Assembly: GCF_014334015.1 (NCBI RefSeq)
Contig: NZ_CP060488.1
Span: 124,001-188,000, forward strand
Source: Bacteroides sp. M10
GTDB taxonomy: Bacteria > Bacteroidota > Bacteroidia > Bacteroidales > Bacteroidaceae
Direction: 5' to 3'
DNA length: 64,000 bases
In this document: piece by piece, positions 1 to 64,000 of the stretch
Position numbering within the stretch: the first letter of the stretch is position 1
Layout of the letters: the number at the start of each line of letters is the position of its first letter
The notes under the pieces: model-generated
Databases searched by the model: none
What the model saw: the letters and a program-made list of their open reading frames with translations, nothing else
What the model was told of the DNA's origin: nothing
Position numbers and translations under genes: made by a program

Positions 1-251
1 CTAAGTATCGCAATATCCGTATTAAAGTCACACATAGTAACGATGTACAGATTGGATTCATTATTATCCGCTCCACCCGGCAATTCACGTGCCAGGGAGT
101 ACAGACCTGTAACAGCTGTATTCAACCCTTCGGGAGTAGTGAACAGATAATTGTTCGTCACATCTGTCTTTGATTCCAGATTTAATAAATCCGAGCAGGA
201 AGCGGTCAACATTCCGCAGATGACAAAGGCTGTATATATTAACTTTTTCAT
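1..251 (-). CDS. SusD/RagB-like outer-membrane lipoprotein, N-terminal part only
   Basis: This is the first 83 codons of a minus-strand gene that continues past the left window edge. It begins MKKLINIYTAFVICGMLTAS and then a Cys, a lipoprotein signal peptide with a lipobox-like ASC. The mature start (SDLLNLESKTDV, then TPEGLNTAVTGLYS) is the usual SusD/RagB N-terminus. It lies 14 bp downstream of a susC gene in the same direction, so the two form the standard SusC-SusD pair: SusD is the surface glycan-binding lipoprotein lidding the SusC barrel. The substrate cannot be told. Identity as SusD is inferred from the N-terminus and position; the body of the protein is outside the window. Confidence 0.85.
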   Translation of the reverse strand, partial: MKKLIYTAFVICGMLTASCSDLLNLESKTDVTNNYLFTTPEGLNTAVTGLYSLARELPGGADNNESNLYIVTMCDFNTDIAIL

Positions 252-265
252 AAGGATTCTTTATT

Positions 266-3200
266 TTAGAATGAAACATTGACACCAAATACATATTGTC
301 TGGACTCCGGATAAGACCCGGGAGTCAGTTCGGGACTATAAGACTTAAATTCCGTAAATGTCAGCAAGTTAGTAGCAGTTGCATACAGACGCAATTTATG
401 AATCGGAGTATTCTTCAATAGTCTGGCCGGAAAAGTATATCCCAACTGTAAGGTGCGTAAACGGATATAAGAAGCATCCTGAATAGCAATAGCACCCAAA
501 TAAGCAGGGTCTGCGCTATAAGAAGGACGCGGGAATTCGTTCGACGGATTGAACGGAGTCCAATAATCCACCTTCACTCCATTCAGTTTTCCACGCAAAG
601 AACCTCCGGAATTATAGTCATACAAATAACTATTCTTTATCTTTCTGCCGGAAACTCCATACCAATCCATGAACAAGTCAAATCCTTTCCAGTTCCATGT
701 AGAAGAAAGAGAGACGGTAAATTTCGGATCTTTCCGGATAGGCACTCTGTCATCTGCCGTGATCTTTCCATCTCCATTGTTATCACGTACCTTAACCATC
801 CCCGGTTCAATAGCGCCGCCGTAATCAATCGGGCTGTCGGCTACACCGTCATTGTTACTATCATAGGTATTTTTCAGCGTATACACCAGATTACCCGTAC
901 CATCACGAGTAATATCAAAATCATCATACTGAAAAATTCCGTCTACCAGATAATCATAATATACATTGATCGGTTCTCCGATAATCCATCCCTGTGCTAC
1001 CTGACTGGCGGGTTTGCCATTTTCATCGAGCGTATCGTCAATACGGACAATTTCATTCTTATACATACTGAAATTAGTTCCAAGCGACCAGGTAAACTCT
1101 TTCGTACGTATCACATCACCATTTAAAGAAAGATCAATACCACTAGATTTCGTCTTTCCCAGATTATCCAGCATAGTGGTATATCCAAGTGATGCATTCA
1201 AAGAGCGTTCCACCAATAAATCTTTCGTATGCGTATTGTAATATTCCACCGTACCATTCAGACGACCATTGAAGAAACTAAAATCAACACCTAAATTAGC
1301 CGTTGCAGACTGTTCCCATTTCAGGTTCGGGTTAGAAAGCTCCTTACCCGGCAAATATCCCATCTGGAAAGTATCTCCAAACTCATATCCTTTATTATCT
1401 GCCAGCCCCAAAGTCGTGTAATTGCCGATACCGTTCTGGTTACCAACAATACCATAACTGACACGTAGTTTCAGGTTATCAATCCACGACACATCTTTCA
1501 GGAAATTCTCCTGATTGACACGCCAGGCAAAAGCAGCTGACGGGAATGTACCCCATTTATTTTCTTTTCCGAAACGGCTGGAACCGTCGCGACGAACAGC
1601 CACATTCAACAGATAACGGTCTAAAAGCGAATACTGTGCACGAGCCATGAACGACACCAGATTATTTTCATTAAACTGACGACGGGGCTTGCCTGTAAAC
1701 TCACCTTGAGAAATGAAGTTCCAGTCTTTATCTACCGGAAGATTCTCTACTGAATAGCCGATAGACTTCGAGCCATTATGGTCGACAGACTGCACACCGG
1801 TCAACGTCAACTGATGTTTCTTATTGCGGATAGGCACTTTATAAGTCACAATATTCTCAACCAGCCAGTTCTGCGTACGTGATTCGTCGAGCACAGCTGT
1901 TCCTCCGCCTCCCGGATATTGGGAATCTTTATAGGAACCGTCTTCAGATGTCTGATTATAAACGGAAGTATTCAGACGATAATTGAATCCCTTGAAAGGC
2001 TTCACATCCATAAAAAAGTTCAGGCGGTAATTATCACGAGAAACTTCACGTCCGTAATGTTGAGCACGGTACAAAGGATTATAATTTCCTTCCGAGTTGA
2101 TATACTTTGTATATTTACCATCCGCATCACATATTTCCGCCAATGGGGAACTGGTAATAAAATCATTAAAGTTACCATCCTCACGATCTTGTTTAGTCAT
2201 CGCATAAGAAGAATTGATGCCAAAACTAATCCACTTTGATATTTCAAAGTCCAGATTCAACCTTAAAGAAAACTTCTGGTATCCCGATCCGGTAACCACC
2301 ATTCCCTGTTGGTCAAAATAGTTGGCACCTGCCGATACTTTAATTTTCTCTGTTCCTCCACGTACACTGACATCATGATTATGGTAAATTGCATTTCTGA
2401 ACATTTCTTTTTCCCAGTCGATAAACTTTCCGCTGGCCCATACCCGCTGCATAACCTCGTCTTCCAATGCCTCGGCTATCGAAATCTCACGTGCATCAAC
2501 AATTCCCTTATCATGTGCCTTCGCTTCACGGCGAAGCTGCATATATTCTTCGGGAGAATAGAAATCAAAATTCCTCCAGAGAGACTGGATACCCAGATAA
2601 CCATTATAACTGACTTCCACCTTTCCGGCTTTACCACGCTTGGTAGTTACCAATACCACACCGTCACTGGCACGTGCCCCATAAATAGCCTGCGACGCAG
2701 CATCCTTCAGAATTTCAACCGACTCAATATCGTCCGCACTCAACGTGCTAAACTCCGTTGCACTGGAAGGAGAACCATCTATGATATATAAAGGAGCATT
2801 GTCCGCACTGATAGAACGGGAACCGCGAATAGTGATCGAAGGAGTCGATCCCGGACGTCCGGAACTGCTCGTTACATTCACACCTGCGGCACGTCCACGC
2901 AGCATATCAGCCACATTGCCGGCAGGAAAGGTTTTCATTTCATCCGCTTTGACCGAGGCTACCGAAGTTGCCACGTCACTTTTACGCTGAACGCCATAAC
3001 CAACAACGACTAATTCATCGAGCATTTTCGACTCTTCTACCATATCCACATTCAGTACCGTTTTCGTACCGACACGTATCTTCTGTTCCTTATATCCTAT
3101 ACAAGAGAAAACAAGGGTAGATTTTGCAGATACACTGATTGAATATTTTCCATTTACATCCGTCACTGTACCGTTAGTAGTCCCCTCCTCCATAATATTA

Positions 3201-3325
3201 GCTCCGGGGATTGGTCCAAGTGCGTCTGTCACAACTCCAGAAACTCTGACGTTTTGAGCACTAACCTCTAAAGAGATAAGAAAGGCTGTCAGGAACACAG
3301 CCCATTTAATTACGATGTTTTTCAT
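266..3325 (-). CDS. SusC/RagA-family TonB-dependent outer-membrane receptor
   Basis: A 1019-residue outer-membrane transporter that imports oligosaccharides or other nutrients with SusD, powered by TonB. A signal peptide (residues about 1-23, ending VSAQ) is followed by a CarboxypepD_reg-like domain (VRVSGVVTDALGPIPGANI to about residue 95), a TonB box-like LDELVVVGYGVQ, the plug domain with the SusC-typical IRGSRSISADNAPLYIIDG and VEILKDAASQAIYGARASDG motifs, and a C-terminal beta barrel ending in VFGVNVSF with terminal Phe. Length is normal and the gene looks intact. It is followed by susD after 14 bp and preceded (131 bp) by a hybrid two-component regulator, so this is the end of a polysaccharide utilisation locus. 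Substrate unknown. Confidence 0.95.
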   Translation of the reverse strand: MKNIVIKWAVFLTAFLISLEVSAQNVRVSGVVTDALGPIPGANIMEEGTTNGTVTDVNGKYSISVSAKSTLVFSCIGYKEQKIRVGTKTVLNVDMVEESKMLDELVVVGYGVQRKSDVATSVASVKADEMKTFPAGNVADMLRGRAAGVNVTSSSGRPGSTPSITIRGSRSISADNAPLYIIDGSPSSATEFSTLSADDIESVEILKDAASQAIYGARASDGVVLVTTKRGKAGKVEVSYNGYLGIQSLWRNFDFYSPEEYMQLRREAKAHDKGIVDAREISIAEALEDEVMQRVWASGKFIDWEKEMFRNAIYHNHDVSVRGGTEKIKVSAGANYFDQQGMVVTGSGYQKFSLRLNLDFEISKWISFGINSSYAMTKQDREDGNFNDFITSSPLAEICDADGKYTKYINSEGNYNPLYRAQHYGREVSRDNYRLNFFMDVKPFKGFNYRLNTSVYNQTSEDGSYKDSQYPGGGGTAVLDESRTQNWLVENIVTYKVPIRNKKHQLTLTGVQSVDHNGSKSIGYSVENLPVDKDWNFISQGEFTGKPRRQFNENNLVSFMARAQYSLLDRYLLNVAVRRDGSSRFGKENKWGTFPSAAFAWRVNQENFLKDVSWIDNLKLRVSYGIVGNQNGIGNYTTLGLADNKGYEFGDTFQMGYLPGKELSNPNLKWEQSATANLGVDFSFFNGRLNGTVEYYNTHTKDLLVERSLNASLGYTTMLDNLGKTKSSGIDLSLNGDVIRTKEFTWSLGTNFSMYKNEIVRIDDTLDENGKPASQVAQGWIIGEPINVYYDYLVDGIFQYDDFDITRDGTGNLVYTLKNTYDSNNDGVADSPIDYGGAIEPGMVKVRDNNGDGKITADDRVPIRKDPKFTVSLSSTWNWKGFDLFMDWYGVSGRKIKNSYLYDYNSGGSLRGKLNGVKVDYWTPFNPSNEFPRPSYSADPAYLGAIAIQDASYIRLRTLQLGYTFPARLLKNTPIHKLRLYATATNLLTFTEFKSYSPELTPGSYPESRQYVFGVNVSF

Positions 3326-3456
3326 ACTATGTAATAATTTGAATGATTACAGTGCAAAAATCCAAATAATTAGTGATTTCGAATAATAGAATCGTCCGTA
3401 TAAAAGTTCAAATAGTACAATTCTCACCAGGAGACAAACACATAAAATACTATATA

Positions 3457-6400
3457 TTAAGGATTTGCATGTTTTCTCCGGTAAGCAGCCGGAGTAATAT
3501 CATAAGCATTCTTAAAACATCGGATAAAATAACTTGGATTAGAAAAACCGTAATCAAATGCTATATCAGCAATCAGGGCATTGGGATCATTGATTAATTT
3601 TTCTGTTGCCTTTTTCAGTCTCAAAGATAAAATAAAGTCATTCGGAGTCTGTCCGGTTAATGCTTTCAGTTTGGTGAAAAGCAAAGTTCTGCTCATGCAC
3701 ATCTCACGTGCAAAAGTGGCTACGTCAAAGTCTGCGTTATCAATATAAGATTCCACAATCGCCGTAGCATCCATCAGCATCTTTTTATCGATCGGATTAA
3801 ATGGAAGGTCTTCCACTTTAGGTTCATCATTCCGGGCAAACCGCTGCTGGAGCAGTTTACGAGTCTGGATGATATTGTTGCAACGGGCCACCAATATCTT
3901 AATATTGAAAGGTTTGGAGATATAATCATCCGCTCCCGTCTGCAAGCCCTCTAAGGTATGCTCTTCCCGGTTGCGGGCAGTCAGCAATACCACAGGAATA
4001 TGACTGGTCTGCAAATTGCTTTTCAACTTCTCGCACATCTCCAGACCGGACATGACGGGCATCATAATATCACTCACAATCATCTGTGGTTGTAGTGAAG
4101 AAGCCTGCTCCAATCCTTCCTGTCCGTCGGCAGCCGTATATACATCATATATCTGTTCAAAAATCTGTGCCAACACCTTACGCATCTCCGGGTTATCCTC
4201 CACAATCAGTATTTTCACCGTTTTATCCGGCTTCACCATTTCCGAGATTTCTTGAGGCTCTATTACATAATGTTCGGCAACGCGTTCATCTGCAGAGGAA
4301 GATGCTTCCACATTCACATTTGCATCCCGGTGAAGAGTAACAGTAAAAGACGTTATTCCATTCGGCTCACTTTCCACTCCGATAGTTCCCTGATGCAATT
4401 CCACAATACCTTTCGCCATTGCCAACCCAATACCCGATCCTTTGACAGCCCGTGTAGTTGTTGCCGAATCATCCTGCCAAAACCGTTCAAATACATGTTT
4501 GATCTTGGACTTTTCGATACCGGCACCCAAATTGTTAACTGAAATCACAATGTCATTCTCTCCTTCCGCTGCCAATTCTACAGAAATCCAGTCACCGGGC
4601 TTCGTATATTTAAAAGCGTTGGACAATAGATTATAGAATACTTTCTCTATCTGCGTCTTGTCAATATACAAATCCGCTTCTTTCAAAGTGGAAGAAAAGC
4701 GGAGATCGATCTTATTCAGCTGCGCATAGCTATAGAAAGAACAACAAATCTCCTCTAACACCGCAACAATATTCTCTTTGGAGATTTTCAATTTCAGATA
4801 CCCCTGATCCTGCTTACGGATATCAATCACCTCATCCACCAGATTATTCATCCGGCGGGAGTTCTTATAAATCTCCAAAATTTTATTATACACCTCGGGG
4901 ATCATGTCTTTATGCATCAGGAGCATCTCAAGCTGACTGGATATAAGCGTTAACGGAGTACGGAACTCATGCGATACATTGGTAAAGAAACGTAGTTTGG
5001 ACTGATTCACATTTTCGATATACTCTTTTTCCCGCTTCTCGGCCAATAGAGAATGTTGCAAGGTTTTCCGTATCCAGAACATACGGATAATATAGCCTGC
5101 AATAAGGATACCTGCCAATATCATCAGCAAAATAAACCATGCCCGTTGATAAACGGGAGCCTCCACTATCAGCTCAAAACTGGCAGAAGGTGCTTCCTGA
5201 TCGTGAATGCGCAACTGGTCGCCACGAACATGAAAAGTATAACGCCCCGGATGAAGATTGGTATAAGTAACCATCGTATTATCTCCCGCCTTCATATATT
5301 CGTTATCAAATCCTTCAAGTTTATATTCCAGACCGATATTGGAAATATTATTCAGGGTATTACTTGCTATCTCAAAAGTGACGGAAGAATACCTAGGCGG
5401 CAATACCAATTGATGTTCATACAATACCGTTTCTTTGATAAGTTCCAACGAATCAAGTGGTTGTATTTCCGTATTATCCACAAGCACGCGTTTTACGAAC
5501 ACATTATAATCCACAGACTGCTTGTTCAGTTTCTCCTGGGCTATGGAAACGATACCTGCCAGTCCACAGACATAAATATCGTGGTCGGACGCAATGTACA
5601 GCCCTCCGTCATTCACGTTATTCAAGGGAAAATCACTCTGCCTGTTATAGTTCTCGAATGTGGTAGTGGCTAGATTGAATTTAGAGAAACCGCCATTCGT
5701 TGCCACATAAATGGAACCGTCCAGCGGACTCTCTACCAATCCGGTGATAAATCCATTCTCCAGTCCCTGCTTCGCTCCGTATCCTGCAAAGGTATCTTTC
5801 TTCTTATCGAATAGATAAATTCCCGATCCCGTCGATCCTAACCATATACGTCCTTTTCTATCACATAAAATATGATTAATGTGGTGCTGTGCCGTGCTCT
5901 GCGCTATTTGGGAGAAAGGATAACTATGGGAAGTGCCCGCTTTCAAATTGACCCGTATCAGATCAAAAGAAGTGGTCAGCCATAAATCCCCTTCTTTATC
6001 AAACGTCATGTCCCAAACCTGCGACAAATGTCTGGAAGCTAAAGAAGGATGTTCGAAATGATGCAACCGGAGATGTTTTTTATCTAATACAAGCAGCCCA
6101 CCCTTGGCGGCTATCAATAAGGAATCATGACCGGCAAACTCTATCATTTTTACCAGATTATAGGCCCTGTCGACTGTTTTTCCTTCCGGAGTATCGATAT
6201 TTTCCATAATAGATTCTATATGTCCGGTCGACAGGTTAATCCGATTGATGCCCTGATAAAGCGAAGCTACCCAAAGATAATCCGGTTCTTTCTCATAATA
6301 CAGAGACTTCACAATCTTAAAAGACAGCTCTTGAGCATATAAATGTTTAAGCGGAAAGAAGCGTTTGGTATATTTATCATAGTAGTTCAATCCGCTTCCT

Positions 6401-7488
6401 TCACTTGCAAACCAGATCCGCCCGGAACGGTCCTCGGCAATGGAACTGATGATATAGGAATTCAAATGCCCGCCAACAGCCGTAGACGAACGGTAAAAGT
6501 GATAAGCATCATTCGCTACATTATAATATTGTATTCCCTGATAGAAAGTGCCCAGCCATAAAGTTCCCGAAGTGTCGTAATGCATCGAAATGATGGAACG
6601 TATATCGGCTGCCTCCACATTCAAGTCATATTCATAATCCGTAAACTCTCCGGTAGAGAGATTTAAAGTCTGCAAACCGGCGTAAGTTCCGATATACAGA
6701 AGACTATCATTGGCTTGTGTCACATGACGCACATTATCATGGTTGATTGTATTATCAGCCACCTTATTATATCTGTAATGAGTAAGCTCCCCATTTGCCT
6801 CCAACCGGGTAAGTCCCCGATTTCTGGTAGCTATCCAGATACTCCCGTTTCTGTCTTCCGTAATCGAATTAACAGCCCCCACATCAATATGACGGGTGAT
6901 ATGAGCAGCCTGATCGATACAGTAAATACCCTTGGAAGAAGTACCCACCACCACGGTCTGGTTCTGACGAACCATTAGGCTGTTCATCAATACATCCTCT
7001 CCGTCCGAAGGGAATGAAAAGAATAACTCGGGCGCTTGGTCGAGATCACGATAACGGTAGATTTCTTTTCCGGTAGCTATCCACAATGCGTCGTGCGCAT
7101 AGCAGATTCCTGCAACTTCTCCTTCACGCAGCACTTTAAAGCGATTCAAACGCATGTCATAAAGAGTCACACTCTGCAAACTACGGATAAAAAGCAATCC
7201 TTCCTTATTTCCGCAAACCTGCCGGATATTATTTATATTGATTGAATAGGGATTGGCGTTATCCGGTTTGAAGACTTCAAATTTACGACCGTCAAAGCGG
7301 TTCAGTCCGTCTTGAGTACCAATCCACAAAAATCCGAATTCATCCTGATAGAAACAATTGACTGTTTGATGCGAAAGCCCTTGCCTTACGTCTTTAAAAC
7401 GCATATTGATATCCTTCGTCACATTTGCCATGCAACAAAGTCCCGATATAAAGAGGCAACAAATAACAAGAAGATTAGCTTTGGTCAT
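3457..7488 (-). CDS. Hybrid two-component system sensor/regulator (HTCS)
   Basis: A one-protein signalling system that senses a glycan breakdown product in the periplasm and activates the adjacent susCD genes. After a signal peptide (MTKANLLVICCLFISGLCC), the periplasmic part (to about residue 800) holds Reg_prop beta-propeller repeats (for example FLWIGTQDGLNRFD) and a Y_Y_Y domain (LEYKLEGFDNEYM). A transmembrane helix (ILLMILAGILIAGYII) follows, then HisKA with the phospho-acceptor His in NVSHEFRTPLTLI (about residue 849 counted from 7515), HATPase (NLLSNAFKYT, GSGIGLAMAKG), a receiver with Asp in SDIMMPVMSG (about 1149) and an AraC-type HTH (IADIAFDYGFSNPSYFIRCFK). The frame also allows a Met at 7515, nine codons upstream; I chose 7488 because it places the signal peptide at the N-terminus. 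All catalytic motifs are present. Confidence 0.93.
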   Translation of the reverse strand: MTKANLLVICCLFISGLCCMANVTKDINMRFKDVRQGLSHQTVNCFYQDEFGFLWIGTQDGLNRFDGRKFEVFKPDNANPYSININNIRQVCGNKEGLLFIRSLQSVTLYDMRLNRFKVLREGEVAGICYAHDALWIATGKEIYRYRDLDQAPELFFSFPSDGEDVLMNSLMVRQNQTVVVGTSSKGIYCIDQAAHITRHIDVGAVNSITEDRNGSIWIATRNRGLTRLEANGELTHYRYNKVADNTINHDNVRHVTQANDSLLYIGTYAGLQTLNLSTGEFTDYEYDLNVEAADIRSIISMHYDTSGTLWLGTFYQGIQYYNVANDAYHFYRSSTAVGGHLNSYIISSIAEDRSGRIWFASEGSGLNYYDKYTKRFFPLKHLYAQELSFKIVKSLYYEKEPDYLWVASLYQGINRINLSTGHIESIMENIDTPEGKTVDRAYNLVKMIEFAGHDSLLIAAKGGLLVLDKKHLRLHHFEHPSLASRHLSQVWDMTFDKEGDLWLTTSFDLIRVNLKAGTSHSYPFSQIAQSTAQHHINHILCDRKGRIWLGSTGSGIYLFDKKKDTFAGYGAKQGLENGFITGLVESPLDGSIYVATNGGFSKFNLATTTFENYNRQSDFPLNNVNDGGLYIASDHDIYVCGLAGIVSIAQEKLNKQSVDYNVFVKRVLVDNTEIQPLDSLELIKETVLYEHQLVLPPRYSSVTFEIASNTLNNISNIGLEYKLEGFDNEYMKAGDNTMVTYTNLHPGRYTFHVRGDQLRIHDQEAPSASFELIVEAPVYQRAWFILLMILAGILIAGYIIRMFWIRKTLQHSLLAEKREKEYIENVNQSKLRFFTNVSHEFRTPLTLISSQLEMLLMHKDMIPEVYNKILEIYKNSRRMNNLVDEVIDIRKQDQGYLKLKISKENIVAVLEEICCSFYSYAQLNKIDLRFSSTLKEADLYIDKTQIEKVFYNLLSNAFKYTKPGDWISVELAAEGENDIVISVNNLGAGIEKSKIKHVFERFWQDDSATTTRAVKGSGIGLAMAKGIVELHQGTIGVESEPNGITSFTVTLHRDANVNVEASSSADERVAEHYVIEPQEISEMVKPDKTVKILIVEDNPEMRKVLAQIFEQIYDVYTAADGQEGLEQASSLQPQMIVSDIMMPVMSGLEMCEKLKSNLQTSHIPVVLLTARNREEHTLEGLQTGADDYISKPFNIKILVARCNNIIQTRKLLQQRFARNDEPKVEDLPFNPIDKKMLMDATAIVESYIDNADFDVATFAREMCMSRTLLFTKLKALTGQTPNDFILSLRLKKATEKLINDPNALIADIAFDYGFSNPSYFIRCFKNAYDITPAAYRRKHANP

Positions 7489-7619
7489 CTGTGTTTTTCG
7501 ATAATTCGGATACAATATTCGGGAAAATCCAAGATATATGCAAGTGTTTATGCAAAAACCTGATTGACTATTGCCTGTTAATTATCCCTCGGACTACGTA
7601 TAACTAATCTCCCGATCGA

Positions 7620-7727
7620 ATAAAATTAATCGTCTGACTATAGATTCTTTTTCGTCTGACTATAGTCAGACGAAAGTTCAACAGTAGTCAGACGCAAGTT
7701 TAACTATAGTCAGACGATTAATTTTAT
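7620..7727. repeat. Nested palindromic repeat cluster built on TAGTCAGACG
   Basis: The ends form a perfect 24 bp inverted repeat (7620-7643 and 7704-7727). The middle holds a perfect 26 bp palindrome (7650-7675; core CGTCTGACTATAGTCAGACG), and a further unit, AGTAGTCAGACG, lies at 7683-7694. The same 10-base word therefore occurs five times in both orientations within 108 bp. It sits between the divergently transcribed hybrid sensor (minus) and the EamA transporter (plus). It could be a REP/MITE-like element, a regulator-binding array or an RNA hairpin; the sequence alone does not decide. Confidence 0.8.
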
Positions 7728-7812
7728 GCATAAACAAGATTAGTTTCCTCTTTACTAAGAAATAGTTTTTAGCATACGAAAGATTAAATTATACTATCAA
7801 CCGCCTAAACGC

Positions 7813-7843
7813 TTGTTTATCATTGGTGAACTGCGTACTTTTG
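7813..7843 (+). promoter_or_regulatory. Bacteroides-type promoter for the EamA gene
   Basis: The -7 element TACTTTTG (7836-7843) matches the Bacteroides TAnnTTTG consensus. A TTG at 7813-7815, 20 bp upstream, fits the -33 element. It lies 22 bp before the ATG at 7866. Confidence 0.6.
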
Positions 7844-7865
7844 CACGCCAATAAAAAATAGAACA

Positions 7866-8777
7866 ATGACCAACAAAACCAAAGGTTTTATCTATGGAGC
7901 GATTGCCGCTGCCAGCTACGGTATGAATCCTCTTTTTGCACTTCCGCTCTATGCAGCCGGAATGAGTGTCGATACCGTTTTATTCTACCGTTATTTCTTT
8001 GCCGCAATCGTGCTGGGTATTCTGATGAAAATGCAGCATCAATCCTTTGCGCTTCACAAAGCAGACGTCTTGCCCTTAGTCATTATGGGATTACTATTCT
8101 CTTTTTCATCACTACTTTTGTTTATGAGCTATAATTACATGGATGCCGGTATTGCTTCTACCATTCTCTTTGTCTATCCGGTGATGGTAGCTGTCATTAT
8201 GGGGATATTCTTCAAAGAAAAAATTTCTGCAATTACCGTCTTTTCCATCCTGCTGGCACTTTCTGGTATCGCCTTGCTCTATCAGGGAGACGGAAACAAA
8301 CCGCTGTCGACTTTGGGAATTATCTTTGTTCTGCTGTCCTCACTCTCTTATGCTATATATATAGTAGGTGTGAACCGTTCGACACTGAAAAACCTGCCGA
8401 CCACCAAGCTCACATTCTACGCCATTTTGTTCGGACTATCGGTTTATATCGTCCGTTTAAATTTTTGTACGGAACTGCAAATAATACCGTCAGTCTGGCT
8501 CTGGGCCGATGCATTGACACTGGCCATTCTGCCAACTGCCGTATCACTGATCTGCACCGCACTCGCCATCCATTATATAGGCTCTACCCCAACAGCCATA
8601 TTGGGTGCCCTCGAACCGGTGACAGCTCTATTTTTCGGTGTTCTCCTGTTTCACGAAAAACTGACTCCCCGGTTAATGGTAGGTATTTTAATGATTATCA
8701 CCGCTGTTACCTTGATTATCATCGGTAAGTCACTCATAAAAAAGATGGGAATGCTGTTGCAGATGAACAAAAAATAA
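7866..8777 (+). CDS. EamA/DMT-family inner-membrane transporter
   Basis: A 303-residue drug/metabolite transporter (DMT) superfamily protein. It starts MTNKTKGFIYGAIAAASYGM and contains two EamA repeats of about five hydrophobic helices each; the second repeat includes the family-typical AIHYIGSTPTAILGALEPVTALFFGVLLFHEKL-like ending (GALEPVTALFFGVLLFHE). Members export amino acids, metabolites or drugs; the substrate here is unknown. The gene is probably monocistronic, with its own promoter and 51 bp before frr, which also has its own promoter motif. It is complete with no odd features. The transporter class is clear, the substrate is not. Confidence 0.9.
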   Translation: MTNKTKGFIYGAIAAASYGMNPLFALPLYAAGMSVDTVLFYRYFFAAIVLGILMKMQHQSFALHKADVLPLVIMGLLFSFSSLLLFMSYNYMDAGIASTILFVYPVMVAVIMGIFFKEKISAITVFSILLALSGIALLYQGDGNKPLSTLGIIFVLLSSLSYAIYIVGVNRSTLKNLPTTKLTFYAILFGLSVYIVRLNFCTELQIIPSVWLWADALTLAILPTAVSLICTALAIHYIGSTPTAILGALEPVTALFFGVLLFHEKLTPRLMVGILMIITAVTLIIIGKSLIKKMGMLLQMNKK

Positions 8778-8787
8778 TATACTTTTG
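8757..8787 (+). promoter_or_regulatory. Bacteroides-type promoter for frr
   Basis: The -7 element TACTTTTG (8780-8787) starts just after the EamA stop codon, with TTG at 8757-8759 (20 bp upstream) as the -33 element. The ATG of frr is 41 bp further on. Confidence 0.55.
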
Positions 8788-8828
8788 CTACTTAATCAAT
8801 CAAAATGCAATTTTAAATCTCAAAAAAT

Positions 8829-9389
8829 ATGGTAGACGTAAAGACTTGCCTTGACAATGCACAAGAAAAAATGGATATGGCCATCATGTATCTGGAAGAA
8901 GCACTGGCACATATCCGCGCTGGAAAAGCGAGTGCCCGCTTATTAGATGGTATCCGCGTAGATTCTTACGGAAGTATGGTGCCTATCAGCAATGTAGCAG
9001 CAATTACTACTCCGGACGCCCGCAGTATCGTAATCAAGCCGTGGGATAAAAGCATGTTCCGTGTCATCGAAAAAGCAATCATCGACTCTGACCTCGGTAT
9101 CATGCCCGAAAACAATGGTGAAATGATCCGTATCGGTATTCCTCCTTTGACGGAAGAACGTCGTAAACAACTGGCAAAACAGTGTAAGGGAGAAGGTGAA
9201 ACGGCTAAAGTGAGTGTACGTAACGCTCGTCGTGACGGTATCGACGCACTGAAGAAAGCTGTAAAAGACGGATTGGCAGAAGACGAACAGAAAAATGCGG
9301 AAGCCAAACTGCAAAAAATCCATGATAAGTATATCAAGCAAATCGATGATATGCTGACTGAAAAGGATAAAGAAATTATGACTGTTTAA
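8829..9389 (+). CDS. frr: Ribosome recycling factor
   Basis: A 186-residue cytoplasmic protein that, with EF-G, splits the post-termination ribosome so it can be reused. Length is typical (about 185). Family hallmarks are [22 protein letters not shown] near the N-terminus (shown here as [13 protein letters not shown]), [17 protein letters not shown] and [21 protein letters not shown] in the middle, and [21 protein letters not shown] in helix 3. It is followed by an AT-rich inverted repeat and then rsgA, another ribosome-linked gene on the same strand; co-transcription is possible. Complete and unremarkable. Confidence 0.97.
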
Positions 9390-9487
9390 ATTGAAAATTG
9401 AGAATTAAAAATTGAGAAATAAAGTGCAGTATACTACATGTCACTGTTCATTCTCATTTTTTAATTCTCAATTCTCAACCTCAATTT
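9388..9487. repeat. AT-rich inverted repeat between frr and rsgA
   Basis: The left part (9388-9417) is made of AATTGA/GAATTAAAAATTGAGAA units. The right part (9451-9487) carries the reverse complement (TTCTCATTTTTTAATTCTCA and more), so the 98 bp gap can fold into a long hairpin. The 20-mer ATTAAAAATTGAGAAATAAA at 9403-9422 also occurs exactly at 19099-19118, upstream of the fumarase gene, so this is a dispersed intergenic repeat. Confidence 0.6.
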
Positions 9488-10420
9488 ATGAAGGGATTAG
9501 TAATCAAAAACACGGGTAGTTGGTATCAGGTGAAAACCGATGACGGACAATCTATCGAATGTAAAATCAAAGGTAATTTCCGACTGAAAGGGATTCGCAG
9601 CACTAATCCTGTAGCAGTGGGCGATCGTGTTCAGATTATACTTAATCAGGAAGGCACTGCTTTTATCAGCGAAATAGAAGATAGAAAGAACTACATCGTT
9701 CGACGTTCTTCCAATCTTTCCAAACAATCCCACATCCTTGCCGCCAATCTCGATCAGTGTATGCTGGTGGTAACGATCAATTATCCCGAAACTTCCACTA
9801 TTTTCATTGATCGATTCCTCGCATCCGCAGAGGCCTATCGCGTTCCCGTCAAATTGGTATTTAATAAGGTAGATGCTTACGACGAGGACGAACTCCGCTA
9901 TCTGGACGCACTCATCAACTTATATACACAGATCGGTTATCCCTGCTTCAAAGTTTCCGCAAAAAACGGCAATGGAGTGGAGGAAATCAAAAAAGCGTTG
10001 GAAGGAAAAATTACCTTATTCTCCGGGCATTCGGGAGTCGGCAAATCAACTCTTATCAATTCCATACTGCCGGGCATAGAAACCAGAACCGGCGAGATTT
10101 CTTCTTACCATAACAAAGGAATGCATACCACCACTTTCTCCGAGATGTTTCCCGTAGAAGGAAACGGGTATATTATCGACACTCCGGGCATCAAAGGCTT
10201 CGGCACATTCGATATGGAGGAAGAAGAGATCGGACACTATTTTCCTGAAATATTCAAAATTTCTGCCGACTGCAAATATGGCAACTGCACCCACCGTCAT
10301 GAACCGGGATGTGCCGTACGCAAAGCAGTAGAAGAACATCTCATCAGCGAATCCCGCTACACCTCTTATCTAAATATGTTGGAAGATAAAGAGGAAGGGA
10401 AATACCGGGCTGCCTACTGA
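9488..10420 (+). CDS. rsgA: Ribosome small-subunit-dependent GTPase A
   Basis: A 310-residue circularly permuted GTPase that acts late in 30S subunit assembly. It has an N-terminal OB fold (about 1-75: [38 protein letters not shown]), then GTPase motifs in permuted order: G4 NKVD (about residue 124), G1 [10 protein letters not shown] (about 180), G2-type TTTF and G3 DTPGIKGFG. The C-terminal zinc knuckle is visible as [16 protein letters not shown] (Cys, Cys, His, Cys ligands). Length and motif order match RsgA/YloQ. It lies 98 bp downstream of frr. Complete. Confidence 0.97.
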
Positions 10421-10519
10421 TTAACTCTTTTTTACTTTTTTCTTCTTTAAACCTTTCCCTCTGGGAGAAGTCTAATCTTTGATGACATATAATATAATCG
10501 CTATATACAATACTAAACC

Positions 10520-11605
10520 ATGAATAAGAAGACTAAGTGGGGCATCATTATTCTTGTTGGTGCCGGAATCATCGGTGGAGGAATCTACTCACAATTACCG
10601 AAAAAAAACGACGAACTAGCAGCCGCCGACAAAGTAATGAGTGGCAATCAGAAAAGAGGAAAACAAGTACTAAATGTAAATGCCAAGGTCATAAAACCGC
10701 AATCCCTGACAGATGAGTTTACCACTACCGGTGTGCTTCTGCCCGATGAAGAAGTGGATTTATCTTTCGAAACGTCGGGAAAGATTGTAGAAATCAACTT
10801 CGAAGAAGGAACGCCCGTAAAGAAAGGTCAATTACTAGCCAAGGTAAACGACCGACAGTTGCAGGCGCAATTGCAAAGATTGGTTTCACAATTGAAACTG
10901 GCAGAAGACCGTGTATTCCGTCAGGACGCTTTGTTGAAACGGGATGCTGTCAGTAAAGAAGCCTACGAACAGGTTAAGACGGATTTAGCTACCCTGAACG
11001 CCGACATAGAAATTATAAAAACCAATATCGAACTGACTGAACTTCGTGCTCCGTTTGACGGAATTATCGGACTTCGACAAGTCAGTGTCGGTACGTATGC
11101 TTCTCCAACTACCGTGGTTGCCAAACTGACCAAAATCGCTCCATTGAAAGTGGAATTCTCCGTACCGGAACGTTATGCCAAGCAAATCAAGAAGGGAACT
11201 AACCTCAACTTCAGTGTGGAAGGAACGTTGGATGCTTTCGGTGCACAAGTATACGCTGTAGAATCGGCTATCGACCCGAATCTGCATCAATTTACCGCTC
11301 GTGCATTATACCCGAATGTTCATCATACCTTACTTCCCGGCCGTTACGCAAGCGTATTATTGAAAAAGGAAGAAATTCCTAATGCAATAGCCATCCCTAC
11401 AGAAGCAATCGTGCCGGAAATGGGTAAGGATAAAGTCTATCTGTATAAATCAGGAAAAGCCGAACCGGTAGATATTATTACCGGCATCCGCACGGCATCT
11501 GAAGTACAGGCTATAAGAGGGCTGCACATAGGAGATACAATCATTACTTCAGGAACACTACAGCTCCGCACCGGACTTGCAGTCACACTTGACAATATTG
11601 ATTAA
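10520..11605 (+). CDS. RND efflux periplasmic adaptor (membrane fusion protein)
   Basis: A 361-residue HlyD/AcrA-type adaptor linking an inner-membrane RND pump to an outer-membrane channel. It has an N-terminal membrane anchor (WGIIILVGAGIIGGGIY), a lipoyl/barrel-sandwich first half (LSFETSGKIVEINFEEGTPV), an alpha-helical hairpin (about 105-165), the second lipoyl half (ELRAPFDGIIGLRQVSVGTY), a beta-barrel domain and a membrane-proximal domain. It is the first gene of a three-gene operon: the RND permease starts 15 bp later and a TolC-like gene overlaps that. The position 100 bp after rsgA suggests a separate promoter. Substrate range unknown; no regulator is adjacent. Confidence 0.93.
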   Translation: MNKKTKWGIIILVGAGIIGGGIYSQLPKKNDELAAADKVMSGNQKRGKQVLNVNAKVIKPQSLTDEFTTTGVLLPDEEVDLSFETSGKIVEINFEEGTPVKKGQLLAKVNDRQLQAQLQRLVSQLKLAEDRVFRQDALLKRDAVSKEAYEQVKTDLATLNADIEIIKTNIELTELRAPFDGIIGLRQVSVGTYASPTTVVAKLTKIAPLKVEFSVPERYAKQIKKGTNLNFSVEGTLDAFGAQVYAVESAIDPNLHQFTARALYPNVHHTLLPGRYASVLLKKEEIPNAIAIPTEAIVPEMGKDKVYLYKSGKAEPVDIITGIRTASEVQAIRGLHIGDTIITSGTLQLRTGLAVTLDNID

Positions 11606-11620
11606 TAATACCAGCGCCCT

Positions 11621-14600
11621 ATGAATATATCCGAATTAAGTATACGTCGCCCGGTATTAGCCACAGTATTAACGATCATTATCCTCCTTTTCGGATTCAT
11701 CGGATACAACTATCTGGGTGTCCGCGAATATCCGTCAGTGGATAATCCGATCATTTCTGTCAGTTGCTCTTATCCGGGAGCTAATGCCGATGTTATCGAA
11801 AACCAGATAACCGAACCGTTGGAACAGAATATCAACGGTATTCCCGGTATCCGTTCTTTGTCCAGTGTGAGCCAACAGGGACAAAGCCGTATTACAGTAG
11901 AATTTGAGTTGTCTGTCGATCTGGAAACAGCAGCCAACGACGTACGCGACAAGGTTTCACGTGCCCAACGTTATCTGCCTCGCGACTGCGACCCTCCGAC
12001 TGTTTCAAAAGCGGACGCGGACGCCATGCCCATCCTGATGGTTGCCCTTCAGAGTGACAAACGTTCCCTGTTGGAGTTAAGTGAAATAGCGGACTTGACA
12101 GTAAAAGAACAGTTACAGACTATTTCTGATGTAAGTAGTGTATCTATCTGGGGAGAGAAACGTTACTCCATGCGTCTCTGGCTCGACCCGGTTAAAATGG
12201 CCGGTTATGGCATTACTCCTATCGACGTTAAAAATGCAGTAGACAATGAGAATGTGGAACTTCCTTCCGGTAGTATTGAAGGAAACACCACCGAGCTGAC
12301 TATCCGTACACTGGGATTGATGCATACCGCAGATGAATTCAATGATTTGATTATCAAAGAAGAGAATAACCGTATTGTCCGTTTCAGTGATATCGGACGT
12401 GCCGAACTGGGACCTGCCGACATCAAGAGTTATATGAAGATGAACGGTGTTCCGATGGTGGGCGTCGTAGTCATTCCACAGCCGGGAGCCAATCATATTG
12501 AGATCGCAAATGCTGTATACCAGCGTATGGAGCAGATGAAAAAGGACTTGCCGGAAGACGTACACTATAACTACGGTTTTGATAACACCAAGTTTATCCG
12601 TGCGTCTATCAATGAGGTAAAGTCAACGGTGTATGAGGCTTTTATACTCGTAATCATCATTATCTTCCTCTTCCTGCGTGACTGGCGTGTCACATTGGTG
12701 CCTTGTATCGTAATTCCTGTCTCCCTGATCGGTGCATTCTTCGTCATGTATCTGGCCGGATTCTCCATCAATGTGCTTTCCATGCTCGCTATCGTACTAT
12801 CGGTGGGACTGGTGGTAGATGACGCCATCGTTATGACGGAAAATATCTATATCCGTATTGAGAAAGGAATGGCCCCGAAAGAAGCGGGAATAGAAGGAGC
12901 CAAAGAAATTTTCTTTGCCGTTATTTCAACAACGATTACACTGGTAGCGGTATTCTTCCCGATCGTCTTTATGGACGGAATGACGGGACGATTGTTCCGT
13001 GAGTTCAGTATCGTCATTTCCGGTTCGGTAATAATTTCTTCGTTTGCTGCATTGACTTTCACACCGATGCTGGCTACGAAGTTACTCATAAAACGGGAAA
13101 AACAGAGTTGGTTCTATGCCAAGACAGAACCGTTCTTTGAAGGAATGAACCGGCTATACAGCCGGTCACTTGCCGCTTTCCTTAGCAAACGCTGGATCGC
13201 TCTCCCATTTACTTTCATCACTATTTGCCTGATCGGTATTCTGTGGAATGTTGTTCCCTCTGAAATGGCGCCTCTTGAAGACCGTTCACAAATCAGCATC
13301 AGCACACGAGGTGCAGAGGGGGTGACTTACGAATATATCCGGGACTATACAGAAGATATCAATCAGTTGGTAGATTCCATTCTTCCGGATGCAGAAGCAG
13401 TCACCGCCCGCGTGTCGAGCGGTAGCGGAAACGTACGTATCACGCTGAAAGATATGGGCGACCGTAGTTATACACAGATGGACGTTGCAGAGAAAATATC
13501 GAAAGCTGTACAAAAGAAGACGATGGCCCGTTCATTCGTGCAACAGCAATCTTCTTTCGGCGGACGTCGCGGAAGTATGCCTGTTCAGTATGTACTTCAA
13601 GCTACCAACCTGGAGAAACTGGAAGAAGTGTTGCCCAAATTCATGGCTAAAGTTTACGAAAATCCTGTTTTCCAAATGGCAGACGTCGATCTGAAATTCA
13701 GCAAACCCGAGGCACGCATACAAATCAACCGTGACAAGTCCAGTATCATGGGAGTCAGTACCAGAAACATTGCCCAGACATTGCAATATGGATTGAGTGG
13801 TCAGCGTATGGGATATTTCTATATGAACGGCAAGCAATATGAAATTCTTGGTGAAATCAATCGCCAGCAACGAAACAAGCCGGCCGATTTGAAAGCGATT
13901 TACGTTCGTAGCAGCAATGGGGATATGATTCAGTTGGATAACTTGATTGAGTTGGAAAGCGGTATTGCTCCTCCAAAGTTGTATCGGTATAACCGTTTTG
14001 TGTCAGCTACGGTTTCTGCAGGATTGGCGGATGGGAAAACAATCGGACAAGGTTTGGACGAGATGGATAAAATTGCCAAGGAAACATTGGACGATACTTT
14101 CCGCACCGCCCTGGCAGGAGACTCGAAGGAATATCGGGAAAGTTCTTCCAGTCTGATGTTCGCCTTTATCCTGGCTATTCTCTTGATTTACCTGATTCTG
14201 GCAGCCCAGTTCGAAAGTTTCAAAGATCCGCTGATTATCATGTTGACAGTGCCGCTGGCTATTGCCGGAGCTTTGGTTTTCATGTATTTCGGGGATATTA
14301 CGATGAATATTTTCAGTCAGATCGGTATTATCATGCTGATCGGTCTGGTGGCGAAGAACGGTATCCTGATTGTAGAGTTTGCCAACCAGAAACAGGAAGC
14401 CGGAGAAGATAAAATGAGTGCGATTAAAGAATCGGCCCTGCAACGTCTCCGTCCGATTCTGATGACAAGCGCCTCTACGGTTTTGGGACTTATCCCGCTG
14501 GCATTCGCTACCGGAGAAGGTTGTAACCAGCGTATCGCCATGGGTACGGCAGTAGTGGGCGGTATGGTAGTATCTACTCTGCTTACGATGTATATTGTAC

Positions 14601-14653
14601 CGGCTATTTACAGTTACATTTCGACAAACCGAATAAAAAAACTAAAAGAATGA
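11621..14653 (+). CDS. RND-family efflux pump permease (AcrB/MexF-like)
   Basis: A 1010-residue inner-membrane proton-driven exporter, hydrophobe/amphiphile efflux type. It starts MNISELSIRRPVLATVLTII, the typical first helix. Two large periplasmic loops follow helices 1 and 7, giving the usual twelve-helix layout. The proton-relay aspartates are present in VGLVVDDAIVMTEN (about residues 400-401), and the second half has GLVAKNGILIVEFANQ and LRPILMTSASTVLGLIPLA. Length is normal. It is coupled to the adaptor upstream (15 bp) and the TolC-like gene downstream (4 bp ATGA overlap), so all three components of a tripartite pump are in one operon. Confidence 0.95.
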   Translation: MNISELSIRRPVLATVLTIIILLFGFIGYNYLGVREYPSVDNPIISVSCSYPGANADVIENQITEPLEQNINGIPGIRSLSSVSQQGQSRITVEFELSVDLETAANDVRDKVSRAQRYLPRDCDPPTVSKADADAMPILMVALQSDKRSLLELSEIADLTVKEQLQTISDVSSVSIWGEKRYSMRLWLDPVKMAGYGITPIDVKNAVDNENVELPSGSIEGNTTELTIRTLGLMHTADEFNDLIIKEENNRIVRFSDIGRAELGPADIKSYMKMNGVPMVGVVVIPQPGANHIEIANAVYQRMEQMKKDLPEDVHYNYGFDNTKFIRASINEVKSTVYEAFILVIIIIFLFLRDWRVTLVPCIVIPVSLIGAFFVMYLAGFSINVLSMLAIVLSVGLVVDDAIVMTENIYIRIEKGMAPKEAGIEGAKEIFFAVISTTITLVAVFFPIVFMDGMTGRLFREFSIVISGSVIISSFAALTFTPMLATKLLIKREKQSWFYAKTEPFFEGMNRLYSRSLAAFLSKRWIALPFTFITICLIGILWNVVPSEMAPLEDRSQISISTRGAEGVTYEYIRDYTEDINQLVDSILPDAEAVTARVSSGSGNVRITLKDMGDRSYTQMDVAEKISKAVQKKTMARSFVQQQSSFGGRRGSMPVQYVLQATNLEKLEEVLPKFMAKVYENPVFQMADVDLKFSKPEARIQINRDKSSIMGVSTRNIAQTLQYGLSGQRMGYFYMNGKQYEILGEINRQQRNKPADLKAIYVRSSNGDMIQLDNLIELESGIAPPKLYRYNRFVSATVSAGLADGKTIGQGLDEMDKIAKETLDDTFRTALAGDSKEYRESSSSLMFAFILAILLIYLILAAQFESFKDPLIIMLTVPLAIAGALVFMYFGDITMNIFSQIGIIMLIGLVAKNGILIVEFANQKQEAGEDKMSAIKESALQRLRPILMTSASTVLGLIPLAFATGEGCNQRIAMGTAVVGGMVVSTLLTMYIVPAIYSYISTNRIKKLKE

Positions 14654-14670
14654 AACAGAAAGGAATTTGC

Positions 14671-15990
14671 ATGAAACGAATCACCTATATAACCATTGCA
14701 TGTGCCTTCTTATCAGTCTCTTTTGCTAAGGCACAGGTCCTCACTTTAAAGGATTGTCTGGAAGAAGGATTACAAAACAATTACTCTTTGCGTATCGTCC
14801 ATAATGAAGAGCAGATCAGTAAGAACAATGCAACGCTGGGAAATGCGGGTTATCTGCCTACACTGGACTTCTCTGCCGGATATACCGGAAACCTGGACAA
14901 TATTGAAACCAAAGCCCGTGCTACCGGAGAAATAACAAAGCACAACGGAGTTTACGATCAGACGGTTAACGTCGGTCTTAACCTCAACTGGACTATTTTC
15001 GACGGATTCAATATTAGTACTACATACAAACAGTTGAAAGAACTGGAGCGTCAGGGTGAAACAAATACCCGTATTGCTATCGAGGACTTTATTGCCGCCC
15101 TGACTTCCGAATATTATAACTATATCCAGCAGAAAATACGTCTGGCAAACTTCCGCTATGCAATGTCTCTCTCCAAAGAACGCTTACGTATTGCAGAAGC
15201 AAGCCACCTGGTTGGTAAATTCTCGGGACTGGACTATCAGCAAGCAAAAGTGGACTTCAATGCAGACAGTGCCCAATACATCAAGCAACAGGAACTTCTG
15301 CACTCTTCACGTATCCAACTGAATGAGTTAATGGCGAATAACAACGTCAATCAGAATATCATTATCAAAGATTCTACAATTGATGTACACAGTGACCTGA
15401 AGTTTGAAGATTTATGGAATTCGACATTAAGCATTAATGCTTCTCTGTTAAAAGCCGACCAGAATACTACACTCGCACAACTGGACTATAAAAAAATAAA
15501 TTCGCGCAACTATCCATACCTCAAACTAAATACCGGATATGGATATACCTTTAATAAGTATGACATCAATGCGAACAGCAGAAGAGGCGATTTAGGATTC
15601 AATGCCGGAATAACGGTAGGGTTTAACATATTCGATGGTAATCGCCGCCGTGAGAAGAGAAATGCAAGTCTGGCTTTCAAAAATCGCCGCCTGGAACGAC
15701 AAGACCTGGAATTGGCACTCCGCTCCGATCTTAGCAACCTGTGGCAAGCCTATCGCAACAACCTCCAGTTGCTGAATCTGGAACGCCAGAATCTGATAAC
15801 CGCCAAAGATAACCATGAGATTGCCATGGATCGCTATATACAGGGAGACCTTTCCGGTTTTGAAGTACGCGAGGCACAAAAGAGCTTGTTAGATGCAGAG
15901 GAGCGGATTCTTTCTGCAGAATACAATACGAAGCTCTGCGAAATATCCTTGTTGCAAATAAGCGGAAAGGTTACGAAGTATCTGGAATAA
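14671..15990 (+). CDS. TolC-family outer-membrane efflux channel
   Basis: The outer-membrane channel of the tripartite pump. The frame opens at 14650 (overlapping the permease stop), but the Met at 14671 (MKRITYITIACAFLSVSFAKAQ) puts a clean signal peptide at the N-terminus and is preceded by AAAGGAA, so I chose it. From there it is 439 residues. Two outer-membrane efflux protein repeats are visible: LTLKDCLEEGLQNNYSLRIV at the start, coiled-coil stretches (residues about 150-210 and 350-430), and a strand-like FNAGITVGFNIFDGNRRREK in the second half. It ends with a long helical segment rather than a terminal Phe. A hairpin-like GGGTTAA/TTAACCC at about 16018-16048 follows the stop. Confidence 0.92.
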   Translation: MKRITYITIACAFLSVSFAKAQVLTLKDCLEEGLQNNYSLRIVHNEEQISKNNATLGNAGYLPTLDFSAGYTGNLDNIETKARATGEITKHNGVYDQTVNVGLNLNWTIFDGFNISTTYKQLKELERQGETNTRIAIEDFIAALTSEYYNYIQQKIRLANFRYAMSLSKERLRIAEASHLVGKFSGLDYQQAKVDFNADSAQYIKQQELLHSSRIQLNELMANNNVNQNIIIKDSTIDVHSDLKFEDLWNSTLSINASLLKADQNTTLAQLDYKKINSRNYPYLKLNTGYGYTFNKYDINANSRRGDLGFNAGITVGFNIFDGNRRREKRNASLAFKNRRLERQDLELALRSDLSNLWQAYRNNLQLLNLERQNLITAKDNHEIAMDRYIQGDLSGFEVREAQKSLLDAEERILSAEYNTKLCEISLLQISGKVTKYLE

Positions 15991-16101
15991 GGAAGTAGTT
16001 TCCATTTATTTTTTATTGGGTTAATCTTCTTATCGGGAAGGTTAACCCAATTTTTACTCTATAAAAAACAGTTATTACATATCAGTATTTTTCTTTCTTC
16101 A

Positions 16102-16109
16102 TACATTTG
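16102..16109 (+). promoter_or_regulatory. -7 element of a promoter for the pectate lyase gene
   Basis: TACATTTG matches the TAnnTTTG consensus and lies 29 bp before the ATG at 16139. No clear -33 TTTG was seen. Confidence 0.4.
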
Positions 16110-16138
16110 CATACTATAAAACATTAAATAATAAAGCC

Positions 16139-17233
16139 ATGAGAAAACCAGGTCTTTTCTTACTGCTACTTTTTATCCTGACAAACGCCTCAGCCCAAAA
16201 AGCAACAGACTACAGAAAACAACAAAATTACAAAGAATGGGTACACATCGCTCCTAAATTTGACGACGATTTCTTCAAGACGGAAGAAGCCCAACGCATC
16301 GGTGACAACGTGTTACTGTATCAGCAAATCACCGGAGGCTGGCCCAAAAATATCTATATGCCGGCAGAACTGACAGAACAGGAATATAAAGCGGCACTAA
16401 AAGCCAAAGAGGATACCAACCAAAGCACAATCGACAACAACGCCACTACTACGGAAATTGAATATCTGGCACGGCTTTACCTGGCCACTCAAAAAGAAAA
16501 ATATAAAGAAGGAGTTTTGAGCGGTATCCAATATCTGCTCAAAGCGCAATATGAAAATGGTGGATGGCCTCAATTCTATCCACGCCCCAAAGGTTATTAC
16601 GTACAAATCACCTACAATGACAACGCCATGGTAAGAGTGATGAATCAACTCCGGGGAATATATGAAAAGAAAGCCCCTTACACTTTCCTTCCTGACAACA
16701 TCTGTGAACAAGCGCGTAATGCATTCAATAAAGGTATAGAGTGTATACTCAAAACACAAGTGCGCCAAAACGGGGAGCTAACGGTATGGTGTGCGCAACA
16801 CGACCGCGTCACCCTGGAACCATGCAAAGCACGCGCTTACGAACTTCCGTCATTAAGCGGACAAGAGTCAGACAACATTATATTATTACTTATGTCACTC
16901 CCCGATCCATCTGCAGAAATTGTAAAATCGATAGAAGGAGCTATCAAATGGTTCCAAAAGTCTGAAATCAAAGGGCTACAGAAAGAATATTTCACTAACA
17001 GCGAAGGGAAAAAAGACTATCGCATGATTCCTTGTGAAGACTGCCCTACTCTCTGGGCCCGCTTTTATGAACTGGAAACCAACCGGCCTTTCTTTTGTGA
17101 CCGTGACGGTATTAAAAAATATGATATCTCGGAAATAGGACACGAACGCCGGAATGGTTATAGTTGGTATAACAAAGATGGAAGCAAGGTGCTGAAAAGA
17201 TACGAGAAATGGAAGAAAGAACAGAATAAATAA
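16139..17233 (+). CDS. Pectate lyase, polysaccharide lyase family 10
   Basis: A 364-residue secreted enzyme predicted to cleave polygalacturonate by beta-elimination. A signal peptide (MRKPGLFLLLLFILTNASAQ) is followed directly by a single PL10 (PF09492-type) alpha/alpha domain. Family motifs visible: GGWPKNIYMP, DNNATTTEIEYLARLY, YENGGWPQFYPRPKGYY, ITYNDNAMVRVM, CAQHDRVTLEPCKARAYELP (with the Asp/Arg-rich catalytic region), SLSGQES and LWARFYELETN. No carbohydrate-binding module is present. It stands alone, not next to susCD genes, with its own promoter motif and a strong terminator. The substrate is inferred from the family. Confidence 0.9.
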   Translation: MRKPGLFLLLLFILTNASAQKATDYRKQQNYKEWVHIAPKFDDDFFKTEEAQRIGDNVLLYQQITGGWPKNIYMPAELTEQEYKAALKAKEDTNQSTIDNNATTTEIEYLARLYLATQKEKYKEGVLSGIQYLLKAQYENGGWPQFYPRPKGYYVQITYNDNAMVRVMNQLRGIYEKKAPYTFLPDNICEQARNAFNKGIECILKTQVRQNGELTVWCAQHDRVTLEPCKARAYELPSLSGQESDNIILLLMSLPDPSAEIVKSIEGAIKWFQKSEIKGLQKEYFTNSEGKKDYRMIPCEDCPTLWARFYELETNRPFFCDRDGIKKYDISEIGHERRNGYSWYNKDGSKVLKRYEKWKKEQNK

Positions 17234-17298
17234 CATAAATAATCAAAGGCTGATATTTACCCTGCAAAAGCAAATATCCTGAAAGTCCTTAAAATAAG

Positions 17299-17334
17299 AA
17301 ATCCCCTCGCTACATGATTGTAATGAGGGGATTT
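17299..17334. terminator. Rho-independent terminator, likely bidirectional
   Basis: A perfect 10 bp stem, AAATCCCCTC (17299-17308) with GAGGGGATTT (17325-17334), is followed by TTAATT on the plus strand and by an A/T-rich run on the minus strand. It lies between the convergent pectate lyase and fumarase genes. Confidence 0.8.
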
Positions 17335-17391
17335 TTAATTAAAGGCTTTTACAGCCTCTTTTCAAGGCCTTATATAAACGGAGTAAACCGA

Positions 17392-19029
17392 TTATTTAGT
17401 GCAATTCCACGGTTTCAACTGCTTGAAGAAGTCGTTACCCTTATCATCTACCAGAATAAATGCAGGGAAGTTTTCTACTTCAATCTTCCAGATAGCTTCC
17501 ATACCCAATTCCGGATATTCCACACACTCGATGCTCTTAATGTTATTCTGTGCAAGGATAGCTGCCGGACCTCCGATAGAACCAAGGTAGAAACCACCAT
17601 ATTTCTTACAAGCATCTGTCACTTGCTGGCTACGGTTACCTTTTGCCAACATGACCATGCTGCCGCCATGACTTTGGAACAGTTCTACATAAGAGTCCAT
17701 ACGTCCTGCAGTAGTAGGACCCATAGAACCACAAGCCATGCCTTCCGGAGTTTTTGCCGGACCTGCATAATAAATAGGATGATCCTTAATATATTGTGGC
17801 AAGTCTTCGCCGCGATCCAAACGTTCTTTCAGTTTAGCATGGGCGATGTCACGACCTACGATGATCGTTCCGTTCAATGACAGACGGGTAGCTACCGGAT
17901 ATTTAGTCAGTTCTTTCAGAATTTCCGGCATCGGACGGTTCAGGTCGATCTTTACTACATCACCTTCACCTGCCTGACGCAGTTCTACAGGAATAAGTTC
18001 GCCCGGATTTGAATCTAGTTTCTCAATCCAGATACCTTCCTTATTGATTTTACATTTGATGTTACGGTCGGCAGAACAAGATACTCCCAAACCTACCGGA
18101 CAAGAAGCACCGTGACGAGGCAAACGGATGATACGTACGTCATGAGCAAGATATTTACCTCCGAATTGCGCACCCAATCCAATTTTGTGAGCTTCTGCCA
18201 AAACTTCTTTTTCCAGTTCGATGTCGCGGAATGCACGGCCATATTCGTTTCCGGTAGTAGGCAAATTATCATAGAAATGAGTAGAAGCCAGCTTCACTGT
18301 CAACAGGTTCTTTTCAGCAGAAGTACCACCGATAACGAAAGCAATATGATAAGGAGGACAAGCGGCTGTTCCCAATGTTTTCATCTTTTCAACCAGGAAC
18401 GGAACCAATGTACCGGGATTCAGGATTGCTTTTGTTTCCTGATACAAATATGTCTTGTTGGCAGATCCACCTCCTTTTGTTACGCAAAGGAATTCATATT
18501 CCATGCCTTCGGTAGCTTCGATGTCAATCTGTGCAGGAAGGTTACATTTAGTATTTACCTCATCGTACATATTCAGAGGCGCATTCTGTGAGTAACGCAG
18601 GTTCTCTTCAGTATATGTTTTATATACACCCAGTGAAAGAGCTTCTTCGTCAGAATATCCAGTCCATACTTGTTGTCCTTTTTCACCGTGGATAATAGCA
18701 GTACCAGTGTCCTGACAGAAAGGAAGTACACCTTTTGAAGCAACTTCCGCGTTACGCAGGAAAGTCAGTGCCACATACTTATCGTTTTCACTTGCTTCCG
18801 GATCACTCAGAATCTTAGCAACTTGTTCGTTGTGCGAACGACGAAGCATGAATGATACATCACGAAAAGCTGCATTAGCCATCGCAGTCAAACCTTCTTT
18901 CTCAATTTTCAGGATGGGATTTCGTTCAAACTCGCTTACTGATACATAGTCTTTTGTAAGCAGATAATACTCAGTTGTATCTTTTCCCTTCTCAAACATG
19001 GGCTGATACTTAAACGGAGGTGTTGCCAT
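17392..19029 (-). CDS. Class I (iron-sulfur) fumarate hydratase
   Basis: A 545-residue cytoplasmic enzyme interconverting fumarate and malate with a [4Fe-4S] cluster. Family motifs: [16 protein letters not shown] with a cluster Cys, [34 protein letters not shown] with a second Cys, and [20 protein letters not shown] with further Cys, in N-terminal domain order. The C-terminal fumarase domain carries [43 protein letters not shown] and [13 protein letters not shown]. Length matches class I fumarases (about 545). The gene is probably monocistronic, with about 100 bp before the DUF4954 gene. Complete. The symbol is left out because fumA/fumB naming is not decidable here. Confidence 0.96.
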
Positions 19030-19129
19030 AAGTTTCTTATTTTATTACGTAATTGTTAGTTAGTGTGGCAAAGGTAGTATATAAATTAAAAATTTAATAT
19101 TAAAAATTGAGAAATAAAACATTGTAGCG

Positions 19130-21118
19130 TTATTCAATCATTTCGATTCGCTTGATAAGCTCGTTTCCAAGAGCTGTTTTATCTTCAATATGTTTCAAGA
19201 CGGCAGTCACAAAGGTATTGCTTTCGAAATCACCGCGTACTTGCTCAAAATCCTGCTTCATTTCGTCGTGGGAGCCGTCAGCACCAAATCCGGTCATGGA
19301 AGACAACGAAAATTCTTTCTTGGCATCCTCATATACCATCTTATCCAATCCGACAACAGCTTGCTGCCACGCTTTCACGATACCGATGATATCTTGTGCT
19401 GTAATCGTTTCCGGATTCAGGCCGTAGAATTCCTGAATCTTATGATAAGCCCATGTCCATTCATAGGTATAATAATTCTCGTGCATTTCTGCAAAGCTTG
19501 CATTGATGGATTTCAAACGGTTGACCGTTCCTTTCTCAATACCATCCAGCAATCGGTCGATCTCACTCTTGGGAGCAATCAGTCCGGAAACATCCACCCA
19601 TTCGCCAAGTCCGATTTCCGTATCAGGTTTCAGTCGTTGACGGATTTCTTCATTGCTTTGGAAATTAATGCCTTCCAATCGTTTAATGATGGAGTTCCCC
19701 AAGAACTTGTGAATGGCGATTTCATAAAAACGAATTCCGTTGTTCAGAGAGGAGTTCTTGATTTTAGCACTCTGGTAGGAGTAAATTTCTGAAGTTTCAC
19801 CGGATACACGTCTCAGTTCTTTCAAAATGGAACGTCCTTTAAACATTTTCTGAATGGTATAAGGACTCAACAGGTTATAATTGATATAATCCAGCCGGTT
19901 CGGATCTTTTCGTTTATCACGCTTCGGCCATTTCTGTGCGTCACGGATAGTACCTACACTTCTCAAATTAACTCCCGGAACCAGATAAGTGGTATTCCGC
20001 TGCTCTATCAGGTAAGAGAAAGGAAGATTGGAAGTATCGGCATGATTAACATGACGTCCCATTACCAAAGAGAAAGCCCCGACACGTGCCGGCCACAGGA
20101 TATATGAATCGGAAGTGGTCTTCGCTCCTCTCTCCATCGTTCCCTGATGGATAGGACCTAACTTATACATGTGATTGCTCTGATTGGACCCTGAACCTGC
20201 ATTCATAAACGAGAACATACCGGCAATCAACAAAGTAGATTTATGGTGTGTCACTGTGAAAGGACCTGCAAAAATAGCACATGCCTCACCGTTCTCTCCC
20301 TGACAATTACTGAAGAATAAAGAATCGGAAGCAGAATAATTGTGTCCCAGCTTACAGGATTGTCCGACGAAACAACGAGTCAACATCGTGCCGTCATCCA
20401 CTTTAGAGCCGGAAGAGATGATAAAGTCATCACAAATTACCCCATGTCCGATATGTACAGGCGCCGTCACGTTACTATTGACGCTACCATTGGATAAGCG
20501 GCAAGTCCCACAGATATGGCAGTAATCGCCAATCCGGACATTCTTGATCGAGCCCGTATTAAGAATCATCACATGATTGCCAATACTGCCGACAGCAGAA
20601 GCATGTTTGTTGGAATAGTAATCCGCAATAGATTTCATGCGGTTAATCAGTTCGGGACGGTGGCGGTACAGTGCAAGTATATATGCCTGGTGCGCAGACA
20701 GTTTATCGTTCATCAACACCTCACGGCCTCCTGTTTCATTCAAGACAGCCACTTCCACTCCATTGCCGAAAGTGCTCAACCGATCCACTAAGATTATATC
20801 TACATTCTCAATGAAGGTGTCACTACCAATCTCATAATTAGCAATATAGTTCTGGATATTCTCAATACAACAGTTATCGCCCACCGATACATTATGCAAC
20901 GTCACATGACGCAATCCCGAATGTTTCTTAATGCCCCCCGGCAATGTAAATTCTGCTTCGAATACCCCCAGTTTCACTTCACCCGAGAAACGGGTATGAT
21001 GGACGTATTCACAATTAAAGCCCTCTGCCACTGATACATTTCCCCAATCATCGGCCAGACACGACTGGCTCTTCAACTGAAGTACCTCATCTTCAGTCAA
21101 TCTACGATAGTCTTTCAT
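19130..21118 (-). CDS. DUF4954 protein with left-handed beta-helix (hexapeptide) repeats
   Basis: A 662-residue cytoplasmic protein without a signal peptide. The first half has hexapeptide-type repeats (VGSIGNHVMILNTGSIKNVRI, then THIGHGVICDDFIISSGSKV-like stretches, VNHADTSNLPFSYLIEQRN), as in sugar-nucleotide acyltransferases and nucleotidyltransferases. The C-terminal third is helical. It matches the DUF4954 family, common in Bacteroides, whose function is not established; an acyltransferase-like or scaffold role is only inference. It lies between fumarase and hflX with gaps of about 100 bp on each side. Confidence 0.85.
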   Translation of the reverse strand: MKDYRRLTEDEVLQLKSQSCLADDWGNVSVAEGFNCEYVHHTRFSGEVKLGVFEAEFTLPGGIKKHSGLRHVTLHNVSVGDNCCIENIQNYIANYEIGSDTFIENVDIILVDRLSTFGNGVEVAVLNETGGREVLMNDKLSAHQAYILALYRHRPELINRMKSIADYYSNKHASAVGSIGNHVMILNTGSIKNVRIGDYCHICGTCRLSNGSVNSNVTAPVHIGHGVICDDFIISSGSKVDDGTMLTRCFVGQSCKLGHNYSASDSLFFSNCQGENGEACAIFAGPFTVTHHKSTLLIAGMFSFMNAGSGSNQSNHMYKLGPIHQGTMERGAKTTSDSYILWPARVGAFSLVMGRHVNHADTSNLPFSYLIEQRNTTYLVPGVNLRSVGTIRDAQKWPKRDKRKDPNRLDYINYNLLSPYTIQKMFKGRSILKELRRVSGETSEIYSYQSAKIKNSSLNNGIRFYEIAIHKFLGNSIIKRLEGINFQSNEEIRQRLKPDTEIGLGEWVDVSGLIAPKSEIDRLLDGIEKGTVNRLKSINASFAEMHENYYTYEWTWAYHKIQEFYGLNPETITAQDIIGIVKAWQQAVVGLDKMVYEDAKKEFSLSSMTGFGADGSHDEMKQDFEQVRGDFESNTFVTAVLKHIEDKTALGNELIKRIEMIE

Positions 21119-21210
21119 TATAATAATGTGTTAACGTGCCCATATGCCGATGTATCAATTGGCTACGCGTGTTGCATAGAAATTGGTACATCCGCAGCTT
21201 GACATATTGA

Positions 21211-22473
21211 TTATTCTTCCTCTTCTTCTTCGTAGGTCTGATAAAGAAAATCGTTATAGGGATATTTCTGAACGTGTAATTCTTTCACTCGCTGATAAAC
21301 TACATTTTTCAGTTCGTCTATATTGATTCGTTCGCGGGCGGAAATAAAGAGACAGTTGTCCTCCATCTTTGCCATCCACGTCTTCATCAGTTCTTCGAGT
21401 GTTAAGTTTTCCTTTGTTCGGGGGGTAAGGTCGTCCGGCGCTTTCTCCACGTAGGTGTAAGCGTCTATTTTGTTAAATACAAGTATCATGGGTTTGCCAC
21501 TGCCACCAATCTCTGCCAGTGTTTTGTTCACCACTTCAATCTGTTCCTCAAATCCGGGGTGGGAAATATCGACTACGTGTACAAGCAGATCCGCTTCACG
21601 CACCTCATCCAATGTTGATTTGAAAGATTCTACCAGATCGGTAGGCAACTTACGAATAAACCCTACCGTATCCGACAACAGGAACGGTAGATTATCGATA
21701 ATCACTTTGCGTACAGTGGTATCCAACGTTGCGAACAGTTTGTTTTCTGCAAACACTTCGCTCTTTGAGAGAAGGTTCATCATGGTTGATTTTCCCACAT
21801 TGGTGTAACCAACCAGTGCAACACGTATCATACGTCCGCGATTCTTACGCTGGGTAGCTTTCTGTTTGTCAATGTCTGCCAGACGTTCTTTCAGCAATGA
21901 CATACGGTTCAGGATGATACGACGGTCCATCTCGAGCTGTGTTTCACCCGGACCACGAAGTCCCACGGAACCTTTACCACCACCGGCACCGGAACCACCT
22001 CCCTGGCGTTCCAAGTGAGTCCAGAGTCGCTGCAAACGTGGCAACATATATTTATACTGTGCCAGTTCTACCTGTGTCTTCGCATTCGCAGTCTGTGCAC
22101 GCATGGCAAATATATCAAGAATCAGTGAAGTACGGTCCAGTATCTTCACTTTCAGTTCAGCTTCAATATTACGAATCTGTTTCGCAGAAAGTTCGTCATC
22201 AAAGATGACCATTCCTACTTCACGTTCTGCTTCCTCTTCGTCATGGATATATTGTCTGATTTCTTCCAACTTTCCTTTTCCAACATAAGTCACAGAGTTG
22301 GCCGTCGGCAACTTCTGTGTAAATCGTTTCACTACTTCCGCCCCAGCCGTCTCGGCAAGGAAAGCCAATTCATCCAGATACTCGTTTGTCTTACGCTCAT
22401 CCTGCGTTTGTGTGATGAGTCCTACAAGCACTGCTGTTTCTACTTTGGCTTCGGATATTACAAATTCTTTCAT
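21211..22473 (-). CDS. hflX: Ribosome-associated GTPase HflX
   Basis: A 420-residue GTPase that binds 50S/70S ribosomes and can rescue stalled or stress-damaged ribosomes. The N-terminal HflX domain (ETAVLVGLITQTQDERKTNE, FDDELSAKQIRNIEAELKVKI, DRTSLILDIFAMRAQT) leads to a glycine-rich linker (GGGSGAGGGKGSVGLRGPGE) typical of the family. The GTPase domain has G1 GYTNVGKST (about residue 221), G3 DTVGFIRKLP and G4 NKID. It ends in an acidic tail (YEEEEEE). Complete, on the minus strand, 92 bp before the DUF4954 gene. Confidence 0.96.
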   Translation of the reverse strand: MKEFVISEAKVETAVLVGLITQTQDERKTNEYLDELAFLAETAGAEVVKRFTQKLPTANSVTYVGKGKLEEIRQYIHDEEEAEREVGMVIFDDELSAKQIRNIEAELKVKILDRTSLILDIFAMRAQTANAKTQVELAQYKYMLPRLQRLWTHLERQGGGSGAGGGKGSVGLRGPGETQLEMDRRIILNRMSLLKERLADIDKQKATQRKNRGRMIRVALVGYTNVGKSTMMNLLSKSEVFAENKLFATLDTTVRKVIIDNLPFLLSDTVGFIRKLPTDLVESFKSTLDEVREADLLVHVVDISHPGFEEQIEVVNKTLAEIGGSGKPMILVFNKIDAYTYVEKAPDDLTPRTKENLTLEELMKTWMAKMEDNCLFISARERINIDELKNVVYQRVKELHVQKYPYNDFLYQTYEEEEEE

Positions 22474-22520
22474 TCTTTACTTTTATTATATATAATAATG
22501 TGGGCGCAAATATAACAAAA

Positions 22521-22553
22521 AAAAAGAGGACAATGTTTTATTGTCCTCTTTTT
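22521..22553 (-). terminator. Rho-independent terminator of the susCD operon A
   Basis: A perfect 14 bp stem, AAAAAGAGGACAAT (22521-22534) with ATTGTCCTCTTTTT (22540-22553), has a 5-base loop. On the minus strand a run of T follows. It lies 31 bp after the stop of the lipoprotein gene at 22584. Confidence 0.85.
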
Positions 22554-22583
22554 CGTATCATTCAGGATTTAAAATATCCTATA

Positions 22584-23483
22584 TTATTCTTCCATTGCAC
22601 CTGCTATATCATAATCGAGAGTTGCCGTTACACCTTCCACTTTGTTTTTCGCAACGTTATTCTCATAATAGAAGACATCATAAGTAAAGACGTACGCGCC
22701 TTCGCTTGTTTTCTCTGCAGATTTCACGTTCATGTAATAAGGTGCTTTCGTAGTCTTATCCACTACACCGGTGTTAATCTTCTCTGGATTATAAGCATCA
22801 CCTACAGATAACATACCTGCAACATCATAATTCTCATCCAACAGGAACTGTAAATGTCCTGTAGCTGTAGATGCCGTTCCGGCAGCAGAATAAAGAGCTT
22901 TGATTCTGAATAATTGATTTCCATCCTCATCTTCATAGTCGGAAGCAAACTCAAGAGGTGCTAAAATTCCAGCACCATACCAGCCAGCTTCCAGCACAAC
23001 AGGCTGATCTATCTTTACCCAAGCATAATCCTTAGACACAGATACAACCGTTGAAGAAGTTCCGGATGCATAAGGATGATCTTTTCCTTCTCCCAGTGAC
23101 AGTGTCAACTTATAAACTTCCTGAAATTTGCATTTATTACTAAGTCTCAATTCCACAGTTGCTTTAGATTCACCTTTTGCAAATAAAAACACAGTCGGTA
23201 CATCTGTAAATTTCACACCATCAATTTCCGAGCAGGATTTTACTGTTACAGGAACAGATACCGCTTCTTTTGTATTCACGCGATTCAACGTCAGTTGGTA
23301 TGTATCCTCATCCGGGTGTACTACAATTGAAGTCGTAGCAGCAGTAAAGTTTGCACCTAAAGCATTTTCATCTGCCTGCGGGCTCGTCACTTCAGTATCT
23401 TCATAGTCGCTACAGCTTACAAAAGACAAAGCCGGAACGATTAATAAATGTAATAAGAACTTATTTAGTTTCATATGATTCAA
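22584..23483 (-). CDS. Surface lipoprotein in the SusE/SusF position
   Basis: A 299-residue lipoprotein with signal peptide LHLLIVPALSFVS and lipobox Cys (SFVSC, about residue 24). The start may be Met1 (23483) or Met4 (23474, MKLNKFLL). The mature part is beta-rich, with ADENALGANFTAATTSIVVHPDED resembling Ig/BACON-like strands. I do not recognise a named family. It is the last gene after susC-susD in operon A (16 bp after susD) and is followed by a strong terminator. By position it should be an outer-membrane accessory glycan- or protein-binding lipoprotein. In the orientation seen here the operon has no promoter of its own (see the susC entry upstream). Confidence 0.75.
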   Translation of the reverse strand: MNHMKLNKFLLHLLIVPALSFVSCSDYEDTEVTSPQADENALGANFTAATTSIVVHPDEDTYQLTLNRVNTKEAVSVPVTVKSCSEIDGVKFTDVPTVFLFAKGESKATVELRLSNKCKFQEVYKLTLSLGEGKDHPYASGTSSTVVSVSKDYAWVKIDQPVVLEAGWYGAGILAPLEFASDYEDEDGNQLFRIKALYSAAGTASTATGHLQFLLDENYDVAGMLSVGDAYNPEKINTGVVDKTTKAPYYMNVKSAEKTSEGAYVFTYDVFYYENNVAKNKVEGVTATLDYDIAGAMEE

Positions 23484-23499
23484 ATTATTAATAGAATTA

Positions 23500-25104
23500 T
23501 TACTTATCCTCTACAGGTTTCGGAGTCGTTGATGTTGGATTCTGATCGGCTGCTGACAAAGCCTGGTTTGCCTGAATTTCAGCTTGAGGAATAGGCCACA
23601 ACAAAATCGGATCAGTCGGAGCAATATTAAAGATCATATTATCGTTCGGGAATCCTGCTCCACGACGGTCAACACCTTTATTCAAACGCATCAAATCAAA
23701 CCAGTTTAACCCCTCACCCCAAAGTTCAATACGACGTTGCAAGAATACTTCTTCCTGAATATCAGAGCTGTTAACTACATATTTTTCATTACGATATTTC
23801 TTAATAAAATCCACCAAGGTCTTCTCGCCATCTTTTCCAGACATAGCCTCTGCTTCCGCCTTAATCAGATACATCTCTTCAACACGCATCAAAGGAATAT
23901 CATTCGCATTAATAGAAGTCTCAAGAACATTATTATAAGGAGCAAATTTCACTTGAGTATAAGCTTTATAACCGTAACCTGTTACCATAGCCTGCTGGGA
24001 AGGAGATAGATTCTTAGATTTCAAGTCTCCACCGATCCACCAGCCTTTTCTAACATCATCGCCCGGTATCTTGTCATATAAATCTTTGTTAATCTGAAGT
24101 CCACCGGAGAAGTTTGCATATCCAAAATTCAAAGATCCCATGTGAGACGGCCAGTTCACAATACCGGAAGATACAATTTCATCCGTTTCATTGACAATGA
24201 TACCCCACATCCAGTTCTTTTCGCTAACAGTCCAGAACGCAGGCTTATTGACATCCGTCATGTCAGCCGGAGCAAGTCCCTCATTGGCAGCAGCCTCTAT
24301 TGCATTACCTGCAGCAGTAGCTGCCTGCGCATATTCATGCATAGACAAATAAACACGAGCTTGTAATCCATAAGCAACGGCAAGGCTGATATAGCGTTTG
24401 TCCTTTCTTTCTTCTCCTGCACTCTCTGCTTTTTTAAGCAAATCTACAGCAGTAGTCAGGTCTGTTGTAATCTGTGTATATACATCTTGAACAGTAGAGC
24501 GAGGACAACCGTTATCAGCAGCAGCTTCCATATTTTTATCAGTAATCAACGGTACACAAGGTTTGCTCTCGTTACCCTTATAGTTGAATTGATAAAGTTG
24601 TGCCAATACCCAATATGAGAAAGCGCGTGCGCTCAATCCCTGTGACAAGAAGTATTGTTCTGTTGCATCCGAGGTAGCAGGATCAATCTCCTTGACAACA
24701 TTATTGGCTGCATAAATGATGGCATACATATCATTCCATACAATCTGACATTCGAGTGATGTCTGGGAACGGTCGGTATAATCAAGCTCCCCTGTCATCC
24801 AGTTGTAACCGTTATCATCAGTCACCACATCATTACCATTTACATCGGTAAATAACATGACACTAGGATAACCAAAGTCATTATGACGTTCAAGCTGTAA
24901 TGCACCTTTATTCGGTGTCATCAAACTAAATTGTGCAAAAATCGCATTAACACGTGCCTCTACCTTGGTAGGGTCTATCTTCCCAATCTCATCTTTCTGA
25001 TTCGAAGTTACGATATTGCCTTCGGGCAATGTATCCATGTCTTCGCAACCTGTGAAAGCAAAAGAAGATAATAAAAGAGAAGCAAAAATATATTTTGTTT
25101 TCAT
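23500..25104 (-). CDS. SusD/RagB lipoprotein of cassette A
   Basis: A 534-residue SusD-family lipoprotein. The signal peptide MKTKYIFASLLLSSFAFTGC ends at the lipobox Cys. TPR-like helical regions follow (RAFSYWVLAQLYQFNYKG, YGLQARVYLSMHEYAQAATA), and the C-terminal RagB/SusD domain carries the typical IPLMRVEEMYLIKAEAEAMSG, RRIELWGEGLNWFDLMRLNKG and LLWPIPQAEIQANQ. It is intact, 25 bp downstream of its susC partner. The partner lacks a start and leader in this orientation, so this gene is predicted silent or poorly expressed until inversion. Confidence 0.95.
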   Translation of the reverse strand: MKTKYIFASLLLSSFAFTGCEDMDTLPEGNIVTSNQKDEIGKIDPTKVEARVNAIFAQFSLMTPNKGALQLERHNDFGYPSVMLFTDVNGNDVVTDDNGYNWMTGELDYTDRSQTSLECQIVWNDMYAIIYAANNVVKEIDPATSDATEQYFLSQGLSARAFSYWVLAQLYQFNYKGNESKPCVPLITDKNMEAAADNGCPRSTVQDVYTQITTDLTTAVDLLKKAESAGEERKDKRYISLAVAYGLQARVYLSMHEYAQAATAAGNAIEAAANEGLAPADMTDVNKPAFWTVSEKNWMWGIIVNETDEIVSSGIVNWPSHMGSLNFGYANFSGGLQINKDLYDKIPGDDVRKGWWIGGDLKSKNLSPSQQAMVTGYGYKAYTQVKFAPYNNVLETSINANDIPLMRVEEMYLIKAEAEAMSGKDGEKTLVDFIKKYRNEKYVVNSSDIQEEVFLQRRIELWGEGLNWFDLMRLNKGVDRRGAGFPNDNMIFNIAPTDPILLWPIPQAEIQANQALSAADQNPTSTTPKPVEDK

Positions 25105-25129
25105 ATTAAGTTCTTGATTTGTAGTTCAA

Positions 25130-28123
25130 TTAAAATGTAAGACTAATACCTCCCGAAATCGTACGAATAGGAGTATAAAGTGCTGTTGTAGCCGAAATAT
25201 AGCTCTGACGCGGGTCAAGACCTTTACGTGCAGAGATCAAAGCAACATTATCAGCAGTGAAGTATACACGTACTTTGTCAAGCATGACTTTCTTCACCAG
25301 TTGTTGCGGCAGAGTATATCCTACAGTAATATTGTTGATACTCAAATAGTCAGAGCTTGTCAACCAACGAGTGGATGCAGAGTTTGTATATTTATCACCT
25401 GCATTCAGACGAGGAATATTGGAAGTCGGATTTTCCGGTGTCCAGGCATTGTATATGTCTTTGTGCCAGTTCCATCCTGCACTGCTTGAAGCACCTCCGT
25501 GCATCAGACGTCTGTAACCGGTATCATAGATTTTACCGCCCAACTGATAAGACAACTGAATAGAAGCGTCGAATCCGTAAGCTTCAAATGTTGTTCCCAA
25601 ACCACCGTAGACAGTAGGCATCATATCATCAGTAGCTACTTTATAATTTTCAGCTGTTGAATATTCCGGTGTTTTAATTGCATTGCCATTATCATCCTTT
25701 GCCCAGTACAAGGCTTCTCCGGTTTTTTCATCCACGCCTGCGTAATCAACCAGATACATACGGTACATAGATTCTCCCTCTTCATAGATACGGTCACTAT
25801 CAATCAGTTTTCCGTTCAAGTCAGGATGCAGTTTATTAATCTTATTCTTAACGAATGTTGCATTCAGGTTCACACTCCAATTAAATTTCTTATTGGCCAT
25901 GATCTGATAATTCAAATCAATTTCAACACCAGAGTTTGTCATAGAACCAACATTCATCGGAACTGCTGTATATCCCAAGCTACCGGCTGTCGGTCTATTG
26001 TAAAGCATATCTTTTGATTTGCGGCCAAAGTATTCAATACTACCATTCAACTTATTGTTGAACAGACCAAAATCGGCACCGATATTATATGAAGTAGAAG
26101 TTTCCCAAGTAATATCCGGGTTACCTTTATATAATAATGTACCATCGGCAAATGTACCATTAGCACCAGTCATCTTATATTGATCCAACCAAGGATAGTA
26201 GTTCTTTTCCAGAAGAACGCCCGGGTAAAGAATATCATCATTACCTTGCTGACCGAAAGAAGCTTTGAATTTCAACATATTCACCCATGTAATATCTTCC
26301 ATAAAGCTTTCACGAGTCAACATCCATGCCACACTTGCAGACCAGAAGTTACCCCAACGATTCTCCGGAGCAAAACGGGAAGAAGCATCACGACGATAAG
26401 AAACGTTTCCAAAATAGGTATCATTATATGAATAGTTCACACGACCAAAGAAACCTTTTGTTGAGTACAAGTCCTTTTTGCCACCTATCGTGAATTTATC
26501 AATCACATTACCCAAATAGAAGCTTTCCGGATTATACAGATTCTGTCCACTACCTTCCAACAGTGTATATTCATAGGAATAACCATCATAACCGGCTGTT
26601 ACATCGAAGTGATGTACATCTTTAAGTGCAAATTGATAATTTGCAACATACTGCTGGTCAAATCCATAAGTACGAATAGCAGCCTGATAAGCAGTACCAC
26701 CATAAGAAGCAGACTGTCCCATATATGCATTACCCATTTCATTTTGACGGGTATTGTCGATATTCAAACCGTAGCGTGCAGATATTGTCAAACCTGTGAT
26801 AGGAGTTATCTCTGCAAACCAGTTAGCGTTTATTACATCACTCAAATATTCTCTTTTGTTATAAATCAAGTCACCGGAAGGGTTAGCGATTGACATGAAA
26901 GAACGAGAGAAATTTGTACTCTGTCCGTCTCCATAGTCATACACTTTACGTCCGTTGTTCAATAGAATCTGCTTGTCAGCACCACGAACATACAAAGGAT
27001 AGATAGGTGCCATATTGTTTGCTATATAGAAGGCGTTTCCTGAAGAAGCGGTAGCATTTGCATCCTGATCTCCCGGGTAGCGGCTCTCTGTATTGACATA
27101 GCTAACATTAGCTCCAATTTTCAACCAGCTATACAGCTTATAATCTCCTTTAAAACGACCATTAAGACGTTTGAAACCTGAACCGGAAATGACTCCCTGG
27201 TCATCCAAGTATCCGAAAGCGAAATAATAAGTTCCTTTATCACTACCACCGGATGCACTCAGATTATATTCCTGACGAAGATTATTCTGGAAAGTTTCAT
27301 CTGCCCAATTATCCGGAGTATAGTAATATTGACCGTCAGAGTAACCCAAAGTAGCATTCGGATTCAGTTTACCATTGGAACCAACCAATAACTCACCCGG
27401 AGCCGTTGTATATACCTGATACCCCAAACCACCGGAAGCTTCGGACGGAAGAATCTTATTTGCTCTGATATTAGCATCTTCAGGAGAGTATCCCAAGCTT
27501 ATCTGAGAATTATAAATTGACTGATAGGCAGTTTCAATATAATTTTTCGGGCTAGTCATTACATCATATGTCTTAATTGCCCGTGAGTTAGCACCCCATT
27601 TAGCATCGAAGTTAATGCGAGCTTTACCGGAGGTACCTCTTTTAGTAGTAATCATAATAATACCGTTGGCACCACGAGCACCATACAATGCAGTAGAAGC
27701 AGCATCTTTTAATACTGTCATCGTTTCAATATCAGCAGAGTTTATGGAAGACAAATCTCCATCATAGGGAACTCCATCCACTACATATAAAGGTTCCATA
27801 CCTGCATTGATTGACCCAACACCACGGATACGAACTTTGGCAGACTCGCCCGGCTGACCATTATCACTCAAAATCTGTACACCGGCTACTGCACCAGCCA
27901 ACGCATTAGATACATTGGAAACTTGACGCTTTTCAATCTTATCAGCTTTCATCACGGAAGCAGATCCGGTAAAAGTTCCTTTGGTAGAAGTACCGTAAGC
28001 TGTAACAATCACCTCATCAAGCACCTCTGTATCAGACTTTAAGACGATTTTCAGTTTAGGTTTAATAGCCACTTCTTGTGTTTGCATTCCGATATACGAA
28101 ATCTGCAAAGTCTTTGCAGAACT
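25130..28123 (-). CDS. SusC-like receptor, silent cassette A (no start codon, promoter or signal peptide)
   Basis: About 998 codons of a SusC protein whose 5' end is missing. The frame enters at SSAKTLQISYIGMQTQEVAIKP, which in complete SusC proteins is residue 68 onward, then shows the TonB box region (LDEVIVTAYGTSTKG), plug (VRIRGVGSINAGMEPLYVVDG, VLKDAASTALYGARGANG) and a full barrel ending GGISLTF. No ATG precedes this point; upstream the frame reaches a stop at about 28144-28146, and the apparent start at 28108 is a TTG Leu codon. The first 53 bp (28071-28123) are identical to 35536-35588 of the complete plus-strand susC. I read it as a donor cassette activated by inversion, not a decayed gene, because the rest is intact. 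Confidence 0.9.
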   Translation of the reverse strand, partial: SSAKTLQISYIGMQTQEVAIKPKLKIVLKSDTEVLDEVIVTAYGTSTKGTFTGSASVMKADKIEKRQVSNVSNALAGAVAGVQILSDNGQPGESAKVRIRGVGSINAGMEPLYVVDGVPYDGDLSSINSADIETMTVLKDAASTALYGARGANGIIMITTKRGTSGKARINFDAKWGANSRAIKTYDVMTSPKNYIETAYQSIYNSQISLGYSPEDANIRANKILPSEASGGLGYQVYTTAPGELLVGSNGKLNPNATLGYSDGQYYYTPDNWADETFQNNLRQEYNLSASGGSDKGTYYFAFGYLDDQGVISGSGFKRLNGRFKGDYKLYSWLKIGANVSYVNTESRYPGDQDANATASSGNAFYIANNMAPIYPLYVRGADKQILLNNGRKVYDYGDGQSTNFSRSFMSIANPSGDLIYNKREYLSDVINANWFAEITPITGLTISARYGLNIDNTRQNEMGNAYMGQSASYGGTAYQAAIRTYGFDQQYVANYQFALKDVHHFDVTAGYDGYSYEYTLLEGSGQNLYNPESFYLGNVIDKFTIGGKKDLYSTKGFFGRVNYSYNDTYFGNVSYRRDASSRFAPENRWGNFWSASVAWMLTRESFMEDITWVNMLKFKASFGQQGNDDILYPGVLLEKNYYPWLDQYKMTGANGTFADGTLLYKGNPDITWETSTSYNIGADFGLFNNKLNGSIEYFGRKSKDMLYNRPTAGSLGYTAVPMNVGSMTNSGVEIDLNYQIMANKKFNWSVNLNATFVKNKINKLHPDLNGKLIDSDRIYEEGESMYRMYLVDYAGVDEKTGEALYWAKDDNGNAIKTPEYSTAENYKVATDDMMPTVYGGLGTTFEAYGFDASIQLSYQLGGKIYDTGYRRLMHGGASSSAGWNWHKDIYNAWTPENPTSNIPRLNAGDKYTNSASTRWLTSSDYLSINNITVGYTLPQQLVKKVMLDKVRVYFTADNVALISARKGLDPRQSYISATTALYTPIRTISGGISLTF
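28071..28123 (-). repeat. Recombination site A of the susC shufflon
   Basis: 53 bp identical, in inverted orientation, to 35536-35588. It starts exactly where cassette A's coding similarity starts and contains the 19 bp palindrome TCTGCAAAGACTTTGCAGA. The last 29 bp on the minus strand side (28095-28123) are shared by all three susC genes. Confidence 0.85.
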
Positions 28124-28578
28124 AAATATTTTATATATTATTGATTATCAATAATATATTGTCTGATATTTAGGCGTGGGAAGCTTTTTCTTTTCTTAAT
28201 CAATGATACATATATACTTAATTATTAGATAATTAAATAAATTCGTTATTATTGCCAGTCTATATATGTAATACTTAATCTCTACCCAAAATAGATGTAA
28301 TCATCTGATAATAAACGTGATATTTATTTAGTAAGGGAATACTATATGAAGAAAATTGTAACAAACTAATTCAGACTAATATTCAAATGTTGATTATTAA
28401 TCAAAGTAAATATGGCGTTCATTGAAATTTCGCAACCGAGTTATTGTTTCTTACGTAAAACTACTTATGTATATATTTATAAATAATAAGACCTGCAATT
28501 TCGATTAATTCTAAAATTGCAGGTCTCATCTATTTATTTAAAACTTATCCTTATATGGAGGCAATATTAAAAAATGTT
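28124..28578. other. Intergenic AT-rich region between cassette A and susD of cassette B
   Basis: No gene seen. It contains an odd 27 bp palindrome at 28133-28159 (13 bp arms around T28146) right next to site A, a smaller TTGATTATTAATCAA palindrome near 28390, and the terminator at 28489-28526. No convincing promoter pointing into cassette A was found. Confidence 0.6.
28489..28526 (-). terminator. Rho-independent terminator after susD of cassette B
   Basis: A 13 bp perfect stem, AGACCTGCAATTT (28489-28501) with AAATTGCAGGTCT (28514-28526), has a 12-base loop and T-rich sequence after it on the minus strand. It lies 52 bp after the susD stop. Confidence 0.75.
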
Positions 28579-29991
28579 TTATCGAGGTAGATTATTACTC
28601 CATCCCTCTGTTTGTATAACTCCAAAACCTGAATTGACTTCAAAAGAAGGTATTGGGTACACAAATTTTGCGATGTTGAAATTAGTGTACGATCCATCTG
28701 CTACACTAATAATTTTGCCTAATCTTCTTGCATCAAAGAAGCGATGTCCTTCTTGAACCAGTTCTAATTTTCTTTCTTTATCAATGGCATCAATAACCGT
28801 TTGATCCTCTGCTATTTCATTGTCATTCAAATCCGGATTTCTTTTGGCAGCTACTTCCAATAGTTTTTCTTTAGCTTTTCCATAATCAGGAGTTGCCTGT
28901 TTTGCATATGCTTCTGCCTGTATTAAATACATTTCAGGCAGTCTGAAAACCGGCAAGTTAGAAATCTGATTATTGGTGGTGATACCACGCATTTTTCCAC
29001 CAGTCCACGTACCGCCAAGAAGTGCCAGACGAATATCATTAGATGAATATTCTGCTATTGTTGCGCTGTTAATAGACAAACCGTATTTATTCCATAAAGT
29101 ATTCAGAGCATTAGCAGACAAATAATCATCTTCAGCTTTTGCTATAAAGAAAATGTCTTCTGTCGAAACAGTCAATGTCGTGTACATATTCTTATAGTCT
29201 TCTTTGGTTGATACAATTGTACCACCACTTAGGGTTATTGCCTCTTGAGCCGCTGTAATAGCCCCTTCGTAATTTTTCATATAGAGTTTTACGCGAGCTT
29301 CAAGTGCAGCAACTGCAGCCGTATTCATATACTGTTTACCTACATTTTCAACACCTTCTTTAGCATAATATTCTTTAGCCTTCGTTATATCATCAAGAAT
29401 CAGGCTATAATTTTGTTCTACACTGACTCTTGACACCTGTGAATAGGCAGGGATGGGTTCAGTAACGTTTACGATACCTAATGTCGTTTTATTGGCTTCC
29501 GAATACGGCAAACCAAACATATTAGTCAAATAGAAAGAGCAGAGGGCTTTAATTGCATAGGCTTGAGCGATACATCCTTCCACTTCTGCCAGATCCCCCT
29601 TTGTTACTTCTTTAAATGAAGCACCTTCTTTAATGATACGTGCACAACGGTCGATAGCCCAATATCCGTATGCCCATATTTCTTCTATGTATGAATTAGT
29701 ATCCAGTATCTGATAGCGGAAGATGTCATAGAAATGAGACGTTGCAACGGAATGTGAAGTGATATCCGTTGGCGCATCTCCAATTGCTAATACATCACGT
29801 CCCAGAAAACGATATGAACCTAATGTGTAATATACACCATTTAGAGCATTCTGAAAATCTTGGGTAGTAACCAAGGCTTCTTCTGTCGGAACAGAAGTTG
29901 ATGGCGTTTCTGTCAAGAAGTCATCGCATGCGGTGAATGAAATTGCCATCCAACCGGTTAATAAAGCAAATAATATTTTCTTCATTGTCAT
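28579..29991 (-). CDS. SusD/RagB lipoprotein of cassette B
   Basis: A 470-residue SusD-family lipoprotein. The signal peptide (MKKILFALLTGWMAISFTAC after an N-terminal MT) ends at a lipobox Cys followed by DDFLTETPSTSVPTEEA, a classic SusD N-terminus. Helical TPR-like parts (GCIAQAYAIKALCSFYLTNM) and the C-terminal motifs LPVFRLPEMYLIQAEAYAKQ, ERKLELVQEGHRFFDARRLG and YPIPSFEVN are present. It is intact, 19 bp after its susC. Like cassette A it depends on a susC without promoter or start in this orientation, so it is probably not expressed here. Confidence 0.95.
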   Translation of the reverse strand: MTMKKILFALLTGWMAISFTACDDFLTETPSTSVPTEEALVTTQDFQNALNGVYYTLGSYRFLGRDVLAIGDAPTDITSHSVATSHFYDIFRYQILDTNSYIEEIWAYGYWAIDRCARIIKEGASFKEVTKGDLAEVEGCIAQAYAIKALCSFYLTNMFGLPYSEANKTTLGIVNVTEPIPAYSQVSRVSVEQNYSLILDDITKAKEYYAKEGVENVGKQYMNTAAVAALEARVKLYMKNYEGAITAAQEAITLSGGTIVSTKEDYKNMYTTLTVSTEDIFFIAKAEDDYLSANALNTLWNKYGLSINSATIAEYSSNDIRLALLGGTWTGGKMRGITTNNQISNLPVFRLPEMYLIQAEAYAKQATPDYGKAKEKLLEVAAKRNPDLNDNEIAEDQTVIDAIDKERKLELVQEGHRFFDARRLGKIISVADGSYTNFNIAKFVYPIPSFEVNSGFGVIQTEGWSNNLPR

Positions 29992-30010
29992 AAATTTCTA
30001 AAGTTATTTT

Positions 30011-32845
30011 TTAGAAGCTAAGATTAAGACCGAACATGATATTTCTAGGTACAGGATATGCCCAAGACTGCATACCGGTAGATCTAGTTTGTGGATCAAA
30101 TCCTATAAAATCTTTAGCAGTGATAGTGAACAAATTGTCAGCAGAGATATAAACTCTTAAATTGTCAATAGCCACTTTATTCATAAGGTTCTTCGGAAGA
30201 GTATATCCTAAAACCATGGATTTCATTCTTAAATAAGAACCATTCATTAAGAAACGGCTGGAATTAGTTTCTGCTCCTGAGTTGTCTCCAGCTACAAATT
30301 GGGGTACGTCGGTTATATCTCCTGGCTTTTGCCAGCGGTTGTCATAAACATAGTTAGATACCGGGCCTAAGAAATAATGTCCAACCTGCATATCAAATGC
30401 AAATCCGGAGTTATATACTTTATTTCCCAAGGTGAAACTGGTATCAAAAGAGAAGTCAAAACCTTTGTATTTGAAATTCATTCCAAAGCCACCATAAAAT
30501 TTAGGATCGGCAGAACCTACAATTCGCTGACCAGCCTCATTTACATTTTTTGTTTTCTCATCCCCTTCTTGTCCTTTATACCACATTGCTTCTCCTGTTT
30601 CAGGATCCACTCCTGCATATTCCGGCATATAGAATGTATTATACGCTTCGCCAACTTTTCTGATAGTTAGAGTATTCTCAATTGGTTTTTCTGTGGCAAG
30701 TTTTATGATTTTATTTTTATTTGCCGTACCAGTGAAACGAACATCCCAACTGAAATCCTTATTTCTAAGTACGTTAGCGTTAATTAAAAATTCTATACCT
30801 TTGTTTTCCATCTCACCTACGTTTTTCAGGATAGACCCGAATCCAGTTGTGTAAGAAAGTGGTACATCAAATATCATATCTTTTGTCCGTTGGTTATAAT
30901 AGTCTACTTCGAGTGTCAGTCTTTCGAAGAAAACAGCATGGATACCAATATCGGCTTTTGCAACAGTTTCCCATTTTAGATCCGGATTGGCTATTTGGTA
31001 AGGAATAGCTCCAGGTTTACCATTATAAGAATATCCATAATTATACAATCCCATTGCTGCATAATAACCAATATCCTGATTACCTACAGTTCCATAACTA
31101 CCTCTGATAGTCAAATCTGTCAACCAACTTTTGGTATTTTCCATAAAGCTTTCGTTAGAGATACGGTATTTTGCTCCTATAGACCAGAAAGGAGCCCATT
31201 TGTTGTTTACACCAAATCTTGACGAGCCGTCATAACGGAAACTGCCTGACAGATAATATTTATCATTCAAGTTATATTCTGCATTCATAAAGAATGAAGA
31301 AAGAGTGCTTGCTTTGGTTGAAGATCCCGCCCCTGTTGGCTTGGAAGCATTGTCCAATTCAAAAACAGCATCACTAGGATATCCACTGGCAGCTGCATAA
31401 ATTGTTCTATAAGATATTTTCTGTGCTTCTTGTCCCAACAATACATTCAAATGATGCATGTCTTTGAAAGTGCGGTTGAAGTTTACGGTATTGGTAATGG
31501 TCAAGGTTGTTGCCCTTTCCTGGTTTCTTTGACCAAGCATACCGCTACCGGAATATTGAGGATTATAAATTGAACTGTAAAAGAACTCGTCTAAGTCAAT
31601 CAAACTCAATCCTGCATTTGTCTTCCATGTTAAGCCATCAATAATATTATAAGTAAAATATGGATTCACAACCAATGTAATCTGCTTTTGATTGCGTTTA
31701 TCACCTTTTTCTTTATCGTTAATAGCTACAGGATTATAATTAACATTTGTATTATATGTTCCGTCTTCATTGCGCACCTGTTCAAACGGACGGATGTCAT
31801 ATACTGCTACAATAGGATTAGTATATTGGCTTTCAGTCATAGTGTTGTTAATATCGGAGAGTGCTCCATTCACAGAAAGTCCATATCCTATCCGCCCGCT
31901 TTTTCCATCTAAACTGATACGTCCACTATAGCGTTTCATTCCAGTTCCGATGACGATACCTGTATTCTGAAAATATCCTCCACTAATATAATAGCGCAAA
32001 TTTTCATTCCCACCTTGAGCACTGATATCATATTCTTGTGAAAAACCATTTTGCAGAATCTCCTTCAGCCAATCCACACTCTTGATATTTTGCGTCAAGT
32101 CCACATTATACCAATCCATAACATATGCATTCAGCCATTCAGCAGAAGTCATGCCATCCTCACCGTCATATCCTGCATTTGTTAGTCCTTCGGTCCAGAT
32201 CTCTTTGTATTTATCCAGATTTGTCGTACGATAATTATGATCTATCTTACCTACAAAACTAGTTCCGACTTTTGCATTCACATTAAAACGCGCTTTTCCC
32301 AGACTACCTTTTTTAGTAGTAACTACAATTACTCCATTCGCTGCACGAGCTCCATAAATAGCTGTAGCTGTAGCATCTTTCAAAACTGTGATGGACTCAA
32401 TGTCGTTAGGATTGATATTAGCCATCGGACTTGCCGCCATATCCCCTGTTCCGGCTTTGTTATAAGCCCCCATTTTGTCTGTGTAAATGGCAATACCATC
32501 AATTACGTATAAAGGTTCAGTTCCGGAGTTCATTGAACCAACCCCACGAATAGTAGTAGAAGCATATGCACCAGGTTGTCCAGTCAAGCTATTTACTTGT
32601 AAACCAGCAACTGATCCTTCCAAAGACTTCATAAAGTTTGCATCTGTTTTTTTCATCAAGTCCTTGTTATCCACCGTTTGAGCAGATCCCGTAAATGCCG
32701 CTTTTTTAGTTACCCCATATCCGGTTACCACAACCTCATCTATTAGCTGTGCATCAGATTTGAGAATCACTCGCAAATTGGGCTTTATCGCCACTTCCTG
32801 CGTCTGCATACCGATGTACGAAATCTGCAAAGTCTTTGCAGAACT
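30011..32845 (-). CDS. SusC-like receptor, silent cassette B (no start codon, promoter or signal peptide)
   Basis: About 944 codons of a SusC protein lacking the leader. The frame enters at SSAKTLQISYIGMQTQEVAIKP, then LIDEVVVTGYGVTKKAAF (TonB box region), plug motifs (TTIRGVGSMNSGTEPLYVIDG, VLKDATATAIYGARAANG) and a complete barrel ending MFGLNLSF. The Leu codon TTG at 32830 is not a true start. Similarity to the complete susC begins exactly at the shared 29 bp site (32817-32845), after which the protein diverges strongly from cassettes A and P, so the three receptors should differ in ligand or antigen. It pairs with the susD at 28579. Intact apart from the missing 5' end. Confidence 0.9.
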   Translation of the reverse strand, partial: SSAKTLQISYIGMQTQEVAIKPNLRVILKSDAQLIDEVVVTGYGVTKKAAFTGSAQTVDNKDLMKKTDANFMKSLEGSVAGLQVNSLTGQPGAYASTTIRGVGSMNSGTEPLYVIDGIAIYTDKMGAYNKAGTGDMAASPMANINPNDIESITVLKDATATAIYGARAANGVIVVTTKKGSLGKARFNVNAKVGTSFVGKIDHNYRTTNLDKYKEIWTEGLTNAGYDGEDGMTSAEWLNAYVMDWYNVDLTQNIKSVDWLKEILQNGFSQEYDISAQGGNENLRYYISGGYFQNTGIVIGTGMKRYSGRISLDGKSGRIGYGLSVNGALSDINNTMTESQYTNPIVAVYDIRPFEQVRNEDGTYNTNVNYNPVAINDKEKGDKRNQKQITLVVNPYFTYNIIDGLTWKTNAGLSLIDLDEFFYSSIYNPQYSGSGMLGQRNQERATTLTITNTVNFNRTFKDMHHLNVLLGQEAQKISYRTIYAAASGYPSDAVFELDNASKPTGAGSSTKASTLSSFFMNAEYNLNDKYYLSGSFRYDGSSRFGVNNKWAPFWSIGAKYRISNESFMENTKSWLTDLTIRGSYGTVGNQDIGYYAAMGLYNYGYSYNGKPGAIPYQIANPDLKWETVAKADIGIHAVFFERLTLEVDYYNQRTKDMIFDVPLSYTTGFGSILKNVGEMENKGIEFLINANVLRNKDFSWDVRFTGTANKNKIIKLATEKPIENTLTIRKVGEAYNTFYMPEYAGVDPETGEAMWYKGQEGDEKTKNVNEAGQRIVGSADPKFYGGFGMNFKYKGFDFSFDTSFTLGNKVYNSGFAFDMQVGHYFLGPVSNYVYDNRWQKPGDITDVPQFVAGDNSGAETNSSRFLMNGSYLRMKSMVLGYTLPKNLMNKVAIDNLRVYISADNLFTITAKDFIGFDPQTRSTGMQSWAYPVPRNIMFGLNLSF
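32817..32845 (-). repeat. Recombination site B of the susC shufflon
   Basis: 29 bp identical to 28095-28123 (same strand) and to 35536-35564 (opposite strand), including the palindrome TCTGCAAAGACTTTGCAGA. Sites A and B also share TATTT just upstream, which site P lacks, consistent with a common cassette-side flank. Confidence 0.85.
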
Positions 32846-33695
32846 AAATACAACTATAATATGCTGATTACTAATAAAATATACGATGTTTACTTTCCTT
32901 CGGCAATAAATCTTTTGTTGTGGTTATTATGCAGATTATCAATATATTAAACACCTATCAAACATATTAATTTGCTGATTTATGATACCAGATTTCTATC
33001 AAAAATAAGACATAACCGTCTATTAATTAATCATTTAAGTTCTTATCTTATATGATATAAGCTAAAACTTATTTCCATCTTAACTGTTGAAGATGGTTTT
33101 CTTGTTCTAAATTATATCCAATAATTATTGATTATAATAATATATTCATTAGCAAACGATAATCTACGAAAAAGAAAAACTCCAGATGAAAAAATGCATA
33201 TTTTATTACTGCATGTTTTAAAATATGCAGGGTGGATTCAAATCTTCTCCAAAATCGCAGAGAATATGATTGATGAATATTCATATTGAATAGTTATGTG
33301 CTTTTTCTGTATCAAAGAGATTGTGTAATTACATCTAATTATGTAAAAAGAAGTATTTATCATTTGTTTGATGCTAAAATGAAAGAACCCAAAATGCCGG
33401 ATTTTAATAGCTACAAGAGGCTGTCAGGTTTATAAATTAGCTTTTAATCCTTTCCTTTTAAAGAAAACAAAGGCTTCTCTACGACCAATAACTCGTTCCT
33501 TTTAAAGGAACGAGTTATTCCTTTAAATGGGACGAGTGATGATATTCGTAATAATGGTGTATATTTAGATTATGTATATGCGTTTTCGGAACTTATATTG
33601 CATATTTTTTCATTTAATTATACACACTTTCTTCTATTAGAGAAAATTATACCTTCCATTTCTATAACCAAATCTTAAAAACAGAACACTTTCGT
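32846..33695. other. Gene-free region between site B and the recombinase gene
   Basis: 850 bp of AT-rich DNA with no credible ORF. The main structure is the palindrome cluster at 33487-33519 and related CCTTT(T)AAA words near 33451-33465 and 33521-33530. I saw no promoter clearly reading into cassette B. Confidence 0.5.
33487..33519. repeat. 33 bp palindrome downstream of the recombinase gene
   Basis: Perfect 16 bp arms (AATAACTCGTTCCTTT and its reverse complement) flank a single T. A related half-unit, TTCCTTTAAATGGGACGAG, follows at about 33518-33536, and another, TTTCCTTTTAAAGAAA, lies at about 33451-33466. No T-run follows on either strand, so a simple terminator is less likely than a protein-binding site or RNA structure. 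Confidence 0.6.
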
Positions 33696-34886
33696 TTAGT
33701 TTTTGTGCTTATTATTATTTTTTGATGAGGCAGTTTTCTCAAGATCACGCACCACTGTAATATCCATTATATTCGCATATACCTGCGTGGTCTTTACACT
33801 TTTATGTCCTAACAGTTTTTGCACAGTAGTTATATTGGCACCATTATATAATAATAAGGTAGCATTTGTATGACGGGCGGTGTGAAACGATACACGTTTA
33901 TCAATTTTAGCCAAGCCTGCCAATATGTTTAATTCCTTATTAATATTAGAATTGTCTTTCAACTTGAAAAAACTATTGAGGTCATCTTTATAGCGTTGCA
34001 ATATCTGGATTCCTTTACCCTCAAATAATAAATATAAAGGAAGGCGTACCTCCATACCTGTTTTGACAGATTTGTATATTATCCAAGTCTCCTGATGGAA
34101 CTCAACAATATTTGCAGAGGTCAGATTAGTGAAATCAGAATATCGTAATCCTGCATAACAACAAAATAAAAAAGCATCTTTTGTTTTTTGTAGTCTCGTA
34201 TATCTTCCAGTCAGCTGCAAATTCTCAAATTTGTGTAACTCTTCCGGAGCTAAGTGTGTATGGCTTCCTTCTATACTTTTAATTTTATATTTTCTAAAGG
34301 CATACTTCTGTATATCCATATACTCCTTATTTATTGCAACATTAATATATCTTTTCAGATGCTTCATGTGCTTAGCAATAGTATTAAGGTGATAACCTTT
34401 AGATTGCAGGTAATTATCAAATGAAGACACAAACTCAAATGTCAAATCAGTAAATAATACCTCTTTCTTGAATTCCTGAAGTAATTCAAGCGTGGAAAGG
34501 TGATTCTGACGGGTGCTTTCTTTCAAAGAAGAATTGGCTATCTCCTCTTTAAAGAAAGTCAAAAACGACCTTCCGTTGCTTAGAGGTTTATCAATAGAAT
34601 TTTTTAATAAATCTAACGATATGGACTTTCCCTGTTGCCATAGTCCAAGTTCTGTTTGCTCAATAGCTGCTATATTTTCATATAACATACGATTCAAAAC
34701 ATTCGCATTAGGATGATTCTTCACCATTTTTCGTTTGGCATCCCACTGTTCCGGTTTGAGATATATTTTGGTGGAGAAATACATTTTTTTCCTGTTCAGG
34801 TAGGCTTCTACCTGTACTAATGCCATTCCTCTTTTATTCAATCTCTTCTTTCTGTTAAACACAAGGTTGTAACTGATCTTTTCCAT
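33696..34886 (-). CDS. Tyrosine site-specific recombinase, likely the shufflon invertase
   Basis: A 396-residue phage-integrase-family recombinase of the Bacteroides type. It has an N-terminal arm-type domain (KRGMALVQVEAYLNRKKMYF), a SAM-like core-binding domain (about 105-205) and a catalytic domain with Arg248 (AGLRYSDF), His335 and Arg338 (FHTARHTNA), His361 (LGHKSVKTTQ) and the nucleophile Tyr370 (QVYANIM). All catalytic residues are present. It lies between site B (32845) and site P (35536), inside the segment it would invert, divergent from the complete susC. No element-transfer genes are nearby, which argues for a dedicated invertase and not an integrative element integrase. Its link to the sites is inferred from position. 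Confidence 0.9.
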   Translation of the reverse strand: MEKISYNLVFNRKKRLNKRGMALVQVEAYLNRKKMYFSTKIYLKPEQWDAKRKMVKNHPNANVLNRMLYENIAAIEQTELGLWQQGKSISLDLLKNSIDKPLSNGRSFLTFFKEEIANSSLKESTRQNHLSTLELLQEFKKEVLFTDLTFEFVSSFDNYLQSKGYHLNTIAKHMKHLKRYINVAINKEYMDIQKYAFRKYKIKSIEGSHTHLAPEELHKFENLQLTGRYTRLQKTKDAFLFCCYAGLRYSDFTNLTSANIVEFHQETWIIYKSVKTGMEVRLPLYLLFEGKGIQILQRYKDDLNSFFKLKDNSNINKELNILAGLAKIDKRVSFHTARHTNATLLLYNGANITTVQKLLGHKSVKTTQVYANIMDITVVRDLEKTASSKNNNKHKN

Positions 34887-35334
34887 ACTTTCATTTTTAA
34901 TTAATAATAGAACAAATTAGACGTAATTCTGTGCTATATCAGAGGCGAATAAGCATTAATATCTCTAAAAAATAAATCTTCAAATAACTGTGTATTCACA
35001 AAACTTTAAATTAAATGCCACTTTTTTATTCGCTTTTTTACGAAAAAAGCAAAAAGAATGGCTTTTAAAGGTGTTTTATGACTAAAAACGAGTAAAAGAA
35101 ATATTAAAAGATGCATTTTGCTCATACAAAGTGTCAATAGCTATTTTAACAATCAACGCTTTTGGTTGAGAAAAATATGCTTATCGGCATAAATACAGCT
35201 TATAAAATAACAAAATGTTATATTTGCAACCTTTTTTTATTAATATAATTGCTAGTTTCAGTTTTATTAATATATTTGCAAATTGTTAGAGTAAAGATAC
35301 AAATAATGTAAAGTTAAACTTTAAGAGAGAATTT
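34887..35334. other. Divergent promoter region of the recombinase and expressed susC
   Basis: 448 bp without genes. It contains a hairpin GCTTTTTT-ACG-AAAAAAGC (35032-35050) and the susC promoter at 35249-35278. A second TATATTTG (35219-35226) lacks a -33 partner. The whole region lies inside the predicted invertible segment, so promoter and recombinase move together. Confidence 0.55.
35249..35278 (+). promoter_or_regulatory. Bacteroides-type promoter driving the expressed susC
   Basis: -7 element TATATTTG (35271-35278) and -33 TTG (35249-35251), spaced 19 bp, lie 56 bp before the ATG at 35335. No similar promoter stands before cassettes A or B. Confidence 0.65.
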
Positions 35335-38300
35335 ATGAAAAGAAAATTAATGCTGTTATTGGCATGCCTTTTTGTGGGCATAGGCCTAGTAACTGCCCAG
35401 ACTCAAAAGGTCACAGGCGTTGTGATTTCTGAAGAAGACGGGCAGCCAGTTGTTGGCGCTTCTGTGTTGGTAAAAGGTACCACTCTGGGTACAATCACAG
35501 ATGTAGATGGTAATTTTAATTTGTCGAATGTACCAAGTTCTGCAAAGACTTTGCAGATTTCGTATATCGGAATGCAAACACAAGAAGTAGTTATTAAGCC
35601 AAATTTGAAAGTTGTATTAAAGGCTGACGCCCAAAAGCTGGACGAAGTAGTAGTTACCGCTATGGGTATTTCACGTGAAAAGAAAGCATTGGGATATGCC
35701 GTACAAGACGTCAAATCGGATGCGTTGACACGTGCTGCTAATACAGATTTAGCGGGAGCCTTACAAGGAAAAGTATCAGGTATTGACATCACCCCATCAT
35801 CAGGTATGCCGGGTGCTTCTTCAAAGATTACGATTCGCGGTTCTCGTTCTTTCACCGGAGACAATACTCCATTGTATGTAATTGATGGTATGCCTATCGC
35901 TTCTACCGCAGACGTGAGTACCTCTCTTACCGATGGAGCGTATGGAACGGACTATGCTAACCGTGCTGTCGACATTGACCCTAATGATATAGAAAGTATC
36001 AATATATTAAAGGGACAAGCCGCTTCTGCTTTGTATGGTATGAGAGCTTCCAATGGTGTTATCGTTATCACCACCAAAAGTGGTAAAGGAGCAGATAAAG
36101 GAAAACCGACTATTACTTTCAGTACTAACCTTTCCTTTGATAAGATTTCAACTCTTCCGGAACTGCAACAAGAATACGCACAAGGTTCAGGCGGTACTTT
36201 CGATCCGTCATCTCCTTTCGCATGGGGTCCTAAGATTTCCGAATTGGCTAACGATCCTACCTACGGAGGAAATACAGACAACAGTTACACTAGCCAATAT
36301 GGCAAACAGTCCGGAAAATACTATGTTCCTCAACTTGCAGCTGCCGGCATGAATCCGTGGGCTACTCCACAGGCATATAACAACATGAAGGACTTTTTTG
36401 AAACAGGTGTATCTTGGAGCAATAACGTCAATGTAGCCCAGAGATTCGACAAAGGTAACTACTCCTTTTCTTTGGGTAACACCACGAGTAATGGTATCGT
36501 TCCATCAACTGGTATGGATAGATATAACGTGAAAATGTCCGCCGAAGCACAACTCCATCCTAACTGGACTACCGGATTTAATGGAAACTTTGTGACTTCA
36601 AAAATCTCCAAACAGTCTACAGCCAACACCAGTGTGGTTGCTACGATCTATAATGCACCCGTCAGCTATAATATGGCCGGCATTCCTTCTCACATAGAAG
36701 GCGACCCTTACACACAAAATACATATCGTGACAGCTGGATCGACGATGCATATTGGGCAGTTGACAATAACCAGTTCTCTGAACGTTCACAACGTTTCTT
36801 CGGAAATGCTTTCGTGAAATACACCACTAAATTTGGAACGGACAACCACAAACTGGATATTAAATACCAGATCGGTGATGACGCTTACACTACCAATTAT
36901 TCAGAAATCTACGGATATGGAAGTACCTGGGCACCTACAGGTGAAGATTCAGAATACCATTACACTGTTAATGAGTTAAACTCACTGTTAACCGCTGCTT
37001 ACACATGGAATATCAACGAAGAATGGACCCTGGACGCGTTGATTGGTAATGAGTTTGTGGATAAAAAGACAAAATATGAATACGCATATAGCATGAACTT
37101 CAATTTCCCGGGATGGAATCATCTGAATAATGCTTCTGTATTCTCTAACGAAAGCCAATACAACAAGAAGCGGACGGTAGGTAATTTCGCCAACTTGTCA
37201 GTAGCATGGAAAAACATGCTCTATCTAAGCGGAAGTATACGTAACGATATTGTTTCAAGCATGCCACGTGACAACCGTTCTTTCACTTATCCTTCAGTGT
37301 CATTAGGATTCATCTTCACCGAACTGGCTCCCCTGAAGAATAACATATTGACTTTCGGTAAGATACGTGCTTCTTATGCAGAAGTTGGTATGGCCGGTGA
37401 TTATACTCAAAGTTATTATTATACTCCGTCTTATGGTGGCGGCTTCTATATGGGAAATCCTATTGTTTATCCAATTAATGGAGCAATGGCTTACATTCCA
37501 TATTATAAGGTATATGACCCTAACTTAAAACCACAAAATACAAAATCATACGAACTGGGAGCAGATCTTACTTTCTTAAACGGACTGGTAACCTTGAATT
37601 ATACCTATTCACGTCAGAATGTAAAAGATCAGATATTCGAAGTTCCTTTGGCAGGTTCAACCGGAGCCTCCAGTATGATAATGAATGGAGGTAAAATCCA
37701 CACAAATACTCACGAGTTGACATTGGGCGTATCTCCGGTAGATACCAAAAACTTCAAACTCGACTTCGCTTTCAACTTCTCCAAAATCGACAATTACGTA
37801 GACGAATTGGCTCCAGGAGTAGAAAGTATTATGTTAGGAGGATTTGTAACTCCGCAGGTACGTGCCGGAATTGGTGACAAGTTCCCTGTGATCTATGGAA
37901 AAAGCTATATGCGTAATGACGAAGGCAAGATTGTAGTAGACAAAAACGGACTTCCCATGCAGGGAGAAGATGCGGTTATCGGAACTGTATCTCCTGACTT
38001 CCGTTTAGGTTTCAATACAAATATCGAATTGTACAAGTTCCGTATTTCTGCAGTATTCGACTGGAAACAGGGAGGACAAATGTATAGTGGTACTGCAGGT
38101 GAAATGAACTATTACGGTGTGAGCAAATTATCTGGTGATATGCGTAATACCGAATTCATTGTGGAAAACTCCGTTAAAGAAACAGGAAAAGATGCAGACG
38201 GTAACTCAATTTATGCGCCCAATGATATAAAGGTAACAGACGCTCAAGCATATTTCACAAGAAGAAGATCCATTGACGAATCCTACATTTATGATAATTC

Positions 38301-38523
38301 TTATATCAAACTGCGTGAATTATCAGTAAGCTATCCGGTATTCTCAAAGAAATGGCTGAATGTGAATGTGAATGTTTTTGCCCGCAACATTTTGGTTTGG
38401 TCTGAAATGAAAGGCTTCGATCCGGAAGCTTCACAGGGTAATGACAACATGGGAGGTGCATTCGAACGTTTCTCTCTTCCGGGAACAGCCAGCTATGGTT
38501 TTGGATTTAATGTAAAATTCTAA
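35335..38523 (+). CDS. SusC-like TonB-dependent receptor, expressed copy P of the shufflon
   Basis: A complete 1062-residue SusC. The signal peptide MKRKLMLLLACLFVGIGLVTAQ is followed by a CarboxypepD_reg-like domain (TGVVISEEDGQPVVGASVLV, residues about 25-100), TonB box region LDEVVVTAMGISREK, plug (ITIRGSRSFTGDNTPLYVIDG, INILKGQAASALYGMRASNG) and barrel ending YGFGFNVKF. Codons 1-67 (signal peptide and first half of the regulatory-like domain) are the constant leader. From codon 68 (35536) it shares the recombination site with cassettes A and B in the same codon phase, so inversion would give in-frame fusions with the TonB box, plug and barrel all exchanged. The partner susD starts 16 bp downstream. 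Substrate unknown. Confidence 0.95.
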   Translation: MKRKLMLLLACLFVGIGLVTAQTQKVTGVVISEEDGQPVVGASVLVKGTTLGTITDVDGNFNLSNVPSSAKTLQISYIGMQTQEVVIKPNLKVVLKADAQKLDEVVVTAMGISREKKALGYAVQDVKSDALTRAANTDLAGALQGKVSGIDITPSSGMPGASSKITIRGSRSFTGDNTPLYVIDGMPIASTADVSTSLTDGAYGTDYANRAVDIDPNDIESINILKGQAASALYGMRASNGVIVITTKSGKGADKGKPTITFSTNLSFDKISTLPELQQEYAQGSGGTFDPSSPFAWGPKISELANDPTYGGNTDNSYTSQYGKQSGKYYVPQLAAAGMNPWATPQAYNNMKDFFETGVSWSNNVNVAQRFDKGNYSFSLGNTTSNGIVPSTGMDRYNVKMSAEAQLHPNWTTGFNGNFVTSKISKQSTANTSVVATIYNAPVSYNMAGIPSHIEGDPYTQNTYRDSWIDDAYWAVDNNQFSERSQRFFGNAFVKYTTKFGTDNHKLDIKYQIGDDAYTTNYSEIYGYGSTWAPTGEDSEYHYTVNELNSLLTAAYTWNINEEWTLDALIGNEFVDKKTKYEYAYSMNFNFPGWNHLNNASVFSNESQYNKKRTVGNFANLSVAWKNMLYLSGSIRNDIVSSMPRDNRSFTYPSVSLGFIFTELAPLKNNILTFGKIRASYAEVGMAGDYTQSYYYTPSYGGGFYMGNPIVYPINGAMAYIPYYKVYDPNLKPQNTKSYELGADLTFLNGLVTLNYTYSRQNVKDQIFEVPLAGSTGASSMIMNGGKIHTNTHELTLGVSPVDTKNFKLDFAFNFSKIDNYVDELAPGVESIMLGGFVTPQVRAGIGDKFPVIYGKSYMRNDEGKIVVDKNGLPMQGEDAVIGTVSPDFRLGFNTNIELYKFRISAVFDWKQGGQMYSGTAGEMNYYGVSKLSGDMRNTEFIVENSVKETGKDADGNSIYAPNDIKVTDAQAYFTRRRSIDESYIYDNSYIKLRELSVSYPVFSKKWLNVNVNVFARNILVWSEMKGFDPEASQGNDNMGGAFERFSLPGTASYGFGFNVKF
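35536..35588 (+). repeat. Recombination site P of the susC shufflon
   Basis: Inside the complete susC (codons 68-85). 53 bp identical to site A and, over 29 bp, to site B, both in opposite orientation. The palindrome TCTGCAAAGACTTTGCAGA (35539-35557) is the probable recombinase recognition core. Inversions of 2.7 kb (with B) or 7.4 kb (with A) would relocate the promoter, leader and recombinase gene. Confidence 0.85.
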
Positions 38524-38539
38524 TTAGCTAAAAAGAAAG

Positions 38540-40093
38540 ATGAAAACATATAATATAATCAAAGGCATTTTTGCCGCTACTGTTTTATCAGTTGTCTTTT
38601 CCGGATGTTCGGAAGATGCAATGGATAGAATCAATAAGGATCACGGACATACGCAAAGCGTGGCCGGAAGATTCATTCTGACAGATGTAATAACCTCTAC
38701 CGCATTCTCTAATGCAGGAGGTGATTTCAATACTTATCTATCTGCTTACATTGAATATGAAGTAGGTGTTGACAACCAGTTGTATTATGCAGAAACCAGA
38801 GAAAGCGAACCGACCTCATCTTCCACTTTCAATAATACATGGAATGGTCTGTATTCCACATTGAAATCCGCCCGTATCATTATCAATCAATGCAGTGAGG
38901 GAGGAATAGATTATGGAAATTTTGTAACCAAAGGTATGGCAGAGGTGTTGGCTGCTTATAATTGTGCATTGATAGCCGATATGTTCGGAGATGCTCCATG
39001 CAGCCAGGCAGCCTTAGTTGACGAAAATGGTTCTCCCGTTTACCTGACTCCTAAAATGGATAAACAAGAAGAGATCTATACACAAGCAATGCAATACCTG
39101 GACGATGCTATTGCAGACTTGCAGAAAGAGGATCTGATAGACCCGGGAGCTCAAGATTTGTTATATCAGGGCGATGCTGAAAAATGGCTAAAGTTGGCGT
39201 ATGGTCTGAAAGCGCGTTACACAATGCACCTTCTTAAAAGATCTGCCAACAAAGACGCTGACATGGAGAAGGTTTTGGAATATGTGGATAACTCTTTCGA
39301 AAGTGCAGAAGAGCAAGCAGCATTCGACGTATATGACGCTAACAATATAAATCCGCTTTACGGTTTCTTTGTGGCACGTGCCGGATTAGGTGCGAGCGAA
39401 AGCATGAGAAGCAAACTGGCAGAATACAACGACCCACGCCTGTCCAGAGCTTTCATCACTAAACAAGGTGCATCTGGAAAAGAACAAGCCCCAGGAAGTG
39501 CTGACAATGCCGTATATGCGCCTAACGGTTCTCCGGAACAAGGTACTTCCAAGTATGGAACTTCTTTATTTATGTATTCTATATCGGCACCCACACTGTT
39601 ATTGAGCTATCATGAATTAAAGTTCCTGGAAGCAGAAGCTCTATGCAGATTGGGACGTGATGCAAAAAGTGCATTAAAAGACGCTGTAGTAGCCGGATTG
39701 TTAAATGCAGAAAATAGCTTCAGCGTTTCAAGAAAGGAATTGGGCAAAACGCTCATCAACCCGGCAAGTAGTATTACAGATACTGAAGCCGAAAGCTATT
39801 TTGATAATACGGTAGAAGCCAAATATACAGCCGAACCGCTGAAAACAACAATGACTCAAAAATACTTCGCATTATGGGGAGCTTCAGGAGAAGCGACAGA
39901 ATCTTACAATGATGTTCGCAGAATGAAAGGACTAGGCGAAAACTTTATTGAGCTAAAAAATCCAAACTCTTTCCCATTACGTTGTCCTTATGGCAATAGC
40001 GACACAACAACGAATGCCGAAGTGAAAGCAGCATACGGAAACGGACAATATGTGTATAGTGAAAATGTTTGGTGGGCAGGCGGAAGCAGATAA
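38540..40093 (+). CDS. SusD-like lipoprotein (SusD-like type 2) paired with susC P
   Basis: A 517-residue lipoprotein with signal peptide GIFAATVLSVVFSGC and lipobox Cys. The sequence follows the SusD-like 2 family pattern and differs from the SusD proteins of cassettes A and B: NTWNGLYSTLKSARIIINQC, YNCALIADMFGDAPCSQA, KWLKLAYGLKARYTMHLLKR, and the C-terminal LLSYHELKFLEAEALCRLGRD and YFALWGASGEATESYNDVRRM. This family often occurs with SusC proteins suspected of peptide or protein uptake, but the substrate here is unknown. It starts 16 bp after susC P and ends before a strong terminator, so the transcription unit has two genes. Intact. Confidence 0.9.
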   Translation: MKTYNIIKGIFAATVLSVVFSGCSEDAMDRINKDHGHTQSVAGRFILTDVITSTAFSNAGGDFNTYLSAYIEYEVGVDNQLYYAETRESEPTSSSTFNNTWNGLYSTLKSARIIINQCSEGGIDYGNFVTKGMAEVLAAYNCALIADMFGDAPCSQAALVDENGSPVYLTPKMDKQEEIYTQAMQYLDDAIADLQKEDLIDPGAQDLLYQGDAEKWLKLAYGLKARYTMHLLKRSANKDADMEKVLEYVDNSFESAEEQAAFDVYDANNINPLYGFFVARAGLGASESMRSKLAEYNDPRLSRAFITKQGASGKEQAPGSADNAVYAPNGSPEQGTSKYGTSLFMYSISAPTLLLSYHELKFLEAEALCRLGRDAKSALKDAVVAGLLNAENSFSVSRKELGKTLINPASSITDTEAESYFDNTVEAKYTAEPLKTTMTQKYFALWGASGEATESYNDVRRMKGLGENFIELKNPNSFPLRCPYGNSDTTTNAEVKAAYGNGQYVYSENVWWAGGSR

Positions 40094-40113
40094 TCCATTG
40101 ACTTGAATCATAT

Positions 40114-40161
40114 AAATGAGACTGAATTCTCTAGGGGAAAGGTGGGAATTCAGTCTCATTT
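40114..40161. terminator. Rho-independent terminator after the expressed susCD pair
   Basis: A perfect 16 bp stem, AAATGAGACTGAATTC (40114-40129) with GAATTCAGTCTCATTT (40146-40161), has a 16-base loop. It lies 20 bp after the susD stop. The T-run is weak on the plus strand; it may work in both directions, as the next gene is convergent. Confidence 0.75.
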
Positions 40162-40263
40162 CAGTTATATCTCGATAGTCATAAAAACGTCCACTACGCT
40201 TATGAAGAATTATGGCAACCTAAACTTTATCAGATTACATTTAGAATAGTACATTCTTATTCA

Positions 40264-40914
40264 TCAAGGAATCATTCCTTCTCTCACAATATCTACCAGA
40301 ATCGGCTTCAATCCGCTAACGAAACATTCCACTGCAATCACCATCAAAATCAATCCCATAAGACGCATCATCACATTATTACCCGTTTCACCCAAGACTT
40401 TTACCAATTTCGTAGAAGCACGAAGAATAAAGAAAGTCAGCAGATAAATCAGGGCAATAGTACCGATCAGTATTCCCTTCATTTCATAAGAATGCGCATC
40501 CTGCATCAAAACGATTGCATTAGCAATCGCTCCGGGACCGCATAACATAGGAATACCGAGAGGGGTAATAGAGATATCATCCGCATACGTTTTGATTTCT
40601 TCGTCCTTCAACTTCATCGGTGTATAGCGGGCTTGAAGCATATCAAATCCTATCTTGAAGATAATCACCCCACCGGCAATACGGAAACCATTGGTAGAGA
40701 TACCGAAGAACTTGAAAAGAAACTGCCCGGCAAAGACAAATACCATCAATGTAATAAACGACACAATAGTAGCACGACGTACAATAGACTGACGTTCTTT
40801 ATCCGTCATACCATGAGTCATGGTAAGAAAGACAGGCATCGTTCCCAATGGGTTGGTCAACGTGAAGAATGAAGTGAAACAAAGTAAGGCGAAAGGTAGA
40901 AGCGTACTATCCAT
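40264..40914 (-). CDS. MarC-family integral membrane protein
   Basis: A 216-residue inner-membrane protein of the MarC/UPF0056 family. About six transmembrane helices are visible, with family motifs FFTLTNPLGTMPVFLTMTHGM near the N-terminus (LTNPLGTMPVFL), FRIAGGVIIFKIGFDML, ITPLGIPMLCGPGAIANAI and NVMMRLMGLILMVIAVECFV. The function of MarC is unknown; the old link to multiple antibiotic resistance is not supported for the family. It is probably monocistronic, 61 bp before (downstream of) the HAD phosphatase gene. Complete. Confidence 0.93.
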   Translation of the reverse strand: MDSTLLPFALLCFTSFFTLTNPLGTMPVFLTMTHGMTDKERQSIVRRATIVSFITLMVFVFAGQFLFKFFGISTNGFRIAGGVIIFKIGFDMLQARYTPMKLKDEEIKTYADDISITPLGIPMLCGPGAIANAIVLMQDAHSYEMKGILIGTIALIYLLTFFILRASTKLVKVLGETGNNVMMRLMGLILMVIAVECFVSGLKPILVDIVREGMIP

Positions 40915-40975
40915 GGTTATATCGTATTTTATGCAAAACTAAAACGCAACAAAAATACGACTTAATCCAGAAAAC

Positions 40976-41668
40976 CTATAATAAATCCATTAATTCTTTC
41001 AAGGAATGGATGTGATAAGTAGGGAGGAAAGGGAAAGTAGTCCGTTCTGTCACATTGTAGAAAGCCTGATGCATCCCTACGCCGTGTGCTCCGATTATAT
41101 CCGCTTCCCAACTGTCACCAATCATCAAGGATTCGCGCAACTCGGATTGAGTGGCAGACAAAGCAAAATTGAATATCTCCGGCCAAGGCTTCAGCACTCC
41201 GAGATCTTCCGAGAGAATCACCTTTCTGAAATACCCGTCCACTCCTGCCGAACGCATCTTGCGTGATTGCAATTCACGAAACCCATTGGAAAGGATATAG
41301 AGATTATATTTGGGAGCAAGATATTCCAATACCTCCTTTGCATGAGGCATCAAAGTACTTTTAGTAGGGATAATAGCGAAAAAATCTTTCGAAAACTGTT
41401 CGGCGAGCGCTTCATCTTTCACTCCCACAGCCTGTAAAGGATAAAAGAAACGTTGGCTGTTCAATTCATCCTTCGTTATCTTTCCTTCACCGTACTCAAT
41501 CCAGAGTTCTGTATTTCTTTGTTGATAAAGAGTATAATAATGATTGAATGAGTCAAAATAGCGGTCGAACGAATATTTCTGATATACTTCCTCAAAAGTA
41601 TCACGGGCATTTTGAGAAAAAGCCCAGATAGTATCATCAAGATCAAAAAAAAGATTTTTATATTTCAT
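40976..41668 (-). CDS. YjjG-family HAD noncanonical pyrimidine nucleotidase
   Basis: A 230-residue cytoplasmic HAD-superfamily phosphatase predicted to dephosphorylate noncanonical pyrimidine nucleoside monophosphates. Motif I is FFDLDDTIWAF (nucleophile Asp in DLDDT, residues about 10-14), motif II ILSNGF (about 127), motif III Lys in LGVLKPWPEIF, and motif IV MIGDSWEADIIGA. A helical cap lies between motifs I and II. Length fits YjjG (about 225). No direct evidence separates it from other HAD-IA enzymes beyond pattern similarity, so the substrate is inferred. Confidence 0.88.
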   Translation of the reverse strand: MKYKNLFFDLDDTIWAFSQNARDTFEEVYQKYSFDRYFDSFNHYYTLYQQRNTELWIEYGEGKITKDELNSQRFFYPLQAVGVKDEALAEQFSKDFFAIIPTKSTLMPHAKEVLEYLAPKYNLYILSNGFRELQSRKMRSAGVDGYFRKVILSEDLGVLKPWPEIFNFALSATQSELRESLMIGDSWEADIIGAHGVGMHQAFYNVTERTTFPFLPTYHIHSLKELMDLL

Positions 41669-41700
41669 CAGTAGTTATGCGTATAATAAGAAACAAAAAA

Positions 41701-41743
41701 GCCAATGTGCTAATTTCTTGAATCCAGGAATCAGCACATTGGC
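41701..41743 (-). terminator. Rho-independent terminator after the coiled-coil lipoprotein gene
   Basis: An 11 bp perfect stem, GCCAATGTGCT (41701-41711) with AGCACATTGGC (41733-41743), is followed by six T on the minus strand. It lies 21 bp after the stop at 41765. Confidence 0.85.
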
Positions 41744-41764
41744 AATTCAAAAGGGATATCTACC

Positions 41765-42622
41765 TTATTTTACCTGGATAACCAAGTATCTGGATACACT
41801 CCAGAATTCAGTAGGATTAGTAATCTTCAATGTCAACTGGCCTTTATCATCTTTTACCAATTCATAAGAACCGGTCGGATGAGTAGTCAGTAACTCAGCA
41901 CGTTTAGAGTACAACTTGATTTCTTTGGTTGTACGGATATCGATTTGAGTGAAATAATCCTTGTTGAAATCAGCGCTCTTCAACACGTCTCCGCTCTGAA
42001 GAATCTTTTGAGCTTTCAATTCAGATTTAGTACCGAATACGAACCAGGCAGCATTCAGACTCTTTTCCTGTTCAGCAACGGTTTTAGCTTTCGCTTCGTT
42101 TTCTGCAGTCAAAGTTTCTTTTGCTACAGACAAATCGCTGACAGCAGCATCCAATTCCTGAATACGGATATTCTTGGAAGCCAGTTCAGTTTGCAGTTCT
42201 TCGATACGCTGTTGTTTAGCGTTCAATTCAGCAGTCAATGCCTCAACAGCTTTTTTCAGTTGAGTAGAATTGTAATTGCTGTTCTTCAACTGTGCCTGTA
42301 ACTTTGCAATCTGCGCTTTGTTTTCTTCCATTTGTTTGGAGATGAATTCGATGTCAGAAGCAATCTGTTGCTTGGCACTGGCAGAGTTTTCAGTGATGGT
42401 TCCACGCTGCAAATCAACACGGCTTTCGGCAGCATTGATCTTACGGAAACCTTCCTGAACTTCATTGAAAGTCCCCATCATATCATCCAGTTCAGCGTTG
42501 CGCTGGTTCAGTTCCATCAAAAGAGAATCATTTTCAGCTTTCAGGTCTTTACTTCCACCTTTAAAGCCATCACACGAAGCCAACATGGCTGCGCATACAA
42601 ATAAAACAGCTAACTTTTTCAT
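41765..42622 (-). CDS. Coiled-coil lipoprotein of unknown function
   Basis: A 285-residue lipoprotein. The signal peptide MKKLAVLFVCAAMLASC ends at the lipobox Cys. A long coiled coil covers about residues 28-190 (for example LKKAVEALTAELNAKQQRIEELQTEL-type heptads). A C-terminal globular domain (about 195-285) has FVFGTKSELKAQKILQSGDV and ends LVIQVK. I do not recognise a named family; similar genes are common in Bacteroides. It is 33 bp downstream of rsmI, so it may belong to the rsmI operon, and has its own terminator. A periplasmic cell-envelope structural role is only a guess. Confidence 0.75.
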   Translation of the reverse strand: MKKLAVLFVCAAMLASCDGFKGGSKDLKAENDSLLMELNQRNAELDDMMGTFNEVQEGFRKINAAESRVDLQRGTITENSASAKQQIASDIEFISKQMEENKAQIAKLQAQLKNSNYNSTQLKKAVEALTAELNAKQQRIEELQTELASKNIRIQELDAAVSDLSVAKETLTAENEAKAKTVAEQEKSLNAAWFVFGTKSELKAQKILQSGDVLKSADFNKDYFTQIDIRTTKEIKLYSKRAELLTTHPTGSYELVKDDKGQLTLKITNPTEFWSVSRYLVIQVK

Positions 42623-42655
42623 ACGTTTACGTTTTACGTTTTTTAATGAAGTTAT

Positions 42656-43330
42656 TTAATCATCTATTCCTGCTAATACTATCACAATCTCGCCCCGGGG
42701 TTCGGTGGCGGTAAAGTGTTCTATCAATTCAGCCAAACTGCCCCGAACTGTTTCTTCGTGGAGTTTGGATATTTCACGCGACACGGTTGCCTGACGTTCA
42801 GCGCCGAAATATTCGGCAAACTGTGTTAACGTCTTCAACAGACGGTGGGGTGATTCATAAAACACCATCGTGCGGTGTTCTTCCGCCAATGTCTTCAGTC
42901 GTGTCTGCCGTCCTTTCTTCTGGGGGAGAAATCCCTCGAAGCAGAACTTCTCGTTCGGCAATCCCGATGCAACGAGAGCCGGAACAAAAGCGGTTGCTCC
43001 CGGCAAGCACTGCACTTCAATACCGTTGCGCACACATTCACGAACAACCAGAAATCCGGGATCGGAAATTCCAGGCGTTCCGGCATCCGAAATTAGTGCC
43101 ACCGTTTCACCTGCCTTTATTCTATTAACAACACTTTCCACCGTTTTATGTTCATTAAATTTGTGGTGGGATTGCATTGCATTCTTTATTTCAAAGTGTT
43201 TCAGCAAGATACCGGAAGTACGTGTATCCTCCGCCAAAATCAGATCGACCTCTTTCAGGACTTTGATAGCCCGAAAAGTCATGTCCTCCAGATTCCCTAC
43301 CGGCGTAGGCACCACATATAGCTTTCCCAT
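42656..43330 (-). CDS. rsmI: 16S rRNA (cytidine(1402)-2'-O)-methyltransferase
   Basis: A 224-residue SAM-dependent methyltransferase acting on C1402 in the decoding centre of 16S rRNA. It belongs to the tetrapyrrole methylase fold: KLYVVPTPVGNLEDMTFRAI at the N-terminus, ILAEDTRTSGILLKHF, ALISDAGTPGISDPGFLVV and GATAFVPALVASGLPNEKFCFEGFLP-type motifs (GLPNEKFCFEGFLP), then MVFYESPHRLLKTL and RGEIVIVLAG at the end. It is shorter than E. coli RsmI (286 residues) because the C-terminal extension is missing, as is common in Bacteroidetes. It starts 11 bp after an acidic hypothetical gene. Confidence 0.95.
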   Translation of the reverse strand: MGKLYVVPTPVGNLEDMTFRAIKVLKEVDLILAEDTRTSGILLKHFEIKNAMQSHHKFNEHKTVESVVNRIKAGETVALISDAGTPGISDPGFLVVRECVRNGIEVQCLPGATAFVPALVASGLPNEKFCFEGFLPQKKGRQTRLKTLAEEHRTMVFYESPHRLLKTLTQFAEYFGAERQATVSREISKLHEETVRGSLAELIEHFTATEPRGEIVIVLAGIDD

Positions 43331-43341
43331 CTGTTTTTGTT

Positions 43342-44004
43342 TTATGCTGATTGATTAAAATATTTCTTTAGTAGCTCCAGAAAGTCGTTCACCGCCTCTT
43401 TTTCTTCATTCAATTCGACTTTCGAGGACAGAAATGCGACTGCAGTCTTGTAGGAACTCATTACTGATATCTGTTCGATAACCCGATTCATTAAATCAGT
43501 GTCACCTCCGAACAGTTCACGAGAAAAACGGAAAGAATCATTCAAACTGATAGAATGTCGCAAGCCGGCAGACAGTTTGAGACTTTCTCCCAACACAGCC
43601 GATTTAGGTCCTTCCTCTTTCACAACAGTTTCAACGACAGGCTCCTCCACCATTGCAGACTCCTCTTCTGCTATTACTACAGGTTTCTCTTCCGCAACAA
43701 TAGTCTCTCCCTCCTCGTCTTCTTTCACGTCAACCGATTCGAGAGATTGTATAATAACGGGGGAATCTTCTTCAGACCCGGCAACTTCATCCTCCTCTTC
43801 CGCTGTCTCTTCCACAGCTGACGGAGAAATTACCTGAACAGCATCCACCTCCTGCTGCAGTTCGTCCAAACGTCCCTGCATCCGTGTAATGCTCCGCTTC
43901 AACAGTTCAGACAAAGTCGGAGTCGGCTCCTTGGTAAATGAATCCATGAGATACTTCAACTCATGAACATCCAACTCAATATCTGTTAATAGCTTCTGTT
44001 TCAT
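43342..44004 (-). CDS. Acidic hypothetical protein
   Basis: A 220-residue predicted cytoplasmic protein, no signal peptide or membrane segment. The N-terminal helix (about 1-60: LLTDIELDVHELKYLMDSF) is followed by a low-complexity, Glu/Val-rich linker (about 65-140) and a helical C-terminal domain (LRHSISLNDSFRFSRELFGG, then LNRVIEQISVMSSYKTAVAF-like). The C-terminal part resembles conserved Bacteroidetes hypothetical proteins; I cannot assign a function. It is 11 bp upstream of rsmI on the same strand, so co-transcribed, and divergent from tdk. Confidence 0.75.
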   Translation of the reverse strand: MKQKLLTDIELDVHELKYLMDSFTKEPTPTLSELLKRSITRMQGRLDELQQEVDAVQVISPSAVEETAEEEDEVAGSEEDSPVIIQSLESVDVKEDEEGETIVAEEKPVVIAEEESAMVEEPVVETVVKEEGPKSAVLGESLKLSAGLRHSISLNDSFRFSRELFGGDTDLMNRVIEQISVMSSYKTAVAFLSSKVELNEEKEAVNDFLELLKKYFNQSA

Positions 44005-44099
44005 GTCAGTCCATTGTTTATACGGTGCGAATGTAGGAATAATTTATGCAATAACTTAAAATAATGGATAATTTAACAGTTCTTGCACATTGAATTGCT

Positions 44100-44107
44100 T
44101 ACCTTTG
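44100..44107 (+). promoter_or_regulatory. -7 promoter element for tdk
   Basis: TACCTTTG matches TAnnTTTG and lies 37 bp before the tdk ATG. The -33 element is not clear. Confidence 0.45.
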
Positions 44108-44144
44108 TCCACATATTTATTTAATCAAGAAAGCACAAAATCTC

Positions 44145-44744
44145 ATGGTATTATTTTCAGAAGACCACATACAGGAGACTAGAAGAAGAGGCCGGATCGA
44201 AGTAATCTGCGGTTCTATGTTCTCCGGAAAGACAGAGGAATTGATTCGCAGAATGAAGAGAGCGAAATTCGCGAAACAACGTGTCGAGATATTCAAACCA
44301 GCTATCGACACCCGTTATTCAGAAGAAGACGTAGTCTCTCACGACAGCCATTCTATCGCCTCCACTCCCATTGATTCGTCAGCCAGCATTTTACTGTTTA
44401 CTTCCGAGATAGATGTAGTAGGTATTGATGAAGCGCAGTTCTTCGACAGTGGTTTGATTGATGTGTGCAACCAGCTTGCTAACAATGGAATCCGTGTTAT
44501 CATTGCAGGGTTGGATATGGACTTCAAAGGAAATCCGTTCGGTCCAATGCCACAATTGTGCGCCATTGCCGATGAAGTCTCCAAAGTTCATGCGATCTGT
44601 GTGAAATGTGGTCAGCTGGCTTCTTTCTCACATCGTACAGTCAAGAATGAGAAACAGGTTCTTTTAGGCGAAACAGCCGAATATGAGCCTCTGTGCAGGG
44701 AATGTTATCTCCGTGCGCGAGGGGAAGATGAGCAGAAAGTATAA
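44145..44744 (+). CDS. tdk: Thymidine kinase
   Basis: A 199-residue type II thymidine kinase that phosphorylates thymidine in the salvage pathway. P-loop [15 protein letters not shown] (about residue 25), Mg/lid region [25 protein letters not shown] (catalytic Glu-type DEAQF) and [16 protein letters not shown]. Zinc Cys pairs are present in [10 protein letters not shown] and [12 protein letters not shown]. Length is typical. It is followed after 19 bp by an AI-2E family transporter gene in the same direction. Confidence 0.96.
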
Positions 44745-44763
44745 ACTCTATAAAAAACAGATT

Positions 44764-45897
44764 ATGGAAAGGAAAAAGATAACATTCGACAGTTTTATAC
44801 GCGGTTCCATCGGATGTGTGTTAGTTGTAGGAATATTAATGCTTGTGGAACGCCTTAGCGGAGTGTTATTACCTTTCTTTATTGCGTGGCTGATAGCTTA
44901 TATGGTCTATCCGTTAGTCAAATTCTTCCAGTATAAGCTACGATTAAAAAGCCGCATTATTTCCATCTTTTGTTCCTTATTCCTCATTACGGTTATCGGA
45001 GTCACTTTATTCTATCTGTTAGTGCCGCCGATGATTTCGGAAATAGGCAGAATGAACGACTTGCTGGTGACTTACCTCACCAATGGAGCCGGAAACAATG
45101 TGCCTAAGAATCTTTCTGAATTTATCCACGAGAACATCGATCTTCAGGCACTGAACCGTGTATTAAGTGAAGAGAATATCCTGGCGGCAATCAAGGATAC
45201 CGTCCCCAGAGTGTGGACTTTGCTTGCAGAATCTCTCAACATTCTATTCAGCATCCTTGCTTCTTTCATTATATTATTATATGTAATCTTTATACTACTG
45301 GATTACGAAGCAATAGCTGAAGGATGGTTGCATCTGTTACCCAATAAATACCGTACGTTTGCCTCCAACCTAGTTCACGACGTACAGGATGGTATGAACA
45401 GATATTTCCGTGGACAGGCTTTAGTTGCTTTCTGCGTAGGTATTCTTTTCAGCATTGGTTTCCTGATTATCGATTTCCCCATGGCTATCGCTCTGGGACT
45501 TTTCATCGGAGCATTGAATATGGTTCCCTACTTGCAAATCATCGGTTTTCTTCCCACCATTTTATTGGCGATCCTCAAAGCTGCCGACACCGGACAGAAC
45601 TTCTGGATTATCATTGCATGTGCATTAGCCGTCTTTGCAATCGTACAAATCATACAGGATACCTTCCTTGTCCCCAAAATCATGGGAAAGATTACCGGGC
45701 TGAATCCTGCCATCATCCTTTTATCTCTTTCTATCTGGGGTTCATTAATGGGAATGCTCGGCATGATTATCGCCTTGCCACTAACAACTTTGATGCTCTC
45801 CTACTACCAACGCTTTATTATCAACAAAGAAAAGATAAAATATGATGAAGTAGAAACTACTGATAATCAAGAGACAAGCCATAACGAGGAAAAATAA
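44764..45897 (+). CDS. AI-2E (TqsA/PerM)-family transporter
   Basis: A 377-residue inner-membrane protein with the seven-to-eight helix AI-2E_transport layout. It has clustered N-terminal helices (LVVGILMLVERLSGVLLPFF, WLIAYMVYPLVKFFQ), a helical cytoplasmic or periplasmic middle region (about 100-190), and the conserved QALVAFCVGILFSIGFLII, ALGLFIGALNMVPYLQIIGFLP and LNPAIILLSLSIWGSLMGMLG. The frame is open from 44683 inside tdk, but the Met at 44764, just after the tdk stop, is the natural start. Family members export AI-2 or act in Na+/H+ exchange; the substrate here is unknown. The acidic, polar tail ends SHNEEK. Confidence 0.9.
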   Translation: MERKKITFDSFIRGSIGCVLVVGILMLVERLSGVLLPFFIAWLIAYMVYPLVKFFQYKLRLKSRIISIFCSLFLITVIGVTLFYLLVPPMISEIGRMNDLLVTYLTNGAGNNVPKNLSEFIHENIDLQALNRVLSEENILAAIKDTVPRVWTLLAESLNILFSILASFIILLYVIFILLDYEAIAEGWLHLLPNKYRTFASNLVHDVQDGMNRYFRGQALVAFCVGILFSIGFLIIDFPMAIALGLFIGALNMVPYLQIIGFLPTILLAILKAADTGQNFWIIIACALAVFAIVQIIQDTFLVPKIMGKITGLNPAIILLSLSIWGSLMGMLGMIIALPLTTLMLSYYQRFIINKEKIKYDEVETTDNQETSHNEEK

Positions 45898-45921
45898 TTG
45901 AAACTTTTTTCTACGGAATGC

Positions 45922-45951
45922 TTGCAAATTAAATAAAAGTAACTACCTTTG
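45922..45951 (+). promoter_or_regulatory. Promoter of tRNA-Lys
   Basis: -7 element TACCTTTG (45944-45951) and -33 TTG (45922-45924), spaced 19 bp, lie 41 bp before the tRNA 5' end. Confidence 0.6.
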
Positions 45952-45991
45952 CACCCGCAATCAGGAAATAACTGATTCGCAAATAAGGATT

Positions 45992-46067
45992 GATTCGCTA
46001 GCTCAGCAGGTAGAGCACAACACTTTTAATGTTGGGGTCCTGGGTTCGAGCCCCAGGCGGATCACCA
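45992..46067 (+). tRNA. tRNA-Lys (anticodon UUU)
   Basis: A complete cloverleaf: acceptor GATTCGC pairs with GCGGATC, D arm GCTC-AGCAGGTA-GAGC, anticodon stem CAACA/TGTTG around loop CTTTTAA (anticodon TTT), variable GGGTC, T arm CTGGG-TTCGAGC-CCCAG, discriminator A and encoded CCA (46065-46067). Its 3' end from CCCAGG onward is repeated at 55761, so it is the insertion target of the island that follows. Confidence 0.95.
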
Positions 46068-46108
46068 AGAAAATCCCTGATAATCTATGATTATCGGGGA
46101 TTTTTCTT
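46052..46108 (+). repeat. attL-like repeat: tRNA-Lys 3' end plus its terminator hairpin
   Basis: From CCCAGGCGGATCACCA through a hairpin (AAAATCCC, GATAATC stem with TAT loop, GATTATC, GGGATTTTT). It is repeated at 55761-55819 with one substitution and two single-base insertions. Besides marking the island edge, the hairpin is the likely tRNA terminator. Confidence 0.75.
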
Positions 46109-46152
46109 TTTAGCTCTTTAACATTCACTTTTGTATACAAGAATCATACGCA

Positions 46153-46722
46153 ATGGGACAATTCAATGAATACATGGATCGCTTCGACTTCTCTATGTTT
46201 AAAGAGATATTTATAGAGAAAGGGAAAATACGGCATTATAAGAAAAACGAGTATTTTCTTCATAAAGGTGACAAGCATACCTATATAGGTTTTATTATAG
46301 AAGGTACATTCAGATATACTTGCATAGACAACAACGGCAATGAGCATGTAGTTGCCTATAACTTTCCTAATGAACCACTAGGAAATTATTCCGTATTTCA
46401 AAAGAAAGAGTCGGCTATAGTAGATATACAAGCCGTTACAGATAGCACTGTTTATGTATTATCCCATTCCGATGTAAACGAATTCTATAATTCAAATATG
46501 GAGGCACAACAGCAAGGTAGAATCTTAGCAGAAGAGCTATTATATGTTGCGTGGAATAATATCATTTCAGCATATAAAGATACTCCTGAAAAGAGATACA
46601 AAGAACTTCTACAAAGATGCCCCAATTTACCCAACCTAATAACGCTGAAGGAATTAGCTTCATATATAATGGTAACTCCTGAAACATTAAGTCGCATACG
46701 CAAAAGAATTCTATTCGAATAA
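46153..46722 (+). CDS. Crp/Fnr-family transcriptional regulator
   Basis: A 189-residue regulator with an N-terminal cyclic-nucleotide-binding-like beta roll ([33 protein letters not shown], shown here by [18 protein letters not shown] and [13 protein letters not shown]) and a C-terminal HTH ([20 protein letters not shown]). This is the common Bacteroidetes Crp-like type; the effector is unknown and the cAMP-binding Arg motif is not evident. It lies just inside the island's left end, 73 bp upstream of the ferredoxin-type gene, which it may control. Complete. Confidence 0.88.
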
Positions 46723-46795
46723 GTCTTGATTTCCATCAAGATTTTTATTTTTTCTTCTGCCTAGTTTTGCTTCATATTACTGAAACAATAATAAT

Positions 46796-47647
46796 ATGGA
46801 GACAAAGAAAATACTGATTGATAACAATCTATGTTCTAAATGCGGCAAGTGTGTAAAAGTCTGTCTTAAAAGTGTATTCTCCCAAGAGAACAAAAAAGCA
46901 GATATAAGAATCGGGAATATAATGCAATGTGATCTATGTGGTGCTTGCATCGAAGTTTGTAAAAGAAAAGCCCTTGCAGTAGAAGGTATATCCCTTTACA
47001 AAATGACTTTCAGTGAACAAGTAAAAACAAAAGGACTAGCATTTTCATTAATGCTCTTCCCTATAATGTTATTAGTGGGCTTCTTGATGCACCCCCATTT
47101 AGAACAGATGAAGATGATATTTACAGCACAAGATTTAGTGGAACGCTTTCACAACAATTCTTATTATCATATTGGGCATTTGATTGTCATGTTTTCAGTT
47201 CCCTTTATAATAGTTTCAATGATAGGCATCATGAACGGATTGCAATCTTCTGGAAAGAATTGGGGATTTTGGGGCTGTATCATTGGCGTATTTGGAGCAT
47301 TTATTTTAGCTGTAGATAAAGGTGCTTTATGTTTAGTCTTATCTGCATTTGACTCACTTCCAGAAAGAGACTTTATCACAATCAGTCCGTTCTTACAAGT
47401 TATTGTTGATAAAGCTGGATTGTTGAAAGTTTGCTATTTACTTCCTCTATTACCTATCGGTGCAATTATTCAAGGTGTAGGATTAATAAAAGAAAAATGT
47501 ATAAAAAAATGGCAGGGTATATTAATGATTGTAGGTTTATTACTTCTGAATAACCCTGATATAGAGTTAATAAGCACTATTGGAACTCTATTTATGTGCT
47601 TTGGATATTTCCCTATTGGCATAAAGGCTTTACACAACACTTTATAA
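46796..47647 (+). CDS. 4Fe-4S dicluster ferredoxin fused to a membrane domain
   Basis: A 283-residue protein. The N-terminal ferredoxin domain (about 1-70) has two full cluster motifs, CSKCGKCVKVC and CDLCGACIEVC, each with its fourth Cys-type position followed by a basic residue. After it come about six hydrophobic segments (LAFSLMLFPIMLLVGFLM, LIVMFSVPFIIVSMIGIM, WGFWGCIIGVFGAFIL, VCYLLPLLPIGAIIQGVG, GILMIVGLLLL, LFMCFGYFPIGIKAL). An electron-transfer role at the membrane is inferred; I do not recognise a named family for the membrane part. It follows a Crp-like regulator on the same strand. Complete. Confidence 0.75.
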   Translation: METKKILIDNNLCSKCGKCVKVCLKSVFSQENKKADIRIGNIMQCDLCGACIEVCKRKALAVEGISLYKMTFSEQVKTKGLAFSLMLFPIMLLVGFLMHPHLEQMKMIFTAQDLVERFHNNSYYHIGHLIVMFSVPFIIVSMIGIMNGLQSSGKNWGFWGCIIGVFGAFILAVDKGALCLVLSAFDSLPERDFITISPFLQVIVDKAGLLKVCYLLPLLPIGAIIQGVGLIKEKCIKKWQGILMIVGLLLLNNPDIELISTIGTLFMCFGYFPIGIKALHNTL

Positions 47648-47754
47648 TCATAACCTAAGATAAGGAGATTTGGAGAACAAACAAAGCAAGGAATCATTCA
47701 GCATACAAAGCTAACGCTTTGATATATAAATAATTTATCCACAATTTAAAATTT

Positions 47755-48385
47755 ATGTCTATGAATGATTTATTGAAGACGAGGTTTTTCATCTTATTAG
47801 CTGATACCTCAAAAGAAGTAATTAACACGGAAATGAAAGATGCTTATGAGGAATTTATTAAGCAGATAGTAACAATTAGCTATTCAGAAGATTACTCTCA
47901 TATCTTTCGGACGCTAAATCTCACTCGTATTGAGATAGCACCCCTAAAAGAGTTATATCAATGCGAGCAGGGGGAAAAATGCGCTTAAAAATTTAGACAT
48001 CCACAAAGCATTATCCCTGATTGATTCTGAACTGCTATTAATCAACCTGAAAATAAATCATCCCGAACAATTCGTTTTATTTGTTACCACAGAGTTCAAA
48101 TCTGATTTATATGTAATCCCTAAGTCAAAAGACTTGGGGATTATTGGTATTGCAGAAATCGTTATTGCCCTGTTTCTACAAGGGCAAATAGTCGGAGAAG
48201 ATGGAAAGCCAGTTCCAGAAGTTCGTCTGGCTCGTGGCTTTGAACAGCTTTTCAATCTGAAATTCGGTAGTATTTATGATAAAGTGAGTGAAGTGTTTAC
48301 CCGTAAACCCTATAATCTAACCAAAACATTAGATGCTTTGCGAAATGCCATTATCAAAGAAGACCGTAAACGTAAGAACAGATAA
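47755..48385 (+). pseudogene. RteC-like regulatory gene split by a frameshift
   Basis: The first ORF (47755-47988, starting MSMNDLLKTRFFILLADTS) stops at TAA just after the run GGGGGAAAAA (about 47970-47979). In the +1 frame the protein continues without a break (NALKNLDIHKALSLIDSELL) to 48385, so one ~210-codon gene has been split by a one-base indel. The C-terminal part, GIIGIAEIVIALFLQGQIVG followed by FEQLFNLKFGSIYDKVSEVF and KTLDALRNAI, resembles the C-terminus of RteC, which controls excision of Bacteroides conjugative elements. The RteC call is from pattern similarity and moderate. A sequencing error in the homopolymer is possible. Confidence 0.55.
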
Positions 48386-48548
48386 AGATTAGAAAAGATG
48401 ATTTTATAAATAGTTTATTTACAACTGTTTGCGAACAGTTTTTTTCGGGGAGTAGATAACTACTCCTCTTTTTTAGCTTCTTTATTCTGCTGAATTTTGC
48501 TTCATCAATCGATTGAAAATCTTAATATTCAACTAAAAATAAAGTAAA

Positions 48549-48881
48549 ATGTATATAGACAATGAAGATTTTGAGAAATGGATGGCAAAGTTATCCAAGA
48601 AACTCACTGAAATAGGGCAAGACCTAAAATCTCTTATAAACACCGATAAGGTACTGGATGATAATGAAAAGATACTTGACAATCAGGATTTAGCCTTTCT
48701 ATTGAAAGTATCTTTCCGAACGCTTCAACGTTACAGGGTAAGCGGACAACTACCCTACTTTACCATCGGAAAGAAAACTTACTATCGAGCGAATGATATT
48801 CGGGCTTTTGTTCGTGAACGTGCCGACTCTCAAACCTACAAACAGTTTGAAAAAGGCAATCAATTAGAGAATCAGCCCTGA
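48549..48881 (+). CDS. Small helix-turn-helix DNA-binding protein (HTH_17/excisionase type)
   Basis: A 110-residue protein with an N-terminal helical part (about 1-45) and a MerR/excisionase-like winged HTH: ILDNQDLAFLLKVSFRTLQRY, then YFTIGKKTYYRANDIRAFVR. Such genes are standard next to integrase and mobilisation genes in Bacteroides elements, where they act as excision or regulatory factors. Here the integrase is missing. It stands 163 bp after the RteC-like pseudogene and 284 bp before the mobilisation genes. Confidence 0.82.
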   Translation: MYIDNEDFEKWMAKLSKKLTEIGQDLKSLINTDKVLDDNEKILDNQDLAFLLKVSFRTLQRYRVSGQLPYFTIGKKTYYRANDIRAFVRERADSQTYKQFEKGNQLENQP

Positions 48882-48992
48882 AAGCAAAAAAAAGCAGAGG
48901 AAAGAAGCCTGTGTTTAGGCTATTCCTCTATGCTGCCACCCTAATTTAGCTGAAACAGCTACGCCTTCCGGCTTCGCACGTTTCGCTAAATT

Positions 48993-49035
48993 GAGCAAGA
49001 GGGAACTGGACAAGTCCTGTTCTTCCCTCTTGCTC
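48993..49035. repeat. Large inverted repeat before the mobilisation genes, candidate oriT
   Basis: 13 bp perfect arms, GAGCAAGAGGGAA (48993-49005) with TTCCCTCTTGCTC (49023-49035), enclose a nested GGAC-AA-GTCC hairpin. It lies in the 284 bp gene-free, GC-richer gap directly upstream of the mobilisation gene at 49166, where transfer origins of such elements usually sit. Flanking CTTCGGCTT-type words (CCTTCCGGCTTCGCACG, GCCTTCGGCTTTAGCG) form further hairpins. The oriT role is inferred. Confidence 0.5.
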
Positions 49036-49165
49036 TGCGAGGCAAAGCCTTCGGCTTTAGCGTGCTACAAGGACACACTGTAATGACACCTGTAATAAGC
49101 ATTTTCTTTTCAATGCTTATTATCAGGTATTTATCTATTCGTATTTCTATAAAAAAGTAATTACT

Positions 49166-49750
49166 ATGCCAAATAACAGTCGAAAAACGATATTCACCAC
49201 CATTTCCATAGACAAGGAAACGGCAGCTTTGGTAGAAAAGATATGCAAACGCTATTCACTGAAAAAGAGCGAAGTTGTAAAATTGGCGTTCGGGTATATA
49301 GATAAGGCGCATATCAACCCATCCGAAGCACCTGAATCCGTAAAATCGGAACTGGCGAAAGTAAATAAGAGACAGGATGATATTATTCGCTTCATCCGTC
49401 ACTATGAAGAAGAACAACTGAATCCGATGATACGGGCTACAAATTCTATTGCTTTACGCTTCGATACTATCGGCAAAACCTTGGAAACTCTTATTCTCTT
49501 TCAACTGGAAACCAGTCAAGAGAAACAAACAGCCGTACTCAAAAAGTTAAGTGAACAGTTCTGTAATCATGCTGATGTGATAAACAATCAGTCGAAACAG
49601 ATTAATGCACTTTATCAGATACACCAACGGGACTATAAAAAATTACTTCACCTGATACAACTCTATTCGGAACTCTCCGCCTGCGGTGTGATGGATAGCA
49701 AAAGAAAAGATAACCTGAAAGCTGAAATTAGTAATCTGATAAACACGTAA
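49166..49750 (+). CDS. BfmA/BtgA-family mobilisation protein
   Basis: A 194-residue accessory mobilisation protein. The N-terminus, FTTISIDKETAALVEKICKRYSLKKSEVVKLAFGYI, is the ribbon-helix-helix-like segment of the BfmA/BtgA family (recognisable as SIDKETAALVEKI and KKSEVVKLAF). The rest is helical/coiled coil (AKVNKRQDDIIRFIRHYEEE). It would bind oriT and assist the relaxase encoded 4 bp downstream. Complete. Confidence 0.8.
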   Translation: MPNNSRKTIFTTISIDKETAALVEKICKRYSLKKSEVVKLAFGYIDKAHINPSEAPESVKSELAKVNKRQDDIIRFIRHYEEEQLNPMIRATNSIALRFDTIGKTLETLILFQLETSQEKQTAVLKKLSEQFCNHADVINNQSKQINALYQIHQRDYKKLLHLIQLYSELSACGVMDSKRKDNLKAEISNLINT

Positions 49751-49754
49751 GATT

Positions 49755-50729
49755 ATGCACATAGATTTTGCTCCACCATCAAACGGAACATATAATAATG
49801 CTGGCAGTAGCCGTCAGTTAGCCAATTATTTAGAACATGAAGATTTAGAGCGAATAGAAAAAGGTATTTATACCGAAGGCTTTTTCAATCTGACGAATGA
49901 TAACATCTATAAATCGAAGGTCTTAAAAGATATAGATACCAATATCGGGCAACTCCTAAAAACGGATGCTAAGTTTTACGCTATTCATGTCAGTCCATCG
50001 GAAAAGGAACTCCGAGCAATGGGTAACACAGAACAGGAACAAGCCGAAGCCATGAAACGCTATATTCGTGAAGTATTTATTCCTGAATATGCCAAGAACT
50101 TCAACAAAGAGCTATCCGCTTCGCATATAAAGTTCTATGGTAAGATTCATTTTAATCGTAGCCGTTCAGATAATGAGTTGAATATGCACTGTCATTTGAT
50201 TGTTAGCCGGAAAGACCAAGCCAATAAAAAGAAGTTATCACCGCTCACCAACCACAAGAGCACTAAAAGCGGGATAATTAAAGGTGGTTTCGATCGTGTG
50301 AACTTGTTCCAGCAAGCAGAACTAGGATTTGATAAGCTATTCAACTACAATCGTCAGCAAACAGAATCATTTGATTACTACAATACGATAAAGAACGGCT
50401 CTATATCCTAACAACTCATACTACAGCTAAAAAAAAATCAGTCCAGCAAAGAAGAAACAGAAAATGATCAGATTAGCAATCAAGTGAACATGTTTCCTAG
50501 CAATCTTGAAAACAAAGAAACTAGCGTTCCAGTTTTACACCCACATCATGAAAATAATAAAGAAAACAATGAATATGCTCTAAATCATCAATTGGGCTAT
50601 AAGGAAAGTAACCCTTATTTGGGTTCTCTAGTTCCCTGCTTCTTACTAGAGACAGACGTTTTATCAAGTTCAAATATCCCAGAGAAACAATTACCTAAAT
50701 CAAAAAAGAAAAAAAGACGCAGGTTATAA
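49755..50729 (+). pseudogene. MobB/BtgB-type relaxase with an in-frame stop
   Basis: The open frame 49755-50411 (218 residues) starts MHIDFAPPSNGTYNNAGSSR, typical of the Bacteroides DUF5712/BtgB relaxases, and contains the His motif MHCHLIVSRKD. It ends at TAA (50409-50411) after NTIKNGSIS. The same frame then continues for another 106 codons without a stop to 50729, ending KKKKRRRL, the basic tail usual for these relaxases. A single nonsense mutation is the simplest reading. The N-terminal part with the catalytic motifs might still be active; loss of the tail probably lowers function. An ORF starting at GTG 50484 is only the downstream part. Confidence 0.65.
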
Positions 50730-50836
50730 GCTACATCTAGCATTCAGAACTAATATTTGTGATAAATGTTTTCAGTCCCACTCTTATCTAGTCGTATATA
50801 AAATTCTCGTTTTTAGGCTTTTTCTGTTTTTTTTTC

Positions 50837-50844
50837 TACTTTTG
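50837..50844 (+). promoter_or_regulatory. -7 promoter element for the putative defence operon
   Basis: TACTTTTG matches TAnnTTTG and lies 26 bp before the ATG at 50871. The upstream region is T-rich with no clear -33 element. Confidence 0.5.
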
Positions 50845-51080
50845 CATTTAAACAAATTAGAATATGCAGAATGACAAACCGTTTTGATAAAATATTTTCC
50901 GAAAAATTGAGTGCTATTATTGCAATAACTTCACTCATTTGCTTACTTGTATCTATTTACATTTTCATTATTCATGGAAGTTGGCAGTTTAGTCCAATAT
51001 TAGATGAAGCCAAAATTGCACAATTTGGAGACTTTGTCGGAGGAGTAGTGGGTACTCTGTTAGCTTTTGTTGCTGCAATA

Positions 51081-52186
51081 AGTAGGTGATCTAAATTATT
51101 TATATATATCAGTACTAATATGGTTCATTTTCCGTTTTATAGAAAAAATAGAATTATGAAACCAATAAAAGTACTTGAATTATCAGAGGTTGATCGCCTC
51201 AAATTAGAGAAAGGCTATCATAATGGCCCTACTCATAGTTTTCGTATCAGATGCAAATCCATATTGCTGAAGTCAGAAGGTAAATCAGCTCCCCAAATAG
51301 CAGAAATGCTTGAGGTAACAGTACCTACTGTCTACACATGGGTAAAACGTTATGAAGAAAATGGCATCAAAGGCTTGGAGACACGTCCTGGTCAGGGGCG
51401 AAAGCCTATTATGGATTGTTCTGATGAAGAAGCAGTCCGCAAGGCAATTGAGGAAGACCGTCAGAGTGTGTCCAAAGCACGTGAAGCATGGCAGAATGCG
51501 ACTGGTAAAGAAGCCAGTGATATTACTTTCAAACGTTTTTTAGAAACATTGGTGCAAGATATAAGCGTATAAGAAAACGCCCAAGGGGCAAACCCTCACC
51601 GCAGCTCTACGCATACAAGAAAGAGAAGTTGCAAGAACTTGAAGAACTTGATTCCAAAGGAGAACTTGTGCTATATTATGCCGACGAAAGTCATGTCTGT
51701 ACAAATGGTTATGTTCCATATGGCTGGCAATTCAAGAATGAGGATATTTACATCCCATCCGAGAAAGCTGCCCGGCTTAATATTTTTGGCATGATTACCA
51801 AAAGGAACCAATATAAAGGCTTTACCACAAAAGAGTCCATCAACGCAGACAAGATTGTGGACTATCTTGACAGATTCTCTTTCAATGTAACGAAGAAGAC
51901 TGTAATTGTCTTGGACAATGCTTCTGTTCATAGAAATCGGAAAGTTAAAGAACTGAGGAAAATTTGGGAGAAAAGAGGATTGTTCCTCTTCTATCTTCCA
52001 CCTTATTCTCCAGAACTTAATCCTGCCGAGATTCTTTGGCGTATACTTAAGGGTAAATGGATAAGACCGATAGATTACGAGACTACGGACTCGCTTTTCT
52101 ATTGTACGAACAGGGCCTTGGCGTCTGTGGGTACGAACTTATTCGTGAATTATTCATATTTGTAAAATTAATTTTGAACAGTTACT
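51081..52186 (+). mobile_element. IS630-family insertion sequence (1106 bp)
   Basis: The ends are imperfect inverted repeats (AGTAGGTGATCTAAATTA at 51081; AGTAACTGTTCAAAATTA read inward from 52186). They are flanked by TA at 51079-51080 and 52187-52188, the IS630/Tc1-mariner target duplication. It carries a transposase in two overlapping frames. Both boundaries are fixed independently by the restored reading frame of the host gene. Confidence 0.9.
51156..52165 (+). CDS. IS630-family transposase made by -1 frameshifting
   Basis: ORF 1 (ATG at 51156; stop at 51572) encodes the helix-turn-helix part (KSAPQIAEMLEVTVPTVYTW, then GLETRPGQGRKP). ORF 2 continues in the -1 frame (RNIGARYKRIRKRPRGKPSP) to 52165 with the DDE catalytic domain: Asp in LYYADESHVC, Asp in VIVLDNASVHRN, Glu in PYSPELNPAEILWRILK. 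The frames overlap at T TTT TTA (51536-51542), read in-phase as TTT-TTA in ORF 1, a classic -1 slippery heptamer; slipping there joins the frames into about 336 residues, the normal IS630 size. The Met at 51629 is not needed as a start. All catalytic residues are present, so the element may be active. Confidence 0.85.
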
Positions 52187-53225
52187 TATTATATTATGTT
52201 GCATTGAAGGAGCAACGAAAAGATATTGCTATAAATCAGAAATCAATGAATCTTCAAAATGAAGCATTAGCCAAGCAGATTGAAGAATTTGAAAAACAAA
52301 AAGAGGAATTAGCTTTAACTAGAATAGTCTATGAACAGCAATATAAAACAATGAAAGAGCAAGAACATACAATGAAGATACAACAGTTTGAATCCAGCTT
52401 TTATGCTTTTTTGAATGTCTACATCGCAATAAAAAATGAATTAAACAATAACGATGAAGAAAAAGATTTCTTTAAAACTATTTTTTTAAAATTGAATGGA
52501 TCGGTTGATGTGGAACTCATAAATGAATCCCCTTTGAATTGTCATAAAATTATAGAAAAAAAATATGTGGATTTATTCTTGCATAATAAAGGAAGACTGT
52601 CTCATTACTTCAAAACAATATATAGATTATTAAAAATAATAGATAGTAGTCTAAGTCTAAGTAATCAAGAGAAGATGTTTTATGCTAAAATTATACGATC
52701 GCAATTAACAGACTACGAATTGCTAATAATGTATTATAACTATCATTCAGTTTATGCAAATAAATCAACAGTTCTAATCTATAAATATAATATTCTAAAG
52801 CATATACATCCTCTTTCAAAAATTGAATTTAGAAAAAAATACAATATAACAACAGAGAATAATTATGCTTTAACCGCTTTTCTTGAAGGTTTTTCGATTT
52901 TATTAGAAAAGACTATTAATCAATTTTGCGACTCGTTTGATTTTCAAGAGATAGAGGAAAAGCATCATAGTTTAAGTTGTATTATTTCAATATCTTATAT
53001 AGAAAAGGTGACGATTAAAATATCATGTTTTGACAAATCAAGAATTCCTGAACATTTTGAACAAATTATATATGACTATTTATTCGATAAATTATATATA
53101 ACCCAATTCAAGGCAATAGATAAGGAGTTCGCTTCTAGACAACAAGCAGAAGTTGATGGAACAATGTTATATGAGTATATACTTAATGAACAATTAATTG
53201 AAAAATTGAATAAAGATATAGAGCT

Positions 53226-55565
53226 ATGATAAATAATAATAACCAAGAGGCTTTTATTGAAACCTTCAAGAACAACCTAAAGAAGGATGCAAGAACTGTA
53301 TCTGTCGCTACATTATTAAGTGACAGGTATTTAAAGCGAATAAAATATGATCCATACTATCAAAGAAACTATGTTTGGGAAAAGGATAAACAATCTTTCT
53401 TTATTGAAAGTGTTGTTTTAGGAACAGAAATCCCACCACTAGTTTTTTACAAATCAGGAATGAAAGTTGAAGTAATCGATGGTAGGCAAAGATTTGAAAC
53501 TTTAAAAAGATTTAAAGAAGATGATTTTGCCTTACATCTATCTGGACTATTGGAATTGCAAGCTCTTGCCAAAAAGACTTTTAGCAAACTTAATCCTGAT
53601 ATACAACAGCTATTTTTGAATACTAAAATTCGTATTTTCGAGTTTGAGGTTGTCGGTATGCCAGCATTAGACCCTATAATTGAGGATAAAATAAAAAAAG
53701 AAATATTTAGACGATATAATTCAGGAATAACCCCATTAAATCAATCGGAGGTAGATAATGCGAAATATGATTCAGATACTTTCTCTGATTATTTCAAACA
53801 TGAGCTAAAAGAAAATGATGATTTATATAACAAAATCAATAAATGTTTCTTTTATAATAGCGATAAGATCAAAAATGAACTTATAGTTGATATGGTTACT
53901 TTTTTAAGAAAATCACTAATTCTTAGTTCATTGCCAATTACGCGATATGCAGATAGTGGTAAAAATTTCTTCTTAGATTTACTATATGATAATTATATTG
54001 GAAATGCAAGAGAAAATGAGCAATGTATAGAAGATGATATAAAAAAGTTATTAGAACAAATTCATGATATTACCGCTTATGTTGATGTAAATAGTGGCAA
54101 TGCATATGAATGCCTTTTATGGGGAGTCCGTATTCTTAATAACGAAAATATTCCATTTGAAATTAGCAAATATGCACATACACTAAATGAGCATTATAAA
54201 AAAAACATTCACATATACCAAACAGATAGTGATCATTACTATGGCAATATTGTTGCTCGTTTTGCTGATACAGCCAATCTACTAAATAGGTTGTCTGGAT
54301 TTGATTTTAAGATATATTTAAGATCTTCTGATTTTAAGAACAAAATAAATTCACTTAAGCAAACTGAAAAAGATGCTGAACTAACAATGGATAGACTTGC
54401 TAGTTTAAGAATTAATAAACCCTCACCAGCTTCTAAACCCATTGATCAGGTGATGACAGATTTAGCATCTAATTATTATTTAATAAGACCTTCTTATCAA
54501 AGACAAGAAAAAATTAGTATAAAAAAAGCATCTTCTATTATTGAGAGTATTTTATTAGGTATCAAACTACCACCTTTATTTATATATGTGCGAAAAGATG
54601 GAATAAGAGAAGTCATTGATGGGCAACAAAGACTTCTGTCAATTATAGGATTCTTAGGGAGATCATATATAAATGAAGAGGGGATAAAAGTACACTCTAT
54701 CAACCATAATTTTAAGCTGAAAGAACTAAGAATTTTGAGACATTACAATGGTAAACGCTATTCTGATATTTTATCTGAAGTTGAAGATACAATATTAGAT
54801 TTCGATTTGGATGAAATTGAAATAAGTCAAGATTTAAATGAAGATTTTGAAGCAACTGATTTATTTATTAGACTCAATAGTAAGCCCTATCCTATTAAAC
54901 CTAACACATTTGAGATGTGGAATTCAATAGTTGACAAAGATGTAATACAATTGATTAGAGAGATCACTGCTAAATACGTATCATGGTTTTATATAAAAGC
55001 TCCTGATGATGCAGAAGATGCAAGAAAAGATAGAATGCAGAATGAAGAACTAATAACAATTCTTTCATATTTGTGTTATAACAATATCAAAACAGGAGAT
55101 ATTACTAGGGTTCTTGGATTTTACCCACGCATGGAAAAATTCACTTGCAGGCTTAAGACTAAATATAGTTTGACAGACTTATTAGAAAGCTTTGAATTTA
55201 AACCGACAGAAAAAGAGCTTTTTTTGAAAAGTATAAATAAGACAGAAAGTATTATTAAATTAATAAAGGATGTGTTATTGGTAGACAATGCAACAAAAGA
55301 AAGTTTTAATGCAATTTTAAATATAAAAAACTTACAAAGATTTAGTCGTTCTTATCAAGAATTCTATATCTTATGGATTATGCTATATGATCTTTCTATA
55401 CAATCTGCGATAATGCACCAATCTGATATTATTAATGATATAAGAGAGATGTTTTCTTTGTTAAAAAATATAGATGACAAGACTGTTGATGCAGAATATG
55501 TTGAAAAGTTTTTATATAAATTAAAATCTCTTGGAGAGAAATACAAAGGCTTCTCAACTGAGTAA
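53226..55565 (+). CDS. Tandem DUF262 protein, putative phage-defence partner
   Basis: A 779-residue cytoplasmic protein with two DUF262 (ParB/GmrS-like nucleotidase fold) domains. The first has YQRNYVWEKDKQSFFIESVV and EVIDGRQRFETLKRF (about residues 30-100); the second YQRQEKISIKKASSIIESIL and EVIDGQQRLLSIIGFL (about 415-480). Both keep the DGxQR signature. No HNH/DUF1524 nuclease domain follows, unlike GmrSD-type enzymes. Its ATG overlaps the stop of the abortive-infection gene (ATGA), so the two are translationally coupled. A joint role in defence is inferred. Because the upstream gene carries an IS, expression of this gene may depend on the IS or be reduced. Strongly AT-rich. Confidence 0.8.
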   Translation: MINNNNQEAFIETFKNNLKKDARTVSVATLLSDRYLKRIKYDPYYQRNYVWEKDKQSFFIESVVLGTEIPPLVFYKSGMKVEVIDGRQRFETLKRFKEDDFALHLSGLLELQALAKKTFSKLNPDIQQLFLNTKIRIFEFEVVGMPALDPIIEDKIKKEIFRRYNSGITPLNQSEVDNAKYDSDTFSDYFKHELKENDDLYNKINKCFFYNSDKIKNELIVDMVTFLRKSLILSSLPITRYADSGKNFFLDLLYDNYIGNARENEQCIEDDIKKLLEQIHDITAYVDVNSGNAYECLLWGVRILNNENIPFEISKYAHTLNEHYKKNIHIYQTDSDHYYGNIVARFADTANLLNRLSGFDFKIYLRSSDFKNKINSLKQTEKDAELTMDRLASLRINKPSPASKPIDQVMTDLASNYYLIRPSYQRQEKISIKKASSIIESILLGIKLPPLFIYVRKDGIREVIDGQQRLLSIIGFLGRSYINEEGIKVHSINHNFKLKELRILRHYNGKRYSDILSEVEDTILDFDLDEIEISQDLNEDFEATDLFIRLNSKPYPIKPNTFEMWNSIVDKDVIQLIREITAKYVSWFYIKAPDDAEDARKDRMQNEELITILSYLCYNNIKTGDITRVLGFYPRMEKFTCRLKTKYSLTDLLESFEFKPTEKELFLKSINKTESIIKLIKDVLLVDNATKESFNAILNIKNLQRFSRSYQEFYILWIMLYDLSIQSAIMHQSDIINDIREMFSLLKNIDDKTVDAEYVEKFLYKLKSLGEKYKGFSTE

Positions 55566-55930
55566 TTAGCTTGAATTGCCAAAATTAAACAAAAACATTT
55601 TTTGTAGTGATAACAAAAGTCTTTATCTTTGTCCTCAGTATTCTCCATGAGCAAACTACCGCAAAAGCACGTAGCAAATTAGTGGGATAATTCATGGGAT
55701 ATGCTTGAAGTTAAAAATATAAAGTTTTAAATATCAGCGTGGTAACTCTGAAAGGAGAATCCCAGGCGAATCACCAAGAAAATCCCTTGATAATCTATGA
55801 TTATCGGGGGATTTTTCTTAAAAAAAGACATTCAAGCCTACTCTCACAAAACTTTGCTAGTAATTTATAACACCACAATCTTCTATTACATATCTATTGA
55901 TCTTGTTAGTTTCAATAGGAGGTTGTACCT
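55566..55930. other. Gene-free end of the island with attR and upstream region of the urea transporter
   Basis: No ORF of note. It contains attR (55761-55819) and, at its right end, AGGAGG (55917-55922) which serves as ribosome-binding site for the next gene. Only the tRNA 3' end is duplicated here; no D arm or anticodon arm is present. Confidence 0.6.
55761..55819 (+). repeat. attR-like repeat of the tRNA-Lys 3' end
   Basis: CCCAGGCGAATCACCA and the following hairpin match 46052-46108 with one G-to-A change and two inserted bases: an extra T after CCC and an extra G before GGGG. The two insertions face each other in the stem (T·G pairs), so the hairpin is kept. Confidence 0.75.
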
Positions 55931-56833
55931 TTGTCATCATTTTATCAGTTAATATTTTATGCAATGGTCTTTATACACAATTTATTACTCATTCTGGGAC
56001 GTGGAATAGGACAAGTGATGTTTCAGAATAATGCGTTATCCGGATTATTAATGCTAATTGGAATATTCCTAAACTCATGGAAAATGGGAATGCTAGCAGT
56101 CTGCGGTAATATAATAAGTACACTGACAGCCTATTTTTCAGGATATAAACGCAATGATATTAAAAATGGATTATACGGATTTAATGGAACTTTAGTAGGT
56201 ATAGCGGTTGGCGTATTTCTGCAATTATCAGTAGGAAGTTTAATCATGCTGACTATCGCTTCGGCCCTTTCCACGTGGATTGCCTATTTTTTCAGTCAAC
56301 AACGTTTGCTCCCTGGCTTTACTGCTCCTTTCATTCTTGCTGTATGGGGAATGTTGGGAGTTTGTAGCTGGCTTATATCAGATTTACTACCAGTTTCCGA
56401 TACGGTTATTGATACCACACAGAATATTAATTATTTCCAAGCCTTCTGTTTAAGCATAGGGCAAGTCATGTTTCAGGGAAATACAGTTCTAGCTGGATTA
56501 TTTTTTCTTATAGGCATTTTGATCAGTTCTCGAAAGGCAACTCTCTATACTATCTTAGGAGCACTTCTTCCTATTCCTCTAGCTATTTTGCTGGAAGTAG
56601 ATGCTACAAACTTAAATACCGGATTAATGGGCTATAATGGTGTATTATGTGCCATAGCTTTAGGAGGAACGTCATGGAAAAGTGGAGTATGGGCAGGATG
56701 CTCAGTCTTATTGTCCACTGCATTACAGATCCTAGGAATGGGATTGGGTATCATTACCTTAACCGCTCCTTTTGTTATATCTGTATGGATTATAATAATG
56801 ATACAGAAAGTAATGAGGACACAGAATAAATAA
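55931..56833 (+). CDS. Urea transporter (UT family)
   Basis: A 300-residue inner-membrane channel-type urea transporter. Two internal repeats are visible: GRGIGQVMFQNNALSGLLML in the first half and SIGQVMFQGNTVLAGLFFL in the second, each followed by a helix and a GLxGFNG/YNG loop (YGFNGTLVGIAVGVF; GYNGVLCAIALGG). I chose the TTG at 55931 because AGGAGG lies 8 bp upstream; the first ATG in frame is 55964. No urease or nitrogen regulator is in the window. It is outside the island repeats but flanks them. Complete. Confidence 0.88.
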   Translation: MSSFYQLIFYAMVFIHNLLLILGRGIGQVMFQNNALSGLLMLIGIFLNSWKMGMLAVCGNIISTLTAYFSGYKRNDIKNGLYGFNGTLVGIAVGVFLQLSVGSLIMLTIASALSTWIAYFFSQQRLLPGFTAPFILAVWGMLGVCSWLISDLLPVSDTVIDTTQNINYFQAFCLSIGQVMFQGNTVLAGLFFLIGILISSRKATLYTILGALLPIPLAILLEVDATNLNTGLMGYNGVLCAIALGGTSWKSGVWAGCSVLLSTALQILGMGLGIITLTAPFVISVWIIIMIQKVMRTQNK

Positions 56834-57360
56834 AAGACTATTTGTACTATTTGTTACTAGTGAAAATATCAAATAATCTCAGAGTATTATACTTGGCAGG
56901 AGCCTCCTATATTATTTAAATGAGTATAAAATATTACCACATTTAAGCCGAAAGACAAGCGTACATTAGTCCAATGAGTGTAATGTAAGAAACTATCATA
57001 TCACTTTTTTAGCTGAATTTAATTATATTGTTATAGAAAATAACAAAGTGAATTACAGCAAAGTGAATTAACCTTCTTACTCATATAAAGTGATATAACA
57101 ATTTCCCGCATAATAAATGAACCATCATACATTCATACTTAATGTTTAGATTTAGATATATCTATTAAACTTCAAATAAAAGCAAGTCACCACAACTACT
57201 TCAATAAATAAAGTTATATATTTTTTCAACATAAATAAATATATTGATTAAATATACCCTATATCAAAATTATTCTTTCAAAATATACACTCAATAATTT
57301 TTTATTATCATCTATATAATATATATTTGCAATTAAAAGTAACCATAAATTACAATAGCT
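56834..57360. other. AT-rich gene-free region upstream of the Hxs cluster
   Basis: No credible gene. A 12 bp direct repeat, CAAAGTGAATTA, occurs at 57044-57055 and 57059-57070. The hxsA promoter element lies at 57322-57329. Otherwise very AT-rich without recognised structure. Confidence 0.5.
57322..57329 (+). promoter_or_regulatory. -7 promoter element for the hxs operon
   Basis: TATATTTG matches TAnnTTTG, 31 bp before the hxsA ATG. No clear -33 element. Confidence 0.5.
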
Positions 57361-58218
57361 ATGAAAACAAAATTTAAAGATCTCCTAAAAGGCATTTTTT
57401 TAACATCTGTAGCTTCACTTATTTCATCTAACGAAGCCAATGCTATATCTTATGACCTTTCAAGAATAAGTGATGACAACAACATTGAACAAGGAAAAAA
57501 GAATGATCTCTCACAGAAATATATACTTAAAATCCATAACGACAACTCATTTTTAATAGCAGGACATAGAAGCCATCGCTCGCACTCTTCACATAGATCT
57601 CATTCTTCACACAGATCTAGTAGCTATGGAAGCTATAGTGGTTCTTCAACTACTACAAGCTCCAGCACTTCAACCTATAACACTAATACAACGACTAGCA
57701 CAAAGACTACTTACTCATTAGGAGAAAGAAATATTATTAGTGGTGTTTCAGGTAAAGATGTTGCAGAATTAGCTAATAAATTAGTCAAGATAAGATATAT
57801 AATAGAGTCAGACATAGAAAAGAATTATTCTGGAGATGTCAAATATTCTATTAGACTAGAAAATGCTATTAAGAAATTTCAAAAGGATCATAATCAAGTG
57901 GTAGACGGTATTGTTGGAAAGAAAACAATTGAAGCTATTAACAAACAAATAGAACAAATAAATCGTAAAACAGTAAATACGGACGTTCAAAAATATAATT
58001 TAGGAGACCGCATACTTAAAAAACAAATGCAAGGGTACGATGTAACCCAACTTAAAAACATCCTAATCGACAAAGGATATTTATCTGGAAAACTACTCAA
58101 GGGAACTTCCCTTTTTGATGAAGAAACAGAAAAAGCCGTTATTAAATTCCAAAAATCAATAGGAATAGATGCTGATGGCATTGTAGAAACCCAAACAGTA
58201 TATTTTCTAAAAAAGTAA
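57361..58218 (+). CDS. hxsA: His-Xaa-Ser repeat protein HxsA (predicted modified substrate)
   Basis: A 285-residue secreted protein. A signal-like N-terminus (about 1-28, ending NEANA) leads to a block of six consecutive H-x-S triplets (His69, 72, 75, 78, 81 and 84), then a Ser/Thr/Tyr-rich low-complexity stretch (to about 120). Two peptidoglycan-binding_1-like domains follow (about 120-200, with AIKKFQKDHNQVVDGIVGKK; about 215-285, with AVIKFQKSIGIDADGIVETQ). The HxS block and the hxsD-hxsB-hxsC genes directly downstream define the His-Xaa-Ser system of the TIGRFAM/NCBI models. The HxS block is the expected target of the radical SAM enzymes; the chemistry is not established. The first gene of a four-gene operon. 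Confidence 0.88.
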   Translation: MKTKFKDLLKGIFLTSVASLISSNEANAISYDLSRISDDNNIEQGKKNDLSQKYILKIHNDNSFLIAGHRSHRSHSSHRSHSSHRSSSYGSYSGSSTTTSSSTSTYNTNTTTSTKTTYSLGERNIISGVSGKDVAELANKLVKIRYIIESDIEKNYSGDVKYSIRLENAIKKFQKDHNQVVDGIVGKKTIEAINKQIEQINRKTVNTDVQKYNLGDRILKKQMQGYDVTQLKNILIDKGYLSGKLLKGTSLFDEETEKAVIKFQKSIGIDADGIVETQTVYFLKK

Positions 58219-58227
58219 TATTCAATT

Positions 58228-58575
58228 ATGATTAAAGCTGAATTAAGGTCAGAAAACACATTTTGTTTTACAATCAATGCCTCTATATTCAATGAGCGTG
58301 TATTGACCAAAGCATTATATTGGTATGCAGAATCATTTATTATTTATTGGAATAAAAACAAAGATAATTTATTTGAAATAACTTTGGAACTTAAACCAAG
58401 CGCAAACAAGATATACACATTTGAATATGTAACCCATAAATTTAATCAAGATTTAATTGATTATAAAAACAGAGATTTGATTACTAATGAAACTAAAGAT
58501 ATTCGTAACATCTTATATGTAAAGGCTTTTGCTAACAACGATGATTTTGAGGATTTTAATTTAGCATCGGAATAA
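58228..58575 (+). CDS. hxsD: His-Xaa-Ser system protein HxsD
   Basis: A 115-residue cytoplasmic protein, no signal peptide. It has an alternating beta/alpha pattern: FCFTINASIFNERVLTKALY, then LFEITLELKPSANKIYTFEY and NILYVKAFANND. Size, position between hxsA and hxsB and general sequence match the HxsD family. Its role is unknown; by analogy with small partner proteins in radical SAM peptide pathways it could bind the substrate, but this is inference. It starts 9 bp after hxsA and its last base overlaps the hxsB start by 1 bp (58575). Confidence 0.8.
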   Translation: MIKAELRSENTFCFTINASIFNERVLTKALYWYAESFIIYWNKNKDNLFEITLELKPSANKIYTFEYVTHKFNQDLIDYKNRDLITNETKDIRNILYVKAFANNDDFEDFNLASE

Positions 58576-59996
58576 TGAATCATTACTATTTATTACCATT
58601 CCGCTTCGAAAGAATCAAGGAACAAGAATTACTCGTCAATGAATTGGGTGATTTTATTTTCGTGCCAACAGGCACTACAGAACGAATCATCAAACGCCAA
58701 CTTAGCAATCAAGAGGATCTTTACAAGGATTTAGTTGCTAACTTCTTTATCTCTGAAAGTCCTATCCCAGAGCTAATAGACAATATAGCAACACGACTAA
58801 GAACTAAAAAGGCCTTTCTCGATTCATTTACATCACTACACATTTTTGTCTTAACTTTAAGATGTAATCAAAATTGTATTTATTGTCAGGCTTCAAGCAA
58901 GGAAAGCTGTGAAGCTATCTATGACATGAAAGAAGAACATCTTTTCAAAGCCATAGATTTGATGTTTCAAAGCCCATCGCACTCCATTACAATGGAATTT
59001 CAAGGTGGAGAACCATCCCTACCTTTTCAACTACTACAGAAAGCAGTAAAAAGAACTGTTGCATTAAATCAAGAATTTAAGAAACAAATAACATATGTTT
59101 TATGCACAAACTCCATCAACCTAACAGATGAAATACTATCACTTTGCAAAGAATATAATATACTTATCTCAACTTCCCTAGATGGTCCAGCTTTCATTCA
59201 TAATCATAACCGAGGAAAAGCTGATAGCTATAACCGTGTAATAGAAGGAATTAACAAAGCTAGGAATTATTTAGGAACAGACAGAATATCAGCACTAATG
59301 ACCACATCAGAATTGTCAATAAATCATCCCAAAGAGATTATTGACAATTATTTATCGAATGGTTTTAATAATGTATTTCTTCGCCCCCTAAATCCTTATG
59401 GATTAGCTCTTAACAATACAAATTGGGAAACATATTTCGATAATTTCATAGAATTCTATAAATCCGCATTGGACTATATTATTGACATAAATATTCAAGG
59501 CCGATTCTTTGTTGAAGAATTCACCTCCATATTATTACGTAAAATACTTACTCCTTTTACAACAGGTTTTGTTGATTTACAATCTCCCTCCGGAATCATC
59601 AACAGTGTTATTGTTTATAATTACGATGGTTATGTATATGCATCTGATGAATCAAGGATGTTAGCAGAATATAATGATAGCACATTCAAGCTAGGACACG
59701 TTACAGATAAATATGAAAGTATTTTTTACGGAAGAAAGGCTCAACAAATAGCCCTAATTTGGGGAACTGAATTTATTGCAGGATGTGCCGATTGCGCTTT
59801 TCAATCTTACTGTGGAGCTGACCCTGTACGAAACTACTCTGCTCAAAATGACATGTATGGTTTTCGTCCTACTTCTTCTTTGTGCAAAAAACACAAAGCA
59901 ATTATCACCTATATATTCTACTTAATTCAGAATGAATATGATAGGGTTATGCCAATATTCAAACAATGGATCAATAGAAATGAAAATGAATTTTGA
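58575..59996 (+). CDS. hxsB: His-Xaa-Ser system radical SAM maturase HxsB
   Basis: A 473-residue radical SAM enzyme. After an N-terminal ~90-residue region (LPFRFERIKEQELLVNELGD) the cluster motif CNQNCIYC (Cys97, Cys101, Cys104; CX3CX2C) begins the radical SAM barrel, with the SAM-binding GGE in MEFQGGEPSLPF. A C-terminal Cys-rich, SPASM-like region (about 405-450) has CADCAFQSYC and a further Cys in SLCKKHK, suggesting auxiliary iron-sulfur clusters. It should act on HxsA. It overlaps hxsD by 1 bp and hxsC by 11-65 bp, indicating tight coupling. Confidence 0.88.
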   Translation: MNHYYLLPFRFERIKEQELLVNELGDFIFVPTGTTERIIKRQLSNQEDLYKDLVANFFISESPIPELIDNIATRLRTKKAFLDSFTSLHIFVLTLRCNQNCIYCQASSKESCEAIYDMKEEHLFKAIDLMFQSPSHSITMEFQGGEPSLPFQLLQKAVKRTVALNQEFKKQITYVLCTNSINLTDEILSLCKEYNILISTSLDGPAFIHNHNRGKADSYNRVIEGINKARNYLGTDRISALMTTSELSINHPKEIIDNYLSNGFNNVFLRPLNPYGLALNNTNWETYFDNFIEFYKSALDYIIDINIQGRFFVEEFTSILLRKILTPFTTGFVDLQSPSGIINSVIVYNYDGYVYASDESRMLAEYNDSTFKLGHVTDKYESIFYGRKAQQIALIWGTEFIAGCADCAFQSYCGADPVRNYSAQNDMYGFRPTSSLCKKHKAIITYIFYLIQNEYDRVMPIFKQWINRNENEF

Positions 59997-60840
59997 TATT
60001 AATTCCAATGATAATTCACTGTTCGTTACCTCACAATGTAATAACAGATGTTTAATGTGTGCACAACCACCATTAAACAGGGATGACATCGATTCCTTTT
60101 GGAACAAAAACATCAAACTAATAGACAATGCTCCCAACGGATTAACTAATATAGGGATCACTGGTGGAGAACCAACGCTGTTGCAAGAAAAATTAATACA
60201 CTTAGTTGAATATATAAAACTTCGTTATCCAGAAAGTCTAATACATATACTTACTAATGGGAGAGCCTTTTCAGACATTCGCTATACCATGAAAATTAAA
60301 GAAATTTCCAATCTTTTATTTGGCATTCCATTACACTCTGACTTTTCAATAGACCACGATACCATAACACAAGTAAAGGGTTCTTATACAGAAACAATGA
60401 AAGGATTATATAATCTCGCAAGTATAGGGGCAGACATAGAATTGCGTATAGTCATTAACAAAATGAATTACCAAAGACTACCCCAATTATCTGAATTTAT
60501 ATGGAAGAATCTACCATTTGTTGCATACATATCATTCATGGGATTAGAAGACACTGGTTATTCGATCAAAAATCACAATAAAGTTTGGATCGACCCGATT
60601 GATTATCAAAAAGAACTTGAAAAGGCAGTTGTAAATTTAGCAGAATGGAAACTAGATGTTTCTATTTTCAACATTCCTATTTGTTTACTAAAACCATCAT
60701 TATACAAATTCGCAAAAAAATCGATTTCTGATTGGAAAGTCTGCTATATAGATGCTTGTTCTAAATGTTCTAAAAAGCATGAATGCTGCGGTCTATTCTC
60801 AACATCCAAAATACAAAGTCCCAGTATAAAACCCATATAA
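59980..60840 (+). CDS. hxsC: His-Xaa-Ser system radical SAM maturase HxsC
   Basis: A second radical SAM enzyme, 286 residues from this start. The frame is open from an ATG at 59932 (64 bp overlap with hxsB); I chose the Met at 59980 (MKMNFDINSNDNSLFVTSQ) as more natural; 59986 is also possible. Cluster motif CNNRCLMC (CX3CX2C; about residues 20-27) follows almost at once, then ITGGEPTLLQEKL (GGEP). The C-terminus is Cys-rich (CYIDACSKCSKKHECCG), pointing to an extra iron-sulfur cluster. Two different radical SAM enzymes for one substrate suggest two modifications or a complex. Last gene of the operon; a hairpin lies about 230 bp downstream. Confidence 0.87.
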   Translation: MKMNFDINSNDNSLFVTSQCNNRCLMCAQPPLNRDDIDSFWNKNIKLIDNAPNGLTNIGITGGEPTLLQEKLIHLVEYIKLRYPESLIHILTNGRAFSDIRYTMKIKEISNLLFGIPLHSDFSIDHDTITQVKGSYTETMKGLYNLASIGADIELRIVINKMNYQRLPQLSEFIWKNLPFVAYISFMGLEDTGYSIKNHNKVWIDPIDYQKELEKAVVNLAEWKLDVSIFNIPICLLKPSLYKFAKKSISDWKVCYIDACSKCSKKHECCGLFSTSKIQSPSIKPI

Positions 60841-61219
60841 TAAAACAAAAAACGAGCTATACTTACATATAGAACTAGAATATTTGATTCAACGTATCAA
60901 TACAAAAATAAAAGTTTTTATCAGTTTTACCCTCATACTCTCACCCTTGCGTTAATCTCCCTATTCATCAAAGTTTCAGGTATGAAGATAAAAGCACCAT
61001 CTTACCACACGAAATAGCTGCTTTTATGCTGTGAAAAATGCTGTAGTGCAGTAAACTTTAAAATAGTGCATCCAAACTCCTTGAACTAAAAAGAGTTTGG
61101 ATACCTCAATATTTATAGTAAAAAACACTATTTATAAAGTTTCAATGAAATCTTAGTTATATCCGAATGAATAACCAAATATCTTTTTTTCTACATTCTT
61201 TCTAAAAAAGATTACCTTT
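60841..61219. other. Gene-free region between hxsC and convergent XRE gene, with a hairpin
   Basis: No gene seen. A perfect 10 bp stem, ATCCAAACTC (61070-61079) with GAGTTTGGAT (61093-61102) and a 13-base loop, could terminate transcription from either side, but a U-run is lacking on the plus strand. Confidence 0.5.
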
Positions 61220-61627
61220 TCACTTACTATCCTCTTTTCCCTTACTATATTTTTCTCTTTCTATTTTCAACAATTCCTCAAACAATTTCACAGCTTGCTC
61301 CATTGAAAAGTGATTGAGATTTTCCACATGAGTGATAGGACCTATATTAGATGCACTCACATGGCAGTTTTCATAAAAATTGTTTGTGCTATATAGGACT
61401 GTTTCTTCCGTGAATTTCTTTAAGCCATCTTCCGTGACACCTAACGCGTCAGCTACTTGTTTTAATTTATCGTCATCTATTTTTTCCGATTGCTCCATTT
61501 TGGAAATAGCCTGTTTAGTCACTCCCAATAGTTCACCCAAATCAGTCTGCGTCATACCACGAAGACGCCGTATTCGTTCTATTTTCCGTCCCAAATGCGA
61601 ATTGTTTGTATAAGATTCTGTTTCCAT
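61220..61627 (-). CDS. XRE-family helix-turn-helix regulator 1
   Basis: A 135-residue protein. The HTH_3 domain (about 12-68: KIERIRRLRGMTQTDLGELL, GVTKQAISKMEQSE) is followed by a short linker and a C-terminal helix (SMEQAVKLFEELLKIEREKY), possibly for dimerisation. It is a paralog of the gene 45 bp upstream (same layout and same final ELL...EREK helix). No toxin partner is visible. The target genes are unknown; the divergent susC at 62395 is the nearest candidate. Confidence 0.85.
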   Translation of the reverse strand: METESYTNNSHLGRKIERIRRLRGMTQTDLGELLGVTKQAISKMEQSEKIDDDKLKQVADALGVTEDGLKKFTEETVLYSTNNFYENCHVSASNIGPITHVENLNHFSMEQAVKLFEELLKIEREKYSKGKEDSK

Positions 61628-61672
61628 AATAATAAATTTATTTTTAACTTATCTCAATCTACTAATTTATAA

Positions 61673-62062
61673 TCACTTATTTTTCAGTAACTCCACTTTC
61701 TCCCTTTCACTTTGGAGTAAACGTTCATACAATTCCACTATTTTATCCACTGGATTGAATTGTTGTGCGATTGATGTAGAACCTTGTTCAAAGGTGTTGT
61801 CTCTGATATTATTAATATTATAGATAGCCTTCTCCACATCAAAGTCTTTAATCACTTCCGCAGATATTCCCAACACAGAAGCAATTTGATTTAAAAGACC
61901 TTCTTCTATTTCTTCCTGTTTTTCAATCTTTGAGATGACCTGCTGGTTTACACCAAGATCAGCCGCTAGAGCTTCTTGCTTCATACCAAAGTAAACACGG
62001 ATCTTTTGCAGATTATGCCCTACATGTCTCCGGTTCGCTTTATCTTTTACTTCGATATCCAT
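61673..62062 (-). CDS. XRE-family helix-turn-helix regulator 2
   Basis: A 129-residue protein with HTH_3 (about 15-70: NLQKIRVYFGMKQEALAADL, GVNQQVISKIEKQE), a linker (YNINNIRDNTFEQGSTSIAQ) and a C-terminal helix (KIVELYERLLQSEREKVELL). It shares the architecture of the next gene downstream, so the two arose by duplication. They lie 45 bp apart on the minus strand, probably co-transcribed, divergent from a susC gene across 332 bp. Confidence 0.85.
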   Translation of the reverse strand: MDIEVKDKANRRHVGHNLQKIRVYFGMKQEALAADLGVNQQVISKIEKQEEIEEGLLNQIASVLGISAEVIKDFDVEKAIYNINNIRDNTFEQGSTSIAQQFNPVDKIVELYERLLQSEREKVELLKNK

Positions 62063-62394
62063 ATCATTATTTTTTTAAGTAGTACATTGAGACAAAGATA
62101 GTAAAAATCAACCCAAATCAAATCAAAGTCAACTTTATTTTTTTCAATCCCCAGTTCTATATGCATAATTTTGTCCTGTCAGTTTTTTACTGACAGGAAT
62201 CGTGGCGCCACATTCAAAACAGTATCAGAATGATATTCAATTGACATTGACATTCTGAACAATCATCATTTAACCAATAAAATCTAATAGCCTATGGGGT
62301 AAGTAAAGTCGTTACAATCGAGACATAGCTTTAAATTGTCCGAAAATTTAGCTATCCAAAAACAAATTAGTAAACATACAATTAAACAAAAAGC
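62063..62394. promoter_or_regulatory. Divergent regulatory region with two adjacent inverted repeats
   Basis: 332 bp between the XRE pair and susC. A 10 bp-arm inverted repeat, TCCTGTCAGT (62174-62183) with ACTGACAGGA (62189-62198), is directly followed by the perfect palindrome GTGGCGCCAC (62202-62211). They could be regulator sites or an RNA hairpin in the susC leader. No clear TAnnTTTG promoter with -33 partner was fixed. Confidence 0.45.
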
Positions 62395-64000
62395 ATGAAA
62401 TCATTTTCTGATAAAACAAACATAGGGTGGAATAATCCCCTAAAGACTGTTTATAAAATGAATTTTTACCTATTATTCCTATTAATAGATTCATTATTGA
62501 TACTTGGATCAACACGGGCTTATTGCCAACAGAGCAGAACGATCTCTGGTATAGTGAAAAACTCTCAAGGAGAGACTATTATCGGAGCGAATATCGTTGA
62601 AAAAGGTACCAGTAACGGGACGATTACGAATGTAGACGGACTGTTCACACTGCGCGTAGCACCCAATGCAATATTAAAGGTATCTTATATGGGATACACG
62701 GAACAGGAAGTCAATACACGCAACAAGAACAAGGTAGAAATCATACTGACGGAAGACGCCAGACTGATTGATGAAGTAGTGGTGGTAGGATACGGATCGG
62801 TCAAAAAACGAGATTTGACGGGTGCGGTAACCTCCGTCAAGAGTGCGGAAGTACTAGCCGCTCCTACCAATAATGTGATGGAAGCCCTTCAAGGTAAGAT
62901 ACCCGGAATGGATATCACCAAAACTTCGGGACAGGTAGGAGGTGATGTCACTATCCTGTTACGTGGCTCACGATCCATCTATGGCAGTAACGAACCATTG
63001 TTTATTATCGATGGAATCCCCGGCAGCTATAGCCAGGTCAGCCCGTCAGACATCGAGAGTGTAGATGTATTGAAAGATGCTTCTTCCACCGCCATTTATG
63101 GTTCCGCAGGAGCAAACGGCGTTGTCATCATCACTACCAAAAGAGGAAAAGAGGGAAAAGCTACCGTAAACTTCGATGCTTATTACGGATTCAGCGGTTC
63201 ACCCAACTACAGACATGGGATGACACGGGATGAATGGGTCACCTATCAACGGGAAGCCTATAAATATAAAAACGGTGACTATCCCACCGATATGTCCGCC
63301 CTACTGGGGAAACAGGATTTTATAGATGCATACAATAACGGCAAATGGATAGACTGGATAGATGAAGTGTCGGGCAACACGGCTACCACACAGAAATACA
63401 GTCTTTCGGTCAGTAGCGGCACTGAAAAGACAAAATTATTTGCTTCGACTTCCTACAACCGGGAGGAAGGTTTACTTAGTAACGAGAATCTGAACAGATA
63501 TTCGTTACGCCTCAACTTGGATCAGCAGATATTTTCGTGGGCAAAGGTGGGCTTTACTTCCAATTTAGTCTACCGTGACTTGAACTCCGGTGTAAAAAAT
63601 ACATTCACCAAATCTCTCTCCGCCATCCCGCTGGGTGATGCTTATACCGAAGAAGGGGAGATCAATCACGAATACATCACGGGCCAATATTCCCCGATGA
63701 GTGATTTCATAGAGAATCAGTATGTAGACAACACCCGTTCCACCTACCTGAACATGAGTGGCTATGTCGAACTAACTCCCGTCAAAGACCTGACTTTTAC
63801 CAGTCGTGTAAATGGTACTTTGAATCACTCACGCCGCGGGCAATACTGGGGAGAGAAGTGTAATGCCAACCGTCCGTCTTATGCAGGTTCGCCGCATGCT
63901 TCCATCACGAACAACAATGCCTGGAATTACACTTGGGAGAATATTCTCGCTTACAACACAACCATCGCCAAAGACCATAATCTGGGAGGTTCACTGATTA
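62395..64000 (+). CDS. SusC/RagA-family TonB-dependent receptor, N-terminal part
   Basis: 535 codons of a plus-strand susC that runs off the window. The first Met (62395) gives an N-terminal extension before the signal peptide; a second Met at 62458 (MNFYLLFLLIDSLLILGSTR) gives a more usual signal peptide. CarboxypepD_reg-like domain (TISGIVKNSQGETIIGANIV), TonB box region (LIDEVVVVGYGSVKKRDLTG), plug motifs (LLRGSRSIYGSNEPLFIIDG, VLKDASSTAIYGSAGANG) and the start of the barrel are present. It lacks the shufflon site, so it is not part of that system. A susD partner is expected beyond the right edge. Confidence 0.93.
   Translation, partial: MKSFSDKTNIGWNNPLKTVYKMNFYLLFLLIDSLLILGSTRAYCQQSRTISGIVKNSQGETIIGANIVEKGTSNGTITNVDGLFTLRVAPNAILKVSYMGYTEQEVNTRNKNKVEIILTEDARLIDEVVVVGYGSVKKRDLTGAVTSVKSAEVLAAPTNNVMEALQGKIPGMDITKTSGQVGGDVTILLRGSRSIYGSNEPLFIIDGIPGSYSQVSPSDIESVDVLKDASSTAIYGSAGANGVVIITTKRGKEGKATVNFDAYYGFSGSPNYRHGMTRDEWVTYQREAYKYKNGDYPTDMSALLGKQDFIDAYNNGKWIDWIDEVSGNTATTQKYSLSVSSGTEKTKLFASTSYNREEGLLSNENLNRYSLRLNLDQQIFSWAKVGFTSNLVYRDLNSGVKNTFTKSLSAIPLGDAYTEEGEINHEYITGQYSPMSDFIENQYVDNTRSTYLNMSGYVELTPVKDLTFTSRVNGTLNHSRRGQYWGEKCNANRPSYAGSPHASITNNNAWNYTWENILAYNTTIAKDHNLGGSLI

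What the first reader, a model, noticed from the sequence alone, without database searches (positions are those of the whole stretch)
25130..40093. Three-way SusC/SusD DNA-inversion cassette (shufflon) with one promoter and leader
Only the plus-strand susC (35335) has promoter, start codon and signal peptide. Two minus-strand susC genes start abruptly at the same codon (residue 68 equivalent) with a 29 bp sequence common to all three (53 bp between P and A), in inverted orientation to P and in the same codon phase. Each has its own intact susD; A also has a lipoprotein. A tyrosine recombinase with all catalytic residues lies between the sites. Inversion of 2.7 kb or 7.4 kb would give in-frame full-length SusC proteins with a different plug, barrel and partner SusD. 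Similar SusC/D shuffling has been reported in B. fragilis and B. thetaiotaomicron; this exact locus may be new.
Basis: partly seen in the sequence, partly recalled or inferred. Interest (0 to 1): 0.92.

Follow-up and report, generated by a model that had tools for sequence, protein, structure and literature searches.

The report
Flipping switch between nutrient transporters
A gut Bacteroides carries a DNA switch whose promoter-and-signal-peptide piece flips, together with the enzyme that probably flips it, between three nutrient-transporter genes so that one is made at a time; the kind of switch is already known, and public sequences show all three settings of this one.

Summary
One susC at 35335 has promoter, signal peptide and first 72 codons; two leaderless susC bodies on the other strand (A, B) begin at the same 29-bp site; a tyrosine recombinase lies between.

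Inversion is more than a prediction. The exact leader+A protein exists in public data, and near-exact leader+B too. P and A bodies also occur behind the flank that stands before B here, so each cassette has been found joined to both ends of the moving piece. In one pair of near-identical relatives, three of four cassettes changed flank exactly at a 26-bp site; two inversions explain it.

The main refinement: what flips is a head (rear flank, recombinase, promoter, leader). It faces the hflX side in 11 and the marC side in 9 of 20 anchored loci.

This belongs to the known Bacteroides SusC/SusD shufflons (Tsr0667 in B. fragilis; BT2267 beside BT2264 and BT2268 'MAFF' in B. theta). The solved BT_2264 chain matches a cassette of this switch and its listed sequence starts just after the split, without leader. 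The recombinase's role is inferred. New member of a known kind.

The parts
32846..35535 (+). Head: the piece that flips (rear flank, recombinase, promoter, leader)
   Evidence: Bounded by sites B and P. The same unit is found facing either chromosomal flank in relatives, with the recombinase on the strand opposite the leader in 30 of 30 leader-recombinase pairs, overlapping loci counted twice. Its rear flank is joined to A or P bodies in public proteins.
35536..35561 (+). Recombination site P (26 bp), codons 68 onward of the expressed susC
   Evidence: exchange is confined to these 26 bp in the L013/L014 pair
32820..32845 (-). Recombination site B (26 bp), inverted to P
28098..28123 (-). Recombination site A (26 bp), inverted to P, direct to B
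35271..35278 (+). Putative -7 promoter element TATATTTG (Bacteroides TAnnTTTG, consensus recalled)
   Evidence: The element and the stretch after it are conserved in heads of relatives (35 aligned rows, of which 5 are not heads and were disregarded)
35335..35550 (+). Leader: signal peptide plus first part of the N-terminal extension domain, 72 codons before LQISYIG
   Evidence: Pfam PF13715 covers residues 26-107 of P, so the split falls inside that domain; 72-residue leader found on A bodies. Signal peptide read by eye.
33696..34886 (-). Tyrosine recombinase (396 aa)
   Evidence: PF17293, PF13102, PF00589; R, HxxR and GH..Y motifs (motifs recalled) present
35536..38523 (+). Cassette P: susC body, currently leader-fused
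   Evidence: TIGR04056
38540..40093 (+). Cassette P: susD partner
   Evidence: PF12771
30011..32845 (-). Cassette B: leaderless susC body
   Evidence: TIGR04056 from model position 47; seen leader-fused in P0001, P0077, P0080
28579..29991 (-). Cassette B: susD partner
   Evidence: PF07980, PF14322
25130..28123 (-). Cassette A: leaderless susC body
   Evidence: TIGR04056 from model position 47; exact leader fusion P0121
23500..25104 (-). Cassette A: susD partner
   Evidence: PF07980, PF14322
22584..23483 (-). Cassette A: lipoprotein-like ORF, no family hit at E 0.001
   Evidence: lipoprotein signal read by eye

Best explanation
This is a site-specific DNA-inversion switch (shufflon) that selects which of three SusC/SusD outer-membrane transporters is made. 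A single promoter, signal peptide and first 72 codons sit in an invertible head that also encodes a tyrosine recombinase. Recombination between the site at the leader's end and an inverted site at a silent susC body flips the head (2.7 kb, P x B) or the head plus cassette B (7.4 kb, P x A). The leader is thereby fused in frame to another susC body with its own susD, and the former partner is left leaderless. Shown: the anatomy, natural occurrence of each cassette joined to each head end, and exchange confined to 26 bp in one relative pair. Inferred: that this recombinase is the enzyme, that the promoter is where I place it, and that the switch alters which peptide or glycan is imported or which surface epitope is shown.
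For: Leader+A predicted from the window equals P0121 letter for letter. Of the 120 listed A relatives (of 7993 hits), 48 carry leader sequence, 67 do not, and 5 lack the motif. Leader+B: P0001 (4 differences over 990 residues) and P0077 (1 difference over 526). Rear flank joined to P (P0348-P0352) and to A (P0144, P0145, P0147, P0134). L013/L014: upstream flanks match one-to-one at 95.2-99.8% and downstream cassettes at 100% over 400 bp, with three of four pairings changed; the first base after the 26 bp travels with the cassette. The head faces hflX in 11 and marC in 9 of 20 anchored loci, the window included (L031 left out as a second copy of L004). The L001 active and L002 silent cassettes are 99.0% identical in DNA. 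Site and recombinase co-occur.
Against: No reads, PCR or knockout were available, and no whole genome of the window's own strain is held. Recombinase dependence is untested. Two relatives (L011, L025) have a broken recombinase frame yet keep two sites each. Two others keep the recombinase without leader, susC or site (L005, L006). 50 of 112 site-less genus genomes hold a recombinase relative. In the L001/L002 and L021/L024 pairs, bases about 10 to 19 past the 26 bp seem to stay with the head, which a plain crossover inside the 26 bp does not explain. P0001 has an odd first 11 residues, and P0077 and P0080 end in unrelated sequence. No listed protein is an exact leader+B or an exact leaderless copy of the window's P body.
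Confidence: 0.94

Rival explanations
1. The rearrangements arise by ordinary homologous recombination between similar susC 5' ends, and the recombinase is a bystander.
For: The stretches that begin at the sites are alike over 131-170 bp (73-80%). In two pairs, sequence beyond the 26 bp seems exchanged or converted.
Against: In L013/L014 three flank-cassette pairings changed exactly at 26 bp although cassettes differ from the next base on. Site and recombinase are linked: 39 of 44 genomes with both on one contig have them within 1.5 kb.
Confidence: 0.05
2. A and B are decayed, truncated susC genes left by deletions, never expressed.
For: Both lack start, signal peptide and the conserved promoter in this window.
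Against: Both occur leader-fused in public data; reading frames and partner susD genes are open.
Confidence: 0.01
3. A different recombinase elsewhere in the genome flips the head in trans; the local gene is redundant.
For: Tsr0667 is reported to act on several regions of one genome (PMC4747536, introduction passage). Sites persist in L011 and L025 although the local recombinase frame is broken.
Against: In G046, the genome with the closest recombinase of the 158 searched (99%), the only matches of the site within 3 mismatches are the two beside the recombinase.
Confidence: 0.08

Closest known systems
B. fragilis SusC/SusD shufflons inverted by Tsr0667 (Nakayama-Imaohji 2009; that paper is not held, seen only through passages of PMC4747536 and PMC11852207)
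   Same: Recombinase, several SusC/SusD clusters, multiple inversion. L014 shows the same head and site beside marC with a recombinase 75% identical to the window's; its contig length equals the one I recall for B. fragilis NCTC 9343.
   Different: Tsr0667 is described as acting on three SusC/SusD clusters and nine other regions. Here no second target was seen in the closest genome. Cassettes differ.
B. thetaiotaomicron BT2260-BT2269 locus (BT2264/BT2263, BT2267 invertase homologue, BT2268/BT2269 'MAFF'; PMC6080902, passages)
   Same: Two SusC/SusD pairs in opposite orientation with an invertase homologue. The solved BT_2264 chain (5fq6) differs from a silent cassette of this switch in L004 at 3 of 984 positions and starts 7 residues after the split. 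That tdk lies nearby in B. theta (BT2275) is recalled.
   Different: None of the window's three cassettes is BT2264; P has the strongest match to it of the three. In the passages read the authors offer promoter inversion of BT2264/63 as a possible explanation and do not describe a shared leader.
R64 shufflon (Rci/sfx)
   Same: Constant part joined to alternative parts by multiple inversion (recalled; PMC11852207 passages on shufflons).
   Different: Here the constant head carries recombinase and promoter and itself flips, and each option is a whole transporter pair. Relationship to Rci not tested.

Membership tests
Bacteroides SusC/SusD shufflon (Tsr0667/BT2267 type) | Several SusC/SusD pairs at one locus | tested here: met
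   Three pairs
Bacteroides SusC/SusD shufflon (Tsr0667/BT2267 type) | Inverted repeats inside the susC 5' coding region, in frame | tested here: met
Bacteroides SusC/SusD shufflon (Tsr0667/BT2267 type) | Linked tyrosine recombinase with catalytic motifs | tested here: met
Bacteroides SusC/SusD shufflon (Tsr0667/BT2267 type) | More than two sites, several arrangements in nature | tested here: met
   Three sites; each cassette seen at both head ends in window plus public proteins
Bacteroides SusC/SusD shufflon (Tsr0667/BT2267 type) | Recombinase is the orthologue of Tsr0667 or BT2267 | tested here: inconclusive
Bacteroides SusC/SusD shufflon (Tsr0667/BT2267 type) | Inversion depends on the recombinase | not testable with these tools
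   Needs a knockout
ON/OFF invertible promoter | One orientation leaves no gene expressed | tested here: not met
   In the loci whose leader-joined site was read, the leader is fused to a susC body of 924-1010 aa; one row (L017_340) is cut by the locus end and is the same site as L016_13340

The most novel reading that the evidence does not exclude
A Bacteroides-wide expression port at hflX-marC: one self-flipping head into which a large pool of interchangeable SusC/SusD cassettes is swapped within and between species. It would explain both the opposite regulation of BT2264/63 and BT2268/69 in IgA-coated B. theta and why the listed BT_2264 protein has no signal peptide.
Probability: 0.5. Interest if true: 0.65.

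Novelty: new member of a known kind. Interest (0 to 1): 0.5.

Why it matters
SusC/SusD transporters decide which nutrients a gut Bacteroides can take up and are abundant surface proteins. A conserved switch that exchanges the whole transporter pair means strains with the same genes can differ in uptake and perhaps in phage or antibody targets. It also offers a concrete, PCR-testable mechanism for the reported rise of BT2268/69 with fall of BT2264/63: a head flip rather than ordinary transcriptional control. Gene models of silent cassettes, including the listed BT_2264 sequence, lack their real N terminus, which would mislead signal-peptide and proteomics predictions.

Tried and rejected
Decayed-gene and assembly-artefact readings were rejected: leader-fused and leaderless forms occur on many public contigs (for B the evidence is thinner). 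Chance similarity of susC starts was rejected by the control pattern. A structured 5' untranslated region as regulator: no unusual fold (z -0.6 and +0.7). The sigma-70 promoter scan is uninformative here, with 30 hits against a mean of 35 in shuffles; terminator-like sites were 9 against 4.2, two of them the palindromes of sites P and A. Rfam at gathering threshold: one tRNA at 45992-46064 and nothing in the switch. A paper search for the site letters found three papers with unrelated titles. Between-species transfer of cassettes was examined: 60 cassette records fall into 41 clusters at 90% and 23 at 50% protein identity (nine loci left out beforehand: L003, L004, L017, L032 as repeats or overlaps, L005-L008 and L012 without readable sites). 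Some shared cassettes are closer than hflX (93.9 against 86.7% DNA, L018/L031) and others are not, so transfer is left as possible but unproven. The species is not settled: flanks are 94-95% identical in DNA to L023, whose contig length equals the one I recall for B. ovatus ATCC 8483, and many of the named close protein hits are B. ovatus, though others are named B. xylanisolvens or Ca. B. intestinigallinarum.

Full report
ANATOMY. The susC with a leader (P, 1062 aa) has a CarboxypepD_reg-like N-terminal domain at residues 26-107, a plug and a barrel. A and B match the SusC family model from its position 47 to its end, as bodies without the N terminus. The split falls after residue 72 (...NVPSSAKT|LQISYIG), inside that N-terminal domain. 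Each body is followed by its own susD; A has an extra lipoprotein-like ORF with no Pfam or NCBIfam hit at E 0.001. The recombinase has arm-binding, SAM-like and catalytic domains and the R, HxxR and GH..Y motifs.

THE THREE STATES EXIST IN NATURE. Protein search with A returned 7993 hits, 120 listed. Of these 120, 48 carry leader sequence, 67 do not (38 start at the motif), and 5 lack the motif. One, P0121 (111 member sequences, 57 contigs), equals the leader+A protein predicted from the window letter for letter. Contig counts for single sequences are large on both sides: leader-fused P0137 303, leaderless P0125 626. They are contigs, not independent strains. For B, 7493 hits, 120 listed: P0001 equals the prediction with 4 differences over 990 residues (its first 11 residues are foreign), P0077 with 1 difference over the first 526; P0080 carries the leader too, but my comparison rule stopped at residue 88, where two differences lie close together. 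No listed protein is an exact leader+B. For P, 4387 hits, 120 listed: my count gave 91 leader-fused, 14 more that are leader-type by their last residues, 12 leaderless or rear-flank, and 3 without the motif.

BOTH ENDS OF THE HEAD. The in-frame flank before B in the window reads ...SNQHIIVVF up to the site. The same nine residues stand before P bodies in P0348-P0352 (2-4 differences to the window's P body) and before A bodies in P0144, P0145, P0147 and P0134. So each cassette has been seen at the leader end and at the rear end: P-leader and B-rear in the window, the other four combinations elsewhere. Rear-flank+P is the reciprocal product expected from the 2.7-kb inversion.

RELATIVES. The genome-contig scan with the recombinase gave 12 loci, of which L012 is only a distant match. 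A scan of 158 genus genomes for the site found 46; for the recombinase at E 1e-80 or better, 95. 45 of 46 site-bearing genomes have the recombinase (the miss, G155, has its one site at a contig end), against 50 of 112 others. From 18 of the 46 I took 20 stretches. Twenty loci have a leader and a chromosomal anchor (hflX, marC, coiled-coil gene or tdk), the window included and L031 left out as a second copy of L004; the head faces hflX in 11 and marC in 9 (L003 and L013 come from one genome bin, G003). Eight further loci with a leader had no anchor in reach (L007-L010, L016, L017, L027, L028). The recombinase is on the strand opposite the leader in 30 of 30 pairs, overlapping loci counted twice. 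In the loci with both kinds of site, the silent site behind the recombinase is inverted to the leader-joined site (my reading).

BASE-LEVEL EXCHANGE. L013 and L014 hold the same four cassettes. Upstream flanks match one-to-one (99.0, 99.8, 95.2, 98.5% over 400 bp) and downstream cassettes match one-to-one (100% over 400 bp), but three of the four pairings differ. Partners change exactly at the 26-bp site: the base before it stays with the flank, the base after it goes with the cassette. Two successive inversions (first active site x outermost silent site, then the middle silent site x the new active site) turn one order into the other; this path is my reasoning. L001/L002 (cassette 99.0% identical in DNA, active in one, silent in the other) and L021/L024 (96.5%) are further swaps. 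In these two, bases up to about 19 and about 10 past the 26 bp seem to stay with the head. I cannot explain that; conversion of the short flank is one possibility.

HOW IT WORKS. The simplest model is that the head is the moving part. P x B flips 2.7 kb and expresses B; P x A flips 7.4 kb, expresses A, and carries B to the marC side. In L023 the B cassette (99.8% protein identity) indeed lies on the marC side. Only the susC next to the leader gets the promoter and signal peptide; its susD follows. The putative promoter and the stretch after it are conserved across heads.

WHAT IS KNOWN. PMC4747536 (passages) and PMC11852207 (passages) state that Tsr0667 of B. fragilis shuffles SusC/SusD clusters; the primary 2009 paper is not held. 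PMC6080902 (passages) describes BT2268/BT2269 ('MAFF') with BT2264/BT2263 in reverse orientation and the invertase homologue BT2267, reports BT2264/63 down and BT2268/69 up with 7-6IgA, and offers promoter inversion as a possible explanation. The PDB chain listed for BT_2264 (5fq6_B, 984 aa) aligns to the silent L004 cassette with 3 differences (counted in the printed alignment) and begins at its residue 13, MQTQEV, past the split. So that listed sequence is a leaderless gene model, and the protein can hardly reach the outer membrane without a leader (inference; how it was produced for crystallisation I did not read). PMC7782687 (passages) mentions oligopeptide ligands in the Bt2261-64 structure. 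In seven paper searches, whose listings show at most 21 papers each, I saw no title or abstract start that describes this locus in B. ovatus; passages of PMC10939037, PMC5111406 and PMC13114119 did not either. Only open-licence papers are searched.

VERDICT. A real and evidently active inversion switch, a new member of a known kind. The fresh parts are the head-flip geometry, the complete set of junctions, the base-level reassortment, and the link to BT_2264 and MAFF.

Noticed in passing
L005 9971-11176; L006 8487-9680: Recombinase alone between hflX and the coiled-coil gene (L005) or hflX and marC (L006), with no leader, site or susC: the transporters seem to have been lost while the enzyme stayed.
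   Followed up: partly
L011 10001-11175; L025 9865-11039: Recombinase frame broken near residue 140 in both; the two loci have the same active cassette (95.5% protein identity): possibly naturally locked switches.
   Followed up: partly
L007 9348 and 12041: Head intact, but both ends joined to unrelated DNA exactly at the site edges, with the 26 bp missing: probably an assembly artefact.
   Followed up: partly
L016, L017 (G054 C1 1498992-1511424): Two recombinase-leader heads about 10 kb apart in opposite orientation in one genome.
   Followed up: no
window 33470-33560: Strong hairpin 3' of the recombinase (z -5.0): perhaps a terminator or insulator of the head.
   Followed up: no
window 35279-35334 and relatives: The 5' untranslated stretch of the head looks more conserved across distant relatives than the recombinase gene; reason unknown.
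   Followed up: no
G018 C15 and C18, G025 C8, G010 C74, G155 C181: Five of 112 sites lie within 130 bp of the low end of a contig (high ends not checked), as expected if assemblers stumble over mixed orientations or repeats.
   Followed up: no
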